This document shows, piece after piece, positions 1 through 64,000 of a DNA stretch of 64,000 nucleotides (positions within the stretch are counted from its first letter, which is position 1; every line of letters starts with the position of its first letter). Source of the DNA: Arthrobacter bussei. GTDB taxonomy: Bacteria > Actinomycetota > Actinomycetes > Actinomycetales > Micrococcaceae. The stretch spans positions 1 to 64,000 of the forward strand of contig NZ_VJXX01000007.1 in NCBI RefSeq assembly GCF_009377195.2. Direction: 5' to 3'. The notes below the pieces were generated by a model, which had not been told where the DNA came from, did not search any database, and saw only the letters and a program-made list of their open reading frames with translations. A program made the translations under genes and the position numbers.

Positions 1-1283
1 TCGCGGGTGAGGGCTTCGCCAACGGTGAGACCGTCACGGTCTCGATCCCTGGCGCTGTTGAGGGCGGTGATCCGATCACGGTCGAGGTCATCGCCGGTGA
101 TGACGGATCGTTCGCGGTTGCTCTGCCCGTCCCGGCCGGCTACCCGACCGGTCCGGTCAAGGTCTCGGCTGTCGGTCCGGTGTCGGACACGGTGGTCACC
201 GCTGATCTCACGGTCGAGGCTCCTGCGGTTGTTTATGATCCGTCGATCACCCTGGATCCGGCGACTGTCGTTGCTGGGGGCAGCACGGTGGTCGCGGGTG
301 AGGGCTTCGCCAACGGTGAGACCGTCACGGTCTCGATTCCCGGTATCAACGGCGGGAACCCGATCACGGTCGAGGTCCTCGCCGGTGACGACGGATCGTT
401 CGAGGTTGCTCTGCCGATCCCGGCTGGTTACCCGACCGGTCCGGTCGATGTGACTGTCGTGGGCGATATCTCCGATATCCCTGTGGTGGAGGAACTGGTC
501 ATCGAGGCTCCTGCGGTTGTCTATGATCCGTCGATCACTCTGGATCCGGCGACTGTCGCCGCCGGTGGTTCCACGGTGGTGACGGGTGAGGGCTTCGCCA
601 ACGGCGAAACGGTCACGGTGTCTATCCCTGGTGCTGTTGAGGGCGATGATCCGATCACGGTCGAGGTCCTCGCCGGTGACGACGGATCGTTCGAGGTTGC
701 TCTGCCGATCCCGGCCGGTTACCCGACCGGCCCGGTCGACGTGTCCGCCGTCGGACCTGTCTCCGGCGTGCCGGTGACGGCTGGTCTCATCGTTCAGGCC
801 GCAACGGTGCCCATCCCTGATGGGCCCACCATCGTGGTGCAGCCCGATGCGGTCACGCCGGGCGGCACGGTCGTCGTCGTCGGTGAGGGGTTCGCGCCCG
901 GTGAGCAGGTCGACGTCTCACTCGGATGCGGTGGAACGGCAACCGTCGTCGCGACCGGCGAAGGAACCTTCGCGGTGGAGGTGACGGTGCCTGCTGACTG
1001 CCCGGTCGGCACCACCATCGTGACGGCCGAGGGGGAGCAGAGCGACACCCCGGCGACGGCACTGCTCACGATCCGCCCCGCCACCATCGGTGGGAACGGA
1101 AACGGGAACGGAGACGGGAACGTCATCGAGGGAGACAGCGGTATCGGGTCCGGTAACAGCACGGGCAATGGCAATCTGGCGGACACCGGTGCGGGCGGAC
1201 TGTTCGGGCTCGTCGGGATCGCGCTGACGATCCTCCTGACGGGAGGCGCAGCGTTGGCGACGTCGAGCCGACGCCGGCGCTGA
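1..1283 (+). CDS. Cell-wall anchored Ig-like repeat surface protein (5' end missing)
   Basis: The reading frame is already open at the left edge (codons start at base 3), so the signal peptide and an unknown number of repeats lie outside. The visible part holds three near-identical units of 96-97 residues, each with the core GEGFANGETVTVSIPG and the close ALPIPAGYPTGPV, then a diverged fourth unit (GEGFAPGEQVDVSLGCGG). These look like bacterial Ig-like beta-sandwich domains. A Gly/Asn-rich spacer follows, then LADTG, a hydrophobic helix and a terminal RRRR. LAxTG is the signal of class E sortases in high-GC actinobacteria, so the protein is probably covalently linked to peptidoglycan. An adhesin or stalk role is inference; no binding domain is visible. 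It ends at a hairpin terminator shared with the convergent gene. Confidence 0.85.
   Translation, partial: AGEGFANGETVTVSIPGAVEGGDPITVEVIAGDDGSFAVALPVPAGYPTGPVKVSAVGPVSDTVVTADLTVEAPAVVYDPSITLDPATVVAGGSTVVAGEGFANGETVTVSIPGINGGNPITVEVLAGDDGSFEVALPIPAGYPTGPVDVTVVGDISDIPVVEELVIEAPAVVYDPSITLDPATVAAGGSTVVTGEGFANGETVTVSIPGAVEGDDPITVEVLAGDDGSFEVALPIPAGYPTGPVDVSAVGPVSGVPVTAGLIVQAATVPIPDGPTIVVQPDAVTPGGTVVVVGEGFAPGEQVDVSLGCGGTATVVATGEGTFAVEVTVPADCPVGTTIVTAEGEQSDTPATALLTIRPATIGGNGNGNGDGNVIEGDSGIGSGNSTGNGNLADTGAGGLFGLVGIALTILLTGGAALATSSRRRR
10..890 (+). repeat. Tandem ~291-bp coding repeats
   Basis: The marker AGGGCTTCGCC occurs at 10, 301 and 589, giving periods of 291 and 288 bp. A degenerate copy lies near 886. 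Long stretches of the first three units are identical at DNA level, which suggests recent duplication or ongoing gene conversion. The array continues off the left edge. Confidence 0.9.
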
Positions 1284-1301
1284 CCGGCAGGACGCACGGA
1301 T

Positions 1302-1339
1302 GAGGAGGGGGCTGTTCCGAAGGGAGCGGCCCCCTCCTC
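1302..1339. terminator. Bidirectional terminator
   Basis: A perfect 11-bp inverted repeat (GAGGAGGGGGC at 1302-1312, GCCCCCTCCTC at 1329-1339) sits between two convergent genes, 19 nt after the first stop codon and 13 nt before the other. Confidence 0.75.
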
Positions 1340-1351
1340 CTGTCCGTCCGG

Positions 1352-2353
1352 CTAGGTCGTGAGGACCGGGTCCGTCAGCGTGCGCAGGTAATGGAGTGCG
1401 GCGGGGGCATAGGCGCGCATCGAGTCGTCGTCGGCGTACACGAGCAGGCGGAGCCAGGAGCCGTAGCGATGCACGCCGCCCAGCCTCAGCGCGGGTTCGA
1501 CGGCGGTGCGCAGCTCGGACAGGGGGGCGTAGGACGTCCAGTGGTCGAGGTACGCATCGACGACGGCGAGGATCCGGGGGTCGTCCGCCGTCGTGTTCCA
1601 CTGCTCCCGCATCTGCGTGACGGGGACCAGCAGGGCGCTGAAGGGATGCGCCCAGGAGGCGTCCGCGAAGTCGAAGAATCGCAGGGGGTCGGTGCTGGAG
1701 CCGGGCAGGAAGCAGTTCCTCGCGTGCAGGTCGTTGTGGTCGAGGGAGAGCGGGACGCCGACGCCGCGCAGTACCTCGACCGCCTCCTCGATGGCGGGCA
1801 GGCGTCGGACGATGTCGTCGGCCTCCCCCGGCCCGAGGTACAGGGGGTGCTCGGAGGGCAGCCCGGTGTGGAGGAGGAGCTGGTTCTCCACGAAGTTCGA
1901 GGCGACCTCCGGATTCATGACGACGAGGCCTGCCTGGGCCAGCCGCTCCCCGTGCGGGGCGACAGTCTGCTGGAGGTCCGCGAAGTCCCCGGTGATCCGT
2001 GCCCAGATGGACGCGTCGTCGGATCCGACGCTGTCCAGCGTGGCCCCGTGGTCGGCCGTCAGCAGCCAGCCGCGTGACGGTTCGATGGCGAGGGGCGCCG
2101 CCACGTGGTCCGGGGCCAGTTCGCCGAGGAGCGACATGATGGAGGCCTCCGCGAACTGGCCGAGGTTGTTCTCCTTGAACCACAGCCTGCCGTGGTCGGT
2201 GGGTACGGTCAGCTGCGTGGACCAGAACCGGATGCGCGGCTGCTCCGTGGGCCCGAGGCGCGTGACGCCGAAGGACCCGAGGACGAGGTCGATCCACTGG
2301 TCCGCCTGCTGCCGCCATTCCGGCGAGGCCCAGACGGCACGCGGATTGTTCAT
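1352..2353 (-). CDS. APH-family phosphotransferase
   Basis: The 333-residue product has the aminoglycoside/choline kinase fold signature. The catalytic loop reads HNDLHARN and is followed about 17 residues later by DFADASW, the metal-binding Asp motif. The substrate cannot be read; members phosphorylate antibiotics, choline, sugars or amino acids. I chose the ATG at 2353 (MNNPRAVW) because the upstream extension of the frame is basic, low complexity and runs into the neighbour. It lies 28 bp downstream of the NCS2 permease on the same strand, so co-transcription is plausible. Resistance should not be inferred without closer homology. Confidence 0.8.
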   Translation of the reverse strand: MNNPRAVWASPEWRQQADQWIDLVLGSFGVTRLGPTEQPRIRFWSTQLTVPTDHGRLWFKENNLGQFAEASIMSLLGELAPDHVAAPLAIEPSRGWLLTADHGATLDSVGSDDASIWARITGDFADLQQTVAPHGERLAQAGLVVMNPEVASNFVENQLLLHTGLPSEHPLYLGPGEADDIVRRLPAIEEAVEVLRGVGVPLSLDHNDLHARNCFLPGSSTDPLRFFDFADASWAHPFSALLVPVTQMREQWNTTADDPRILAVVDAYLDHWTSYAPLSELRTAVEPALRLGGVHRYGSWLRLLVYADDDSMRAYAPAALHYLRTLTDPVLTT

Positions 2354-2381
2354 GCCTGTGATTCTGCCATCCGGTACGGGT

Positions 2382-3710
2382 TCAGCCGAGCTTCGACGGC
2401 CTGCTGCCGTGGTCGCGCGATTCCAGCTCCTCCGGCCCGGCGACGTGCTCGCTGCCACGCACCCGCGCGATCGCCGTCATGCCGTGGAAGATGACGAGCG
2501 CCGCAGCGGTTCCCAGGGCGATGCCCGCGAAGGTGAGGTCCCCCATGACCCAGGTGAAGTCGGCGATACCGATCACGAGGGCGACGCCCGCCGTGGAGAG
2601 GTTGATCGGGTTGGAGAAGTCCACGCGGTTCTGCACCCAGATGCGCACCCCGAGGATGCCGATCATCCCGTACAGCACCACACCGGCGCCGCCGAGGACT
2701 CCTGGCGGCACGGTGGCGATGAGCGCCCCGAACTTGGGGAACAGGCTGAGGAGGATCGCGACGACCCCCGCCACCCAGTAGGCAGCCGTCGAGTAGACGC
2801 GTGACGCCGCCATCACGCCGATGTTCTCGGCGTACGTCGTGGTGCCGGAGCCGCCACCGGCTCCCGCGACCATCGTGGCGAGGCCGTCCGCCATGAGGGC
2901 CCGGCCGGTCATCGGGTCGAGGTCCCGGTTCGTCATGGCGGCCACGGATTTGACGTGGCCGATGTTCTCCGCGACGAGCACGAGCACGACAGGGATGAAC
3001 AGTCCGACGACGGACAGGTGGAACTCGGGCGCCGCGAAGTCGGGGAGACCGACCCACGCGGCGTCGTTGATCGCCGCGAGGTCCACCTCACCCCGGAGGA
3101 GGGCGACGGCGTACCCGGCGAGGACGCCGACCAGGATGGAGAGCCGCCCCAGGATGCCCTTGAAGAGGACCGTCACGAGGAGGATGGCGATCACGGTGAC
3201 GAGCGCCGTGACGGGCCCCTGCTCGAAGCTGGCCTTCGCCGTCGGTGCGAGGTTCAGGCCGATCAGGGCCACGATGGCGCCCGTGACGATGGGCGGCATG
3301 GCCACCTGGATCCAGCGCGCCCCCGCGGTGTGCACGATGAACCCGATGATCGCCAGCGCGGCGCCGGCCATGATGATCCCGCCCAGCGCCCCGGCGGGTC
3401 CGTGCTGCGACTGTGCCGCGGCGATGGGTGCGATGAACGCGAAGCTCGACCCGAGGTAGCTCGGTATGCGGTTCGCGGTGACGACGAGGAACAGGAGGGT
3501 GCCGATACCCGAGAACAGCAGGGTGGTGGACGGCGGGAATCCCGTGATCAGCGGTACCAGGAACGTCGCGCCGAACATCGCGACCACGTGCTGCGCGCCG
3601 ATGCCGACGGTCCGGGGCCAGGAGAGGCGCTCGTCGGGCGCGACGAAGCCGCCGGGGGTGACGTTCCTGCCGTCCCCGTGCAGGGTCCAGCCGATACCTC
3701 GTGTGCTCAT
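2382..3710 (-). CDS. NCS2-family uracil/xanthine permease
   Basis: This 442-residue polytopic membrane protein belongs to the nucleobase:cation symporter-2 family. Many hydrophobic helices are visible, along with the AENIGHVKSV segment and a second YAENIGVMAAS copy that match the Q/E-N-x-G signature regions. The start at 3710 (MSTRGIGW) is preceded by AAGG at good spacing. It probably imports uracil or a related base with protons; specificity between uracil and xanthine is not decided by what I can see. The divergent SDR/ALDH operon starts 97 bp away. Confidence 0.88.
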   Translation of the reverse strand: MSTRGIGWTLHGDGRNVTPGGFVAPDERLSWPRTVGIGAQHVVAMFGATFLVPLITGFPPSTTLLFSGIGTLLFLVVTANRIPSYLGSSFAFIAPIAAAQSQHGPAGALGGIIMAGAALAIIGFIVHTAGARWIQVAMPPIVTGAIVALIGLNLAPTAKASFEQGPVTALVTVIAILLVTVLFKGILGRLSILVGVLAGYAVALLRGEVDLAAINDAAWVGLPDFAAPEFHLSVVGLFIPVVLVLVAENIGHVKSVAAMTNRDLDPMTGRALMADGLATMVAGAGGGSGTTTYAENIGVMAASRVYSTAAYWVAGVVAILLSLFPKFGALIATVPPGVLGGAGVVLYGMIGILGVRIWVQNRVDFSNPINLSTAGVALVIGIADFTWVMGDLTFAGIALGTAAALVIFHGMTAIARVRGSEHVAGPEELESRDHGSRPSKLG

Positions 3711-3807
3711 GGGGGTGCCTTCCGGGTGGGTCGGGGGTTCCGGCAAATCCTATCGGCAGCGCGTGACGGGGGTGTTACGTTGCTTGTCAGCGAGCAAAGG
3801 GGCAGAC

Positions 3808-4662
3808 ATGGCATTCACGGTCCGCGGACGCACCGTGCTGGTCACGGGTGCAGGCATGGGCATGGGCAGGCTGTACGCCGAGCGGGCCGCGCGGGAGGGG
3901 GCGGGCGCCGTCGTGCTGTGGGACATCGACGCTCGGGCGCTCGAGGACGTGGTGGCGCACCTCGCCCCGCACGGCGCCACCGTCCACAGCTACGTGGTGG
4001 ACGTCGGATCCGTGGAGTCGATCCGGGCAGCGGCCGCCGCGGTCCTGAACGACGTCGGTGTCCCCGACGTCCTGGTCAACAACGCCGGGATCGTGCGCGG
4101 TGCGTACTTCTGGGAGCACGACCACCTCGCCGACATCGACCTGACCCTGCGCGTCAACGCCGCCGGTCCCATGCACGTCGCACGGGCCTTCCTGCCGGCG
4201 ATGATCGCGCAGGGCCGTGCAGGCAGGATCCTGAACGTGGCATCGGCGTCCGGCACCCTGTCCGTCCCGCGGATGAGCGTCTACGCGGCGTCCAAGTGGG
4301 CCGTGATCGGCTGGAGCGATTCACTGCGCCTCGAACTGCGGGCCGCACGCCATCCCATCGCCGTCACCACCCTGATTCCCAGCTACATCAGGACCGGCAT
4401 GTTCGAGGGCGCCCGAGGCCCCCTGATGACCCCGCTGATGGAGCCGGAATACGTGGTGGACCGGGCCTGGAACGGCATGCTCGGCGGACGCGCACGTGTC
4501 CAGCTGCCGTGGACCGTGCAGCTCGCGGGCACGCTCCGCGCTGTGCTGCCGCAACCCGTCTGGGACGTCGTCGCGGGCCGCGTCCTCAGGATCTACAGCT
4601 CCATGGACCACTTCACCGGGCGCCAGGACGGCCCCGCCTCCGAGACGAAGGACACGCCATGA
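3808..4662 (+). CDS. Short-chain dehydrogenase/reductase
   Basis: A 284-residue classical SDR. It has the nucleotide-binding TGAGMGMG near residue 13, NNAG around residue 93, a conserved Ser in ASASG and the catalytic YxxxK (YAASK). It should oxidise or reduce an alcohol/ketone with NAD(P)(H). AAAGGGG precedes the ATG. A small inverted repeat (TTGCTTG at 3780-3786, CGAGCAA at 3791-3797) lies directly upstream and could be an operator. It overlaps the aldehyde dehydrogenase start (ATGA), so the two enzymes probably act in sequence on one substrate, alcohol to aldehyde to acid; the substrate is unknown. Confidence 0.88.
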   Translation: MAFTVRGRTVLVTGAGMGMGRLYAERAAREGAGAVVLWDIDARALEDVVAHLAPHGATVHSYVVDVGSVESIRAAAAAVLNDVGVPDVLVNNAGIVRGAYFWEHDHLADIDLTLRVNAAGPMHVARAFLPAMIAQGRAGRILNVASASGTLSVPRMSVYAASKWAVIGWSDSLRLELRAARHPIAVTTLIPSYIRTGMFEGARGPLMTPLMEPEYVVDRAWNGMLGGRARVQLPWTVQLAGTLRAVLPQPVWDVVAGRVLRIYSSMDHFTGRQDGPASETKDTP

Positions 4663-6026
4663 ATGCCACTGCACTCCTCGACAGCCGCCGCAGGTACTTC
4701 GACACCGGTGCAACACGGCCCGCGACCTGGCGGCGCGGGCAGCTCGAGGCCCTCCGACGCCTGCTCGTCGACCGGGAGGAGGACTTCACGGCCGCCCTCG
4801 AGGCGGACCTCGGCAAGAGCCGCACGGAGGCGTTCCTCTCCGAGATCGCCGTCGTGCGGGCAGAACTGGACTTCGCCCTCAAGCACCTCGACCGGTGGAT
4901 GGCGCCGGAGAAGATCCCCGTGCCGGGCGGTCTGCGCCCCGGGCGCGCGTGGACGCAGGCGCGCCCGCTCGGGGTCGTGCTGATCATCGGGCCGTGGAAC
5001 TATCCGCTGCAGCTGGTCCTGGCCCCTCTGGTCGGTGCGCTCGCGGCGGGCAACACGGCGGTGCTGAAACCCAGTGAACTGGCCACCGCGACCTCCGCCG
5101 TGCTCTCCCGCCTCGTGCCGCTGTACCTGGATGCCGAGGCGGTGTCCGTGGTGGAGGGCGGGGTGGAGGCCAGTACGGATCTCCTCGCGCAGCCCTTCGA
5201 CCACGTGTTCTACACGGGGGGCGAGCGGGTGGGGAAGATCGTGATGAAGGCCGCCGCGGAACACCTCACGCCCGTGACGCTCGAGCTCGGCGGCAAGTCC
5301 CCGGCCGTCGTCGTCGGCGGTGACCTGCGCGCTGCGGCGCGGCGCATCGCCTACGGCAAGTTCATGAACGCGGCGCAGACCTGCGTGGCTCCGGATCACA
5401 TCCTGACCACGCGGGCCGCGGCCCCGGTCCTGGCCGACGCCCTGGACGACGCGATCCGGGACTTCTACGGGAAGGACCCGCGGACGTCGGGGGACTACGG
5501 CCGCATCATCAACGAGCACCACTTCGACCGGATCGTCGGGCTCCTCGACGGCGGGAGGGTCGTCTCCGGTGGCCGCCACGACCGCGCCGATCGGTATATC
5601 GAGCCCACGGTGCTGCGGGACGTGGATCCGGCGTCACCGCTCATGCAGGAGGAGATCTTCGGCCCGCTGCTGCCCATCCTCGAGGTGGAGGACCTCCAGG
5701 CCGCGATCCGCTTCATCGGGGCACGACCGCACCCGCTGGCCGCCTACCTCTTCAGCGACCGCGACGACCACCTGGCGGCGTTCACCCAGCAGGTCCAGGC
5801 GGGCGGGCTGGCCCACAACGTCTGCACCATCCAGCTCGCGGTCCCCGGCCTGCCCTTCGGCGGCGTTGGGGCAAGCGGCACGGGGAGCTACCACGGCCGG
5901 CAGTCCTTCGTGACCTTCAGCCACCTGCAGCCCGTGTTCTCCAAGCCATCGGGACTGGACACCCTGCGCCTCGCCTACCCACCCTTCGGGCCGGTCAAGC
6001 GGGCCCTGCTGCGCCGGCTCCTCTAG
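4659..6026 (+). CDS. Aldehyde dehydrogenase (ALDH3-like)
   Basis: The 455-residue enzyme shows GPWNYPLQL, the FYTGG cofactor segment, the catalytic-base Glu in LELGGKS, and the nucleophile Cys in AAQTCVAPDH. Length and the C-terminal YPPF segment fit the ALDH3 group (fatty or aromatic aldehydes) rather than the ~500-residue ALDH1/2 group. The ATG at 4659 overlaps the SDR stop codon by 4 nt, indicating translational coupling. It oxidises an aldehyde to a carboxylate with NAD(P)+, probably the product of the upstream SDR. Confidence 0.9.
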   Translation: MNATALLDSRRRYFDTGATRPATWRRGQLEALRRLLVDREEDFTAALEADLGKSRTEAFLSEIAVVRAELDFALKHLDRWMAPEKIPVPGGLRPGRAWTQARPLGVVLIIGPWNYPLQLVLAPLVGALAAGNTAVLKPSELATATSAVLSRLVPLYLDAEAVSVVEGGVEASTDLLAQPFDHVFYTGGERVGKIVMKAAAEHLTPVTLELGGKSPAVVVGGDLRAAARRIAYGKFMNAAQTCVAPDHILTTRAAAPVLADALDDAIRDFYGKDPRTSGDYGRIINEHHFDRIVGLLDGGRVVSGGRHDRADRYIEPTVLRDVDPASPLMQEEIFGPLLPILEVEDLQAAIRFIGARPHPLAAYLFSDRDDHLAAFTQQVQAGGLAHNVCTIQLAVPGLPFGGVGASGTGSYHGRQSFVTFSHLQPVFSKPSGLDTLRLAYPPFGPVKRALLRRLL

Positions 6027-6035
6027 GGCCGGCGC
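6011..6035. terminator. Putative bidirectional terminator over the ALDH stop
   Basis: GCGCCGGC (6011-6018) and GCCGGCGC (6028-6035) form a perfect 8-bp stem enclosing the stop codon of the aldehyde dehydrogenase, 14 nt before the stop of the convergent pgm gene. No clear T-tract. Confidence 0.45.
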
Positions 6036-6048
6036 AGGGCCCGCCGGG

Positions 6049-7680
6049 TCAGCTGATGACGCCGTCCACGAGGGCCTTCGCCTCGGCCTGCACCTGCTTC
6101 AGGTGCTCCTCGCCGCGGAAGGACTCGGCGTAGATCTTGTAGACGTCCTCCGTGCCGGACGGGCGGGCCGCGAACCAGGCGTTCTCCGTGGTCACCTTCA
6201 GGCCACCCACGGGGGCACCATTGCCGGGCGCCTCCGTCAGGCGGGCCGTGATCTCCTCGCCCGCGAGGGTCGTGGCGGTGACGTCCGACGGCGAGAGCTT
6301 GCCGAGGGCGGCCTTCTGCTCGCGCGTCGCGGCGGCGTCGATGCGCGCGTAGACCGGGGCGCCGAAGCGTTCGGTCAGCGCGCCGTAGTGCTGGGACGGC
6401 GTCTTCCCCGTCACGGCGGTGATCTCCGAGGCCAGCAGTGCCAGCAGGATGCCGTCCTTGTCCGTGCTCCACGGTGACCCGTCGAGGCGCAGGAAGGACG
6501 CCCCGGCGGACTCTTCGCCGCCGAACGCCAGTTCGCCGCTGAGCAGGCCGGGGACGAACCACTTGAAGCCCACCGGGACCTCCTGCAGCACGCGGCCGAG
6601 GTCGGCGGCGACACGGTCGATGATCGAGGACGAGACCAGGGTCTTCCCGATCACGGCGTCGGGACGCCAGTTGGGCCGGTTCGCGTACAGGTACTGGATG
6701 GCGACGGCGAGGTAGTGGTTGGGGTTCATGAGGCCGGCGTCGGGGGTGACGATGCCGTGGCGGTCGGCATCGGCGTCGTTGCCCGTCGCGATGTCGAACT
6801 GGTCCGCCTGCTTGATGAGCGAGGCCATGGCGTACTGGGAGGAGCAGTCCATCCGGATCTTCTCGTCCCAGTCGAGCGTCATGAACGCCCACTGCGGGTC
6901 GACCGTCGGGTTGACCACGGTGAGGTTCAGGTTGTGGCGTTCGCCGATCGCGCCCCAGTAGTCCACGGCCGCGCCGCCCATGGGATCGGCGCCGATGTGC
7001 ACGTTCGCGGAGCGGATGGCGTCGAGGTCCAGGACCGAGGGGAGGTCGTCCACGTAGTGCTGCAGGAAGTCGTAGGTGCTGATGCCCTCGGCGGTCCGCG
7101 CCTGGGCGAGGGGCATGCGCCGGACGTCGCGGAGGCCGCCCTCGAGGAGGTCGTTGGCGCGGTTCGCGATCCACGTGGTGGCATCGGAGTCGGCGGGGCC
7201 TCCGTGCGGCGGGTTGTACTTGAAGCCACCGTCGGCCGGGGGATTGTGCGAGGGGGTGATCACGATCCCGTCCGCCTGCTCCGTGCGCGTCGCGTTGTAC
7301 CTGAGGATGGCGTGAGAGACGGCCGGGGTGGGGGTGTATGCGCCGCGGGCGTCGACGAGGACGGCCACGTGGTTGGCCGCGAGGACCTCGAGTGCGGTGT
7401 TCTGCGCGGGCTCGGACAGCGCATGGGTGTCCTTGCCCATGAACAGGGGCCCGGTGATCCCCTGCCCCGCGCGGTACTCGACGATCGCCTGCGTGATCGC
7501 CGCGATGTGCCCCTCGTTGAAGGAGGACTTGAGGGAGGACCCGCGGTGCCCCGAGGTCCCGAAGGCCACGCGCTGGGCGGGATCCCCGAGATCGGGTTCG
7601 ACGTCGAAGTACGCGTCGAGCAGTTTGGTCACGTCGACGAGGTCGGAGGGGAGGGCCACTGTGCCCGCTCGGTTAGCCAT
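6049..7680 (-). CDS. pgm: Phosphoglucomutase (alpha-D-glucose specific)
   Basis: The 543-residue enzyme interconverts glucose-1-phosphate and glucose-6-phosphate, feeding glycogen, trehalose and cell-wall sugars. Landmarks are GTSGHRG near residue 41, the phosphoserine loop TPSHNPP (Ser144), the Mg2+ loop DADAD at 302-306, the sugar-binding GGEES at 387-391 and the C-terminal phosphate-binding RPSGTED. Length matches the bacterial alpha-PGM family (about 545). It is convergent with the ALDH gene and divergent from a small acidic protein. Confidence 0.95.
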
Positions 7681-7724
7681 GGCCCCAGCATGTCAAAGAA
7701 CGCTGCCGATTACACCCGGTGTCG

Positions 7725-7750
7725 CTGATCGTCAGTAAGCTGAGGATCAG
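7725..7750. promoter_or_regulatory. Inverted repeat between divergent genes
   Basis: CTGATCGTCAG (7725-7735) and CTGAGGATCAG (7740-7750) pair at 10 of 11 positions around a 4-nt spacer. It lies between the starts of pgm and a small acidic protein and could be an operator; the function is unknown. Confidence 0.4.
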
Positions 7751-7789
7751 CACCCGGCCAGGGTGGAGACGCGAACGGAAGGAAGCACC

Positions 7790-7957
7790 ATGAGCGACGG
7801 TCCCAGCGACACCCCCACCGGCGATCCCGAGGAGCAGGGCGCCGAGCAGGCCGGCAACCTCGACGAGCAGCTCGCCGGCGGTTACGGCGGACCAGGCACG
7901 GACGACGAGGTGGCCCCGGACTTCGAGGCGGACAACGGCAACGGTCCCACCGACTGA
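7790..7957 (+). CDS. Small acidic hypothetical protein
   Basis: A 55-residue, highly acidic, Gly-rich and probably disordered protein (MSDGPSDTP...NGNGPTD). GGAAGGAAG just upstream supports the ATG at 7790. No domain is recognised. A 9-bp hairpin follows the gene, so it is probably transcribed alone. A role as a small stress or hydration-type protein is a guess. Confidence 0.6.
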   Translation: MSDGPSDTPTGDPEEQGAEQAGNLDEQLAGGYGGPGTDDEVAPDFEADNGNGPTD

Positions 7958-8004
7958 CGCCGACGGGGGCGGCGACGCCCGGTACCCTGGAACCGCGCCG
8001 GACG

Positions 8005-8025
8005 GCGGCGGACACGGTCCGCCGC
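8005..8025 (+). terminator. Possible terminator hairpin
   Basis: GCGGCGGAC (8005-8013) and GTCCGCCGC (8017-8025) form a 9-bp stem with a 3-nt loop, after the small acidic gene and just before the glycerate kinase promoter. No T-tract. Confidence 0.4.
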
Positions 8026-8042
8026 GTCGCGGGGCCTGCGGT

Positions 8043-8048
8043 TAGTGT
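8043..8048 (+). promoter_or_regulatory. -10 element for a leaderless glycerate kinase mRNA
   Basis: TAGTGT followed by 6 nt and the GTG start codon. This spacing places transcription start at or next to the start codon. Confidence 0.5.
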
Positions 8049-8054
8049 GGACGG

Positions 8055-9305
8055 GTGACCACGCCCGCGCAGCCCCGCCCGCTCAGGATCGTCCTCGCTC
8101 CCGACTCCCTCAAGGGCAGCCTCCCCGCAGCGGAGGCTGCCCTCGCCATGTCGCGGGGCGTCACCTCCGCCGCGGCCCGTCTCGGACACCCGGCGCCCGA
8201 CGTCGTCCTCGCACCCCTCGCCGACGGTGGGGAGGGGACACTGGACGCGCTGCTCGCAGCCTGGGGCGTCGAGCCCCGGACCGTCGCCTGCCACGACGCC
8301 GCCGGCCGGGCCCGCACCGCCCGGTACGGCATCACCACCGGAGGAAACGGCTCCACAGCTGCGGATGCCGGTACCGGTACCGCGGACGATGCGGCGGAGG
8401 ATGGGGTACGCGGTGTCCTCGAGGCCGCCGAGGCCAACGGACTGCCCCTGGTCGCGGACCTGCCGCTGGATGCCCTGACGGCCACGAGCTTCGGGGTGGG
8501 CGAGATCGCGACGGCGCTGCTCGGCGACGGGGCGGAGGAGATCCTGCTGTGCATCGGCGGCTCCGCGACCACCGACGGCGGCACGGGGCTCCTCTCCGCC
8601 CTCGGTGCACGTTTCCTCGACGCCGACGGCGACCCCCTCCCGCCGGGCGGCGGAGCACTGGCGGCCCTCGCCTCGATCGAGCTGGACGGACTCCACCCGC
8701 GGGCCCGGGCAGCACGCTGGCGCATCGCCGTCGACGTCGACAACCCCCTGTGCGGGCCCCGCGGTGCCGCAGCGGTCTTTGGTCCGCAGAAGGGCGCGTC
8801 GCCGGACGACGTCGCCGTGCTCGACCACGGCCTGGCGCACCTTGCACGCATCCTGCGCGATCTGACGGGCGTGGACGTGCTGGAGCTGCCTGGCGCCGGG
8901 GCGGCCGGGGGACTGCCCGCCGTGCTCGTGGCGCTGCTCGGTGCGGAGATCGTCCCGGGGTCCGCGCTGGTCGCGGACGCCGTCGGTCTCGGGGCCGCTC
9001 TCGCCGACGCCGACCTCGTCCTGACCGGGGAGGGTTCCTTCGATGCGCAGTCCCTCGGCGGCAAGGTGGTCCAGGCCGTCGTCGCGAACGCCCCGGCCGG
9101 CTGCGCCGTCGTCGCGATCGCGGGACGTGTCCAGCTCACGCCCGCGGAGGTCCAGGACGCCGGGCTGGCGGCGGCCTTCTCCCTGGCGACGGGTCCGGTG
9201 CGGCTCGAGGAGCTGATGCAGGACGCCGGGGTGCTCATGGAAGGGGCCGCCGCGCACGTGTACGGCGTGTTCGGTGCGGCGCGGACCGCCGCGGCGCAGA
9301 GCTAG
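8055..9305 (+). CDS. Glycerate kinase
   Basis: A 416-residue type-I (GarK/GlxK) glycerate kinase that phosphorylates glycerate with ATP, linking glyoxylate and photorespiratory-type products to glycolysis. Diagnostic motifs are APDSLKGSL at residues 15-23, LADGGEGT around 55-62, and CGPRGAAAVFGPQKG in the C-terminal half. The GTG start is chosen because the N-terminus aligns with the family and a -10 hexamer sits 6 nt upstream. Its TAG stop overlaps the TAG of the convergent ligase in a shared CTAG. Confidence 0.93.
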   Translation: MTTPAQPRPLRIVLAPDSLKGSLPAAEAALAMSRGVTSAAARLGHPAPDVVLAPLADGGEGTLDALLAAWGVEPRTVACHDAAGRARTARYGITTGGNGSTAADAGTGTADDAAEDGVRGVLEAAEANGLPLVADLPLDALTATSFGVGEIATALLGDGAEEILLCIGGSATTDGGTGLLSALGARFLDADGDPLPPGGGALAALASIELDGLHPRARAARWRIAVDVDNPLCGPRGAAAVFGPQKGASPDDVAVLDHGLAHLARILRDLTGVDVLELPGAGAAGGLPAVLVALLGAEIVPGSALVADAVGLGAALADADLVLTGEGSFDAQSLGGKVVQAVVANAPAGCAVVAIAGRVQLTPAEVQDAGLAAAFSLATGPVRLEELMQDAGVLMEGAAAHVYGVFGAARTAAAQS

Positions 9306-10825
9306 ACCGAGATCTCCCGCTTCAGGATCTTGCCGGTGGGGCCCTTCGGCAGGGCGTCCACGAGCACCACCCGTCGCGGGTACTTGTAGGCCGCGACGCG
9401 CTCCTTCGCGAACTCGACGACCTCCGCGGCGAGGGCCTCCTTCGCGGCGTCGTCGGCCGGGGCGTACCCGGCCTTGAGGCCGATCACGGCGACGATTTCC
9501 TCACCGTGCAGCGGGTCCGGCACGCCGATCACGGCGGCCTCGGCGACGGCCGGGTGCTCGTAGAGCACTTCCTCGATCTCGCGCGGATAGACGTTGTACC
9601 CGCCGCGGAGGATCACGTCCTTCTTGCGGTCCACGATGAAGAGCAGGCCGTCCTCGTCGACGCGCGCGAGGTCCCCGGTGCGGAACCAGCCGTCCGGGAT
9701 GGCCGCGGAGGTCGCGTCCGGATTCTCCCAGTAGCCCTTCATGACGCAGTGACCGCGCACGGCGATCTCGCCCACCTCGCCCTGCGGCAGTTCGGCGCCG
9801 TCGGGATCGATGATGCGTACTTCCACGCCCTCGACGGGGGTGCCGATGGAGCCGGGCTTGCGCAGCGCACCCACGCGGTTGAAGCTGACGATCGGCGACG
9901 TCTCGGACAGACCGTAGCCCTCGAGGAGATCGGCCTTGAACACGCGCTCGAACTCGTGCAGCACCTCGACGGGCAGGGCCGAGCCGCCGGAGACGGCGAC
10001 CCGCACGGAGGAGAGGTCGGTGTCCTGCACCGCCGGATGCCGCAGCATCGCGATGTACATGGTGGGCACGCCCTCGAACACGGTGACGCGGTCCCGGGCG
10101 ATGATCTCCAGTGCCTTGCCGGGTTCGAAGCGCGGCAGCAGCGTGACCGTCGCGCCGGTCAGCACGGCCGCGTTCAGGGCGCAGGTCTGCCCGAAGATGT
10201 GGAAGAACGGCAGGCCGCCGAACAGCACCTCGCCCTCGGCCGTACCCATGAGGTCGCGGGAGATCTCGGTGTTCCGCGAGAGGTTGGTGTGCGAGAGCGT
10301 GGCGCCCTTCGGCCGTCCCGTGGTCCCGGAGGTGTAGAGGACGACGGCGGTGTCCTCGCCGTCGAGGTCGACGACGCCGGGGGTGGGCTCGGCCGCGGAG
10401 ACGCTCTGCATGAAGGCGCCGCTGTCCACGGTGACGACCGTGACCTCGTCGCCGCGTTCCGTTCCCGATGCCTCCGCCCCGGACTGCGCCTCCGCGATGA
10501 TGCCCTCCCAGGCGAAGACCAGCCAGGCCCCCGAGTCCGTCAGGTGGTAGGCGACCTCGCGTCCCTTGAGCAGCGGGTTCAGCGGCACGACGACGGCTCC
10601 GGCGCGCAGGATGCCGTAGTAGACGAAGGCCATCTGCGGGATGTTCGGCATGATCAGGGCGACGCGGTCACCGCGCTGGACACCATGGCCGGCGAGGAGT
10701 GTCGCGACCTTCTGGCTGAGTACTTCGAGGGCTCCGAAGGTGACTTCGACGTCGTCGAGCTTGATGGCCACCGCCGCGGGGCTCCTCGTTGCGGTGGCGA
10801 CAAGATTGTTGGCGAGGTTCGACAC
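9302..10825 (-). CDS. Long-chain fatty-acid-CoA ligase (AMP-binding)
   Basis: The 507-residue ANL-superfamily enzyme adenylates a carboxylic acid and transfers it to CoA. Visible are the P-loop YTSGTTGRPKG (164-174), the RTGDLARVDEDG core, DRKKDVILRGGYNVYP, and the catalytic Lys499 in PTGKILKREI. A strong AAAGGAG lies 5 nt before the GTG at 10825, which sets the start. The acyl substrate is not determined; medium- to long-chain fatty acids are most likely. Confidence 0.9.
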   Translation of the reverse strand: MSNLANNLVATATRSPAAVAIKLDDVEVTFGALEVLSQKVATLLAGHGVQRGDRVALIMPNIPQMAFVYYGILRAGAVVVPLNPLLKGREVAYHLTDSGAWLVFAWEGIIAEAQSGAEASGTERGDEVTVVTVDSGAFMQSVSAAEPTPGVVDLDGEDTAVVLYTSGTTGRPKGATLSHTNLSRNTEISRDLMGTAEGEVLFGGLPFFHIFGQTCALNAAVLTGATVTLLPRFEPGKALEIIARDRVTVFEGVPTMYIAMLRHPAVQDTDLSSVRVAVSGGSALPVEVLHEFERVFKADLLEGYGLSETSPIVSFNRVGALRKPGSIGTPVEGVEVRIIDPDGAELPQGEVGEIAVRGHCVMKGYWENPDATSAAIPDGWFRTGDLARVDEDGLLFIVDRKKDVILRGGYNVYPREIEEVLYEHPAVAEAAVIGVPDPLHGEEIVAVIGLKAGYAPADDAAKEALAAEVVEFAKERVAAYKYPRRVVLVDALPKGPTGKILKREISV

Positions 10826-10969
10826 GCGATCTCCTTTGATCCTTCGACGACTGCCGGGCGGCCGCACGCCGCACGTACGGTGTCCGTTCCGGTGCTCCCG
10901 GTACGGATGTTACCGGTGGGTAGAAGTCTGTGGGATCAGGGGCGGCCGCGCAACAGGGCCCGCCGGGGC

Positions 10970-12433
<1,464 letters not shown>

Positions 12434-13885
12434 CTACTCCATGGTGCCACTGGCCATGAGAGCTGGGAAATCACCATCGGCGTACCGCACGGCCTCGATC
12501 TGTGCCGTTGCGGCGAGCAGCTGCGCCTCCTCGCCGGGCCGCCCGATGAGCTGCACGCTCATGGACAGGCCGTCCGGCAGGCGGAGCGTGGGGACCGTCA
12601 CGGCCGGCAGGCCGCAGACGTTCACCATGGAGGTGTAGGGGGAGTAGCGGCACTGGCGGAGGTAGTCGGTGTCGCCGTCGGCGTCGGTGTACCACCCGAT
12701 CGGTCGTGGCGTCATCGCCACGGCGGGAGTCAGGATCATGTCGTAGTCGGAGTACTGGCGGATCGTCTCGTGCTCGAACTGCCGCAGCACGTCGACGGCG
12801 GCCGCGAGGTCCGCGGCGCTGCGGCCCAGCGCGCGGCGGCGGAGCACGCGGGTGATGTCCGTCAGCCGGTCCTCGCGGTCCGCGGGGAGGGGGGCGGTGG
12901 CCAGTCCCGCGGTCCACACCAGCTGGAAGGCGTCGTGGTAGCGGCGGTCGTAGGTGAGGTCGGCCTCGACGACGTCGTGTCCGACCCGCTGCAGCATTGC
13001 GATACCGGCATGGAGCGCGTCGGTCGCGGCGCTGTCCAGGCCGAGGTCGCCCAGGATGTCGCCGGCTCCGGCGAAGGGGGAGGCGGTGCTGACGCCGATC
13101 CGGAAGTGCCCTTCCGCCCGCAGCGCCGCGTCGAGGAAGGAGCCGGGATAGCGGGAGGCGGCGCTGGTGGGCCGGTAGTTCGGTTCCTGCACCAGGACGT
13201 CGAGGAGCAGGCCGGCATCCGCGGCAGTATGGGCGAGGGGGCCGGCGACGACCAGCTGTCCGAGGTCCGCCTGCGCCGACCCCGAGGGCACGCGGCCACG
13301 GTTCGGCTTGAGCCCGACGAGGCCGGTGGCCGCCGCGGGGATGCGGACGGAACCGCCGCCGTCGGTCCCGGGCGCGAAGGGGACCATGCGCGCGGCAACG
13401 GCGGCCGCACTCCCGCCGCTCGATCCTGCGGGGCTGAGCCGGGGGTCCAGGGGATTGCGGGCCGGCGGGGCGATGCGGTTCTCGCTGTAGCAGCTCAGAC
13501 CGAACTCCGGGACCTGCGTCTTGCCGAGGCTGATGGCGCCGGCCCGCCGGAGGACGGACGCCAGCGGCGCATCCTTCTCGGCGACGGCGTGATCGAGGGC
13601 GGCCGTCCCCAGCGTCGTACGGACGCCGGCGACGTCGGTGAGGTCCTTGTGGGCGATCGGCACGCCGTGCAGCGGCCCGAGGGCCACGCCCGAGGAGTGC
13701 AGCCGGTCGGCGTGGTCGGCGGCGCGCAGCGCGGCGTCGTGGGTGACCGTGACGAACGAGCCGAGGTCCGGGTTCAGGGCGTCGATGCGCCGGAGGAAGT
13801 GCTCGGTCACCTCGCGGGCACTGACGGTGCCGCGGGCGAGCGCGTCACGGAGCGTGAGGGCGGGCAGGTCGTGCAGTTCGCTCAT
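12434..13885 (-). CDS. Amidase (amidase-signature family)
   Basis: A 483-residue amidase-signature hydrolase. Lys80 (GVPIAHKD), the Ser pair in GSSGGSA (155-156) and the nucleophile Ser179 in [11 protein letters not shown] form the Ser-cisSer-Lys triad. It hydrolyses an amide; peptide-amide, aliphatic or aryl substrates are all possible. The absence of a Pfam GatA-like operon (no gatB or gatC nearby) and the linked peptide transporter argue against a tRNA amidotransferase role. No signal peptide, so it is cytoplasmic. Confidence 0.88.
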
Positions 13886-13984
13886 GGGCACTCCAGGGAA
13901 GGCGGGGATCCTCCAACTATAGGAGCCGGCCCGCAGGGGTCCGTAGCAATGGCGTCCCCTGCCGGTGCGTGGAATGGTAGGCGC

Positions 13985-14311
13985 ATGAGCGATCTCCAGA
14001 ACGTACCGGTGACGGCAGTGCCCAGCGACGCGCGCATCCTCGATGTCCGTGAGGACTACGAGTGGGAGGCGGGCCACGTGGACGGCGCCGTCCACATCCC
14101 GCTCGACCAGCTGCCCGCGCGGTTCGGCGAGCTGGATCCCGACGAGGACCTGCACGTCATCTGCCGCGCCGGCGGGCGCTCGCAGCGCGCGGCGGAGTGG
14201 CTCGAGGGCAACGGGTACACCGCGATCAACGTGAGCGGCGGCATGGGTGCCTGGGCCGACGCCGGCAAGCCGATGGTCTCCGAGACGGGCAGCGAGCCCA
14301 CGGTCCTGTGA
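13985..14311 (+). CDS. Single-domain rhodanese-like protein
   Basis: A 108-residue rhodanese domain. DVREDYEWEAGH with HIPL is the typical N-terminal motif, and the active-site loop is CRAGGRS with Cys60 as persulfide carrier. It probably transfers sulfane sulfur in the cytoplasm; physiological donor and acceptor are unknown. Its stop overlaps the GTG of pheA (GTGA), so the two are translated from one mRNA, although no metabolic link is obvious. Confidence 0.88.
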   Translation: MSDLQNVPVTAVPSDARILDVREDYEWEAGHVDGAVHIPLDQLPARFGELDPDEDLHVICRAGGRSQRAAEWLEGNGYTAINVSGGMGAWADAGKPMVSETGSEPTVL

Positions 14312-15246
14312 CGCAGCCGTCCTCGTACACCTACCTGGGGCCGGAGGGGACCTTCACCGAGGCCGCACTCCTGCAGGTCCCGGGAGCCGGAGAGGCACGC
14401 CGCGTACCGGCGTCCACCGTGGCCGCCGCGCTCGACGCCGTCCGGTCGGAGGCGGTGGACGCCGCGATGGTGCCCATCGAGAACTCGGTCGAGGGAGGTG
14501 TCAGCGCGACCCTGGACGCCATCGCCGTGGGCGAGCCCCTGCGGATTCTGCGCGAGGAACTCGTGCCCATCACCTTCGTGCTCGCCGCGCGGGCCGGAAC
14601 CACGCTCGGAGCTGTCCGGCGGATCGCGACCCACGGGCACGCCTGGGCGCAGTGCCGCTCCTGGGTGGACGCCACCATCGCCGACGCGGAATACTTCCCG
14701 TCGTCGTCGACCGCCGCTGCCGCCTACGGGCTCGTCGACGGTGACGAGTCCTACGACGGCGCCATCTGCTCGCCCCTCGTGGCCGAGCGGCTCGGGCTGG
14801 CCGTGCTCGCGGAGGACATCGGGGACGTGTCCGACGCCGTCACGCGGTTCGTCCTCGTCGGCCGACCGGACGCGCTGCCGGCCCGTACCGGGGCGGACAA
14901 GACCACGCTGGTGATACCGCTCCCCGAGGACCACCCCGGGGCGCTGATGCAGATCCTGGACCAGTTCGCTGCGCGCGGGGTCAATCTCAGCCGGATCGAA
15001 TCGCGGCCCACGGGGCAGTTCCTCGGCGACTACTTCTTCAGCGTGGACGCGGACGGCCATGTGGAGGACGCCCGGGTGGCGGACGCGCTGAAGGGCCTGC
15101 ACCGGATCAGCCCGGGCCTCCGCTTCCTCGGGTCCTACGCTCGGGCGGATCGCCGGTCCCCCGCCGTCGAGCGCCACACCTCGGACGAGGCCTTCTCGTC
15201 GGCGGACCACTGGCTCGGGGGGATCCTCGGGGACCGGCCGAGGTAG
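14308..15246 (+). CDS. pheA: Prephenate dehydratase
   Basis: The 312-residue enzyme converts prephenate to phenylpyruvate in phenylalanine synthesis. The PDT domain opens with YLGPEGTFTEAAL, carries PIENSVEGGV and the catalytic TRF (VTRFVLVGR), and is followed by an ACT domain with the ESRPT motif that normally binds phenylalanine for feedback control. No chorismate mutase domain is fused, as usual in actinobacteria. The C-terminus has a short Ser/Arg-rich tail beyond the ACT domain. Confidence 0.93.
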   Translation: MTQPSSYTYLGPEGTFTEAALLQVPGAGEARRVPASTVAAALDAVRSEAVDAAMVPIENSVEGGVSATLDAIAVGEPLRILREELVPITFVLAARAGTTLGAVRRIATHGHAWAQCRSWVDATIADAEYFPSSSTAAAAYGLVDGDESYDGAICSPLVAERLGLAVLAEDIGDVSDAVTRFVLVGRPDALPARTGADKTTLVIPLPEDHPGALMQILDQFAARGVNLSRIESRPTGQFLGDYFFSVDADGHVEDARVADALKGLHRISPGLRFLGSYARADRRSPAVERHTSDEAFSSADHWLGGILGDRPR

Positions 15247-15318
15247 GCGCGCTCCTGCGACCCAATACACAGTAGGCTTACCATCGATGGTCCCCCCACT
15301 CGAAGGCTGGTTCTCCTG

Positions 15319-16293
15319 ATGGCTAGATTGCGCCGCAGCAACACGCGCAGGCCCGGTATCTCCCGCCGCAGGCACGGCAAGGGTTTCAGCTACCGGGCGC
15401 CCAGCGGCGAGCTGCTGCAGGACCGCGCCGAGCTCGAGCGGATCAAGGAGCTCGTGATCCCGCCGGCCTGGAAGGACGTCTGGATCGCGCCGTACCCGAA
15501 CGGGCACGTCCAGGCGATCGGTACGGACGACGCCGGACGGCGCCAGTACATGTACCACCCGGCGTGGCGGGAGCAGAAGGACCGCGAGAAGTTCGACCGC
15601 GCACTCGACTTCGGTGCGAAGCTGCCGAGCGCCCGCCGCGCCATCACCCAGCACCTGCGGAGCGACGGCGTCAGCCGGGAGCGGGCCTTCGCCGCAGCCC
15701 TGCGGATCGTCGATTCCGGCGCGCTGCGGATCGGCTCCGCGCAGTATGCGGAGGCCAACGGCTCCTTCGGGGTGACCACGCTGCTGGTGGAGCACTGCAC
15801 CATCGACGGCGACCTGATCGTCTTCGACTTCCCCGGCAAGAGCGGCCAGCACTGGGACACACGCCTCGAGGACGAGGACCTGGCCGAGGCGCTGCGGCCC
15901 ATGGTGGAGCGTGAGGACGCCGACACGGTCCTGGCCTACCAGTCGGAGAACGGCGTGTGGCACCACGTGGACGGCTCCCAGCTCAACGAGTTCCTCCGCC
16001 AGGTCACGGGCGGCCCCTTCACCGCGAAGGACTTCCGGACCTGGCAGGCCACAGTCGTCGCCGCGATGGCACTCGCGAAGGAGGACATCGGGGCGACCAC
16101 ACGGACGGCCCGGCAGAAGGCGGTGAGCGCCACCATGAAGGCCGTGGCGGAGCACCTCGGCAACACGCCGACGGTCGCCCGCACGTCCTACGTGGACCCG
16201 CGGCTCGTGGACCGCTTCATGAGCGGTGAGGTCATTCCCATCGGTACCTACTCGGCCTCGGAGAAGGCCGTGCAGGAGCTGCTGCGCGACTGA
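15319..16293 (+). CDS. DNA topoisomerase IB (eukaryotic/poxvirus type)
   Basis: A 324-residue bacterial type IB topoisomerase, which relaxes supercoils through a 3'-phosphotyrosine intermediate without ATP. The N-terminal small domain includes IPPAWKDVWIAPYPNGHVQAIG. The catalytic domain shows Arg137 (ALRIG), Lys174 (FPGKSG), Arg240 (KDFRTW) and the nucleophile Tyr291 in ARTSYVDP. Such enzymes are scattered among bacteria and are usually dispensable next to gyrase and TopA. Confidence 0.93.
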   Translation: MARLRRSNTRRPGISRRRHGKGFSYRAPSGELLQDRAELERIKELVIPPAWKDVWIAPYPNGHVQAIGTDDAGRRQYMYHPAWREQKDREKFDRALDFGAKLPSARRAITQHLRSDGVSRERAFAAALRIVDSGALRIGSAQYAEANGSFGVTTLLVEHCTIDGDLIVFDFPGKSGQHWDTRLEDEDLAEALRPMVEREDADTVLAYQSENGVWHHVDGSQLNEFLRQVTGGPFTAKDFRTWQATVVAAMALAKEDIGATTRTARQKAVSATMKAVAEHLGNTPTVARTSYVDPRLVDRFMSGEVIPIGTYSASEKAVQELLRD

Positions 16294-16386
16294 GCGCACC
16301 GGAGCCCGTTTCAAACCATCCCGTCGGTCAGTACGCTGGCACCGGGCGCCCAACGAGGAGCGCATCCTTCGACGAAAGGCAGCATC

Positions 16387-16734
16387 ATGACCGAGAACGC
16401 CCATGGTGGACACATCGTGAACCCCAACGAGGGTGACGGCTCGACGTCGGATCCCAACTGGCAGGGTGACGTCGGGGACCAGGGTAACGACCTGCGCTTC
16501 GCCGAGGAGCAGGCCCTGATCAACGAGCAGGCCGATCGCGCCGACCGCGATCCCTCGGAGGCCGTCGCGGCCGCCGAGCAGGAGGGCCACTACACGAGCA
16601 CCGAGCCGGCAGGAGCCTCCGGCGGATACACGTCGTCCCAGGACGCCGCGGAGGAGGGCGAGTACACCGACAAGGACAAGCCCCTCGTCGAGGCACCCGA
16701 GGGTCAGGGCGAGTACACGGACCGCGAGCGCTAG
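16387..16734 (+). CDS. Acidic hypothetical protein with repeated G-x-Y-T motif
   Basis: A 115-residue strongly acidic, Gln/Glu/Gly-rich, probably disordered protein. Its C-terminal half has four copies of a short motif: GHYTS (67-71), GGYTS (79-83), GEYTD (91-95) and GEYTD (108-112); the first three are spaced exactly 12 residues. GAAAGG precedes the ATG. No family is recognised. The repeated Tyr-Thr could be modification or binding sites, but this is speculation. Its TAG stop shares a CTAG with the convergent lipid kinase. Confidence 0.65.
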   Translation: MTENAHGGHIVNPNEGDGSTSDPNWQGDVGDQGNDLRFAEEQALINEQADRADRDPSEAVAAAEQEGHYTSTEPAGASGGYTSSQDAAEEGEYTDKDKPLVEAPEGQGEYTDRER

Positions 16735-17864
16735 GAGCGGCGCAGCAGCCGCCGCCACCCCTTCTGGAAGTCGGGGAGCGGCAGCACGGAGGACCCCGAT
16801 GGTCCGGGAGCCGGAGCAGGCACCCGGACCATCAGTGCGTCCGGGTCCACCCGTGCCGTCACCGACGTCGTCGAGCCGGAGGCATCACCGTCCAGCTGGG
16901 TCGCGATCGGTTCGGCGGACCACACGGTCACCTCACGGGCGCGGTAGTAGCTGATCACCGGGGTCGCCCCGCGGTGTCGCAGCAGGATCTTCGCGGCCAT
17001 CAGTGTCCAGCCGATCAGGCTGCGGGGGCTGAGGACCACCACGTCGAGGTAGCCGTCGTCGATCATGGCATCAGGCACGAAGTCCACGCCGGCGGGCAGC
17101 TTCCCGCAGTTCGCCACGAGCAGGCTGCGCACCTTGCGGCTCTGCGGCGGCTGGCCGTCGAGGCTGATGGAGATCCGACGGCGGCGCCCGGGGAGGTGGC
17201 GTACGCCCGCCTCGCTGTAGGCGAGCCAGCCCAGCTTGTCCTTCAGGTCCTGCTTCGCGTCCGCCACCACGCTGGCGTCGAAGCCCACCCCGCCCATGAC
17301 GAGGAACGGGTGCTCCGAACTCGTGTGCGTGCGGTCGTTGCGCAGGATGATCCGTGCGGCGTCGATGCGCCGCTCGTAGCCGTGCAGCGCGATCCGCAGG
17401 CACCCGGCGATGTCGTGGTACGGCAGCCCGAGGTTCCGCACCAGCAGATTGCCGGTACCGAGGGGCAGCAGCCCCAGCGCCGCGGGCCGATGGGCCAGGG
17501 CCTGTGCGACGGCGCGCACGGTGCCGTCGCCGCCGGCGGCGATGACGAGGTCGGCCCCCGCGTCGAGGGCCCGCTGCGCCTGCCCCGTGCCCGGGTCCTC
17601 GACGGTGGTCTCGAGGATCAGCGGCCGTTCCCAGCCCGCATCGGAGCAGGCCTGCTCCACGAGTTCGCGGGTCGCGCCGGCCTGCAGCTTGGTCGGGTTG
17701 AGGACGAGGGCCACCCGCTGCGGACCCACGGGTGCGGGCACCGGCTCGTGCACAGAGGCCGTCGGGGTCCGGGTCTGCTGCAGCCGACGCACCGACCAGT
17801 AGGTCTGCACGGAGGCGACGGCGGCGGAAGCCGCGGCGGTCCCGGCGAGGAGTTTGCGGCGCAT
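16731..17864 (-). CDS. Diacylglycerol kinase family lipid kinase
   Basis: A 377-residue protein with the DAGK catalytic domain. VALVLNPTK opens the domain and [11 protein letters not shown] is the nucleotide-binding GGDGT motif. A basic, hydrophobic N-terminus (about residues 1-25) may anchor it to the membrane. It probably phosphorylates a lipid such as diacylglycerol, sphingosine-like lipid or a lipid precursor. I chose the ATG at 17864 rather than that at 17870 because TATTGT lies exactly 8 nt before it. Divergent from serS. Confidence 0.85.
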
Positions 17865-17872
17865 GGTCATCC

Positions 17873-17878
17873 ACAATA
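17873..17878 (-). promoter_or_regulatory. -10 element of the lipid kinase gene
   Basis: On the minus strand TATTGT is followed by 8 nt and the ATG at 17864, consistent with a leaderless transcript. Confidence 0.45.
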
Positions 17879-17918
17879 GCGGCGAGGCCGGGCGATCCGC
17901 GGCCGGCAGGGGTTTGGG

Positions 17919-17924
17919 TAGTCT
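17919..17924 (+). promoter_or_regulatory. -10 element for leaderless serS
   Basis: TAGTCT followed by 7 nt and GTG. No Shine-Dalgarno sequence is present in the gap. Confidence 0.55.
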
Positions 17925-17931
17925 TGACGGT

Positions 17932-19212
17932 GTGATCGACGTCAACGACCTCCGCCTGAATCCCGAGCAGTTCCGAGCATCGCAGCGCGCCCGCAGGGCG
18001 GACGAGTCGCTCGTCGACGCGGTCCTCGCGGCGGATGCGCGGCGCCGTGAGTCGGTCACCGCCTACGAGACGCTCCGCGCCGAGCAGAACGCCTTCGGCA
18101 AGCGCGTCGCCCAGGCCAGGGGTGAGGAGAAGCAGGCCCTCCTCGCGGAGGTCAAGCAGCTCGCCACGGCCGTGAAGGCCGCCTCCGCGACCTCCGAGGA
18201 GGCCAAGGCCGAGCAGGAGGCGCTGCTGCGGAAGCTGCCGAACCTCGTGCAGGACGGCGTCCCCGAAGGCGGCGAGGACGACTACGTGGTGCTCAGGACG
18301 GTCGGCACCCCGAGGGATTTCGCGGCCGACGGGTTCGAGCCACGGGACCACCTCGAGATCGGTGAGCTCATCGGTGCCATCGACATGGAGCGCGGGGCCA
18401 AGGTCTCCGGGTCCCGCTTCTACTTCCTGAAGGGTGTGGGTGCCCGGCTCGAGATCGGGCTGCTGCGCATGGCCCTGGACCAGGCCATGGACGCCGGGTT
18501 CACGCCGATGATCACGCCCACGCTCGTCCGCCCCGAGACCATGCAGGGGACGGGCTTCGACATAGCGCACGACGCCGAGATCTACCGGCTGGAGGAGGAC
18601 GACCTCTACCTCGTCGGGACCTCCGAGGTGGCGCTGGCCGGGTATCACTCCGACGAGATCATCGATCTCGGCGCGGGTCCGGTCCGCTATGCCGGCTGGT
18701 CCTCCTGCTACCGGCGGGAGGCCGGCTCCCACGGCAAGGACACCCGCGGGATCATCCGCGTGCACCAGTTCAACAAGGTGGAGATGTTCACGTACACGAC
18801 CGTCGAGGACGCCGCGGCGGAGCACGAGCGGATGCTGGCCTGGGAGGAGCAGATGCTCGCCAAGGTGGAACTGCCCTACCGCGTCATCGACACCGCTGCG
18901 GGCGACCTCGGCATGTCCGCGGCCCGCAAGTTCGACTGCGAGGCGTGGGTCCCGACGCAGGGCGACTACCGGGAACTGACCTCCACCTCGAACTGCACCA
19001 CTTTCCAGGCCCGCCGCCTGAACATCCGGGAGCGCCAGGAGGGGGAGGGCCAGAAGGGGACCCGTGCCGTCGCAACCCTCAACGGCACACTCGCGACCAC
19101 GCGCTGGATCGTCGCCATCCTCGAGCACCACCAGAACCCCGACGGCTCGGTCACGGTCCCCGCGGCGCTGCGCCCCTACATGAACGGTTTGGAAACCCTC
19201 CCGGTCCTGTGA
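17932..19212 (+). CDS. serS: Seryl-tRNA synthetase
   Basis: The 426-residue class II synthetase charges tRNA-Ser. The N-terminal coiled-coil arm (about residues 30-105, Lys/Glu/Ala rich) binds the long variable arm of tRNA-Ser. The core holds [23 protein letters not shown], the motif 2 loop [20 protein letters not shown] and motif 3 [15 protein letters not shown]. The GTG start gives the canonical MIDVNDLR N-terminus and sits 7 nt after a -10 hexamer. Confidence 0.97.
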
Positions 19213-19256
19213 GGATTCTCCTACCCCGGTGTCGGTGCGGTCTGGTTCACTGAAGT

Positions 19257-20093
19257 ATGAGCACTTTGACCGGTGCCGGCATCGATGACCGGCAGGAGAA
19301 CCGCACACACCACCTGATCGCCCTGGACGTCGACGGCACCCTCGTGGACCACGAGGGCTCTATGACGGAGGAGGTGCGGGACGCCACACGGGCCGTCATC
19401 GACGCCGGGCACGAGGTCATCATCGCCACCGGCAGGTCCCTCGGGGCCACCCTGCCGGTCATCCGGCTCCTGGGGATCACGCGCGGCTACGCCGTCTGCT
19501 CCAACGGAGGCGTGACCCTGAGGGTCGACGCGACCCTGGATCAGGGCTTCGAGGTCCTCGAGCGCGTGACCTTCGACCCGAGGCCCGCGCTCACGGCACT
19601 GCGGGAACGTCTGCCCTCCGCGAAGTATGCGCTGGAGGACGACCGCGGCCGGTTCCTCTCCACCGAGAGCTTCCAGGACGCGAGCTTCGGCTCCGAGGCC
19701 GAGAACGTGGGTTTCGAGGAGATGCTCGAGAGCCGCGCCGTCCGCGTGGTGGTCTTCAGCACGGACAGCTCGGCCGAGGAGTTCGGTACCGCCGTCGCGT
19801 CCATCGGCCTCCACGGCGTCACCTACTCGGTCGGCTGGACCGCCTGGCTGGACATCGCCGCCTCGGGGGTCACGAAGGCCACTGCGCTGGAAGTATTGCG
19901 CCGCCGCCTCGGCACGGATTCCGCCATGACGGTCGCCGTCGGCGACGGCCGGAACGACATCGAGATGCTGCAGTGGGCGGGTCGTGGCGTCGCGATGGGC
20001 CAGGCTCCCGACGAGGTGCGGTCGGCCGCGTCCGAGGTCACGGGCAGCGTGTACGACGACGGCGCCGCGAAGGTCCTCCGCTCGCTCGTCTGA
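19257..20093 (+). CDS. HAD-superfamily hydrolase (Cof-type)
   Basis: A 278-residue HAD IIB phosphatase. Motif I is DVDGTLV with Asp24 and Asp26, motif II lies in IIATGR, and motif IV is GDGRNDIEML at 229-238. Cof-type members dephosphorylate sugar phosphates, FMN or pyridoxal phosphate; the substrate here is unknown. It starts 44 bp after serS and may be co-transcribed. Confidence 0.88.
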   Translation: MSTLTGAGIDDRQENRTHHLIALDVDGTLVDHEGSMTEEVRDATRAVIDAGHEVIIATGRSLGATLPVIRLLGITRGYAVCSNGGVTLRVDATLDQGFEVLERVTFDPRPALTALRERLPSAKYALEDDRGRFLSTESFQDASFGSEAENVGFEEMLESRAVRVVVFSTDSSAEEFGTAVASIGLHGVTYSVGWTAWLDIAASGVTKATALEVLRRRLGTDSAMTVAVGDGRNDIEMLQWAGRGVAMGQAPDEVRSAASEVTGSVYDDGAAKVLRSLV

Positions 20094-20104
20094 CCCGTCG
20101 TCGA

Positions 20105-20126
20105 CGCACGGGGCCACGGCCGTGCG
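20105..20126 (+). terminator. Putative terminator of the HAD gene
   Basis: CGCACGG (20105-20111) and CCGTGCG (20120-20126) form a 7-bp stem with an 8-nt loop, 12 nt after the HAD stop codon. No T-tract. Confidence 0.4.
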
Positions 20127-20234
20127 AAGGTCCTGCGCCCGCTGGCCCGGCCCGCCACCCCTGAGCAGGGCGTTGCCCGGTCAGGCAGGCGGCGACCGAC
20201 GTCGCAGGTCGCGCCGGCAGACCGCATGATCGCC

Positions 20235-20264
20235 GGTGCGGTGCGGTGCGGTGCGGTGCGGTGC
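20235..20264 (+). repeat. Pentanucleotide repeat (GGTGC)x6
   Basis: Six perfect copies of GGTGC in tandem, in the gap between two convergent genes and 27 bp from the stop of the SatD-like gene. Simple-sequence tracts like this can change copy number by slippage, but no coding frame crosses it. Confidence 0.9.
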
Positions 20265-20290
20265 GGACCGGATGATCGCGCTCGACGGCT

Positions 20291-20920
20291 TCAGTAGGCC
20301 AGGCTCGCCTCGGGCAGGGCTGCCGGACCGTGGACGAGGTCGAGCAGGCGTGCGGCGGCGGGCCGGGTGGCCCACTCCTCCATCCAGTGCGAACGGACCA
20401 CGGCGCGGCTGACGGCCTGCGCGGTGATGCCGAGTTCCTGCGCGACATACTTCTGCTGTCCACGGGCTCCGGGTGTCATGAGATCGAGGACAGCCCACTC
20501 CGCGTCGGTGCGGGTGTGGACGATCTGCCCGAGGAGACGCAACACGGCCTCAGCCTCTGCGGCGATCTGGGCGTCGGGGCCCTCCACGGCGAGGGGGATC
20601 CGCTCGCCGGTCTTCATCGCCCGGTTGACCGCGCGGCGCGCGTAGACCAGCCCGTAGCCCTGACCGTCGACGATGCGCTCGGGCAGCGGGGGTGTGAGGC
20701 CGCCGACCCCGAGGCCCACGTGCCACCGCCGGTAGCGGAGGGCCCGGAGGGCGGCGTCGACCGCCGTCGTCGCGCCGTCGACGACACCCTGCACCTCGTC
20801 CCCGACGGAGCGCTGGAAAGGGACGACGGTCGGCAGGTGGCGCAGGGCCCGCAGGAGGTCGCCCACCATGTCCCCGACGTCCCGCGAGTCGCGCTGGTTG
20901 ATCGTGAGGACGTAGTACAT
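20291..20920 (-). CDS. SatD-like protein with C-terminal helix-turn-helix
   Basis: A 209-residue protein. The N-terminal half has SVGDEVQGVV (about 37-46), then WHVGLGVGG and GQGYGLVYARRAVNRA, the pattern of the SatD family, whose layout resembles class III nucleotide cyclases or GGDEF folds. The C-terminal part (AQELGITAQAVSRAVVRSHW, about 158-177) is a probable helix-turn-helix. It could be a sensor-regulator; what it controls is unknown and no partner gene adjoins. A -10-like GATACT lies 6 nt before the ATG. Confidence 0.65.
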   Translation of the reverse strand: MYYVLTINQRDSRDVGDMVGDLLRALRHLPTVVPFQRSVGDEVQGVVDGATTAVDAALRALRYRRWHVGLGVGGLTPPLPERIVDGQGYGLVYARRAVNRAMKTGERIPLAVEGPDAQIAAEAEAVLRLLGQIVHTRTDAEWAVLDLMTPGARGQQKYVAQELGITAQAVSRAVVRSHWMEEWATRPAAARLLDLVHGPAALPEASLAY

Positions 20921-20926
20921 GGCACC

Positions 20927-20932
20927 AGTATC
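20927..20932 (-). promoter_or_regulatory. -10 element of the SatD-like gene
   Basis: GATACT on the minus strand, then 6 nt and ATG. A TTGTTT lies 15 nt further upstream, a short spacing for a -35 element. Confidence 0.4.
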
Positions 20933-20987
20933 GCTGCTGGGGGACGCAAACAACCGAAGGCAGTTGTATGCCGGTGCGGCGATAGAA

Positions 20988-21024
20988 GAGGCCCCCGCTG
21001 GCGGAATGCGCCGGCGGGGGCCTC
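20988..21024 (-). terminator. Terminator of ppa
   Basis: GAGGCCCCCGC (20988-20998) and GCGGGGGCCTC (21014-21024) form a perfect 11-bp stem. On the minus strand it is followed by TTCTATC, a short U-rich run, as expected for an intrinsic terminator 39 nt after the ppa stop. Confidence 0.75.
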
Positions 21025-21062
21025 GACGGTGCCGGGCGGAGGGCCCGGAGGGTGGCAGGACC

Positions 21063-21629
21063 CTAGCGCCCCTCGGGCGTCTCCGTCGCGTTCTTCGCGT
21101 CGACGTCGACGGCGCGGCCCTGCGGCTCGTCCTGGGCGCTCGCGTCACCGGCCTCCTTGAAGCGGCGCAGCGATGCCTCGATCTCGGCCTCCGCAGCCTC
21201 CCGGCCGGCCCAGTCGGCGGCCTCGACCCACTTGCCGGGCTCCAGGTCCTTGTACTTGGTGAAGAAGTGCTTGATCTCGTCGAGCAGGAAGTCCGAGACG
21301 TCGGACAGCTCCTGGATGTCCTCGAAACGTGGGTCCACCGGAACGCAGAGGACCTTCGCGTCCCCGCCGCCGTCGTCGACCATGTTGAACACGCCGATGG
21401 GGCGTGACTCGACGAGGACGCCCGGGATCAGGTCGAAGTCCTGCAGCATCACCAGGGCGTCGAGCGGATCGCCGTCCTCGCCCAGGGTGTTCTCGAAGTA
21501 GCCGTAATGGGTGGGGTACTGCATGGCCGTGAACAGGACGCGGTCCAGGCGCAGGCGGTGCGTCTCGTGGTCGATCTCGTACTTGACGCGCGAGCCCTTC
21601 GGGATCTCGATGGTGACGTCGAGCTTCAT
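21063..21629 (-). CDS. ppa: Inorganic pyrophosphatase (family I)
   Basis: The 188-residue cytoplasmic enzyme hydrolyses PPi to drive biosynthetic reactions. The family signature DGDPLDALV (52-60) is intact, and [11 protein letters not shown] and [11 protein letters not shown] match the active-site strands. The C-terminus carries about 25 extra Ala/Glu/Asp-rich residues beyond the ~160-residue core. CAGGAG precedes the ATG at 21629; an upstream in-frame ATG would add a basic tail not typical of the family. Confidence 0.95.
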
Positions 21630-21813
21630 GGCAACTCCTGTGCTGGGTCGATGGGGAACTGTTGGCCGGTGTCGCGCCCTCACGGGGAGCGGCTGCCGGC
21701 CGGTCTACTGTTGATCGTCAGCCCTAACATATCGGTCGCTCACCGCTACCGAGGCATTTTTCCGTGGTGACGCACCGCTGCGGCGCGTGCCGCTCAGACC
21801 GCGAAAGGACACC

Positions 21814-23253
21814 ATGACGCGATCCCTCCGCCTGCTGACCGGGCTGCTGCTGGTCCTGGTCATGGCGGCGATCGCGGTGCCCGTCGCCTCGCACGTCGCT
21901 CCCGCCGTCCTCGCCGTGGCCGACCCGCCGCCACCCGCGGAGCCGCCCGTCACACCCGCGCTTCAGGTCCCGCCCACCTCCGTCACCGTGCCCGACCTCG
22001 TCACCCCGCTCTCACCCGCCGCGCCGTCCCCGGATCCTGCCGCACTGGGTCCCGCACTCGACGCCGCGCTGGCCCTGTCGGGGCCGGGCTCCTTCGCCGG
22101 CACGGTGGTGGACTCGGCGGACGGCACCGTGCTCTATGCGAGGGACGCCGACCGCGCGCAGCCGCCGGCGTCCACCGTCAAGGTGTTCACGGCGGTCGCC
22201 GCCCTGACCTTCGGACGTCCGGAAGCGCGGCTGCAGACCTCGGTGCTGTCCTCGCCGTCGGCCGCCGGCGCGCTGTTCCTCCGCGGCGGTGGCGACGTCC
22301 TCCTCGCGTCCGGGCCCTCCGCACCCGACGCCGTCGTCGGGCACGCCGGGCTCGGCACACTCGCCGCCGAGACGGCCGCCGCGCTTCCCGCTGGATCGGG
22401 GCCGTACACCGTGTTCCTCGATGACAGCCTCTTCGCCGGTGCCAGCCTGAATCCCACCTGGGCGCAGGGTGACATCGAGGCCGGCGAGGTTGCTCCGGTG
22501 CACGCGCTGGCCGTCAACTCGTCCTGGCTCGAGGAGGGGCGCACCGGGGGCCCACGCTCGCAGGACGCCGGACTCGACGCGGCGAACGCTTTCGCGACGG
22601 CGCTCGTGGCCGCCGCCGTCGAGCGGGGCATCACGGTCCAGCCCGACGTGCAGCGGCGGACCAGTCCGGAGGACGCCGTCGCCCTGGCGGCCGTGGAGTC
22701 GGCGCCGCGCGCGGCGCAGGTGGCCCGCATGCTCGAGGTCTCGGACAACTACCTCGCCGAGGCGCTTGCCCGGATCGCGGCACTGGAGAGCGGACGTCCC
22801 GCCTCCTTCGGCGGCGCGACCGAGGCCCTCGCCGCGGCCGCGACGCGTGCGGGCGTGGCCGGGGAGGGCCTCGCCTTCGGTGATGCGGCAGGACTCTCCG
22901 CCCGGAACGCCGTCTCGCCGGCGCAGGTGGCCGCACTGGTCCGCGCCACCACCACGTCGGCCGACCCCGGGATCGCCGCCGTCGCCGCGTCGCTGCCGAT
23001 CGCCGGGCTGACCGGCACGCTGGCCCCGCGGTTCACCGCCGAGGATCCTGATGCACGGCCGGGCGCCGGGACCGTGCGGGCCAAGACCGGCACGCTGAAC
23101 GCGGTCACGGCGCTCTCCGGGCACGTGGTGACCGTCGACGGGCGGCTCCTGGTGTTCTCCTTCCTTGCGGCGGGGCTGGACGGCAACACGGGCGAGGCGA
23201 GGTCCTCGGCCGACCACGCGGCAGCGCTGCTGGCCGCCTGCGGGTGCCGCTGA
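21814..23253 (+). CDS. dacB: D-Ala-D-Ala carboxypeptidase/endopeptidase (PBP4, S13)
   Basis: A 479-residue exported class C penicillin-binding protein that trims or cleaves peptidoglycan crosslinks. A signal or anchor helix occupies about residues 5-36, followed by a Pro-rich linker. The active-site motifs are STVK (SxxK, Ser120 and Lys123), SDN at 310-312 and KTG at 424-426. GAAAGGAC precedes the ATG at 21814. It heads the long co-oriented run to tilS and ftsH. Confidence 0.93.
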   Translation: MTRSLRLLTGLLLVLVMAAIAVPVASHVAPAVLAVADPPPPAEPPVTPALQVPPTSVTVPDLVTPLSPAAPSPDPAALGPALDAALALSGPGSFAGTVVDSADGTVLYARDADRAQPPASTVKVFTAVAALTFGRPEARLQTSVLSSPSAAGALFLRGGGDVLLASGPSAPDAVVGHAGLGTLAAETAAALPAGSGPYTVFLDDSLFAGASLNPTWAQGDIEAGEVAPVHALAVNSSWLEEGRTGGPRSQDAGLDAANAFATALVAAAVERGITVQPDVQRRTSPEDAVALAAVESAPRAAQVARMLEVSDNYLAEALARIAALESGRPASFGGATEALAAAATRAGVAGEGLAFGDAAGLSARNAVSPAQVAALVRATTTSADPGIAAVAASLPIAGLTGTLAPRFTAEDPDARPGAGTVRAKTGTLNAVTALSGHVVTVDGRLLVFSFLAAGLDGNTGEARSSADHAAALLAACGCR

Positions 23254-23333
23254 CCCGTTCGCCGACAGACGAACCCGAGCCCGCTCCACGGGTGCCTCGG
23301 CTCGCCGTCAGCAGGGTGTGATCGAATAGGCCC

Positions 23334-24464
23334 ATGCCCAGGAACGAGTCCGCAACGCCCCGCCCGCAGCTGGTCAACTGGGACATCGCGGCGTCGACCG
23401 CAGCCTCCCTGACGCCCGCGGGTCCCACCATGAAACCCGCCGAGATCGCCCGGGCGGTGCAGAACATGCGCGAGCTCGCGGACGCATCGGTCGGCCATGT
23501 CCACGCCATCTCGCGGCTCGACGCCGCCCGTGACCTCCGTGACTCCGAGCTGCTGATCGTCGATCGTGCGTCCTGGGCCAAGGCCAATGCGCAGAGCTTC
23601 CGCACCCTGATGGATCCGGCGCTCGACCAGCTCGCCGCCACACGCCCGGATCTGCTGAAGTCCGCCTCGCTGGCACTCGGTGGGAGCGTCACCGGCGCGC
23701 AGCTCGGCGCCATCCTCGCCTTCCTCTCGAGCAAGGTGCTCGGGCAGTACGATCCCTTCGTCCCCTCGCGGAACGGCCAGGGCGGCCGGCTCATGCTCGT
23801 TGCCCCGAACATCATCTCCGTGGAGCGGGAACTGAACGTGGACCCGTCGGACTTCCGCCTGTGGGTGTGCCTCCACGAGCAGACGCACCGCGTGCAGTTC
23901 GCGGCAGCCCCGTGGCTCAAGGACCACATGACCGGACACATCGGCGAGCTCACGTCCGGGCTCATGGACAAGGCGGACTCCCTGTCGGAACGCCTCGGTG
24001 CGGCGGTGAAGAACCTCGCCGGCGCGCGGTCGAGGATCGCAGGAGGCGCCGCGGGCGTGCCGCCGCAGGACGTCGGTGTGCTGTCGATCCTGCAGGATCC
24101 GGACGACAAGGCGCGCCTGTCCCATCTCACCGCCGTCATGAGCCTGCTCGAGGGACACGCCAACGTGGTGATGGACGGGGTGGATGGCAGGATCGTCCCC
24201 TCCGTGAAGACCATCCGCCGCCGGTTCAACGCCCGCGGGAAGTCCCGGGGCCCCCTCGAGAAGGTCATCCGCCAGCTCATGGGCCTCGACGCGAAGATGC
24301 GCCAGTACAGTGACGGCTCGAAGTTCGTGCGGAGGGTGGTCGGCCAGACCGGGATGGACGGTTTCAACGCCGTGTGGGAATCGGCCGACCATCTCCCCAC
24401 GGAGCGCGAGATCCACGCACCGGACGAGTGGATCGACAGGATGAGCCTGCGCCGCCATGGCTAG
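23334..24464 (+). CDS. DUF2342 zinc-dependent metalloprotease
   Basis: A 376-residue protein of the DUF2342 family (sometimes labelled F420 biosynthesis-associated), confined largely to actinobacteria. A zincin motif HEQTH lies at 181-185, and the downstream EGHANVVMDG offers a third ligand Glu. No signal peptide is seen. Its substrate is unknown; conserved placement between dacB and tilS suggests a housekeeping role. It overlaps tilS by 8 nt. Confidence 0.82.
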   Translation: MPRNESATPRPQLVNWDIAASTAASLTPAGPTMKPAEIARAVQNMRELADASVGHVHAISRLDAARDLRDSELLIVDRASWAKANAQSFRTLMDPALDQLAATRPDLLKSASLALGGSVTGAQLGAILAFLSSKVLGQYDPFVPSRNGQGGRLMLVAPNIISVERELNVDPSDFRLWVCLHEQTHRVQFAAAPWLKDHMTGHIGELTSGLMDKADSLSERLGAAVKNLAGARSRIAGGAAGVPPQDVGVLSILQDPDDKARLSHLTAVMSLLEGHANVVMDGVDGRIVPSVKTIRRRFNARGKSRGPLEKVIRQLMGLDAKMRQYSDGSKFVRRVVGQTGMDGFNAVWESADHLPTEREIHAPDEWIDRMSLRRHG

Positions 24465-25560
24465 GCGCCCGCGCCTCCTGCCGACGGTCGGTACCGCCCG
24501 CAACCTGCTGGCGGCCGGTCTCGAGGGGATCGTGGACAGGGCGCCGACGGGGTCCCCGGCCCTTCCCCTCGTCCTCGTCGCGTGCAGCGGCGGTCCCGAT
24601 TCCCTCGCCCTCGCGGCGGTCGCGGCGCATGCGGCGCACACCGGACGGTGCCGCGTCGGCGCAGTCGTCGTCGACCACGGGCTGCAGCCCGGGAGCGCCG
24701 ACGTCGCGGCCCGAGCCGCCGAGACCGTCCGGGGGCTCGGGCTGGACCCCGTGGAGGTGCGGACCGTCTCGGTGGACAGGACGGGCATGGGCCCCGAAGC
24801 CGCGGCCCGCACCGCCCGATACTCGGCGCTGGACGACGCCGCGGCAGTGCACGGAGCCGCCGCCGTCCTGCTCGGCCATACGCTCGACGACCAGGCCGAA
24901 CAGGTCATGCTCGGCCTCGCTCGCGGCTCGGGCACCCGGTCGCTCGCCGGCATGCCCGGTCGGCGGGGACTCTACCTGCGACCGTTCCTCGAACTGCGCC
25001 GGATCGATACCGAGGCCATCTGCGCCTTCTACGGGCTGGAGCCCTGGCACGACCCCACCAACGAGGACCGGGCCTTCGCCCGGTCCCGGGTGCGGCAGGA
25101 AGTCCTGCCGTTCCTCGAGGACCAGCTGGGGCCCGGGATCGCGCAGGCCCTCGCCCGGACAGCCAGGATCCTCGGGCAGGACGCCGATCTGCTGGAGCAG
25201 CTCAGTTCGGAGGCGTACGCCGGGCTCAGGACGGAGGGCGACGACGGTGCGGTCCTTCTCCCGGAGGACGGGCTCAGGGCCCTGCCCGCGGCGCTGCGGC
25301 AGCGCGTGCTCGCCCTCGCGGCACTCGAACTCGGGGCGTTCCAACCCAGCTCCGAAAGACTCCGCGCCGCCGAGTCGCTCCTCGACCGCAGGGGGTCCGC
25401 CGGGCCGGTGCAGCTGGGCGGCAAGGTGAGCGTCCACCGGCAGGTCCGCGGGCGGGCGGTTCTTCGCGGGGATGCAAGCTATGGCAATCTTGTCCTCAGC
25501 AGCAATGGCAGCAACAACGGCCCCGGTGTGAAGCAGTCGCGCCGTCCAACCCAGGAGTAA
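24457..25560 (+). CDS. tilS: tRNA(Ile)-lysidine synthase
   Basis: The 367-residue N-type ATP pyrophosphatase converts C34 of tRNA-Ile(CAU) to lysidine so that it reads AUA. The PP-loop SGGPDS is at residues 44-49, and GHTLDDQAEQVMLGL and the RPFLELRRIDT segment follow. Essential in nearly all bacteria. The start overlaps the protease gene by 8 nt, indicating coupling. The C-terminal domain is shorter than in E. coli. Confidence 0.94.
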   Translation: MARRPRLLPTVGTARNLLAAGLEGIVDRAPTGSPALPLVLVACSGGPDSLALAAVAAHAAHTGRCRVGAVVVDHGLQPGSADVAARAAETVRGLGLDPVEVRTVSVDRTGMGPEAAARTARYSALDDAAAVHGAAAVLLGHTLDDQAEQVMLGLARGSGTRSLAGMPGRRGLYLRPFLELRRIDTEAICAFYGLEPWHDPTNEDRAFARSRVRQEVLPFLEDQLGPGIAQALARTARILGQDADLLEQLSSEAYAGLRTEGDDGAVLLPEDGLRALPAALRQRVLALAALELGAFQPSSERLRAAESLLDRRGSAGPVQLGGKVSVHRQVRGRAVLRGDASYGNLVLSSNGSNNGPGVKQSRRPTQE

Positions 25561-25563
25561 CCG

Positions 25564-26115
25564 GTGGATTCCAACGACGTCCAGTCAGATCTCAAGCACG
25601 TCCTCTACACCAAGGAGGAGATCCAGCAGCGGATCAACGAACTGGCGCAGCAGATCGATGCGGACTACGCGGGGCGGGACATCCTCCTCGTGGGCGTCCT
25701 CAAGGGCGCGGTGATGGTCATGGCGGACCTGGCGCGCGCGCTGCACTCACACATCACCATGGACTGGATGGCCGTCTCCTCCTACGGGTCCGGTACACAG
25801 TCCTCCGGCGTGGTGCGCATCCTCAAGGACCTCGAGACCGACCTCATGGGCAAGCACGTCCTGATCGCCGAGGACATCATCGATTCCGGCCTGACCCTCT
25901 CCTGGCTGAAGGCCAACCTGCTGTCCCGCGGACCGGCGTCCGTCGAGATCTGCACGCTGCTGCGCAAGCCGGCCGCCGCGAAGGTCGAGATCGACGTGAA
26001 ATACGTCGGCTACGACATCCCCAACGAATTCGTGGTGGGCTACGGCCTGGACTTCGCGGAGAAGTACCGGAACCTCGATTTCATCGGGACCCTGGCGCCC
26101 CACGTCTACGAATAA
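25564..26115 (+). CDS. hpt: Hypoxanthine phosphoribosyltransferase
   Basis: The 183-residue enzyme salvages hypoxanthine/guanine with PRPP to IMP/GMP. The PRPP loop EDIIDSGLT (103-111) and the LKGAVMVMADL loop are intact. The GTG at 25564 lies 3 nt after the tilS stop. The tilS-hpt-ftsH order is widely conserved in Gram-positive bacteria. Confidence 0.95.
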   Translation: MDSNDVQSDLKHVLYTKEEIQQRINELAQQIDADYAGRDILLVGVLKGAVMVMADLARALHSHITMDWMAVSSYGSGTQSSGVVRILKDLETDLMGKHVLIAEDIIDSGLTLSWLKANLLSRGPASVEICTLLRKPAAAKVEIDVKYVGYDIPNEFVVGYGLDFAEKYRNLDFIGTLAPHVYE

Positions 26116-26292
26116 GCCCTTCCCGGAGGGTCCGTGCCCGGTACGCCGAGAGGGAACTATCGGCGCAATCCGCGCGTGGAGAATCTCGGACGGTGTATAT
26201 GTTGAGGTGCTTAAAGCGCACCCGCTCGGCAGTGCGCCCGTACATTCTTACGTGCATCAGCAGGAGGGACAGGGCGTGCTGCCCTGAGACGA

Positions 26293-28350
26293 ATGAAATT
26301 CAAGAACATCTTCAAGGGGCCCATCTTCTGGATCGTCCTGGCGGTCGTGGCGCTCCTGCTGGTGCTTCCATCCCTGTTCGGCACGGGTGCCAACCGCGTG
26401 GACACCAATGTGGGACTGGAACTGCTCCGCGGCGAGACCGTCGAGCAGGCCAAGATCTACGACGGCGAGCAGCGCGTCGACCTCACGCTCAGTAAGCCGT
26501 ACGAGGACAAGGGCGAGAACGTCCAGTTCTTCTACAGCACGGCGCGGGCCGAGAGCGTGGTCGAGGCCATCAACGACTCCAGCGCGGACGGCTTCACCGA
26601 CCAGCCCGCCGAGAGCAACTGGCTCCTCAGCCTCGCCGGCCTGATCTTCCCCATCCTGATCCTCGGCGTCATCTTCTGGTTCCTCCTCAGCCGCATGCAG
26701 GGTGGGGGATCCAAGGTGATGCAGTTCGGCAAGTCCAAGGCCAAGCTCATCTCCAAGGACATGCCGCAGGTGACGTTCAACGACGTCGCAGGCGCCGACG
26801 AGGCCGTCGAGGAACTGCTGGAGATCAAGGAGTTCCTGCAGGAACCCGCGAAGTTCCAGGCCCTCGGGGCCAAGATCCCGAAGGGCGTGCTCCTCTACGG
26901 GCCTCCCGGGACGGGCAAGACCCTGCTGGCCCGCGCGGTCGCCGGTGAGGCCGGCGTCCCCTTCTACTCGATCTCCGGCTCGGACTTCGTGGAGATGTTC
27001 GTCGGCGTCGGCGCGTCCCGCGTCCGCGATCTCTTCGAGCAGGCCAAGAACAATTCGCCCGCCATCATCTTCGTGGACGAGATCGACGCCGTCGGGCGTC
27101 ACCGCGGTGCGGGCGTGGGCGGTGGCAACGACGAGCGCGAGCAGACGCTCAACCAGCTCCTGGTGGAGATGGACGGCTTCGACGCCACCACCAACGTGAT
27201 CCTGATCGCTGCCACCAACCGCCCCGACGTCCTGGACCCCGCGCTCCTGCGGCCGGGCCGTTTCGACCGCCAGATCGGCGTCGAGGCCCCGGACATGAAG
27301 GGCCGCGAGCACATCCTGTCGGTCCACTCGAAGGGCAAGCCGATGGCGGCCGGCGTCGACCTGAAGGGCGTGGCGAAGAAGACGCCGGGCTTCACCGGTG
27401 CCGACCTGGCGAACGTCCTCAACGAGGCCGCGCTGCTCACGGCGCGCTCCAATGCGCAGCTCATCGACGATCGCGCCCTCGACGAGGCGATCGACCGCGT
27501 CATCGCGGGACCCCAGAAGCGCAGCCGCGTGATGAAGGAACTCGAGCGGAAGATCACCGCATACCACGAGGGCGGGCATGCCCTCGTGGCCGCCGCGCTG
27601 CGCAACACGGATCCGGTGACGAAGGTGACCATCCTGCCGCGCGGCCGTGCCCTCGGCTACACGATGGTCATGCCGAGTGATGACAAGTACTCGGTGACGA
27701 GGAACGAGCTGCTCGACCAGCTGGCGTACGCCATGGGTGGTCGCGTCGCCGAGGAGATCGTCTTCCACGACCCCTCGACGGGTGCGTCCAACGACATCGA
27801 GAAGGCCACCGGCACGGCCCGCAAGATGGTGACCCAGTACGGCATGAGTGAGCGCATCGGCGCCGTGAAGCTCGGCCAGGGAGCCGGTGAGCCGTTCCTG
27901 GGCCGTGACATGGGCAGCGACCGCGACTACTCGGACCAGATCGCGCTCGTCGTGGACGAGGAGGTGCGCCGCCTCATCGACAACGCGCACGACGAGGCGT
28001 ACCAGATCCTCACGGAGAACCGCGACGTCCTCGACCAGCTCGCACTGGAGCTGCTCGAACGGGAGACCCTGAACCAGGCGGAGATCGCCGAGGTCTTCAC
28101 CTCGGTCCGGAAGCGGGGCCTGCGCGAGGTGTGGCTGTCCAAGCAGACCAGGCCCGTGCACTCCCTGCCGCCGGTCGTCTCGAAGAAGGAGCGCGCCGAA
28201 GCGCTGGAGAGCGGACAGCCCGCGCCCGAGACCGTCGCTCCCCAGGACCAGATCGCCGACGCCGACATCCCACGCGGGTTCGACGTCGCCGGATCCGACC
28301 TCCCGTCGCCCGAAGCGGGCGACGGCCCGGGCGACAGGCGGGACGCGTAG
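26293..28350 (+). CDS. ftsH: ATP-dependent membrane zinc metalloprotease FtsH
   Basis: A 685-residue membrane-anchored AAA+ protease that degrades misfolded membrane and regulatory proteins. Two transmembrane helices (about 9-30 and 110-134) flank an extracytoplasmic domain. Walker A GPPGTGKT is at 203-210, Walker B with DEID at 262-265, the second region of homology around [19 protein letters not shown], and the zinc motif HEGGH at 425-429. The last ~60 residues are a Pro/Asp-rich tail. A 177-bp gap upstream gives room for its own promoter. Confidence 0.97.
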
Positions 28351-28416
28351 TCCTGTAGCGACAGACCAGCGGTCACGGGGCCGGTGGGCAGTGCCCGAAG
28401 AAGGGGAGACGACCCA

Positions 28417-29034
28417 ATGACAGATTTCGACGACGAAGTGGTGGACGCCGCGCTGGTGGCCACGGGGTCGCCCGTGGATCAGGAGCGGATCGCCAGGGCC
28501 GTCCGCGAGATCCTTGCGGCCATCGGTGAGGATCCGGACCGGGACGGCCTGCTGGAGACCCCGAAGCGGGTCGCGAAGGCCTACGCCGAGATGTTCGCGG
28601 GACTCCACCAGGACGCGGCCGAGGTCCTTTCCACCTCCTTCGACATCAACCACCAGGAGCTCGTGCTGGTGAAGGACATCCCCTTCTACTCGACGTGCGA
28701 GCACCACCTGGTGCCGTTCCATGGCACGGCGCACGTCGGCTACATCCCCTCGGCGGACGGACGCGTGACCGGCCTGAGCAAGCTCGCCCGCCTCGTGGAG
28801 GTCTACGCCCGTCGCCCCCAGGTGCAGGAACGGCTGACCACGCAGATCGTGGATGCGATGATGGAACACCTGAAGCCCAAAGGCGCGATAGTCGTCATCG
28901 AGTGCGAGCACATGTGCATGTCGATGCGCGGGGTCCGGAAGCCCGGAGCCAAGACCGTCACGTCCGCCGTGCGCGGCCAGATCCGCGAGACGGCAACGCG
29001 CGCCGAGGCCATGAGCCTCATTCTCGGAAGGTAG
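28417..29034 (+). CDS. folE: GTP cyclohydrolase I
   Basis: The 205-residue enzyme makes dihydroneopterin triphosphate from GTP, the first step of folate synthesis. Zinc ligands are Cys94 and His97 in CEHH and the Cys of [17 protein letters not shown] and the [21 protein letters not shown] block are typical. GGGGAG precedes the ATG. It heads the folate operon 66 bp after ftsH. Confidence 0.96.
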
Positions 29035-29047
29035 GAGCCCCGCTTTC

Positions 29048-29959
29048 ATGGATTCACTCGCCGCAGCGCCCGGAACAGGGCCGGCGACCTCGCCGTTGCC
29101 CGTCATCCGACCGGTCCGTTCCGCCAGGACCTTCGGTGACCTCCCCACGGACCGCGCGGTGGTCATGGGTATCCTCAACGTCACGCCGGACTCGTTCAGC
29201 GACGGCGGCAGGTTCGCGGGCACCGACGACGCCATCGGTCACGGCCTGCGCATGCACTACGGCGGGACGGACATCATCGATGTCGGAGGTGAGTCGACGC
29301 GTCCGGGAGCCCGGGCTGTGCCGGTCGAGGAGGAACTGCAGCGCGTGCTGCCCGTCATCAGGGGGCTCGTCAAGGCCGGCGCCCTCGTGAGCATCGACAC
29401 CATGCATGCCGAGACGGCCCGCCAGGCCCTCGATGCGGGCGCGTCGATCATCAATGACATCTCGGGCGTCGAGTTCGATCCGGCCATGCCGGCCCTCGTG
29501 GCCGAGCGGGGCGTCCCGTACATCCTGACCCACAGGCGCGGATCCGCGACCACCATGACCTCCCTCGCCGAGTACCACGACGTCGTCGCGGAGGTGGCCG
29601 GGGAACTCGCCGGGCTCCGTGACCGATTCGTGGCGGCCGGCGTGGCCGCCGAGCGCATCATCCTCGACCCCGGCCTGGGGTTCGCGAAGACGGACGAGCA
29701 CAACTGGCTGATCCTGCGCCACCTCGATGCCTTCACGGCACTGGGCCACCGCGTCCTGGTCGGGGCCTCGCGCAAGCGGTTCCTCGGTACCCTGCTCACG
29801 TCGGCGGGCAAGGTCGCGACGCCGGGCGAGCGTGACCACGCCTCGCTCGCCGTCGCCACCCTGGCCGCTGCGTCGGGCGCCTGGGGCGTCCGTGTCCACG
29901 ACCCGGTCACCACGCTCGACGCCGTCAAGGTCGCAGCCGCCGTCGGTCCGCGCCCGTGA
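29048..29959 (+). CDS. folP: Dihydropteroate synthase
   Basis: A 303-residue TIM-barrel enzyme joining p-aminobenzoate to dihydropterin pyrophosphate, the sulfonamide target. The signatures GILNVTPDSFSDGG and DVGGESTRPGA, the TMHAETARQALDAGASIINDISG strand and the C-terminal LVGASRKRFLG are present. It starts 13 nt after folE and overlaps folB by 4 nt. Confidence 0.95.
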   Translation: MDSLAAAPGTGPATSPLPVIRPVRSARTFGDLPTDRAVVMGILNVTPDSFSDGGRFAGTDDAIGHGLRMHYGGTDIIDVGGESTRPGARAVPVEEELQRVLPVIRGLVKAGALVSIDTMHAETARQALDAGASIINDISGVEFDPAMPALVAERGVPYILTHRRGSATTMTSLAEYHDVVAEVAGELAGLRDRFVAAGVAAERIILDPGLGFAKTDEHNWLILRHLDAFTALGHRVLVGASRKRFLGTLLTSAGKVATPGERDHASLAVATLAAASGAWGVRVHDPVTTLDAVKVAAAVGPRP

Positions 29960-30453
29960 GCGAGGGCCCCGGCGCCACGTCCGACGGCGCGTCCCGGTAC
30001 GCGGTCGCCGACGCCGGGGGAACGTCGCCCGGGCAGTCCCTGAGGACCACGTCCGGCTTCGTCCCCGGGCTCGCCGGTTCGCCGTCCGGTGCCCTCGACT
30101 CGGTGGTGCTGCGCGGCATCTCCGCGAACGGCTACCACGGCGTCTTCGACCATGAGCGCCGCGAGGGCCAACCCTTCGTGGTCGACATCGTCCTGCACCT
30201 CGACCTGCAGCCGGCCGGTGCCGGCGACGAGCTGGAGCGGACCGCGCACTACGGCGACCTCGCCGACCTGGTGCACGGGATCATCGGCGGGGAGCCGTTC
30301 GACCTCATCGAGGCGCTGGCGGAGACCATCGCCTCTGCAGTCCTCGCCGCCTTCCCCGTGGCCGCCGTCGACGTGACGGTGCACAAGCCGAAGGCGCCCA
30401 TCGAGGTGCCCTTCGGCGACGTGGCGGTCACGCTGCGCAGGAGCCGGCCGTGA
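29956..30453 (+). CDS. folB: Dihydroneopterin aldolase
   Basis: The enzyme converts dihydroneopterin to hydroxymethyl-dihydropterin. The core begins at about residue 46 (LDSVVLRGISANGYHGVFDHE) and ends with VTVHKPKAPIEVPFGDV. With the GTG at 29956 the protein has 165 residues, about 45 more than usual, the extra N-terminus being Gly/Ser/Ala rich. The GTGA overlap with folP favours this start, but internal GTG codons near 30103 could give a standard-length protein. Confidence 0.9.
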   Translation: MSEGPGATSDGASRYAVADAGGTSPGQSLRTTSGFVPGLAGSPSGALDSVVLRGISANGYHGVFDHERREGQPFVVDIVLHLDLQPAGAGDELERTAHYGDLADLVHGIIGGEPFDLIEALAETIASAVLAAFPVAAVDVTVHKPKAPIEVPFGDVAVTLRRSRP

Positions 30454-30944
30454 GCGGTACCGTGCGCTCCGTGCTCGCGCTCGGCAGCAACCTCGGCGTG
30501 AGCAGCGACACCCTGGTGCTCGCCGTCGCCGACCTCGTCGAACCGGACGACGTGCGGCTGCACGCTGTCTCACCCGTGGTGCGCACCAAGCCGGTGGGTG
30601 GACCGGAGCAGCCGGACTACCTCAACATGGTGATCGAGGTGGAGACGGATCTGGGCCCGTACGAGCTCCTCGCCCACTGCCAGGCGGTGGAGGAGAAGTA
30701 CCACCGCAAGCGCATCGTCCGGTGGGGTCCCCGGACCCTGGACATCGACATCATCACCTACGGTTCGTTGGTCTCGGACGATGAGGTACTGACCATCCCG
30801 CATCCGCGGGCGGCGTCGCGTGCCTTCGTCCTGCAGCCGTGGGCGTGGATGGATGCCGGGGCCCGGCTCGCCGGCCGGCCGGTCGCCGAGCTGGCCGCGG
30901 AGGCGGAGGACCTTGCGGGCCTGGTGCCCTTCGAGGGAGTCTAG
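30450..30944 (+). CDS. folK: Hydroxymethyl-dihydropterin pyrophosphokinase
   Basis: The 164-residue enzyme pyrophosphorylates hydroxymethyl-dihydropterin, supplying FolP. LALGSNLG at the N-terminus and RWGPRTLDIDIITYG match the HPPK signature. It overlaps folB by 4 nt (GTGA). The four folate enzymes are therefore translationally coupled. Confidence 0.95.
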   Translation: MSGTVRSVLALGSNLGVSSDTLVLAVADLVEPDDVRLHAVSPVVRTKPVGGPEQPDYLNMVIEVETDLGPYELLAHCQAVEEKYHRKRIVRWGPRTLDIDIITYGSLVSDDEVLTIPHPRAASRAFVLQPWAWMDAGARLAGRPVAELAAEAEDLAGLVPFEGV

Positions 30945-30950
30945 GACGTT

Positions 30951-31436
30951 GTGAGCACCCTTCGGTTCCGGTGGCTGGCCCTCGTGGGCCTCGTGGCCGG
31001 GCTTGCCGGCTGGCTGGTCAACTGGTTCGCCACCCGCAACGGGTACGGGACGCCGGCCCTGCCGCTGACGTCCCTCGTCACCACGGCGGCGATCATCGCC
31101 ATCACCCTGGTCTTCGGGCGCCGCGTGCTCCGTTGGCGGAACGGCAGGCGGGACCGTCCCCTCGATCCCCTTCTCGCCCTGCGCACCCTGGTGCTCGCGC
31201 AGGCCTGCGCCTACGCAGGTGCCCTCAACCTCGGCTGGCACGCGGGCATCCTCGTGGACCAGGTGGCCCTGGCGTCCGTCCGCTCCACCAGCCTGCCGGT
31301 CTGGGGATCGGTGGCGCTGATGGCGGGCGGGACCGTCATGATTATGGTGGGACTGGTCGTCGAGAACTTCTGCAGGCTGCCGCCCGACGACGACGGCACC
31401 GGGGCTCCGGGCCACACCGAGGGGGAATATGCGTAG
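30951..31436 (+). CDS. DUF3180 membrane protein
   Basis: A 161-residue protein with four predicted transmembrane helices (roughly 9-27, 41-55, 77-95 and 115-138) and an acidic C-terminal tail. It matches the actinobacterial DUF3180 family commonly found behind folK. Function unknown. It starts 6 nt after folK and overlaps the next gene by 8 nt. Confidence 0.8.
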   Translation: MSTLRFRWLALVGLVAGLAGWLVNWFATRNGYGTPALPLTSLVTTAAIIAITLVFGRRVLRWRNGRRDRPLDPLLALRTLVLAQACAYAGALNLGWHAGILVDQVALASVRSTSLPVWGSVALMAGGTVMIMVGLVVENFCRLPPDDDGTGAPGHTEGEYA

Positions 31437-31944
31437 CGAACCGATCGATCCGTCCGGTCTCGAGTGGACGAGGGTGTCCCCGAAGTACCTCAGGGTCCGC
31501 CTGCTCGGCTGGCTCATCGGGTCTCTCGTGTGGATCCTGCTCGCGTCCGTGCCGCTCGTGCTGCGCCTCACCGGTGTCTGGGATTCCTTCCCGCCCGTGT
31601 GGCTCGCCTGGGGCCTTCCGGCCGTGGTGCTGGTCAGCGCCGTCTGGCGCGGGATCCTCCTTCCCCGCCAGGTGCGGGCCATCGGGTACGCGGAGCGCGA
31701 CGACGACCTCCTGGTCCGCCAGGGCGTGTTCTTCCAGCGCACCATGGTGGTGCCCTACGGCCGCATGCAGTACGTCGACGTCGCCGTCGGTCCAATCGAG
31801 CGTGCCTTCGGCATCTGCACGCTGAAGCTCCACACGGCGTCTCCCGCGACGAACGCCTTCATCCCCGGTCTGCCGACCGGGGAGGGTGCCCGGCTGCGCG
31901 AGCAGCTGTCCGCGCGGGGAGAAGCCAGGCTGGCCGGACTGTGA
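31429..31944 (+). CDS. Bacterial PH-domain membrane protein (YdbS-like)
   Basis: A 171-residue protein with two transmembrane helices (about 26-48 and 55-75) followed by one bPH2 domain containing VRQGVFFQRTMVVPYGRMQYVDV and GICTLKLHT. It resembles B. subtilis YdbS, which acts with YdbT. It overlaps both flanking genes, so it is part of the folate-run transcript. Molecular role unknown. Confidence 0.82.
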   Translation: MRSEPIDPSGLEWTRVSPKYLRVRLLGWLIGSLVWILLASVPLVLRLTGVWDSFPPVWLAWGLPAVVLVSAVWRGILLPRQVRAIGYAERDDDLLVRQGVFFQRTMVVPYGRMQYVDVAVGPIERAFGICTLKLHTASPATNAFIPGLPTGEGARLREQLSARGEARLAGL

Positions 31945-33761
31945 CCGCCGGAGCGGTCGTCCCACCGCAGGCGGCGGACGAGTGGCGCCGCGTCCATGTC
32001 ATCTCACCGCTCGTGCGCGGCTGGATCGCGCTCGTGGCGATCCTCTACTTCGCGGGCAGGGACTGGTTCGAGGGCCTCTTCGATGCCGACTCGAGGGGTC
32101 GGGGCCCCCTGCCCGAGGGGGTCGGCCTGCTGCTCGCGGGCGGTGTGGTGCTCGGTGTCGTCGTCGTCATCGCGGCTGTCTTCCTCGTCTCCTGGTACTT
32201 CACCCGCTACCAGGTGACCGCCGAGCACGTGCGGGTGCACTCCGGTGTCGTCTTCCGGCAACAGCGGCAGGCGCGCCTGGACAGGGTCCAGGCCATCGAC
32301 ATCGTGCAGCCGTTCCTCGCCAGGATCTTCGGGCTGGCCGAACTGAAGTTCGAGGTGGCGGACGCGGGGGAGTCGGCCGTCCGGCTCGCCTTCCTCAAGC
32401 TCGACGACGCGAAGAAGCTCCGCGCCACGATCCTCGCCCGGGCAGCGGGTGTCGAGCCGGACCCCGAGCACCCGGAGGAGGTCCCCGAGGCCCCCGAGCG
32501 GGAGGTCGTGGTGAGCCCTCCCGGCCGCGTCGTCGGAGCTGCCCTGCTCTCCGGCACCACGGTCGCGCTCGTGGTGGCGGCGGCCGTCATCATCACCCTC
32601 GGCATCACGTTGGACACGCCCTTCATCGCCACCTCCTTCATCCCGCTGCTGATCGGCGTGGTGGGTGCGTACTGGTCCGCCCTGAGCACCGGCTACAACT
32701 TCCGCGCCGCCACGTCACCGGACGGCATCCGCATGCGCTACGGCCTGCTCGACACGCGTGCCCAGACGGTTCCCCCCGGTCGCGTGCAGGCCCTCGGCAT
32801 CGTGCAGTCCCCGCTGTGGCGCCTGAAGGGGTGGTACCGCGTCACGGTGAATGTCGCCGGCTACGGGGCGTCGGCCTCCAACGAGGGCCAGGCCCGGGCC
32901 ACCCTCCTGCCCGTCGGCACGCGCGACGAGGTCCTGCAGATCCTCGCCCTGGTCCTCCCGGATCCCGGCACCCCGCGGCCCGTCGAGGTGTTCGGTGCCG
33001 GCATGACCGGGCGCGACGGCGGGGAGGGGTTCGTCACGACCCCGCGCCGGGCGCGGTGGCTGGCTCCGCTCGCGTGGCGGCGCAACGGCTTCACCGTGAC
33101 CGGTACGGCTCTGCTGCTGCGCTCCGGTGTGCTGTGGCGCCAGCTCGTCGTGGTGCCGCACGAGCGGACCCAGTCGTTGTCGATCGACCAGGGGCCCGTG
33201 GACCGCCGCGTCCGGGTGGCGAACCTGCAGTTCCAGACGACGCCGGGTCCTGTCAGCCCCCGGGTCCTCCTCGCCGATGCCGATGCGGCCTGGGACCTGT
33301 TCCACGGTCAGTCGGTGCGGGCCGCCGAGGCACGACGCCGCAGCGGTCCGGAGCAGTGGATGAAGCCCGTGAGCCTGCCCGCGGCGCAGACCGTCGACGG
33401 ACCGGACCACCGCATCGAGGTCCGCGCGAATACCGGGCCGGGCGTTTCGGATGCGGCACCGGGGGACTCCGGGCGCGCGTCAGCCGTTCCTCCGTCCGGG
33501 CAGCCCGTCGGCCTCCACGGCGCCGCGGAGGACCTGCCGGTGGATGACGTGGCGACGCGGTCCGCGGTCGTGGACGGTGGCCCCCCGATCACCGCTGGAT
33601 CACCGAGTGGGTTCGTGGTCCCGTCCGGAGCCACCGATGCCGCGGTCGACCGGGCTGCTGCTCCGGAGCAGGCCGCCGTCATGCCCGAGGTTCCCCGGTA
33701 CGAGCCGGCACCGGCGCAGGCGCCCCGGTCGCTCGAGGAGGCGCCCGATGGGCAGCGCTGA
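31941..33761 (+). CDS. Multi-copy bacterial PH-domain membrane protein (YdbT-like)
   Basis: A 606-residue polytopic protein with repeated bPH2 domains: about residues 85-150 (VRVHSGVVFRQQRQARLDRV), 260-330 (GIRMRYGLLDTRAQTVPPGRV) and 385-460 (LLLRSGVLWRQLVVVPHERTQ), each preceded by hydrophobic helices. The last ~130 residues are a Pro/Ala-rich, probably disordered cytoplasmic tail, longer than in B. subtilis YdbT. GTG start by GTGA overlap with the YdbS-like gene. In B. subtilis the pair affects antimicrobial-peptide sensitivity; here function is unknown. Confidence 0.82.
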   Translation: MTAGAVVPPQAADEWRRVHVISPLVRGWIALVAILYFAGRDWFEGLFDADSRGRGPLPEGVGLLLAGGVVLGVVVVIAAVFLVSWYFTRYQVTAEHVRVHSGVVFRQQRQARLDRVQAIDIVQPFLARIFGLAELKFEVADAGESAVRLAFLKLDDAKKLRATILARAAGVEPDPEHPEEVPEAPEREVVVSPPGRVVGAALLSGTTVALVVAAAVIITLGITLDTPFIATSFIPLLIGVVGAYWSALSTGYNFRAATSPDGIRMRYGLLDTRAQTVPPGRVQALGIVQSPLWRLKGWYRVTVNVAGYGASASNEGQARATLLPVGTRDEVLQILALVLPDPGTPRPVEVFGAGMTGRDGGEGFVTTPRRARWLAPLAWRRNGFTVTGTALLLRSGVLWRQLVVVPHERTQSLSIDQGPVDRRVRVANLQFQTTPGPVSPRVLLADADAAWDLFHGQSVRAAEARRRSGPEQWMKPVSLPAAQTVDGPDHRIEVRANTGPGVSDAAPGDSGRASAVPPSGQPVGLHGAAEDLPVDDVATRSAVVDGGPPITAGSPSGFVVPSGATDAAVDRAAAPEQAAVMPEVPRYEPAPAQAPRSLEEAPDGQR

Positions 33762-34689
33762 TGCGTCCCGCCGCCCGGGCAGGCTCGGGGTCGGCGTCGT
33801 CGGCGCCGGCAGGGTGGGGGCCGTCCTCGGTGCTGCACTGCGCTCGGCCGGCCACGCCGTCGTCGGGGTGTCCGCCGTGTCCGAGGCCAGCCGTGAACGC
33901 GCCGAGAACCTGCTGCCGGGCGTACCCGTGCTGGAGGTGCCGGACATCATCGAGCGTGCGGAACTCGTGCTCCTGGCCGTGCCCGACGACGCCCTGGCCC
34001 CGCTGGTCGACGGCCTCGCCCAGCTCGGCGTGTGGCAGGCGGGACAGCTGGTGGTGCACACCTCCGGCCGGTACGGCACTGCGGTGCTCGGCCCGGCACG
34101 TGCCGCCGGGGCCATCCCGCTCGCCATCCACCCCGCCATGACCTTCACCGGGCTCAGCCTCGACCTCGGGCGCCTGCCGGACACCGCGTTCGGCATCACG
34201 GCGCCGTCGGCCGTCCTTCCCATCGCCCAGGCGCTCGTCGTCGAGATGGGGGCGGAACCGGTGGTCATCGAGGAGGAATCGCGGGCGCTGTACCACGCGG
34301 CCCTCGCGCATGCCTCGAACCACCTCGTCACCATCGCGGCCCAGTCCGCACAGCTCCTGGCGGACATCGGTGTGCAGCATCCCGACCGCATGCTCGGTCC
34401 GCTCATGAAGGCCTCGCTCGAGAACGCCCTCTCCGCGGGTGAGGGCGCACTCACCGGTCCGGTGGCGCGCGGTGACGCGGGCACCGTCCGGATCCACCGG
34501 GCTGCCCTCGAGGCGCACGACGCCCCGGACACGCGCCAGGCCTACCTCGGCATGGCCCGTGCCACGGCGCTGCGCGCCCTGGAACGCGGCGTCCTGACCC
34601 CGGCGCAGGGGGATTCGATCCTCGCCGCCCTCGCCGACGACCCCGGGACGGGCGATCCCCCCGATCCTGGGTCGGACACCCGGGACTGA
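33748..34689 (+). CDS. Rossmann-fold DUF2520 protein
   Basis: A 313-residue protein with an N-terminal dinucleotide-binding motif (GVVGAGRVGAVLGAAL) and a C-terminal helical DUF2520 domain (HPAMTFTG, YHAALAHASNHLVTIAAQS), resembling ketopantoate reductase/NADP oxidoreductases. Such genes are typically next to panC, and a role in pantothenate synthesis is often suspected but unproven. It overlaps the YdbT-like gene by 14 nt. Confidence 0.82.
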   Translation: MGSADASRRPGRLGVGVVGAGRVGAVLGAALRSAGHAVVGVSAVSEASRERAENLLPGVPVLEVPDIIERAELVLLAVPDDALAPLVDGLAQLGVWQAGQLVVHTSGRYGTAVLGPARAAGAIPLAIHPAMTFTGLSLDLGRLPDTAFGITAPSAVLPIAQALVVEMGAEPVVIEEESRALYHAALAHASNHLVTIAAQSAQLLADIGVQHPDRMLGPLMKASLENALSAGEGALTGPVARGDAGTVRIHRAALEAHDAPDTRQAYLGMARATALRALERGVLTPAQGDSILAALADDPGTGDPPDPGSDTRD

Positions 34690-34711
34690 CCCGGGACTGA
34701 CCCGGGACCGA
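34679..34711 (+). repeat. 11-bp tandem repeat across a stop codon
   Basis: CCCGGGACTGA occurs at 34679-34689 and 34690-34700, with a one-base variant at 34701-34711. The first copy supplies the TGA stop of the DUF2520 gene; the other copies look like duplicated 3' ends. Confidence 0.85.
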
Positions 34712-34760
34712 CGGGGACCGACCTGACGGCACCGATCCCGGCACGCTTTTCGCGTGATCC

Positions 34761-34784
34761 GACCCCGACCCCGACCCCGACCCC
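34761..34784 (+). repeat. Hexanucleotide repeat (GACCCC)x4
   Basis: Four perfect GACCCC units flanked by GATCC on both sides, inside a 237-bp non-coding gap (34690-34926) that is otherwise low-complexity GACC/GATCC-rich sequence before panC. Confidence 0.85.
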
Positions 34785-34926
34785 GGATCCGTTCCGACGC
34801 CGACCCGGACCCGACGGATCGGTCCGCTCCCGACGGATCCGATCCTCTCGACCAGCCCCCAGCGCTACGCCGACGCCGACGCACCCCGGCCGCACGGCCC
34901 GCGCTCCCCACCCGGAAGGACCCTCC

Positions 34927-35859
34927 ATGACCGTCGACAGCTCTGCCGGCGCAGGCACCGCGCCGCTCCTCGTCTCCACTCCCGCGGACCTCCGAGCCGC
35001 CACGGCCGACCTCCTGGAGCGGGCGCGCGCGCAGCGCCCGGCGGGGCCACGGCCGTCACTCGGCCTCGTGCCCACGATGGGCGGGCTGCACGCCGGACAC
35101 GCGTCCCTCGCCCGCGCCGCACGGGAGGCGAACGACGTCGTGGTCGCCTCCGTGTTCGTGAACCCCCTGCAGTTCGGCGACCCCGCCGATCTCGAGCGGT
35201 ATCCCCGCACCCTCGACGACGACCTCCGCCTCCTCGGCGGGGCCGGCGTCGACATCGTCTTCGCCCCGTCGGTCGCTGACATGTACCCGGGCGGCGAACC
35301 GCTGGTGCGGCTCAGCGCCGGCCGCATGGGGGAGGTCCTCGAGGGTGCCTCCCGTCCCGGCCACTTCGACGGCATGCTGACCGTCGTGTCGAAGCTCCTG
35401 AACCTCGGCCTGCCGGGAACCGCGGCGGAATACCACGCGTACTTCGGCGAGAAGGACGCGCAGCAGCTGGCGATCATCCGCCGCATGGTGCTGGACCTGA
35501 ACTTCCCGGTCGCCATCGAGGGCGTCGCGATCGTACGCGACGACGACGGCCTCGCCCTCTCGAGCCGCAACAGGTTCCTCGGTGCGGAGGAACGCCGGGG
35601 CGCGCTCGTGCTGTCGCGGGTCCTGCACGGCCTCGCCGAGGACGTTCGGAGCGGGTGCACGCCGGACCTCGACGCCGCACGCGCGACGGTGGCCGCCGAG
35701 GCCGAGGTGGACCTGGACTACCTCGAGGCCGTCGATCCGGCGTCGTTCGCCCCCGTGGCGGAGGGCGCCCTGACCGCCGCGCCCGTGCTCGTCGTCGTCG
35801 CCGCCCGCGTCGGCGCCGTCCGCCTCATCGACAACGTGCTCCTGCCTACTGTGGGCTGA
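34927..35859 (+). CDS. panC: Pantothenate synthetase (pantoate-beta-alanine ligase)
   Basis: The 310-residue enzyme condenses pantoate and beta-alanine with [15 protein letters not shown] carries the HxGH adenylate motif, and [11 protein letters not shown]-like [21 protein letters not shown] and [12 protein letters not shown] are all conserved. GGAAGGA precedes the ATG. panD and panB are not in the window. Confidence 0.95.
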
Positions 35860-35903
35860 CCCACACCGCCTGTCCCCGGCGCCCGTGCCCTGGCACGGAG
35901 CCG

Positions 35904-35909
35904 TAAACT
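35904..35909 (+). promoter_or_regulatory. -10 element for leaderless lysS
   Basis: TAAACT followed by 8 nt and the GTG start. No Shine-Dalgarno sequence or leader RNA would fit in between. Confidence 0.55.
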
Positions 35910-35917
35910 TGTCTTCC

Positions 35918-37420
35918 GTGACCCCCGACGACACCGCTCCCGCCGACGACCTCAACGAGCAGATGCGCTTCCGCCTGCAGAAGCGGGCCGCGCTGCTCGA
36001 TGCCGGGATGGAGCCCTACCCCGTGAAGCCCGAGCGGACGCACTTGCTGACCGAGATCCGCGAGCGGTTCGCGGACCTCGCGACAGGTGAGTCCAGCGGG
36101 CAGGACGTCGCCGTCGTCGGGCGCGTGGTCTTCATCCGGAACTCCGGCAAGCTGTGCTTCGCGACCCTGCAGGAGGGCAACGGCACGAGGCTCCAGCTCA
36201 TGCTGAGCCTGGCCGAGGTCGGCGCCGACAGCCTCGCCCAGTGGAAGTCCCTCGTGGACCTCGGTGACCACGTGCAGGTGCACGGCGAGGTCATCAGCTC
36301 CCGGCGCGGTGAGCTCTCGGTCATGGCGAAGGCCTGGACCATGGCGTCCAAGGCGCTGCGCCCGCTCCCCACGCTGCACGCAGGACTCAACGAGGAGACG
36401 CGCGTCCGCCAGCGGTACGTCGACCTCATGGTGCGGGAGGAAGCTCGCAGCATGGTGCGCACCCGCGCGGCCATCACCCGGACCCTTCGGGACACCCTCC
36501 ACGCCCACGACTATGTCGAGGTGGAGACGCCGATCCTGCAGCTCGTCCACGGAGGGGCGACCGCCCGGCCCTTCGAGACGCATCTCAATGCCTTCGACCA
36601 GAAGATGACGCTGCGGATCGCCCTGGAGCTGTACCTCAAGCGCGCCGTGGTGGGTGGGATCGACCGCGTCTACGAGATCGGCCGGATCTTCCGCAACGAG
36701 GGGGTCGACTCCACGCACAGTCCGGAATTCACGATGCTCGAGTGCTACGAGGCCTACGCCGACCAGTTCGTCATGGCGGACCGGATGAAGGAGATGATCC
36801 TCGCGTGCGCCGACCTGCTGGGCTCCCGGACCCTCGAGACGTCGAAGGGGACGGTGGAGCTCGACGGTGAGTGGGCGTGGCTCGGCGTCTACCCGGGCCT
36901 GTCCGCAGCGGTGGGTCAGGACGTCACCCCCGACACGGGGCTCGACGAGCTGCGATCCGTCGCCGAGCGTCACGAGGTGTCGCTCGACCCTGCCTGGGGC
37001 GCCGAGAAAGTGGTGCTGGAGCTGTTCTCCGAGATCGTGGAGCCGACCCTGATCCAGCCCACGTTCGTCTACGACTACCCGCCCTCGGCGCAGCCCCTCG
37101 CGCGCCCGCACCGCGAGGACCCCCGGCTCATCGAGGCGTGGGACCTCATCATCGGCGGGATGGAGCGGGGTACGGCCTTCTCCGAGCTCATCGACCCGGT
37201 CGTCCAGCGCCGGCGCCTGACCGAGCAGTCGCGCCAGGCCGCCGCGGGCGACGACGAGGCCATGCAGCTCGACGAGGACTTCCTCCGTGCACTGGAGTAC
37301 GGCGCACCGCCCATGGGAGGTATCGGTCTCGGTATCGACCGCCTCGTCATGCTTTTCACCGACGTCGGAATTCGCGAGTCGATCCTGTTCCCCATTCTCA
37401 AGCCCGAGGCCGGTCAGTAG
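35918..37420 (+). CDS. lysS: Lysyl-tRNA synthetase (class II)
   Basis: A 500-residue class IIb LysRS. An OB-fold anticodon-binding domain (about 40-150) precedes the catalytic domain with motif 2 (FRNEGVDSTHSPEFTMLECY) and motif 3 (GGIGLGIDRLVMLFT). The GTG at 35918 is chosen because a -10 hexamer lies 8 nt before it and the N-terminus TPDDTAPADDLNEQ fits actinobacterial LysRS. Confidence 0.96.
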   Translation: MTPDDTAPADDLNEQMRFRLQKRAALLDAGMEPYPVKPERTHLLTEIRERFADLATGESSGQDVAVVGRVVFIRNSGKLCFATLQEGNGTRLQLMLSLAEVGADSLAQWKSLVDLGDHVQVHGEVISSRRGELSVMAKAWTMASKALRPLPTLHAGLNEETRVRQRYVDLMVREEARSMVRTRAAITRTLRDTLHAHDYVEVETPILQLVHGGATARPFETHLNAFDQKMTLRIALELYLKRAVVGGIDRVYEIGRIFRNEGVDSTHSPEFTMLECYEAYADQFVMADRMKEMILACADLLGSRTLETSKGTVELDGEWAWLGVYPGLSAAVGQDVTPDTGLDELRSVAERHEVSLDPAWGAEKVVLELFSEIVEPTLIQPTFVYDYPPSAQPLARPHREDPRLIEAWDLIIGGMERGTAFSELIDPVVQRRRLTEQSRQAAAGDDEAMQLDEDFLRALEYGAPPMGGIGLGIDRLVMLFTDVGIRESILFPILKPEAGQ

Positions 37421-37422
37421 CC

Positions 37423-37623
37423 GTGGAATATATCGCCGTCCTCCTACCGTCAGTCTGCTTGGCAGTTCTTTTCTACTTCGTGATCAAGGCCATATTCAAT
37501 GTCGACCGCTCCGAGCGTGAGGCCATGGCCCGCGCGGAGGAAATGCAGGACGCCGAGGACGCCCGCGTCGCGGAATCGCGGGAGAAAAAGAATGACGACC
37601 AGGAAATCGACCCCCGCGCGTAA
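37423..37623 (+). CDS. Small single-pass membrane protein
   Basis: A 66-residue protein: one transmembrane helix at about residues 3-24 (YIAVLLPSVCLAVLFYFVIK), then a highly charged Arg/Glu/Asp tail that may be helical. The GTG lies 2 nt after the lysS stop, so it is translated from the lysS transcript. No family recognised. Small proteins of this kind are common behind lysS in related actinobacteria as far as I recall; function unknown. Confidence 0.7.
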   Translation: MEYIAVLLPSVCLAVLFYFVIKAIFNVDRSEREAMARAEEMQDAEDARVAESREKKNDDQEIDPRA

Positions 37624-37632
37624 TCTCTTTCT

Positions 37633-37661
37633 TTGACCTCAATAGATGCGTGGCCCATACT
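37633..37661 (+). promoter_or_regulatory. Housekeeping-type promoter of lsr2
   Basis: TTGACC (37633-37638) and CATACT (37656-37661) are separated by exactly 17 nt, within a locally AT-rich gap. Transcription would start near 37668, giving a ~38-nt leader with AGGAG at 37695-37699. Confidence 0.65.
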
Positions 37662-37705
37662 CTTTCTCGGGGGCATCTCTATCGAGTAACCATTAGGAGA
37701 GCATT

Positions 37706-38041
37706 GTGGCGCAGAAGGTAAAGATCATCCTCATCGACGACATCGACGGCGGAGAAGCCGACGAGACGGTGCGCTTCGGTCTCGATGGCGTCCAGTACGA
37801 GATCGACCTCTCCGAGGCGCACGCGTCCGAGCTTCGCGAGGCCCTCGCCGCCTACGTCGGGGCCGCCCGCCGCAGCAACCAGACGAAGCAGCGGTCGAGC
37901 TCCGCCGGTGCGCCGTCCGCTTCCCGCAACCAGGAAGCCGCACAGATCCGCGAGTGGGCCAAGGAGAACGGGTACAACGTCTCCTCCCGCGGTCGCGTGA
38001 ACAGCGAGATCGTGGAGGCGTACCGCGCGGCACAGCGCTGA
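37706..38041 (+). CDS. lsr2: Lsr2 nucleoid-associated protein
   Basis: A 111-residue actinobacterial H-NS analogue that bridges DNA and silences AT-rich, horizontally acquired genes. The N-terminal dimerisation domain is residues 1-60 (KVKIILIDDIDGGEADETV). The C-terminal DNA-binding domain (76-111) includes IREWAKENGYNVSSRGRV, whose RGR enters the minor groove. GTG start with AGGAG 6 nt upstream. Confidence 0.95.
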   Translation: MAQKVKIILIDDIDGGEADETVRFGLDGVQYEIDLSEAHASELREALAAYVGAARRSNQTKQRSSSAGAPSASRNQEAAQIREWAKENGYNVSSRGRVNSEIVEAYRAAQR

Positions 38042-38082
38042 CCATCCCCTCCGGGCGCCGGAGCGGAAGCCCCTTCCGGTAT

Positions 38083-38100
38083 ATCTCGCCTGTGGCGAAC
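38083..38100 (+). promoter_or_regulatory. Putative ClgR operator upstream of clpC
   Basis: ATCTCGCCTGTGGCGAAC contains CGC-N5-GCG with matching flanks, fitting the C. glutamicum ClgR consensus (WNNWCGCYNANRGCGWWS) at all but one central position. It ends 63 nt before the clpC start. A weak -10 (TAGCAT at 38128-38133) would place it near -47, a position suited to activation. Confidence 0.6.
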
Positions 38101-38163
38101 ACGCGCCCAAAGCACACCCCGTGCCCGTAGCATCGAAATACGCGTTAGCTAGGAGTGTGTCTG

Positions 38164-40671
38164 ATGTTCGAGAGATTTACAGATCGTGCCCGTCGAGTTG
38201 TTGTGCTGGCCCAAGAAGAGGCCCGCATGCTCAACCACAATTACATCGGCACCGAGCACATCCTGCTTGGCCTGATCCACGAGGGTGAGGGTGTTGCCGC
38301 CAAGGCCCTCGAGTCACTCAGCATCTCCCTCGGTGCCGTACGGGAACAGGTGCAGGAGATCATCGGCCAGGGCCAGCAGGCCCCGTCCGGTCACATCCCC
38401 TTCACCCCCCGGGCCAAGAAGGTGCTGGAGCTCTCCCTGCGGGAGGCCCTTCAGCTCGGCCACAACTACATCGGCACCGAGCACATCCTGCTCGGTCTCA
38501 TCCGCGAGGGTGAGGGCGTCGCCGCGCAGGTCCTCGTCAAGCTCGGCGCCGATCTCAACCGCGTCCGCCAGCAGGTCATCCAGCTGCTCTCGGGCTACCA
38601 GGGCAAGGAGCCGGCAGCTGCCGGCGGCCCCCAGCAGGAGGGCACCCCGGCCGGTTCGGTGGTGCTGGACCAGTTCGGGCGCAACCTGACCCAGGCTGCT
38701 CGGGAGTCCAAGCTCGATCCCGTGATCGGGCGCGAGCAGGAGATGGAACGCGTCATGCAGGTCCTCTCCCGCCGCACCAAGAACAACCCGGTGCTCATCG
38801 GCGAGCCCGGCGTCGGCAAGACCGCCGTCGTCGAGGGCCTCGCTCAGGCGATCGTGCGCGGGGATGTCCCGGAGACCATCAAGGATAAGCAGCTGTACAC
38901 CCTGGACCTCGGGTCCCTGGTCGCCGGCTCACGCTACCGAGGTGACTTCGAGGAGCGACTGAAGAAGGTCCTCAAGGAGATCCGCACGCGCGGCGACATC
39001 ATCCTGTTCATCGACGAGATCCACACGCTCGTCGGGGCAGGCGCCGCCGAAGGTGCCATCGATGCCGCGTCGATCCTGAAGCCCATGCTCGCGCGTGGCG
39101 AACTCCAGACGATCGGCGCCACCACGCTGGACGAGTACCGCAAGCACATCGAGAAGGATGCAGCGCTCGAGCGCCGCTTCCAGCCGATCCAGGTCGCCGA
39201 GCCCTCCGTGGCCCACGCGATCGAGATCCTCAAGGGCCTGCGGGACCGCTACGAGGCGCACCACCGCGTCTCGATCACCGACGGTGCGCTGACGAGCGCT
39301 GCGACGCTCGCCGAGCGTTACATCTCCGACCGCTTCCTGCCGGACAAGGCGATCGACCTCATCGACGAGGCGGGGGCGCGGCTGCGCATCCGTCGGATGA
39401 CGGCCCCGCCGGAGCTCAAGGAGATCGACGAGCGCATCGCGGACGTCAAGCGCGAGAAGGAGTCGGCCATCGACTCCCAGGACTTCGAGGGTGCCGCCGC
39501 ACTGCGCGACAAGGAGCAGAAGCTCCATGACGAGCGGAGCGACAAGGAGCGCCGCTGGAAGTCCGGCGGCCTGGACGACATCGCCGAGGTGGACGAGGAG
39601 CTCATCGCCGAGGTGCTGGCGAACTCCACCGGCATCCCCGTGTTCAAGCTGACCGAGGCCGAGTCCTCGCGACTGCTCAACATGGAAGCCGAGCTGCACA
39701 AGCGGGTCATCGGGCAGAACGAGGCCATCAAGGCCATCTCCCAGGCCATCCGCCGCACGCGCGCCGGCCTCAAGGACCCGAAGCGTCCGGGCGGCTCCTT
39801 CATCTTCGCCGGCCCCACGGGTGTCGGCAAGACGGAGCTCGCCAAGGCTCTTGCCGAGTTCCTGTTCGGCGAGGAGGACGCCCTCATCACGCTGGACATG
39901 TCCGAGTACTCGGAGAAGCACACCGTCTCGCGGCTCTTCGGTGCCCCTCCCGGATACGTGGGCTACGAGGAGGGTGGCCAGCTGACCGAGAAGGTCCGCC
40001 GCAAGCCGTTCTCCGTGGTGCTCTTCGACGAGGTGGAGAAGGCGCACGCCGACCTCTTCAACTCGCTCCTCCAGATCCTGGAGGACGGTCGCCTGACCGA
40101 CAGCCAGGGCCGCATGGTGGACTTCAAGAACACGGTGATCATCATGACCACCAACCTCGGTACCCGGGACATCTCGAAGGGCGTCATGACGGGCTTCCAG
40201 TCCGGCTCCGACACCACGACGAGCTACAACCGGATGAAGGCCAAGGTGCAGGAGGAGCTCAAGCAGCACTTCCGGCCCGAGTTCCTCAACCGTGTCGACG
40301 ACACCGTGGTGTTCCCGCAGCTCACGCAGGACGAGATCGTCGAGATCGTGGACCTGTTCCTCGAGCGCCTGAGTGGCCGCATGGCCGACAAGGGCATGAC
40401 GATCGAGCTCACGCCCGCGGCGAAGGTGCTCCTCGCAACCCGTGGCTACGACCCCGCGATGGGAGCCAGGCCGCTGCGCCGCACCATCCAGCGCGAGATC
40501 GAGGACCAGCTGTCCGAGAAGATCCTCTTCGGGGAGATCAAGTCGGGCGAGCGCGTGGCCGTCGATGTCGAGGGCGAGGGTGTGGACGCGATCTTCACCT
40601 TCACTCCCCATGGCGCACCCAAGGAGATCGAGGACTCACCGGCTGCGCTCGAGGCGAGCGTCCCGGAGTAG
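38164..40671 (+). CDS. clpC: AAA+ unfoldase ClpC
   Basis: An 835-residue HSP100 unfoldase that feeds ClpP. Two Clp-N repeats (the pair of [15 protein letters not shown]-type segments, about 1-145) recruit substrates and adaptors. NBD1 has Walker A GEPGVGKT near 213-220, a UVR-like middle domain follows ([15 protein letters not shown]), and NBD2 has GPTGVGKT near 550-557. The ATG at 38164 has AGGAG 8 nt upstream. No ctsR, mcsA or mcsB precedes it, as in actinobacteria that use ClgR. Confidence 0.97.
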
Positions 40672-40700
40672 TCAGAGTCCCTACCAGCACGACGACGGAG

Positions 40701-40724
40701 CCCGTCCCGGATCACCGGGGCGGG
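40701..40724 (+). terminator. Terminator of clpC
   Basis: CCCGTCCCGG (40701-40710) pairs with CCGGGGCGGG (40715-40724) using one G-U pair and a 4-nt loop, followed by TTCCTTCGTTCC. Confidence 0.7.
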
Positions 40725-40825
40725 TTCCTTCGTTCCCTGCTGAAGTGATCGGTGCCCACGGCAACGGAATTCATCCCTGAGTGAACTCCCTGTGACGCCG
40801 CACACACCGATGGTAGAGATGAGGC

Positions 40826-42850
40826 ATGACCACGCCCTTCTCCTCGCTCGAGGATTTCGTCGCCCTTCCGCGCCTCAGCGGACTCGTCCTCAACAGGGAG
40901 GGCACGCGACTCGTCACGTCCGTCGCCACCCTCGACCCGAAGAAGACCGCCTACCAGAGCGCGCTCTGGGAGATCGACCCCTCGGGCGCCGAGCCCGCCC
41001 GTCGGCTGACCCGCAGCTCCGCCGGGGAGTCCGGTGCGGCGTTCCTCGCCGGTGGAGATCTCCTCTTCACCTCCGCCCGCCCCGATCCCGAGGATGCCGA
41101 CGGGGAGAAGCGTCCGTCCCTCTGGCGGCTGCCCGCGACCGGAGGTGAGGCGTCGCTCCTCGTGACGCGTGAGGGTGGGATGTCCGGCGTGCTGACCGCC
41201 GCCGAGGCCGACGTCGTCGTCCTGACGGCCGATGCGCTCGCCGGATCGACCGGCGAGGAGGACGACGCCGAGCGGCGGAAGGCGCGGAAGGACTCCGGCG
41301 TCGCAGCAATCCTGCACGCGGGCTACCCGGTGCGTTACTGGGACGCGGACCTCGGCCCCGACGAGCCGCGGTACCTTGCGGTGACCGATGTCGACGGCGA
41401 CGGGCGACCGACCCTCGACGACCTCGTTCCCTCCGCGCGGGGCGGGCTGCGGAACGCCCATGCCGTGCTCAGCCCGGACGGACGCCTGCTGTTCAGCTCC
41501 CTGACCGTGCCCGAGGAGCTCGGCTCCCAGCGCTCGGTCCTCGTGCGCGTGGACCTGGCGACCAGGGAACTCAGCGTCCTGCTCGACGACCGGGAGAACG
41601 ACTACACACCCGGCCCGGTCAGCCCCGACGGCAGATATCTCGCCGTCACGCGTGACCGCCGGACCACGGCCGAGCTGGCGCCGCAGTCGAGCCTCCTGCT
41701 GCTCCCGCTCGACGGGGGCGAGCCCCGGCAGCTGGCTGCGGACTGGGACCGCTGGCCGTCGCCGGAGGCCTGGCTGCCGGATGGCTCGTCCCTCGTGGCC
41801 ACGGCGGACGACGACGGCGGGGCACCCGTCGTCGTCATCGACGTCGCGACCGGGGCGGTGCGGCGGGTGACGGAAGACACTGCTGCCTACTCCGACGTCC
41901 GGGTCTCCCCCGACGGCAGGACGGCCTACGCCGTCCGCAGTTCCTACCTCTTCCCGGCCGAAGTGGTGCGCATCGACCTCGCCACGGGCGCCACCGACCG
42001 CCTGCAGAACCCTGCCGAGCGTCCGGAGCTGCCCGGCACACTCGAGCGGGTGGAGTCGGTCGGTCAGGACGGGCAGGCCGTGAAGTCCTGGCTCGTGCTC
42101 CCGGAGGGGGCCTCCGCGGATGCTCCCGTGCCGGCGCTCCTCTGGATCCACGGTGGTCCGATCGGCTCGTGGAACGCCTGGACCTGGCGCTGGTCCCCCT
42201 GGGTCATGGCAGCCCGCGGCTACGCGGTCCTGCTGCCGGATCCCGCGCTCTCCACCGGGTACGGCCAGCACATGGTCGACCGCGGCTGGGGTTCCTGGGG
42301 TGCAGCCCCCTACACCGACCTGATGGCCGCCACGGACGACCTGGTGGCCCGCGACGACATCGACGGAACGCGTGTCGCGGCGATGGGCGGGAGCTTCGGC
42401 GGGTACATGGCGAACTGGGTCGCGGGCCACACGGCCCGGTTCGCGGCGATCGTCACGCACGCGAGCCTCTGGGCGCTGGACCAGTTCGGGGGCACCACGG
42501 ATGCGGCGTACTACTGGGCACGTGAGATGACTCCGGAGGCGATGCTGGAGAACTCTCCCCACTCCCACATCGGGAGCATCGACACACCCATGCTGGTCAT
42601 CCACGGGGACAAGGACTACCGCGTGCCGATCGGCGAGGGACTGCGCCTCTGGTACGACCTCCTGTCCGCCTCGAAGCTCCCTGCGAACGAGCACGGAGTC
42701 ACGCCCCACCGGTTCCTCTACTTCCCCGACGAGAACCACTGGATCCTGAAGCCGCAGCACGCGAAGATCTGGTACTCGGTGGTGGAGGCGTTCCTGGCGT
42801 CGAACGTCCTCGGGGAGGAGCGGGAACTGCCCCGCGAACTCGGCCTGTAG
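40826..42850 (+). CDS. Prolyl oligopeptidase family (S9) peptidase
   Basis: A 674-residue cytoplasmic peptidase of the acylaminoacyl/dipeptidyl-peptidase type. The N-terminal ~400 residues form a beta-propeller with recurrent VSPDGR-type motifs. The alpha/beta hydrolase domain has Ser523 in GGSFGGYM, Asp597 in HGDKDYRV and His638 in ENHW. It probably clips short peptides. A TAGAGA hexamer 6 nt before the ATG hints at a leaderless transcript. Confidence 0.9.
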   Translation: MTTPFSSLEDFVALPRLSGLVLNREGTRLVTSVATLDPKKTAYQSALWEIDPSGAEPARRLTRSSAGESGAAFLAGGDLLFTSARPDPEDADGEKRPSLWRLPATGGEASLLVTREGGMSGVLTAAEADVVVLTADALAGSTGEEDDAERRKARKDSGVAAILHAGYPVRYWDADLGPDEPRYLAVTDVDGDGRPTLDDLVPSARGGLRNAHAVLSPDGRLLFSSLTVPEELGSQRSVLVRVDLATRELSVLLDDRENDYTPGPVSPDGRYLAVTRDRRTTAELAPQSSLLLLPLDGGEPRQLAADWDRWPSPEAWLPDGSSLVATADDDGGAPVVVIDVATGAVRRVTEDTAAYSDVRVSPDGRTAYAVRSSYLFPAEVVRIDLATGATDRLQNPAERPELPGTLERVESVGQDGQAVKSWLVLPEGASADAPVPALLWIHGGPIGSWNAWTWRWSPWVMAARGYAVLLPDPALSTGYGQHMVDRGWGSWGAAPYTDLMAATDDLVARDDIDGTRVAAMGGSFGGYMANWVAGHTARFAAIVTHASLWALDQFGGTTDAAYYWAREMTPEAMLENSPHSHIGSIDTPMLVIHGDKDYRVPIGEGLRLWYDLLSASKLPANEHGVTPHRFLYFPDENHWILKPQHAKIWYSVVEAFLASNVLGEERELPRELGL

Positions 42851-42890
42851 GCGGGTCGCACACCCTGGGTGAGGGCCGGCGCGGACCCTC

Positions 42891-42938
42891 TGGACATTTC
42901 TTCTACAAAGCGTAAAATCGCTCCACACGTCGCGTGGA
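42891..42938 (+). promoter_or_regulatory. Promoter with overlapping palindrome
   Basis: TGGACA (42891-42896) and TAAAAT (42913-42918) are separated by 16 nt. Immediately downstream, at the expected start site, TCCACACGTCGCGTGGA (42922-42938) is an imperfect palindrome that could be an operator. Confidence 0.55.
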
Positions 42939-43004
42939 ACAGGACATCTTCCATTGTCCACCGCTGTGCAGGGTTCAATCGATTCTGTGCAAAGGAGTAC
43001 GTTC

Positions 43005-43313
43005 ATGATTCCGGAAACCCTCACCCAGGGTCAGTACGACACCGTCTACGCACTCCCGTTGCTCGGGATCTCGGGGGCGGACGCATGGGTCCTCAAGCAG
43101 GGCGGCTACTCGATCGCCGACATCGCGGCGAAGGCCGTGTACGCCCTGATCATCTACCGCGTGGCGAAGCTCAAGTCCTACGCCGACGACCCCGCGTTCG
43201 CAGCCGTCGAGGAGGCGCACGCGGACGAACTCGCCATCGTGGCAGGGCGGCAGGGGCGCCCGGCGCGGAAGCCGCGTGGTACCGCCCCCACCACGGAGGA
43301 TAGCGCCGTGTAG
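43005..43313 (+). CDS. Hypothetical protein
   Basis: A 102-residue protein starting MIPETLTQGQYD, with AAAGGAG 7 nt before the ATG. The middle (about 25-55) is moderately hydrophobic and helical (YSIADIAAKAVYALIIYRVAKL); the C-terminus is basic and Pro/Thr rich. No known domain is recognised. It has its own promoter and a leader of about 80 nt, so it is probably independently regulated. Confidence 0.65.
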   Translation: MIPETLTQGQYDTVYALPLLGISGADAWVLKQGGYSIADIAAKAVYALIIYRVAKLKSYADDPAFAAVEEAHADELAIVAGRQGRPARKPRGTAPTTEDSAV

Positions 43314-43382
43314 GGGTGCCGCCGGAGGGTAGCTGTCCACGGGCCCGGGATGCGCACTGCACCCGGGCCTGTGGGCGATCGC

Positions 43383-43388
43383 TAGAGT
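43383..43388 (+). promoter_or_regulatory. -10 element for a leaderless acetyltransferase gene
   Basis: TAGAGT followed by 7 nt and ATG at 43396. It overlaps an alternative in-frame GTG at 43387, which argues that the ATG is the true start. Confidence 0.55.
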
Positions 43389-43395
43389 GGGCAGG

Positions 43396-43905
43396 ATGAG
43401 CCCGACCTTCAGCCTCCGCCGCGCCCGCACATCGGACGTCCCCGCCATCAAGGCCCTCGTCGAGCCGCTCGCCGAGGAGCGCATCCTCATGGCGAAGGAG
43501 ACCGTGGCCTACTACGAGGGCCTCCCCGAGTTCCGCATCGCCGAGTCCGACGACGGCGAGGTGCTGGGCTGCGGCGCGCTGCACATCATGTGGGAGGACC
43601 TTGCGGAGGTGCGTACCCTGGCGACGGCCCCCGCCGCCCGCGGGCGCGGTGTCGGGCATGCCCTGGTCGAGGAGTTGCTGGAGGAGGCACGGGGGTTCGG
43701 GGTCAGCCGCGTCTTCTGCCTGACCTTCGAGGTCGAGTTCTTCCGCCGGCACGGCTTCGAGGTGATGGCGGACCAGTCGGCCGTCGATCCGCGGATCTAC
43801 TCCGAGCTGCTCCGCTCGCACGACGAGGGGGTCGCCGAGTTCCTCGATCTCGCCCGGGTGAAGCCGAACACGCTCGGGAACACCCGCATGATCAGGCCGC
43901 TCTGA
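43396..43905 (+). CDS. GNAT acetyltransferase, probable amino-acid N-acetyltransferase
   Basis: A 169-residue GNAT. The acetyl-CoA binding motif reads ATAPAARGRGVGHALVEELL, and the architecture (IKALVEPLAEERILMAKE, FFRRHGFE) matches the short N-acetylglutamate synthases of actinobacteria such as Rv2747. It may start arginine synthesis. No other arg gene is nearby, so the assignment rests on family resemblance. Confidence 0.75.
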   Translation: MSPTFSLRRARTSDVPAIKALVEPLAEERILMAKETVAYYEGLPEFRIAESDDGEVLGCGALHIMWEDLAEVRTLATAPAARGRGVGHALVEELLEEARGFGVSRVFCLTFEVEFFRRHGFEVMADQSAVDPRIYSELLRSHDEGVAEFLDLARVKPNTLGNTRMIRPL

Positions 43906-43990
43906 CCCGCTTCGCCTCCCGGGCTGGCATCAGCGGCGCCGCGACGATAAGGTAAGACTGCTTAGCATTCCCTCAGGGGGATGCCGGGAC

Positions 43991-44008
43991 GCCACCGGAA
44001 CCGGTGGC
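43991..44008. promoter_or_regulatory. 18-bp palindrome upstream of csbD
   Basis: GCCACCGG (43991-43998), AA, CCGGTGGC (44001-44008): perfect 8-bp arms, ending 28 nt before the CsbD start. It could be an operator or a leader hairpin. Confidence 0.4.
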
Positions 44009-44036
44009 AGTACACCGACTGAAGGAGGTCCGCATC

Positions 44037-44213
44037 ATGGGACTGGATGACAAGATCGGGAACAAGGGCCAGGACTTGGGCGGAAAGCTCAAGGAAGGTC
44101 TCGGCAAGGCGACCGGCGACAAGGACACTGAAGCCGAGGGCCACAAGGACCAGGCGAGTTCGAGCCTGAAGGATGCCGGCGAGAACGTCAAGGACGCGTT
44201 CAAGCGCGACTGA
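44037..44213 (+). CDS. CsbD-family stress protein
   Basis: A 58-residue hydrophilic Lys/Gly/Asp-rich protein with the CsbD pattern (GLDDKIGNKGQDLGGKLKEG, KATGDKDTEAEG). CsbD proteins are induced by general stress in many bacteria; biochemical function unknown. GAAGGAGG lies upstream. A strong terminator follows, so it is monocistronic. Confidence 0.85.
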   Translation: MGLDDKIGNKGQDLGGKLKEGLGKATGDKDTEAEGHKDQASSSLKDAGENVKDAFKRD

Positions 44214-44251
44214 TCGAACCGGGGCTCACCCTTCATCGGGTGGCCTGAGGA

Positions 44252-44289
44252 CCGGAGGGAGGGGCCCGATTCAGGGCCCCTCCCTCCGG
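44252..44289 (+). terminator. Strong hairpin terminator after csbD
   Basis: A perfect 16-bp inverted repeat, CCGGAGGGAGGGGCCC at 44252-44267 and its complement at 44274-44289, with a 6-nt loop. Confidence 0.8.
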
Positions 44290-44431
44290 CGTTGGGCGTC
44301 GGTCTGACGTACCCGCCGGGCTATAGGCAGGCCGGGGAACGGGCGGTAACGTGTCCCCCATGGCCGGGGTGGTCCACGTGAGGCGGGCTGCAGGCTGTCA
44401 TCCGTCCGTTCGCAGGCTAGGAGCCGCCGTC

Positions 44432-45429
<998 letters not shown>

Positions 45430-45433
<4 letters not shown>

Positions 45434-46092
45434 GCGTGGCCGACGCCACCGGACCCCTCGACGCCGCCTGGGCCGTCCGATGGATGCGCGGCACGGCGCA
45501 GGTCGTCTCCGAGAACCGAGCCCTCCTGATCGACCTCGACCGCGCCATCGGCGATGCCGACCATGGCGAGAACCTCGACCGGGGGTTCGGCGCCGTGCTG
45601 CTCAAGCTCGACGGCGACGCACCGGAAACGCCCGCCGCCGTCCTCAAGCTCGTGGCGATGACCCTCATGTCCACCGTCGGGGGAGCGGCCGGCCCGCTGT
45701 ACGGGACGGCGTTCCTCCGGGCGGCGACGTCGCTGGGAGACACCGGCGTGGTCGATCCCAGCGGTGTGGCCGGGATGATCGCGGCCGCTCGGGACGGCAT
45801 CGTCGCGCGCGGGAAGGCCGAGGTGGGGGACAAGACCATGGTCGATGCGTGGACGCCGGCGTCCGAGGCGGCGGAGACGGCTGCGCAGGCCGGGGCCACG
45901 GCCCCCGAGGTGCTCGCCGCCGCGGCCAATGCCGCGCACGCGGGCGCCGTGGCCACGGAGCCGCTGATCGCACGGAAGGGCAGGGCCAGCTACCTCGGCG
46001 AGCGGAGCGCGGGCCACCAGGATCCGGGGGCGGTCTCGACGGCCCTCATCCTGCAGGCCGCCGCCGAGGCCGCCGGTGGAGAGGTCGCATGA
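45430..46092 (+). CDS. dhaL: Dihydroxyacetone kinase, ADP-binding DhaL subunit
   Basis: A 220-residue helical-barrel subunit carrying tightly bound ADP that is rephosphorylated by Dha[14 protein letters not shown] holds the Mg2+-binding Asp residues, and [12 protein letters not shown] and [15 protein letters not shown] are conserved. ATGA overlaps with dhaK and dhaM on either side show one coupled operon. Confidence 0.94.
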
Positions 46093-46847
46093 GCGTCGGG
46101 CTGGTCATCGTCTCGCACAGCCGGAAGATCGCGGAGGGCGTCGTCGAACTCGCGGCGCAGATGGCGCCGGACGTCGTCCTCGTCGCCGCCGGCGGAGCGG
46201 ACGACGGCGACGGACCGTCGCGGATCGGCACGAGCTTCGAGCGCGTGCAGGCGGGGATCGAACAGGCTTCGGACGGCGACGGGGTCGTGATCCTGACGGA
46301 TCTGGGTTCCGCGGTGATGACCGCCGAGATGGTGCTCGAGTTCCTGGAGCCGGAGGCCCGTGACCGGGTGCGGCTCGCGGAGGCGGCCCTCGTGGAGGGT
46401 GCCGTCGCTGCCGCGGTCCAGGCGCAGGGCGGCTCCTCCCTCGACGAGGTGCTGCGGGCGGCCGAGAACGCCGTCGTCTCCATCCGACCCGAGGACCTCG
46501 AACCCTTCGTCTCGCACGCTGCAGCGGCGCCGGGTCGGCAGGAGCCCCGGCCGGAGGAGCCTGGAGCGGCCGGTTCCGCGGACGGGCCCGCGGCCACCGG
46601 ATCCTTCGTCCTGCCGAACCAGATGGGCCTGCACGCCCGGCCGGCTGCGACACTCGCCACCGGTTTGCTCGAGCTCGACGCGGAGGTGACGGTGAACGGC
46701 GTCGACGGGACGTCCGTCATGCTGCTCATGAGCCTCGGGCTCGGCCAGGGACGGACGGTCACCGTCGAGGCCTCGGGGCCGGACGCGCAGGCCGCCGTCG
46801 ACTTCGTGGGTCAGGCCGTGGAGTCCGGCTTCGGCGAACCGTCCTGA
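46089..46847 (+). CDS. dhaM: DhaM phosphotransferase (EIIA-HPr form)
   Basis: A 252-residue phosphocarrier that passes phosphate from PEP/EI to DhaL-ADP. The N-terminal EIIA(Man)-like domain has His10 (IVSHSRKIAEGV); a Pro/Ala linker (about 143-170) leads to an HPr domain with His182 in NQMGLHARPAAT. The EI-like third domain of E. coli DhaM (472 residues) is missing, so a separate Enzyme I must phosphorylate it. Confidence 0.93.
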   Translation: MSVGLVIVSHSRKIAEGVVELAAQMAPDVVLVAAGGADDGDGPSRIGTSFERVQAGIEQASDGDGVVILTDLGSAVMTAEMVLEFLEPEARDRVRLAEAALVEGAVAAAVQAQGGSSLDEVLRAAENAVVSIRPEDLEPFVSHAAAAPGRQEPRPEEPGAAGSADGPAATGSFVLPNQMGLHARPAATLATGLLELDAEVTVNGVDGTSVMLLMSLGLGQGRTVTVEASGPDAQAAVDFVGQAVESGFGEPS

Positions 46848-46967
46848 TCGGGGGCGCGGAGCCCGGTCGGTGCCGGGGCTGCACGTGGCGCCGTCTCCGG
46901 CCGTCAGCCGCTCCTCCTCGACGTCCGGGGCCCGCTTACCCGATGCCTCACGCGCCCGGTCGGCGGA

Positions 46968-47987
46968 TCATCCGGGCAGCCGGACGCCGCCCTCGGACTC
47001 CTCCGCCAGCCCGTCGGCGAGGAGGCCGGTGAGGGCGCGCTCGAGCTGCTCGGCCGGAGCCTGCAGGCCGTGGAGCGCGGCCAGCGGACCGGGCGTCAGC
47101 GCCACGGTCGACGGTCCTCCCTGCAGCAGGTCCACGGGCGCGTCCAGGAGAACCGAGCGCGGTACCTCGTCCTCGGCGTCCCGGAGGACGGCCACGATCG
47201 CACCGCGGACCTGACGGTCCGTCCCCGCCCAGGCCTGGCCTTTCGGGACATGGTCCGGTGCCGGGCGTCCTGCCGCTACCCAGGCACAGGCGTCCAGGAC
47301 GGGGCATGCAACACAGCGAGGCGCCCGCGCCGTGCAGACGACCGCCCCCAGTTCCATGACGGCCGCGTTCCAGCGGACGGACAGTCCCGCGTCCCCGGGC
47401 ATGAGGGCCACCGCCCGCTTCATCTCTGCTGCTGTGAGTGCGGGGGCCGGGAGGGCCTTGCCGTCGACGAGGCGCGCGTGGACGCGCCGGATGTTCGTGT
47501 CCACCACCGTCTCGCGCCGTCCGAAGGCGAAAGCCGCCACGGCGGCGGCGGTGTAGGCGCCGACCCCGGGGAGAGCCAGTAGTTCGTCGTGTGTCGTCGG
47601 CACCTCGCCGTCGTGACCGGCGACCATCGCGGACGCAGCTGCGTGCAGCCGCAGCGCGCGGCGCGGGTAGCCGAGCCGGCCCCAATGGCGCACGGCCGCG
47701 CCGGAGGGTTCGGCTGCCAGGTCGGCAGGGGTGGGCCACCGCTGGAGCCAGTCGCGCCACACCGGGAGGACGCGGACCACAGGCGTCTGCTGCAGCATGA
47801 TCTCGCTCACGAAGATGCCCCAGGGGGTGCAGCCGGGATCGCGCCACGGCAGGTCGCGTGCCTCGTCCGAGAACCACTCGGTGATCCGCGTGTGGAGCGC
47901 CTCGAGGCCCGGGGGCGGGCCGTGTGCATCGCCTGCACCGCCTGCTGCGGGTCGGGGGGCCGTGGCGCTTCCGCTGCCCGGATTCAT
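46968..47987 (-). CDS. mutY: A/G-specific adenine glycosylase
   Basis: A 339-residue HhH-GPD glycosylase that removes adenine opposite 8-oxoguanine. Catalytic Glu in VSEIMLQQT, hairpin LPGVGAYTAAAVAAFAFG, catalytic Asp in VVDTNIRRVHARL, and the 4Fe-4S ligands C-x6-C-x2-C-x5-C (CTARAPRCVACPVLDAC) are all visible. The C-terminal NUDIX-like domain is short and not obvious. The ATG at 47987 has AGGAG at 7 nt; upstream in-frame Met codons add a basic, unconserved stretch. Confidence 0.93.
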   Translation of the reverse strand: MNPGSGSATAPRPAAGGAGDAHGPPPGLEALHTRITEWFSDEARDLPWRDPGCTPWGIFVSEIMLQQTPVVRVLPVWRDWLQRWPTPADLAAEPSGAAVRHWGRLGYPRRALRLHAAASAMVAGHDGEVPTTHDELLALPGVGAYTAAAVAAFAFGRRETVVDTNIRRVHARLVDGKALPAPALTAAEMKRAVALMPGDAGLSVRWNAAVMELGAVVCTARAPRCVACPVLDACAWVAAGRPAPDHVPKGQAWAGTDRQVRGAIVAVLRDAEDEVPRSVLLDAPVDLLQGGPSTVALTPGPLAALHGLQAPAEQLERALTGLLADGLAEESEGGVRLPG

Positions 47988-48065
47988 GGTGGTGCTCCTC
48001 GCGGTCATCGTCGTGGATACTCTATCCACCGGCGTGGTGGCCCGGTGAATCGGCGCCCGCCTCCC

Positions 48066-48071
48066 TAGCCT
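48066..48071 (+). promoter_or_regulatory. -10 element of a leaderless surface-protein gene
   Basis: TAGCCT followed by 6 nt and ATG at 48078. Confidence 0.5.
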
Positions 48072-48077
48072 TGATGG

Positions 48078-48815
48078 ATGGCACATACGGGCGATCACGG
48101 CAGCGGGCGGCGGGGCGGTCGTCGGGCGAGCCCGGCTGTGTACCGGCGGCGGCGTCTGGCCGTCCTGATCCTGGCCGTCCTCGTGGTCGCCGTGCTCGCG
48201 ATCGGCGGTATGGCACTCGCCGGGACGCTGGGACGCACGGGTGGTGCGACAGCAGGAGCATCGACGAGCCCGGAGGCACCCACCGCCGCACCCGCGCCGT
48301 CCGGGACGGCGACGTCCGCGCCCAGTGCCCAGGCTCCCTCCGCCCCACCCACAGCAGCGCCGACCGCCGCGCCGACCGCGACTCCCTCGGCAGGCCCGAC
48401 CACCGCGTCACCGGGACCGACGCCGTCGGACGGGTGTGCTGCCGCGCAGGTGGTGGTCTCGGCCGAGACGGACCGTGAATCCTACGGCTCCGGCGAGAGT
48501 CCCGTCCTGGTCCTGGTGGTGCGCAACGAGGGGGAGAAGCCGTGCACCGTCAACGTCGGTACCTCGCAGATGGCGTTCGAGATCACCTCGGACGGCGAGC
48601 GGATCTTCTCGTCCACGGACTGCCAGCAGGGCTCCCAGGATCTCGAGCGCACCATCGCGCCGGGCGGTGAGGAGCGGGCGACCTTCCAGTGGACGAGGAA
48701 CCGGACGGTCCCGGGCTGCACCGTCGTGGACGAGGAGCCGGGTGCGGGTGACTACACGGTGATCACGCGGCTCGGCGCCAGGAGCAGCGCATCCGTGGAC
48801 TTCACCCTCCAGTAG
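48078..48815 (+). CDS. Membrane-anchored protein with BsuPI-like domain
   Basis: A 245-residue protein with an Arg-rich N-terminus, a signal-anchor helix at about 25-48, a Pro/Ala/Thr/Ser linker (49-116) and an extracellular domain (119-245). The domain pattern (LVVRNEGEKPCTVNV, APGGEERATFQW, GDYTVITRLG) resembles BsuPI (intracellular proteinase inhibitor) domains, an Ig-like fold. Four Cys in the domain could form two disulfides. Protease inhibition is only a family-based guess. Confidence 0.65.
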   Translation: MAHTGDHGSGRRGGRRASPAVYRRRRLAVLILAVLVVAVLAIGGMALAGTLGRTGGATAGASTSPEAPTAAPAPSGTATSAPSAQAPSAPPTAAPTAAPTATPSAGPTTASPGPTPSDGCAAAQVVVSAETDRESYGSGESPVLVLVVRNEGEKPCTVNVGTSQMAFEITSDGERIFSSTDCQQGSQDLERTIAPGGEERATFQWTRNRTVPGCTVVDEEPGAGDYTVITRLGARSSASVDFTLQ

Positions 48816-48885
48816 CGCTGTCGGCCCGCGGCCCGTACGCGCGGCTGCCGGTCAGCCCGGACGGCTCGTGGGGTGGCGCTGTCCC

Positions 48886-49962
48886 CTACATGAACCGGTC
48901 GAGGAGACTCGTCTCGGCGATGCGCGAGAGTCCCTCGCGCACGGTCCGTGCCCGCTGCTCGCCGATGCCGTCGACCGCCATGAGATCCTCGATGTTCGCG
49001 GCCATGAGGTTCTGCAGACCGTCGAAATGGTCCACGAGGCGGTTGGCGACGGCCGGCGGCACGGCCTTGATGCCCGAGAGCAGCCGATAGCCCTTCGGCT
49101 GGATCACCGCTTCGAGCGAGTCGACGGACGGATTGAAGCCGAGCACGCTCGCGATCGTCCCGAGGTCGATCAGGTCCGTCGAGCTGAATCCCTGGAGGGT
49201 CGCCACGCGCTCGTCGAGCGGCGCCGTGCTGTTGCCGAGGTCCATGTAGTCGCGCAGCACCATCTCGCTGCCCGGTCCCAGCCCCGTGGTCAGCTCCTCG
49301 ACCTGCAACGAGAGCAGCCGGCCGTCGACGCCGAGTTCCAGGACGTACTGCGAGATCTCCTCCGAGATCCTCCGCACCATCTCCTGGCGCTGGAGGGTGA
49401 CGGCGACGTCGCGCACCGTGACCATGGCCTCGATCTCCAGGGCCGAGAGCGAGTTGGTCACCTGGTCGAGGCGCGCGCGGTACCGCTCGAGCGTGGCCAG
49501 GGCCTGGTTCGCGCGGGCGAGCACCGGCTCGGAACCCTCGAGGACATGGCGGAGGCCGTCGATGTACAGGGCGATGATCTGCATCGACTGGCTCACGCTG
49601 ATGACGGGCAGCCCGGTCTGCTTCGCCACCCGCTCCGCAGTCCGGTGGCGCGTGCCGGACTCCTGCGTCTCGATGGTGTGGTCCGGGACGAGCTGGACCG
49701 CCGCCCGGAGGATGCGGCTGGCGTCCTTGTCGCACACGATCGCCCCGTCCATCTTCGCTAGTTCCCGCAGGCGGGTGGGCGAGAACTCGATACCGATGTC
49801 GAATCCGCCCGAGCAGATCGAGTCCACCGTGCGGTCGAAGCCGAGGACGATCAGGGCTCCTGTCCGTCCCCGCAGGATTCGCTCAAGACCGTCGCGGAGG
49901 TGCGTCCCGGGGGCTACTCTGGCGAGGGTGGCTTTCAGCGAGTCCTCCGGACTGCGAACCAT
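48886..49962 (-). CDS. disA: Diadenylate cyclase DisA
   Basis: A 358-residue octameric DNA-scanning enzyme making c-di-AMP from ATP. The N-terminal DAC domain has DGA at 72-74 and RHR at 105-107 (GTRHRTAER); a helical linker and C-terminal helix-hairpin-helix domain (IEDLMAVDGIGEQRARTV) binding branched DNA follow. AAAGGA precedes the ATG at 49962. It lies downstream of radA on the same strand, a conserved pairing. Confidence 0.96.
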   Translation of the reverse strand: MVRSPEDSLKATLARVAPGTHLRDGLERILRGRTGALIVLGFDRTVDSICSGGFDIGIEFSPTRLRELAKMDGAIVCDKDASRILRAAVQLVPDHTIETQESGTRHRTAERVAKQTGLPVISVSQSMQIIALYIDGLRHVLEGSEPVLARANQALATLERYRARLDQVTNSLSALEIEAMVTVRDVAVTLQRQEMVRRISEEISQYVLELGVDGRLLSLQVEELTTGLGPGSEMVLRDYMDLGNSTAPLDERVATLQGFSSTDLIDLGTIASVLGFNPSVDSLEAVIQPKGYRLLSGIKAVPPAVANRLVDHFDGLQNLMAANIEDLMAVDGIGEQRARTVREGLSRIAETSLLDRFM

Positions 49963-50013
49963 GGGCCTATCCTTTCGCCGCCGCGCTGTCGATAGCCCGG
50001 CGCGGTCGGGCGA

Positions 50014-50035
50014 CGCCGTCGAACCTCCGACGGCG
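50014..50035 (-). terminator. Possible hairpin between radA and disA
   Basis: CGCCGTCG (50014-50021) and CGACGGCG (50028-50035) form a perfect 8-bp stem in the 195-bp radA-disA gap. It may end part of the radA transcript; no U-tract. Confidence 0.35.
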
Positions 50036-50157
50036 GGCAGGGCCCGCGGGTGTGCCCGCGCAGCCGAGAGTAATACTACTGGCGCGCGCGAAAGCCGCGG
50101 TACGGCCTGCCGTCGCAGATCGGTAACACTCCTGTCCCGGCCCCTGGACTGCCGGCG

Positions 50158-51543
50158 TCAGAACAGCAGGGCGAGCGCTTCCGCGAGGGTGGAGACCTCA
50201 CGGACCGAGAAGCCCTTCGGCACCGGACCCGTGCCCCCCGGCGAGGCGGGCACGATGGCGTGCGTGAACCCGAGGCGCTCCGCTTCCTGGATCCGCCGCC
50301 CGATGCCGGGCACGGGACGGACCTCGCCCGCGAGACCCACCTCACCGAACGCGATGAGCCGCGCCGGGAGGGGGTGATCCGTCTTCGCGGAGGCGATGGC
50401 GAGGGCTACCGCGAGATCCGTGGCCGGTTCGGTCAGGCGTACCCCGCCCACCGTCGCCACGTAGCTGTCGTCCTTGTGCAGGCTGACCGAGGCACGGCTC
50501 TGGAGGACGGCGAGCAGCATCGCGACGCGTGAACTGTCGAGGCCGCTCGTGGCGCGCCTCGGCTGGGAGTTGGGGGATTCGGCGAGCAGCGCCTGTACCT
50601 CCGCCAGCAGAGGGCGCCGTCCCTCGAGGGTCACGGTGATGCAGGTGCCGGACACCGGGTCCTTCGTGCGCGAGACGAAGAGTCCGCTGGGATCGGCCAG
50701 CCCCTCGATGCCCCCGTCGGTCAGGTCGAAGCATCCCACCTCGTCCGTGGGGCCGTACCTGTTCTTCACCGCGCGCAGGAGACGCAGGCGGGAGTGGCGT
50801 TCGCCCTCGAACTGGCAGACGACATCGACGAGGTGCTCGAGCAGGCGGGGGCCGGCGATCGAACCGTCCTTCGTGACGTGGCCGACCAGCAGCGTGGTCA
50901 TCCCGCGGGCCTTGGCGGCGCCGATGAGGGACGCGGCCACCTCGCGGACCTGCGTCACACCGCCCGCGCTGCCGTCCACGGCCGCACTGCTGAGGGTCTG
51001 CACGGAATCGACGACGAGCAGCGCGGGATCGAGCTTCTCCACCTGGCCGAGTGCCTGTCCGAGGTCCGTCTCCGCGCTGAGATAGAGGGAGTCCGCGACC
51101 GCGTCGATGCGATCGGCGCGGAGCTTCACCTGGGCGGCGGACTCCTCCCCGGTGACGTAGAGGACGTCCTTGCCGAGGCGGGCCACCCGAGCGGCGACGT
51201 CGAGCAGCAGGGTGGACTTCCCCACGCCCGGCTCGCCGGCGAGCAGGATCACCGCGCCGGGGACGAGGCCGCCGCCGAGCACCCGGTCCAGTTCGTCGAT
51301 CTTCGTCGGCTGGAATCCGGAGAGCGTGGCGTCGACCTCCGCGATACGGCGGGCAGGCGTGGTCACGGCGGCCGCCGCCGTCGTGCGCGCGACCACCTGC
51401 CCGGTCTCCTCGACGGTGCCCCAGGCCTGGCACTCGCCGCAGCGGCCCACCCACTTCGCCGTGGTCCAACCGCACTCCGCGCAGCGGAAGTTCGGGGTGT
51501 TACCGCGGCCCGTGCGCGCAGCTGTGGAGGTCTTGGTGGCCAT
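50158..51543 (-). CDS. radA: DNA repair protein RadA
   Basis: A 461-residue RecA-related branch-migration helicase. The N-terminal zinc finger uses Cys21, Cys24, Cys35 and Cys38 (CAECGWTT...CGEC). Walker A is GEPGVGKST, the RadA-specific KNRYG motif is present, and a C-terminal Lon-protease-like domain follows (VATVGGVRLTEPATDLAVALAIAS). It processes recombination intermediates and genetically connects to DisA. Confidence 0.96.
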   Translation of the reverse strand: MATKTSTAARTGRGNTPNFRCAECGWTTAKWVGRCGECQAWGTVEETGQVVARTTAAAAVTTPARRIAEVDATLSGFQPTKIDELDRVLGGGLVPGAVILLAGEPGVGKSTLLLDVAARVARLGKDVLYVTGEESAAQVKLRADRIDAVADSLYLSAETDLGQALGQVEKLDPALLVVDSVQTLSSAAVDGSAGGVTQVREVAASLIGAAKARGMTTLLVGHVTKDGSIAGPRLLEHLVDVVCQFEGERHSRLRLLRAVKNRYGPTDEVGCFDLTDGGIEGLADPSGLFVSRTKDPVSGTCITVTLEGRRPLLAEVQALLAESPNSQPRRATSGLDSSRVAMLLAVLQSRASVSLHKDDSYVATVGGVRLTEPATDLAVALAIASAKTDHPLPARLIAFGEVGLAGEVRPVPGIGRRIQEAERLGFTHAIVPASPGGTGPVPKGFSVREVSTLAEALALLF

Positions 51544-51573
51544 GGAATCAGGCTACCCGCGGTCACCGACAGC

Positions 51574-51604
51574 CTGACCACGCCCGTGACCCGGGCGTGG
51601 TCAG
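51574..51604 (-). terminator. Hairpin terminator of the FUSC gene
   Basis: CTGACCACGCCCG (51574-51586) and CGGGCGTGGTCAG (51592-51604) form a perfect 13-bp stem with a 5-nt loop; the arm includes the stop codon of the upstream minus-strand gene. It separates that gene from radA. Confidence 0.65.
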
Positions 51605-52728
51605 AGGCGAGGCAGGTAGTCCGCGGCGTCCTCGTGCGAGAGTCCGGTCGCCTCGAGCAGGTCGACGACGAGGGGCCGCAGGAGCAGGACCAGTCCCTCG
51701 CCCTCGAGCCGCTGGATGCCGAGCGTCTCCGGGTGCAGATCCGTCGCGACGGCGGCGAGTTCGTCGCGGGCCTGGCGCTGGTTGAGGCGACGCTCGGCGG
51801 AGTCGCGTGCCGAGAGGGATCGGCTGAGGACGTCGACGGCGTCGGCCGTGTCCGCCAGTGCCTGGCTCAGGCTCTCGATGGCGTCGTCCGTGAGCGCCGC
51901 ATGGTTGATGGCCGAGGTGAGGCGGCGGGCGAAGACGCGACTGTTGCGGATCGCGAGGTCGATCGATCCGACCGAGCTCCGCAGCGAACCGAGCTCGTCC
52001 CGGTGGCGCCGGTAGGCGGGCGAGATCCGCGCGACCTCCTGCGCGGCCCGCACGCTGCCGGTGAGGCCGTCGAGCTGCGACTGGCAGTTCCGTGCGCGCA
52101 CGAGTGCGTGCCAGGCGAGGGTGGAGTCGCTCTGCCGCAGTGCCGAGGCGCTCTCGCGCAGGACGCCGGACAGCTCCTCCAGCAGACCGCGGACGTTCGT
52201 CTTCGGTTCCCCCCGCGGGTCGCGCGGCAGGAGCATGGTCACCACGAGCGCGAACAGTCCACCGACGATGGCGTCCACGCTCCGCGTGAACGGGCCGCCC
52301 TCCGGTGCCGGGAGCAGCACGACCAGGAGGGACTGCAGCCCGAGCTGCGTGGTGAAGATGGTGCCGCTGTCGAGGAACCGGGCCAGCAGGATCGAGATGA
52401 AGAGGACGACGGCGGCCTGCCAGATGCCGTTGCCGAAGAACGTGAGCAGGAGGTCGCCCACCGAGATGCCGAGCGTGCACCCGATCGCCACTTCGAGCAC
52501 CCGCCGGATCCGGGGATCCCGCGAGAAGCCCAGCGAGATCATGGACGAGGTCGCCGCGAACAGCGGACCGTTGTGGCCGAGGACCTCCTCGGCGAAGGCG
52601 TAGGCGCCCACGGCGCACACCGTCATCTGCAGGGCGGTGACGATCGAGTTCGAGCTGCGCCTGAAGCCGGTCCGGGAGCGCTTGCGCAGGAAGGCGAGGG
52701 TCCTGGTGATTCCCTGGCGCGGCGGCAT
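51601..52728 (-). CDS. FUSC-family membrane protein
   Basis: A 375-residue protein with an N-terminal block of about four to six transmembrane helices (residues 30-170) and a long C-terminal cytoplasmic helical domain. The helix pattern and SSMISLGFSRDPRIRRVLEVAIGCTLGI match the FUSC/aromatic-acid-exporter (DUF939) family. Substrate unknown. Divergent from pstS, sharing a 223-bp gap. Confidence 0.78.
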   Translation of the reverse strand: MPPRQGITRTLAFLRKRSRTGFRRSSNSIVTALQMTVCAVGAYAFAEEVLGHNGPLFAATSSMISLGFSRDPRIRRVLEVAIGCTLGISVGDLLLTFFGNGIWQAAVVLFISILLARFLDSGTIFTTQLGLQSLLVVLLPAPEGGPFTRSVDAIVGGLFALVVTMLLPRDPRGEPKTNVRGLLEELSGVLRESASALRQSDSTLAWHALVRARNCQSQLDGLTGSVRAAQEVARISPAYRRHRDELGSLRSSVGSIDLAIRNSRVFARRLTSAINHAALTDDAIESLSQALADTADAVDVLSRSLSARDSAERRLNQRQARDELAAVATDLHPETLGIQRLEGEGLVLLLRPLVVDLLEATGLSHEDAADYLPRL

Positions 52729-52814
52729 AGGCCCAGTCTAGGAGGTCGGGCAGCAGGAGACCTTCGTCTCATCCATCAGGGCGGATCGCCCCTACCGGCC
52801 AATGGACCGGCGCT

Positions 52815-52858
52815 GTTCACCTTCCGTTAAGGTCGCTCGGCCAGTCTCTTCACCTGCA
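52815..52858 (+). promoter_or_regulatory. PHO-box-like direct repeats upstream of pstS
   Basis: GTTCACCTTCC (52815-52825) followed directly by GTTAAGGTCGC (52826-52836) forms 11-nt direct repeat units like Streptomyces PhoP boxes. A third related unit, CTTCACCTGCA (52848-52858), lies exactly 33 nt (three periods) from the first. Expected to bind phosphorylated PhoP on phosphate starvation. Confidence 0.6.
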
Positions 52859-52951
52859 GTGCCTAGCTTCGGACGGTACGAGAACACGTACATGTCTACC
52901 GAGTGCCACTCGCGCACCGATGAACACATCCCTGGAAGGGGTAAAGATCTA

Positions 52952-54073
52952 GTGAAGGCTCTTCGCTTTGGCCGCGCTGCGGCAGTAATCTCCGTGGCCG
53001 CGCTGGCGCTGACCGCATGCGGTTCCGACAACGCCACCGGCGACACTCCCGCAGCAGAGGGGGCCGCCTCGTCCGCCGCCGGCGTTGCCGTGTCAGGAAC
53101 CCTCACCGGGATCGGCGCCTCCTCGCAGAACTCCGCCATGGAGGCCTGGAAGGCCGGCTTCGAGTCCATGAACCAGGACGCCATGGTCCAGTACTCGCCC
53201 GACGGATCAGGGGCCGGACGCAAGGCCTTCCTCAGCGGGGGAGCGCAGTTCGCCGGTTCGGATGCCTACCTCAAGGACGACGAGATGACCCAGGCCATGG
53301 AGGTCTGTGGTCCCGATGGTGCGCTCAACATCCCGGCGTACATCTCCCCCATCGCGATCGCCTTCAACCTCGGTGACGTCACCGAGCTGAACCTCGACGC
53401 CCCCACCATCGCCAAGATCTTCACGAAGGCGATCACCACCTGGAACGATCCGGCGATCGCCGACCAGAACGAGGGAGTCGAGCTGCCCGACACCCCCATC
53501 ACCGTCGTGCACCGCTCGGACGAGTCGGGCACCACCGAGAACTTCGTCGACTACCTGTCGGCCGCCGCACCCGAGGTGTGGACGTACGAGGTGGACGGCG
53601 CCTGGCCCGCCGACCTGCAGTCCGAGAATGCGAAGGGAACCTCCGGTGTCGTCCAGACGGTCACCTCGACCGACGGCGCCATCACCTATGCCGATGCCTC
53701 CGCGGTCGGCGACCTGGGCAAGGCCAAGGTCAAGGTCGGCGAGGAGTACACCGAGATCAGCTCGGACGCGGCCGCGAAGGCCGTCGAGGTCGCCACGCCG
53801 GTCGAGGGCCGGCCCGAGCTGGACATGTCGCTCGAGTTGGAGCGCGACACCACCGAATCCGGTGCGTACCCCGTCGTCCTCGTCAGCTACCACGTCTACT
53901 GCACCACCTACGACAGCCAGGAGACCGTCGACCTCGTGAAGGCTTTCGGCTCCTACGTCATCAGTGAGGACGGGCAGGCCGAGGCAGAGGCCTCGGCCGG
54001 CAACGCTCCCCTCTCGGCCACACTGAGTGAGAAAGCCCAGATGGCGATCGACTCCATCAAGGTCGCTTCCTAG
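52952..54073 (+). CDS. pstS: Phosphate-binding lipoprotein PstS
   Basis: A 373-residue periplasm-facing lipoprotein of the high-affinity phosphate ABC importer. The signal peptide ends in a lipobox LALTAC with Cys23. TGIGASSQNSAMEAW and the SDESGTTENF phosphate-binding loop are typical. The GTG at 52952 is preceded by GGAAGGGG. It lies behind PHO-box repeats and before a strong hairpin. Confidence 0.95.
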   Translation: MKALRFGRAAAVISVAALALTACGSDNATGDTPAAEGAASSAAGVAVSGTLTGIGASSQNSAMEAWKAGFESMNQDAMVQYSPDGSGAGRKAFLSGGAQFAGSDAYLKDDEMTQAMEVCGPDGALNIPAYISPIAIAFNLGDVTELNLDAPTIAKIFTKAITTWNDPAIADQNEGVELPDTPITVVHRSDESGTTENFVDYLSAAAPEVWTYEVDGAWPADLQSENAKGTSGVVQTVTSTDGAITYADASAVGDLGKAKVKVGEEYTEISSDAAAKAVEVATPVEGRPELDMSLELERDTTESGAYPVVLVSYHVYCTTYDSQETVDLVKAFGSYVISEDGQAEAEASAGNAPLSATLSEKAQMAIDSIKVAS

Positions 54074-54086
54074 CGGAGGCCCCTCC

Positions 54087-54121
54087 GGTCCCGTCTGGTC
54101 TAATGGAGACCGGACGGGACC
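54087..54121 (+). terminator. Hairpin between pstS and pstC (attenuator or stabiliser)
   Basis: GGTCCCGTCTGGTCT (54087-54101) and AGACCGGACGGGACC (54107-54121) pair along 15 bp with one G-U and a 5-nt loop. No T-tract follows, so it may stabilise pstS mRNA or terminate partially. Confidence 0.65.
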
Positions 54122-54219
54122 ATCCGCCGTTTACGGCCGGGATCAGCAGTGCCCTTCCCTCCCCGCCCGGCGCCGGAAGCCGTCACCACACCTGAACAGA
54201 CCGCCTGGAAGGCAAGAAC

Positions 54220-55152
54220 GTGTCAATCAATTCGCTGAAGGCATCGACTGATCGAGGCCGTGCCGGCGACAAGATCTTCTCCGGCGTCTCGCTCGCCGCG
54301 GGCGTGCTGATCCTGGCAGTCCTGTTCAGTGTCGCCGTCTTCCTGATGGTGCAGGCCGCGCCGATCCTCTCCGCGGATCCCGCCGAGGTCACGGGAGGTG
54401 AGGGGTTCGCCGCCTACATCCTGCCGATCGTCATCGGCACCGTCGTCGCGGCCGCGATCGCCCTGATCATCGCGACACCCGTCGGTATCGCCGTCGCCCT
54501 CTTCATCTCCCACTACGCGCCACGCCGCCTCGCCCGGGCCTTCGGGTACGTCATCGATCTGCTCGCAGCGATCCCGTCGGTGATCTACGGTGCGTGGGGC
54601 TACATCATCCTGGCCCCGCAGCTCGCGAAGGGCTACGCCTGGCTCGCCGAGAATCTGGGCTGGATCCCCCTCTTCGCCGGTCCGGCCAGCCAGACCGGCA
54701 AGACCATGTTCACGGCCGGTGTGGTGCTCGCGGTGATGGTCATCCCGATCATCACCTCGCTGAGCCGGGAGATCTTCCTGCAGACCCCCAACCTCCACGA
54801 GGAAGCAGCCCTCGCGATGGGCGCGACCCGCTGGGAGATGGTGCGGATGGCCGTGCTGCCGTTCGCGCGCCCGGGCATCATCAGCGCGACCATGCTGGGT
54901 CTGGGCCGGGCGCTGGGCGAGACGATGGCTGTCGCACTGGTCCTCTCCCCGGGCGCCCTCGGTGCGAGCCTCATCAGGACGGGCAACCAGACGATCGCGG
55001 CGGAGATCGCCCTGAACTTCCCTGAAGCCTTCGGCCTCCGACTCAACGAGCTGATCGCTGCGGGACTCGTCCTCTTCGTCATCACGCTGATCGTGAACAT
55101 GATCGCCCGCTTCATCATCACCCGGCACAAAGAATTCTCGGGAGCTAACTAA
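54220..55152 (+). CDS. pstC: Phosphate ABC transporter permease PstC
   Basis: A 310-residue inner-membrane permease with about six helices and the EAA loop EEAALAMGATRWEMVRMAVLP that docks on PstB. The GTG start gives MSINSLKA. Its TAA stop shares one base with the pstA ATG. Confidence 0.95.
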   Translation: MSINSLKASTDRGRAGDKIFSGVSLAAGVLILAVLFSVAVFLMVQAAPILSADPAEVTGGEGFAAYILPIVIGTVVAAAIALIIATPVGIAVALFISHYAPRRLARAFGYVIDLLAAIPSVIYGAWGYIILAPQLAKGYAWLAENLGWIPLFAGPASQTGKTMFTAGVVLAVMVIPIITSLSREIFLQTPNLHEEAALAMGATRWEMVRMAVLPFARPGIISATMLGLGRALGETMAVALVLSPGALGASLIRTGNQTIAAEIALNFPEAFGLRLNELIAAGLVLFVITLIVNMIARFIITRHKEFSGAN

Positions 55153-56258
55153 TGGCAGCGAACCAGACGCTCCAGCGTCGCCAGTCCCAGCTCACCCGCG
55201 GACGCCTCCCGTCCTATGCCATCTGGGTGGTCGTGGCCGCCTCCCTGATCCTGGGTGCAGCGATCTCCTCCCTCGTCGGTTTCAGCGTCGTGGGGTGGGC
55301 CATCATCACGGCGATCGTGTTCGTCCTCGCGGCGACCATCGTCACGGCCGTCGCCGAGGGCGAGCGGAAGGCGAAGGACAAGCTCGTCACGTTCCTGGTG
55401 TACGGCGCCTTCCTCATCGCGCTGATCCCTCTCGTCTCCGTCCTCTGGACGGTCCTCGAGCGGGGTGTCCCGGGCCTGAGCTACAACTTCCTCTTCACCT
55501 CGATGAACGGGGTCACCGGGGCCGTGGACAACCAGGCCGTCGAGGGCGGGACCCCCGTCCTCGGCGGTGCGTACCACGCGGTGCTCGGAACCCTGCAGAT
55601 CACCCTCTGGGCCACCCTGATCTCCGTGCCGATCGGTCTCCTCACCGCCGTCTACCTGGTCGAGTACGGGGCCGGCAAGAACCTCACGAAGGCGATCACC
55701 TTCTTCGTGGACGTCATGACGGGCATCCCCTCGATCGTGGCCGGGCTGTTCGCGGCAGCGCTCTTCACCCTGCTCTTCGGCCCCGGGACCCGCACCGGTT
55801 TCGTCGCCGCCGTCGCGCTCTCGGTGCTGATGATCCCGGTGGTGGTGCGGTCCACCGAGGAGATGCTGAAGATCGTGCCGAACGAGCTCCGCGAAGCGGC
55901 CTACGCGCTGGGGGTGCGTAAGTGGCGCACCATCACGAAGGTGGTCATCCCGACGGCGATCTCGGGCATCGCGTCCGGCGTCACGCTCTCCATCGCCCGC
56001 GTGATCGGCGAGACGGCGCCCATCCTCGTGACAGCCGGATTCGCGAGCTCCATCAACTGGAACGTGTTCAGCGGCTGGATGAGCACGCTGCCCACCTTCA
56101 TCTACTACCAGATCCTCACCCCGACGTCCCCGACGTCGCCCGATCCGAGTACCCAGCGCGCCTGGGCGGCGGCGCTCCTGCTCATCCTCATGGTGATGCT
56201 GCTGAACCTCGTGGCCCGCTTCGTCGCCCAGATCTTCGCCCCCAAGACCAGCCGCTGA
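55152..56258 (+). CDS. pstA: Phosphate ABC transporter permease PstA
   Basis: A 368-residue permease with six or more helices and the EAA loop ELREAAYALGVRKWRTITKVVIP. It is longer than E. coli PstA (296) because of two additional N-terminal hydrophobic helices (about 18-70), a common feature in actinobacteria. Overlaps pstC by 1 nt. Confidence 0.94.
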   Translation: MAANQTLQRRQSQLTRGRLPSYAIWVVVAASLILGAAISSLVGFSVVGWAIITAIVFVLAATIVTAVAEGERKAKDKLVTFLVYGAFLIALIPLVSVLWTVLERGVPGLSYNFLFTSMNGVTGAVDNQAVEGGTPVLGGAYHAVLGTLQITLWATLISVPIGLLTAVYLVEYGAGKNLTKAITFFVDVMTGIPSIVAGLFAAALFTLLFGPGTRTGFVAAVALSVLMIPVVVRSTEEMLKIVPNELREAAYALGVRKWRTITKVVIPTAISGIASGVTLSIARVIGETAPILVTAGFASSINWNVFSGWMSTLPTFIYYQILTPTSPTSPDPSTQRAWAAALLLILMVMLLNLVARFVAQIFAPKTSR

Positions 56259-56288
56259 GCACTCGCGGTACCGACCGATAAGGAAGCA

Positions 56289-57068
56289 ATGTCCAAGCGA
56301 ATCGACGTCAAGGACCTCAACGTCTACTACAGCAAGTTCCTTGCCGTGGAGGACGTCAACATCAACATCGAAGCCCGCTCCGTCACGGCCTTCATCGGCC
56401 CGTCGGGCTGCGGCAAGTCGACGTTCCTGCGCACCCTGAACCGCATGCACGAGGTCATCCCCGGTGCCCGCGTGGAGGGTGAGGTGCTGCTCGACGGTGA
56501 CAACCTGTACGACTCCGCCGTCGACCCCGTGACCGTGCGCGGGCAGATCGGCATGGTGTTCCAGCGCCCCAACCCGTTTCCTACGATGTCCATCCGCGAC
56601 AACGTGCTGGCCGGGGTGAAGCTCAACAACAAGCGCATCAGCAAGTCCGATGCGGACGACCTCGTGGAGAAGTCGCTGCAGGGCGCCAACCTCTGGAACG
56701 AGGTCAAGGACCGCCTCGGACGCCCGGGGTCCGGCCTCTCCGGCGGGCAGCAGCAGCGCCTGTGCATCGCCCGGGCCATCGCCGTATCGCCGCAGGTGAT
56801 CCTGATGGACGAGCCCTGCTCCGCGCTGGACCCCATCTCCACGCTTGCCATCGAGGACCTCATCAACGAGCTCAAGGCCGACTACACCGTGGTGATCGTG
56901 ACGCACAACATGCAGCAGGCGGCGCGCGTCTCCGACAAGACCGCCTTCTTCAACATCGCCGGCACCGGCAAGCCGGGCAAGCTCATCGAGTACGACGACA
57001 CCACGACGATCTTCAACAAGCCGACCGTCAAGGCCACGGAGGACTACGTCTCCGGGCGCTTCGGATAG
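56289..57068 (+). CDS. pstB: Phosphate ABC transporter ATPase PstB
   Basis: A 259-residue ABC ATPase. Walker [10 protein letters not shown] (about 37-45), signature [14 protein letters not shown], Walker [14 protein letters not shown] and the switch His in VTHNMQQA are all present. AAGGAAG precedes the ATG. Last gene of pstSCAB. Confidence 0.96.
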
Positions 57069-57088
57069 GTCCGACGGCGGTCCACGCG

Positions 57089-57121
57089 CGACGGCGGCTC
57101 CCAGTGCGGGGGCCGCCGTCG
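57089..57121. terminator. Bidirectional terminator between pstB and pit
   Basis: CGACGGCGGCTCCC (57089-57102) and GGGGGCCGCCGTCG (57108-57121) pair with one G-U and a 5-nt loop, between convergent genes. Confidence 0.7.
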
Positions 57122-57138
57122 TGCTTCCGGCAGGGTCC

Positions 57139-58149
57139 CTACAGGAGCGGGCTCAGTGCCAGGAAGAAGACCGCACCCACCAGCGCCGTGGCCGGCGCTG
57201 TCGCGAGCCAGACGAGCAGGATGCGGACCACGCGCGGACGCTGGACGGACGCGAAGCGCTGGTTCGCTCCCGCTCCCACGATCGCCGAGGTCATGGTGTG
57301 GGTGCTGGAGAGGGGGAGGTGCAGCGAGATGGCACCGATGAACAGCATGGCGGAGCTGACGCCCTGGGCCGTCATGCCCCGCAGGGGGTCCATGTGCACC
57401 AGGCGGTTCCCGAGGGTGTGCGTGATCCGCCAGCCGCCGAAGAGCGAGCCGGTCGTCAGCAGGACCGCGGCGAACACCTGCACCCACAGGGGGATGTCCG
57501 TTCCCGTGGCGTACCCGGATCCCACCAGCGCGAGGAGGATCACCGCCATGGTCCGCTGGCCGTCCTGCAGGCCGTGCCCGAGCGCGAAGGCTCCCGCCAG
57601 CACGGACTGCGCCATGCGATTCCCGCGGTTCACCCGAGCGGGCGAGCCGTGCCGAAGCAGCCAGGTGGCCGGGAACACCGCCAGGTAGGCCAGGACGTAG
57701 GCGATGACGGGTGACAGGAGGAGGGGCAGGACGATCTGAAGGAGCAGTGTCTCCCCGGCGCCGCTCATCGCCGGCCCGCTGGTCAGCTGCGACGCACCAC
57801 CTGCGCCGATGACGCCGCCGAGCAGGGCATGGGTGGACGACGACGGCTTGCCGCGGTACCACGTGAGGACGCCCCAGAGGCAGGCTGCGAGAAGGGCCGC
57901 CATCAGGATCCCGAGGCCGGTGGCGCCCTCGGGCAGGCCGATCCCGGCGTCGGTGAAGAACAGGGCGAGGGACGTGCTGAGCAACGCACCCACCAGGTTG
58001 AAGAGCGCCGCGAGGAGGACGGCGACGGTGGGCGTCAGCGCCCTCGTCCGCACCGCCGTCGCCACCGAGTTCGAGACGTCGTGGAAACCGTTGAGGAAGG
58101 CGAAGACGCCCGCGGTGACGATCACCGCTCCGAGGAGGAGGGGCTCCAC
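57139..58149 (-). CDS. PiT-family low-affinity phosphate transporter
   Basis: A 336-residue proton/metal-phosphate symporter. The duplicated PiT signature GFHDVSNSVAT near the N-terminus and SSTHTMTSAIVGAGAN in the C-terminal half are conserved, with about ten helices. The GTG start follows the stop of the DUF47 gene without a gap. It sits tail-to-tail with pstSCAB. Confidence 0.92.
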   Translation of the reverse strand: MEPLLLGAVIVTAGVFAFLNGFHDVSNSVATAVRTRALTPTVAVLLAALFNLVGALLSTSLALFFTDAGIGLPEGATGLGILMAALLAACLWGVLTWYRGKPSSSTHALLGGVIGAGGASQLTSGPAMSGAGETLLLQIVLPLLLSPVIAYVLAYLAVFPATWLLRHGSPARVNRGNRMAQSVLAGAFALGHGLQDGQRTMAVILLALVGSGYATGTDIPLWVQVFAAVLLTTGSLFGGWRITHTLGNRLVHMDPLRGMTAQGVSSAMLFIGAISLHLPLSSTHTMTSAIVGAGANQRFASVQRPRVVRILLVWLATAPATALVGAVFFLALSPLL

Positions 58150-58767
58150 CTACGATTCCTTGACGAGGATGCTGCCCACCTGTGTGGCGACCCGACGGAT
58201 GTCCTTGGTGACCTCGACCAGTTGGTTCGCCACGTCCCGGTGGCGGGCGTAGACGAGCGGCTTGTGGTCGTCGAGGAGCTCGGCGCACCAGCTGCGATGC
58301 GTGCGCTCGGCCCGCCGCGCGAGGCGCAGGATCTCGATCCAGTACTCCTCGAGGTCCTCCATCGAGTTGAGGCGCTGCATCGCGACGGCGGTCAGTTCGG
58401 CCTGCCGGTTGATGACCTCCAGCTGGTCGGCGGCCCGCTGGCTCACCTTGCTCAGCTTGTACAGCGCGATCAGCTCACCCGCTCCGTCGAGCTTCTCGAT
58501 GGCCTCGTTGAGCAGGCGCGAGAGCACGTAGAGGTCCTCACGGGGCAACGGGTTGATGAAGGACGTCCGCATGGAGGTGAGGAGCGCGAAGTGGAGGTCC
58601 GTCGAGGCCGACTCGTGCTGGTGCAGCTCCTCGGACAGGCGGTCGTACTCCTGGACGGACGCTCCGAGGATGGCGGACATGGTGCCGACGCCGAGGACCA
58701 GCTGGTTCGCCATGCGGGCGAGGAGCTCGAGCCCGGCGTTCTCCTGCGGGAAGAGGCGTAGTTTCAC
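58150..58767 (-). CDS. DUF47 (PhoU-like) accessory protein
   Basis: A 205-residue all-helical PhoU-like protein, the usual partner encoded in front of PiT transporters, thought to modulate phosphate uptake. The GTG at 58767 (VKLRLFPQE) with GAGGAAG upstream is preferred over an earlier ATG that would add an unconserved stretch. Directly abuts the PiT gene. Confidence 0.88.
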   Translation of the reverse strand: MKLRLFPQENAGLELLARMANQLVLGVGTMSAILGASVQEYDRLSEELHQHESASTDLHFALLTSMRTSFINPLPREDLYVLSRLLNEAIEKLDGAGELIALYKLSKVSQRAADQLEVINRQAELTAVAMQRLNSMEDLEEYWIEILRLARRAERTHRSWCAELLDDHKPLVYARHRDVANQLVEVTKDIRRVATQVGSILVKES

Positions 58768-58978
58768 GGAGTCTTCCTCGGAGGATGGGTGGGCGTCGGC
58801 GGTGCTGCCGCCGACGCACATGCCTCTGGGCAGAGTAGTGGCGTCGAACCGGGAGCGCCTCTCGGCGGAAGGCCGCTCGAAGCGGCTGAGTGTTGAAGCC
58901 CGGGGGTTCCACGGTCCGACGCCGGGTTAAGTCTTGCCCTCCCCGGAGCGGCTGTCAACATCGCCTGTGACGGGCCGC

Positions 58979-59626
58979 TCAGTCGAGGTCGCCGCGCCGC
59001 CAGGAGGCGGCGGCATGCTCGAGGTCCTCAGCGGTCCTGATCAGCTGGTGCGAATTGCGCGTGAGCTTCGAGGCGTGGGACCCGTTGGCCACCTCCCGGT
59101 CGTCGGCGTGGTTGGCCTGGCCGAGGGCGACGACGCGGCAGAACGCGGCGAAGCGTTCGAGGGCGACGTCGAAGTCCCCGTCGAACGCACCCGAGAGGAT
59201 GGTGTCCGCCATGGTGGTCATCTCCGCGGCGCCGGGCGGTTCGGCCACGCCCGCCACGACCTTCGAGACCTGGGCGATCTCCTTGCCGGAGGCGAAGTAG
59301 GCGGCGATGCGCTCCGGGTTCTGCTGGGTCGCGGCACGCAGTGCGTACAGTCGCCACAGGGCCCCGGGCAGAGATCTCGCGGGACTCTCGGCCCACATCT
59401 CGGCGATGGCCTCGAGGCCCTGCCGGTCGGCGAGTTCGACGAGGCGGCGGGTCACGTCGGGATCGTCCGCGTCCCGCCCGTGGTGCACCAGGGCGTGGGC
59501 CGCCATGTGGGCGGCCTCGGAGACCCGCGAAGGGTCCACGCCCCCCGCGAAGACCTCGAAATCGGCCGGGGTGAAAGGCTTCGGCTTGTGCGGCCGCGGG
59601 CTCTTGTTCGTGTAGTCGCCGTCCAT
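58979..59626 (-). CDS. Conserved-looking hypothetical protein
   Basis: A 215-residue soluble, largely helical protein (MDGDYTNKSPRPHKPKPFTP...). The sequence has an Ala/His-rich core, no membrane helix, and a charged C-terminus ending WRRGDLD. I do not recognise the family with confidence. TATCCT lies 6 nt before the ATG on the minus strand, pointing to a leaderless mRNA. It is divergent from the tRNA-Lys. Confidence 0.7.
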   Translation of the reverse strand: MDGDYTNKSPRPHKPKPFTPADFEVFAGGVDPSRVSEAAHMAAHALVHHGRDADDPDVTRRLVELADRQGLEAIAEMWAESPARSLPGALWRLYALRAATQQNPERIAAYFASGKEIAQVSKVVAGVAEPPGAAEMTTMADTILSGAFDGDFDVALERFAAFCRVVALGQANHADDREVANGSHASKLTRNSHQLIRTAEDLEHAAASWRRGDLD

Positions 59627-59632
59627 GGAACG

Positions 59633-59638
59633 AGGATA
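59633..59638 (-). promoter_or_regulatory. -10 element of the hypothetical gene
   Basis: TATCCT on the minus strand followed by 6 nt and ATG at 59626. Confidence 0.5.
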
Positions 59639-59764
59639 CTCCTGCGGTCCTCGCGGCCGGTCGGCATCGCCCTCGCACCCGTCTTCGGCGCGAGGGCGAT
59701 TGCGATAAAGTGGGCGGGTCATCGCCGCACGACGGACCTGCGGGTCCGTGAGGTGGTGATGGGC

Positions 59765-59838
59765 GGGCCCTTAGCTCAGTTGGCTAGAGCAACGGACTTT
59801 TAATCCGTGGGTCGTGGGTTCGAGCCCCACAGGGCCTA
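59765..59838 (+). tRNA. tRNA-Lys (anticodon TTT)
   Basis: A complete cloverleaf: acceptor GGGCCCT/AGGGCCT, D stem GCTC/GAGC, anticodon stem ACGGA/TCCGT with loop CTTTTAA (anticodon at 59799-59801), 5-nt variable loop, T stem GTGGG/CCCAC with TTCGAGC. Discriminator is A; the 3' CCA is not encoded. Confidence 0.97.
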
Positions 59839-59849
59839 CCGCGTGAGGG

Positions 59850-59878
59850 AAGGACCCCGGGACAGTTCCGGGGTCCTT
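59850..59878. terminator. Terminator after tRNA-Lys
   Basis: AAGGACCCCGG (59850-59860) and CCGGGGTCCTT (59868-59878) form a perfect 11-bp stem with a 7-nt loop. It serves the tRNA and probably the convergent ZIP gene. Confidence 0.8.
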
Positions 59879-59900
59879 CGTCGTTGCCGTGCGGTGCTGC

Positions 59901-60656
59901 TCATCCGGAGACCGTGTGCACCACGAAGGCCGTGAGGAACCCGAGGGCGGCGATCAACCCCGTGAACATGTGCTGGCGCTCGAAGGCCTCGGGGATCATG
60001 GTGTCGGCGACCATCGCGAGGATCGCCCCCGCGGCGATCGCCGTGATGAACGCGACGGTGACGCCGGAGGCGTCCGCCAGCAACGAGTACCCGATGAGGG
60101 CCGCCAGTCCCGAGGCGAGCGCGATGCCGCCCCACAGGCCGAACACGTAGCGTCTGCCGCGGCCCGCGTTCTTCATGCCGGCGGTGCTCGAGAGTCCCTC
60201 GGGCACGTTGGAGATGAAGATCGCGACGAGGACCGCCGGGTTCACCGTGCCTCCTGCCACGAGTCCGAGCCCCAGGACCACCGACTCGGGAATCCCGTCG
60301 AGCAGGGCGCCGAGTGCAATGGCGTTGCCGCTCCCGGCGGCGTCGGACTCCGAAGGCTGCTGCCCGCCGGACCGTTTGCGGTGCTGCGCCCCCTTGCGGG
60401 CGAGGATCGCGTTGGCCCCCACATAGGTCACGGCGCCGACGAGGAAGCCTCCTGCCGTCGGCACGAGCCCGCCCGCCTCCTGGGCCTCTCCGACGAGTTC
60501 GAAGGCGAGGGCGGAGATGAGCACTCCCGCCCCGAACGCCATGACGAAGGAGACGATCCGGGGTGGCACGGCCCATTTCCAGGCGATCGCCGCGCCGAGG
60601 ACCAGCGCCCCTCCTGCGATCGCACCCCACCCGAATGCCTGCAGCCACAGTGGCAC
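59901..60656 (-). CDS. ZIP-family metal transporter
   Basis: A 251-residue membrane protein with about eight helices. Two metal-site helices are visible: GALLDGIPESVVLG and AIFISNVPEGLSS, the HNxPE/HExPH-type motifs with Asp or Asn in place of the usual first His/Asn. A Ser/Gln/Lys-rich cytoplasmic loop (QHRKRSGGQQ) lies between helices 3 and 4. Probably takes up zinc or another divalent cation. GGAAGGAG precedes the GTG at 60656; the frame stays open ~55 codons upstream but that part is basic and not membrane-like. Confidence 0.85.
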   Translation of the reverse strand: MPLWLQAFGWGAIAGGALVLGAAIAWKWAVPPRIVSFVMAFGAGVLISALAFELVGEAQEAGGLVPTAGGFLVGAVTYVGANAILARKGAQHRKRSGGQQPSESDAAGSGNAIALGALLDGIPESVVLGLGLVAGGTVNPAVLVAIFISNVPEGLSSTAGMKNAGRGRRYVFGLWGGIALASGLAALIGYSLLADASGVTVAFITAIAAGAILAMVADTMIPEAFERQHMFTGLIAALGFLTAFVVHTVSG

Positions 60657-61017
60657 GGGAGCCGCTCCTTCCGGTGCCCACGGCACCACGAGATGAATCC
60701 GGCCCAGCTTGCCATGGAACCGCCGGCGTGCGGAGGCACCCGGTAGCGGAACCGGAGCTTGACGGGGAAGGCCGGGCGATCGCGACATGACCGGGAACCA
60801 TTGGGCGAGTGGAGGGCGCATCGTCCCACGGGCACCCTCCGGGTGAGCTCAACACGGCCGCCCTCGTCGGGGAATCCCTCCGACGTGGATGAGTTTGAAT
60901 CGTTATCAGCCGGCCCGTTGTGGCCCCCCGGACCCGGTTAGGCTCGACGTACCGGAGCGTTCGACGACGGTGGCGCACGCCTTCAGCGGCGCCGCCCCCT
61001 GACCTGAGGAGGGACCT
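60657..61017. other. 361-bp intergenic region between divergent genes
   Basis: It must contain promoters for the ZIP gene (left) and the secreted phosphoesterase gene (right). Weak -10-like sequences (for example TAGGCT at 60939-60944) are visible but no convincing paired -35. I see no small ORF, RNA structure or repeat here. Confidence 0.5.
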
Positions 61018-62286
61018 GTGCGTATCCCGACCGCATGCTCGGCAGCAGTGTTCGCCGCCGCCCTCGTCGTCGTCGGAGCTCCCGCCGGTTCCGCCGTCGC
61101 GTACGACGATTCGCGGTCCGTGATCGCCGAGACCCGCGCTGGGAAGCAGGATGTCCGGTTCGCGACCTACAACGCCAGCCTGAACCGAGCGGCAGCCGGC
61201 GACCTCGTCCGCGATCTGAGTACCCCGGCCAATACGCAGGCGAGGGCGATCGCGGAGGTCATCCAGATCAACCGGCCGGACGTCGTGCTCCTGAACGAGT
61301 TCGACTACGTCGCGGGCGGCCGGGCCGCTGATCTCTTCAGTCAGAACTATCTCCGGGTCGGCCAGAACGGCAAGGCCCCGGTCGACTACCCCTACGTGTA
61401 CACGGCACCCTCGAACACCGGTGTGCCCAGCGGGTTCGACCTCAACAACGACGGGCGCGTCGGCGGCGCCGATGACGCACTGGGCTTCGGCACCTTCGAG
61501 GGCCAGTACGGCATGGTGGTGTACTCGAGGTATCCCATCCGCACCGAGGCCGTCAGGACCTTCCAGAACTTCCTGTGGAAGGACATGCCCGGAGCGTTGC
61601 TGCCCGACAACCCGGCGACGGAGGCGGCCGACGACTGGTACTCGACGGATGAACTGGCAGCGCTCCCGCTGTCCAGCAAGTCGCACTGGGACATCCCCGT
61701 CGAGGTCGGCGGCAGGACCGTGCACGTCCTTGCCAGCCACCCGACACCACCGGTGTTCGACGGGCAGGAGGACCGGAACGGCAGGCGCAACAGCGACGAG
61801 ATCCGCTTCTGGTCCGACTACGTGACCGGCGGGCCCGGCGCGTCCTACATCTACGACGACGACGGCGGCACCGGCGGCATGAACCGAGGGGAGCGGTTCG
61901 TCGTCATGGGTGATCAGAACAGCGATCCCCTGGACGGCGATTCACGGCTTGGATCGATCGATCAGCTGCTCGGGAACAAGCTCATCCAGGATCCGCTGCC
62001 GTCGTCGAACGGAGCGGTCGAGGCGTCCGCCCTGCAGGGGGGTGCCAACGCCATGCACCGAGGTGATCCGCGGTTCGACACGGCGGACTTCGAGGACAGG
62101 GATGCCGGCAACATCAGGGCCGACTACGTGCTGCCTTCACGTACGCTCAAGGTGGCGGCTGCGGGGGTGTTCTGGCCCCGGGCAGGCAGTCCGGGTGCGG
62201 AGCTGACGGGGATCTTCCCCTTCCCGACGAGTGATCATCGGCTGGTCTTCGTCGATGTCACGCTCAGCGGTGGCAAGCTGCGCTAG
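61018..62286 (+). CDS. Secreted endonuclease/exonuclease/phosphatase family protein
   Basis: A 422-residue exported protein: signal peptide of about 28 residues ending SAVA, then an EEP (DNase I-like) domain. Motifs are FATYNASLNR, the metal Glu in LNEFDY, GDQNSDPLDGDS and the C-terminal catalytic SDHRLVFVDV. It could be an extracellular nuclease or phosphodiesterase; phosphate scavenging is an attractive guess. GAGGAGGGAC precedes the GTG. Confidence 0.86.
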   Translation: MRIPTACSAAVFAAALVVVGAPAGSAVAYDDSRSVIAETRAGKQDVRFATYNASLNRAAAGDLVRDLSTPANTQARAIAEVIQINRPDVVLLNEFDYVAGGRAADLFSQNYLRVGQNGKAPVDYPYVYTAPSNTGVPSGFDLNNDGRVGGADDALGFGTFEGQYGMVVYSRYPIRTEAVRTFQNFLWKDMPGALLPDNPATEAADDWYSTDELAALPLSSKSHWDIPVEVGGRTVHVLASHPTPPVFDGQEDRNGRRNSDEIRFWSDYVTGGPGASYIYDDDGGTGGMNRGERFVVMGDQNSDPLDGDSRLGSIDQLLGNKLIQDPLPSSNGAVEASALQGGANAMHRGDPRFDTADFEDRDAGNIRADYVLPSRTLKVAAAGVFWPRAGSPGAELTGIFPFPTSDHRLVFVDVTLSGGKLR

Positions 62287-62509
62287 GCCTTGTCCCGTCG
62301 CGCGGGCCGGGTGTACGGTCGAACGCATGAGGACGATTCTTTTTCAGTAGGCGATCCGGCTCCGGCCACGATCCGCGTCATGTGTCGATGACACCCCTCC
62401 ACAGGCGCCCCTGAAATCCGTCCGACCCCCAAGCATCCCCGCAGGAAAGCCTGTCGTGGCGCTGACGTGTCCCGACGCATCTGGTGGCGCCACTCCAGAA
62501 AGGAACACC

Positions 62510-62764
62510 ATGACCAACACGCCCCAGCACGACCCGTCAGCAGACGCTTCAGCCTCCACTTCGGCGGCGGAAGCGGCGGGCCCACCGCCCGCCGAAGCCG
62601 GCGGTGCCCAGCGGCGCAGCGTTCAGGACGATCCGCGGGCCAAGCTCGCGCTCGCCCGGAAGAACCACGCCGCCAGCCCCACCGCGGCGACGGGCGCAGG
62701 TCACCAGAAGGCCGCCAACGAGAGCAGCAAGCAGGGCAAGAAGGAGAAGAAAGTCCGCTGGTGA
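62510..62764 (+). CDS. Small basic-tailed hypothetical protein
   Basis: An 84-residue low-complexity protein: Ala/Ser/Pro-rich N-terminus, DDPRAKLALARKN, and a Lys-rich C-terminus ending KKVRW. The pattern weakly resembles DUF5302 proteins of actinobacteria. AGAAAGGAA precedes the ATG at 62510. The 223-bp gap before it (62287-62509) shows nothing else beyond AT-rich TTCTTTTTC near 62335-62345. Confidence 0.55.
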   Translation: MTNTPQHDPSADASASTSAAEAAGPPPAEAGGAQRRSVQDDPRAKLALARKNHAASPTAATGAGHQKAANESSKQGKKEKKVRW

Positions 62765-62813
62765 GGCCCTGCCCGGGCACGCCGCCGGGCGGCTCACGCT
62801 GAGTTGAAGTGGA

Positions 62814-62862
62814 GCTGGCTCCGAGTTCTGCGTATGGGGGAATCGCAGAAATCGGAGCCAGC
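62814..62862. promoter_or_regulatory. 19-bp inverted repeat upstream of a tandem-HTH gene
   Basis: GCTGGCTCCGAGTTCTGCG (62814-62832) and CGCAGAAATCGGAGCCAGC (62844-62862) match at 18 of 19 positions around an 11-nt spacer. A TATACT -10 candidate follows at 62871-62876. Likely an operator for the downstream regulator or a strong RNA hairpin. Confidence 0.6.
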
Positions 62863-62913
62863 GATCTCAGTATACTTCGACAGGAGACCGCAAAGTCCAA
62901 TCGAAAGGTGATG

Positions 62914-63648
62914 ATGGCCGTCACAGCCAAGGCCTTCCAGCTGTGGCGTTCCCGTATCGCACCGCAGGACACCGTCTCGGACGTGTGCAGGGTAGCCGGG
63001 ATCAAGCGTTCCACTCTCGCCCAGCAGCTCGTCCGGGGCAAGGTCTCCGTCCCCACGATCGTCTCGATCGCACGGGGCTACGGCCTTCCACCCGTCGAAT
63101 CGCTGGCCGTCTTCGAGGGGTTCGCCGACGTTCCGGCCGGGGTCCGCACCCCCACGGACGCCGAACTCGTGAGCCAGGTCTCGCACATCGACATCCTCCG
63201 GCTGCTGGTGGCGCGCAGCGAGGACCAGGAATGCGCGGGGAGCGACCTGCAGCTGAACCTCGCCCCCTTCCCGCACAGGAATTCCGTCCGCGCGTGGATC
63301 GAGGCGATCGACCCGGGGGACCTCCGGCAACAGCTGGCCGCGCGCACGGGGGTCGCCCGGCAGAATCTGTCCGCGCAGCTCACGGCGGGGCGTCTGGCGC
63401 CCGAGATCGCGGTCGAAGCTGCGCGGATCGCCGGGGTGTCGCTGGCCAGCGGCCTGGTGGTCACGGGCCTCCTGACGCCTGACGAGGGCGGCTGGCCCCT
63501 GGACGGCAGGGCGAGAGCCCTCTGCGCCATGCCCGATCTCGATCTCGTGTTCCTCGCCCGGGACCGCCTCGACGTGCTCGGCAAGCAGATCCGCAGGGCC
63601 GAGCTCGACGACGGCAAGGACCGCGCCATGTGGGAGAACCTCGGATGA
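62914..63648 (+). CDS. Regulator with two XRE-like HTH domains
   Basis: A 244-residue protein with two HTH-like units of about 55 residues: 7-60 (VSDVCRVAGIKRSTLAQQLVRG) and 124-178 (LRQQLAARTGVARQNLSAQLTAG). Both have the helix spacing of Cro/CI-type domains and a similar tail (VSIARGYGL and EAARIAGVS). The C-terminus is charged. Start ambiguous between adjacent ATGs at 62911 and 62914; GAAAGG favours the latter. Its stop overlaps the ATG of a membrane protein gene, so both are co-translated. Confidence 0.65.
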   Translation: MAVTAKAFQLWRSRIAPQDTVSDVCRVAGIKRSTLAQQLVRGKVSVPTIVSIARGYGLPPVESLAVFEGFADVPAGVRTPTDAELVSQVSHIDILRLLVARSEDQECAGSDLQLNLAPFPHRNSVRAWIEAIDPGDLRQQLAARTGVARQNLSAQLTAGRLAPEIAVEAARIAGVSLASGLVVTGLLTPDEGGWPLDGRARALCAMPDLDLVFLARDRLDVLGKQIRRAELDDGKDRAMWENLG

Positions 63649-64000
63649 ACAACCTGGCGATCCAGTGGCTGGTTCTCGCGCTCTGCGCGCTCGGCGCCGT
63701 CGTCCGGCTTCCCGGCGTCCTCCAGGGGAGGGGCAGGGTGGTCTTCACTGCTCTGGTCCTCCTCACGGTTGCCGTCGGACTCTCGCTCGATGCGATCTAC
63801 CTCGCCGTGGACCCGGTCCTGGGCGGTGTGAACGTGGCCAACCTGCTGCTCCGTGGGTGCCTGTACGCCGTGTTCCTGCTCCTGGGCCTCCGCATGGCTG
63901 CGGCCTTCGACTCCCGTCTGGCGAGCCGACTGGTCGCGGGACCCTTCGGTATCGCCGTGCTGGCCGTGACCGTCTTGGCGACGCTGTACTTCTTCCTCGC
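63645..64000 (+). CDS. Membrane protein (3' end beyond the window)
   Basis: The first 118 residues contain four hydrophobic helices (about 5-22, 33-52, 63-83 and 96-118) with short loops: MNNLAIQWLVLALC, VVFTALVLLTVAVGLSL, LLLRGCLYAVFLLLGL, FGIAVLAVTVLATLYFFL. It starts in an ATGA overlap with the tandem-HTH gene. The arrangement recalls XRE regulator plus MAB_1171c-type membrane proteins of actinobacteria, but the family cannot be confirmed from this fragment. Confidence 0.7.
   Translation, partial: MNNLAIQWLVLALCALGAVVRLPGVLQGRGRVVFTALVLLTVAVGLSLDAIYLAVDPVLGGVNVANLLLRGCLYAVFLLLGLRMAAAFDSRLASRLVAGPFGIAVLAVTVLATLYFFL

Follow-up and report, generated by a model that had tools for sequence, protein, structure and literature searches.

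A probable minus-strand small RNA gene with a C-rich loop next to a tandem-HTH regulator and membrane protein pair in Arthrobacter

The 19-bp inverted repeat in front of a gene for a tandem-HTH regulator is very probably the gene of a small RNA (sRNA) with a C5/C6 loop on the minus strand. As judged from the comparison of related sequences, the repeat behaves as an RNA hairpin and not as an operator: its arms vary in pairs and the spacer is its most conserved part. The element, of about 60 nt, would be a single-hairpin analogue of the 6C/B11 RNA without an Rfam match. The best explanation of the whole locus, which we consider probable, is a minus-strand sRNA whose C-loop blocks translation of the mRNA of an ABC-transporter ATPase, with the regulator/membrane protein pair encoded beside it.

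Inverted repeat and predicted hairpin

The analyzed stretch of DNA, in the following called the window, comprises bases 1-64000 of a 118-kb contig from a 3.63-Mb genome. The closest named relatives belong to Arthrobacter, and the regulator of Leaf234 is 96% identical. The repeat (62814-62832/62844-62862) has the 18 of 19 matched positions given in the initial annotation, i.e., two arms of 19 nt that are 95% complementary and an 11-nt spacer. Folded as minus-strand RNA it reaches -34.2 kcal/mol, which was equalled by none of 200 shuffled sequences (mean -11.6, sd 2.4, z -9.3). The coordinates of all features are collected in Table 1.

The hairpin is located upstream of the regulator in 37 of the 38 genomes of the genus, which excludes chance; the remaining genome (G027) is a 68%-complete assembly in which the regulator is present. 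The loop, TATGGGGGAAT on the plus strand, is identical in the 37 genomes except for one base in G004, and TTGGGGGGT-like loops are found in several other genera. Outside the genus the hairpin could be detected at eight of the ten closest regulator orthologues (it is missing at L064 and L066) and at none of 19 more distant regulator loci.

Covariation was analyzed in an alignment made without structure (A1), which contains 25 of the 45 regulator loci with a hairpin, near-identical rows of the genus being omitted. In total, 16 of the 19 pairs vary on both sides, and 89.7% of the cells are paired, compared with 77.8% after shuffling. Changes on both sides amount to 59 cells versus 15.5 in the shuffles, and controls with slid arms resulted in 3-17 cells and 2-5 pairs. 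Among the 36 matches of a second covariance model, 16 of 16 pairs covary; this alignment is fitted to the model and includes training members and one wrong-strand match.

Two reading frames precede the hairpin. An endonuclease/exonuclease/phosphatase family protein (PF03372) is encoded at 61018-62286, and a short charged ORF ending in KKEKKVRW is located just upstream of the hairpin (62509-62764). Sequences similar to the latter occur in many members of the genus, and profile searches found no family for it.

Table 1. Features of the predicted sRNA locus in window coordinates
Feature	Position	Strand	Basis
Predicted small RNA gene, ~60 nt; one hairpin and a short 3' tail, 5' end near 62862-62864	62802..62864	-	covariation, fold z -9.3, -10 box 6 nt upstream; exact ends predicted
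Hairpin: 19-bp stem with one mismatch, 11-nt loop	62814..62862	-	repeat search, covariation, fold
Loop AUUCCCCCAUA (plus strand TATGGGGGAAT), proposed pairing region	62833..62843	-	conservation; exact complement in ABC ATPase
Putative -10 element TATACT of the sRNA, within palindrome AGTATACT (62869-62876)	62869..62874	-	TATACT/TATAGT/TATGCT in 25/25
Conserved TTGGAC box (TTTTAC in some other genera), -35-like	62895..62900	-	sequence; role putative
Likely ribosome binding site of the regulator (GAAAGGTG)	62903..62910	+	sequence; putative
Tandem-HTH regulator, 244 aa, long C-terminal helix	62914..63648	+	ORF, homologues, AlphaFold2 model
Membrane protein with seven helices, 240 aa; frame ends at contig position 64367	63645..64000	+	ORF, AlphaFold2 model

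Distribution in the family and relation to the 6C RNA

At E ≤ 1e-3, a covariance model with 24 members has matches in 141 of 295 genomes of the family, which represent 16 of 32 genera; model R1, run at E ≤ 0.1, hit 55 of 147 genomes. Since R1 also picks up plain terminators, both counts include uninspected matches, and among the 141 there are four weak ones with E above 1e-4 (G054, G179, G210, G320) as well as those in genera g6 and g11, which may be 6C itself. Of the matches, 34 were read letter by letter, and all 34 have a loop of C5 or longer. Thirteen extra R1 loci were read as well, and a C-loop was present in six of them (L119, L120, L121, L125, L126, L127) and in none of the other seven. 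Class-wide, 8 of 296 genomes were matched; three of these belong to the same family, and three of the other five have a C-rich loop by eye.

Many genomes contain a second copy of the hairpin apart from the regulator, many genera have regulator-free copies, and at some stand-alone loci two separate copies lie 100-280 nt apart. Among the neighbors common to several genera at 18 stand-alone loci, a short opposite-strand ORF was found at ten, an ORF within 2 kb that we take to be 6-phosphogluconate-dehydrogenase-like at eight, and a presumably IclR-like regulator at five. A motif like GGTAGAACGTCC is located about 30-40 nt upstream of the -10 box at the stand-alone loci L158, L169, L157, L120, L154, and L165 from several genera, where it is a possible activator site. 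At L127 (2555-2640 and just upstream, genome G086) two adjacent C-loop hairpins have a layout intermediate between 6C and the single-hairpin form.

The element resembles the 6C/B11 RNA (RF01066) in being a small actinobacterial RNA whose hairpin loop is a run of C, and in that the loop could pair with a G-rich translation start, here through an exact 11-nt complement. It differs in having one hairpin instead of two with about six C in each loop, and in that its predicted pairing site falls within the coding sequence, at codons 5-8 of an mRNA that looks leaderless. For mycobacteria, PMC10470900 and PMC12395582 describe 6C/B11 loops pairing with G tracts near ribosome binding sites. When C-rich 6C/B11 loops bind G tracts at translation starts, translation is reported to be hindered and decay of the mRNA to be stimulated; in M. 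marinum it is the terminator hairpin whose loop does the pairing (PMC10470900; PMC12395582).

No match to the RF01066 covariance model was obtained in genome G000. The ancestry of the element is a separate question from its function: it could, with a rather low probability, be a true 6C RNA by descent that has lost one of its two hairpins, which is compatible with the sRNA reading. In favor of this, the loop resembles that of hairpin 1 in a 6C family member (GUCCCCCAAU, L097), L127 has two C-loop hairpins in tandem, and 6C (16 of 147 genomes) never shares a genome with a model R1 match, a zero overlap obtained with searches whose stricter filters lose weak matches. Against it, RF01066 had no match at E ≤ 1 in seven hairpin-bearing regulator loci and nine stand-alone loci, sixteen element-bearing loci altogether, and the element is too short for common descent to be tested. 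L127 is the only stand-alone locus read that has two C-loop hairpins side by side, and the regulator loci have one. The mutually exclusive occurrence would fit a replacement of 6C by the single-hairpin C-loop RNA in part of the family.

Among Firmicutes, sRNAs with a C-rich loop such as RsaE target G-rich translation starts with an unpaired C-rich segment; they differ from the C-loop RNA in phylum, sequence and structure. No Rfam family was found for the element at the loci searched, and no description of it was found among the matches listed by a full-text search of one open-access library. Four sRNAs are mentioned for Arthrobacter oxidans KQ11 in PMC6696678, and the C-loop RNA may be identical to one of them.

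Regulator, membrane protein and the operator question

The regulator is present in 54 of 147 related genomes, among them all 38 of the genus. ATG 62914 is the best supported start codon because several relatives have no ATG at 62911. Several claims of the initial annotation could be confirmed at this locus. The second HTH unit it had proposed within the chain appears in the AlphaFold2 model (pLDDT 91.4, pTM 0.85), which has five-helix HTH units at residues 5-64 and 124-183 and a 36-residue C-terminal helix (208-243). The overlap with a gene for a polytopic membrane protein is real: the ATG at 63645 and the TGA of the regulator (63646-63648) share a 4-nt ATGA (63645-63648), and the membrane protein is modelled as a helical protein (pLDDT 93.9), in which seven long helices of membrane type were counted by eye. 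The system does continue beyond the window, the right flank completing the membrane protein frame (63645-64367), and conservation of the regulator/membrane pair together with the repeat was not refuted by the homologue search within the genus.

Relatives within the Micrococcaceae also keep the pair. At 67 homologous loci, a membrane partner was recognized beside the regulator in 56 cases and the ATGA overlap in 48. Inspection of five of the eleven partnerless loci revealed a hydrophobic ORF of about 255 aa in that place at L074, L078, and L084 (by eye), only a 126-aa ORF at L081 and none at L089. The regulator is better kept than its partner (96% versus 71% at L004). Alignments A3 and A4 contain 45 and 39 of the 67 loci, respectively, after removal of near-identical rows and of broken or distant frames (L017, L057, L065, L031, L089). 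There was no regulator match at L088, and 19 loci from named records (L033-L051), many duplicating other genomes, were excluded from the counts. Two regulator/membrane pairs are arranged in tandem at L067 (3001-3753 and 4520-5293, genome G046), with the hairpin found before the first only. L042 (WNZI01000005.1), titled Vibrio cholerae strain 35D, is an Arthrobacter-like sequence with the locus and is probably mislabelled or contaminated.

In the predicted structure, each half of the regulator has the fold of a Cro/CI-like HTH, from which the protein differs in carrying two of them in one chain plus a long C-terminal helix. The halves gave weak profile matches to Pfam HTH_3, HTH_26, and Phage_CI_repr below the curated cut-offs, and searches with Pfam, NCBIfam, and PADLOC resulted in nothing above cut-off for either protein. 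A PDB sequence search found no match for the regulator or the membrane protein. Foldseek had no match at E ≤ 0.001 for either, and therefore no function was assigned to them; the nearest structures (E > 0.001) were single HTH domains for the regulator halves and seven-helix receptors and rhodopsins for the membrane protein, most with TM-scores of about 0.4-0.56. In LytTR regulatory systems, a regulator gene adjoins the gene of a polytopic membrane protein whose product restrains the regulator. The gene arrangement found here is alike, with the difference that the regulator is a tandem Cro/CI-like HTH protein.

It is improbable that the repeat is a DNA operator of this regulator, gripped at both arms by a monomer or dimer and controlling a promoter on the plus strand. 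Such a role would agree with the position of the repeat just ahead of the regulator, with two HTH units facing a near-perfect symmetry and with the palindromic TATACT, which in the genus can be read on the plus strand too; a different dyad upstream of some paralogous regulators also makes dyad binding plausible for the family. The arms, however, are almost completely replaced between relatives while the recognition-helix segments (IKRSTLAQQLVRGK and GVxxQNxSAQL) stay nearly constant, and for this reason the operator reading was set aside, and with it the suggestion of the initial annotation that a two-HTH chain could bind both arms. Furthermore, arm sequence, stem length and arm-to-loop distance all vary between genera, and a fixed operator would hardly tolerate such changes in arms and stem length. 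The conserved part is the spacer and not the arms, L064 and L066 have near-identical helices and no repeat, and stand-alone hairpin copies occur without a regulator. Short of a demonstration of binding, the operator interpretation is best abandoned.

Upstream of the regulator at at least seven paralogous loci (7 of 18 by a crude pattern), a different dyad, TGATGYCA...TTGACATCA or a close variant, was found. In the form TGATGTCAA ... TTGACATCA or variants it occupies the region roughly 94-50 nt ahead of the start of the regulator at L074, L075, L078, L079, L081, L082, and L084. This dyad would be a better operator candidate for the regulator family than the hairpin repeat, and members of the family may well bind dyads elsewhere.

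Promoter, strand and 3' tail

The TATACT that the initial annotation had noted after the repeat is present on the plus strand (62871-62876) inside the palindrome AGTATACT. Its role as a plus-strand box was not supported: a minus-strand TATACT, TATAGT, or TATGCT, readable as a -10 element, is found 6-8 nt before the hairpin in all 25 sequences, and a plus-strand TANNNT hexamer is missing in four of them. A start site set by a -10 element at this distance would place the hairpin at the 5' end of the transcript. Most likely, the TATACT box and the hairpin belong together on the minus strand. The spacer between TTGGAC and the -10 box is 20 nt in the genus, which is longer than usual, and there is no consensus -35 at the usual spacing. 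A scan for sigma-70-type consensus promoters detected none at the repeat on either strand, its sole promoter-like match lying elsewhere, and a terminator scan found none at the repeat on either strand.

Within the stem, G-U wobbles speak for the minus strand at five pairs (5, 10, 13, 16, and 19; six outgroup rows) and for the plus strand at a single one (pair 12; ten genus rows), with further G-U and A-C cells in pairs 1-4 at the stem base. Within the first 12 nt of the tail, the mean T count is 4.8 on the minus strand versus 3.6 on the plus strand; the minus strand is higher in 13 of 25 sequences, with 8 ties. The U-rich tail is weak in the genus, and clear T5 or T6 tails are found in L125, L126, and L062. 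Taken from these sequence features, transcription of the hairpin from the minus strand is likely.

There is little probability that the hairpin is instead a plus-strand 5' leader of the regulator mRNA (with a G5-loop) that serves in attenuation or binds a protein. It does lie 5' of the regulator, the plus-strand fold is equally good (-35.6 kcal/mol versus a shuffled mean of -17.9), and in ten genus rows a single stem pair would become a G-U wobble on that strand. These points are opposed by the minus-strand -10 box of all 25 sequences, by a distance from hairpin to start codon ranging from about 47 to 122 nt and by the stand-alone copies, which are not leaders of a tandem-HTH regulator. A rho-independent terminator only, whose loop has no pairing role, is highly improbable: some stand-alone copies do have a T run at their end (L125, L126), and model R1 gives hits to plain terminators as well (L124, L129), but a terminator would need neither an invariant C5/C6 loop, nor a -10 box at a fixed distance, nor a conserved complementary target, and the tail is weak in the genus.

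Candidate target in an ABC-transporter ATPase mRNA

The exact complement of the 11-nt loop occurs at three sites in genome G000, namely in the sRNA gene itself, in the 23S rRNA (L177) and in an ORF for an ABC-transporter ATPase (L201), where it covers codons 5-8. The ATPase (PF00005) is followed by a permease just above the PF12679 (ABC-2 family) cut-off, and the transporter is probably an ABC-2 exporter. A -10-like box precedes the start codon of the ATPase by only a few bases, and the mRNA is thus probably leaderless. The duplex of loop and site was calculated at -17.8 kcal/mol, and the best of 6396 tiles of the window reached -17.3 kcal/mol.

An orthologue of the ATPase was found in 36 of 38 genomes of the genus, and 34 of these were aligned by codon. 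Of the 34, 33 use GGG at codon 6, 32 use GGA at codon 7 and 31 have both; the remaining orthologues have GGG GGG (two) and GGC GGA (G029, codon 6 GGC). In codon identity these codons rank first and joint second among 71 degenerate columns with an invariant residue. Other glycine columns have 24% GGG and 15% GGA, and their modal codon is never above 26 of 34. The preceding codon varies freely (TAT, TTT, TTC, CAT, AAC, and others), so the constraint is on GGGGGA; GGGGGAAT exactly complements eight bases of the loop. The two orthologues left out are G016, which has a shorter G run and a frame broken at the start, and G027, which has no GGGGGA site in a genome also without the hairpin.

The ATPase was sought in 87 relatives plus 20 selected genomes. 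GGG GGA AT is retained in the two orthologues retrieved from genus g26. The site is absent from the ATPases of g32 (two), g25 (two), g23 (two), and g7 (one), and most of these genera have the RNA. In the one ATPase from g29, GGG GGA stands in a run of glycine codons and is followed by GTC and not by AT. The ATPase target is a feature of the genus and of g26, and the RNA is spread wider. Since the sRNA is present without such an ATPase in G004 and G025, other targets must exist. On the complementarity and codon usage, the loop probably pairs with the ATPase mRNA; GGG GGA could also be kept for another reason at the nucleotide level.

The copy of the 11-mer complement in the 23S rRNA (L177 1501-1511, Rfam match) is also seen by eye in other 23S-like loci; it may be a coincidence or a decoy and is treated here as a coincidence. 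At L059, L068, and L070, a G5-G6 run in the ribosome-binding region of the regulator could pair with the loop of the same genome, which is a lead for feedback.

Proposed mechanism and meaning

From what can be read in the sequence, i.e., the hairpin and its covariation, the -10 box, the conservation of the loop, the target complementarity and the codon constraint, we infer how the element would be transcribed, including strand and length, how its target would be repressed and how the regulator would control the sRNA. RNA polymerase would use the minus-strand TATACT (62874-62869) and transcribe away from the regulator. The transcript would begin at the base of the hairpin and end soon after it, so that the hairpin would present the 11-nt loop AUUCCCCCAUA. 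By analogy with 6C/B11, this loop would base-pair with G-rich messages near their translation starts and block ribosomes, the best-supported candidate being codons 5-8 of the ATPase mRNA with its leaderless-looking start. The sRNA promoter might be under the control of the tandem-HTH regulator, which its seven-helix partner would in turn hold back or activate. Such control is suggested by the conserved divergent adjacency and by the TTGGAC/TTTTAC box upstream of the -10 element, and we would put its chances at somewhat less than even. More tentative still is the joint reading as a membrane-to-RNA cassette, in which the membrane protein would sense an envelope signal and, by releasing or holding the regulator, act on the divergent sRNA, which in turn would silence a leaderless ABC mRNA through pairing within its first codons. 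Equally tentatively, this cassette could be a version of the 6C/B11 sRNA that is under regulation and has taken the place of 6C in some Micrococcaceae.

According to PMC12395582, 5423 predicted B11 sites cover almost all annotated genes, which makes the choice of 6C/B11 targets hard to compute in GC-rich genomes. The repeat is most likely a C-loop sRNA gene that is absent from Rfam, and the case is one of a covarying hairpin that can be mistaken for an operator. In the C-loop family, a short single-loop RNA comes with a conserved neighbor that possibly controls it and with a target site fixed at the codon level. With one loop and such a site, target choice becomes directly testable in soil bacteria that are harmless. 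If it holds true, pairing within codons of a leaderless mRNA would extend the action of such RNAs beyond ribosome binding sites.
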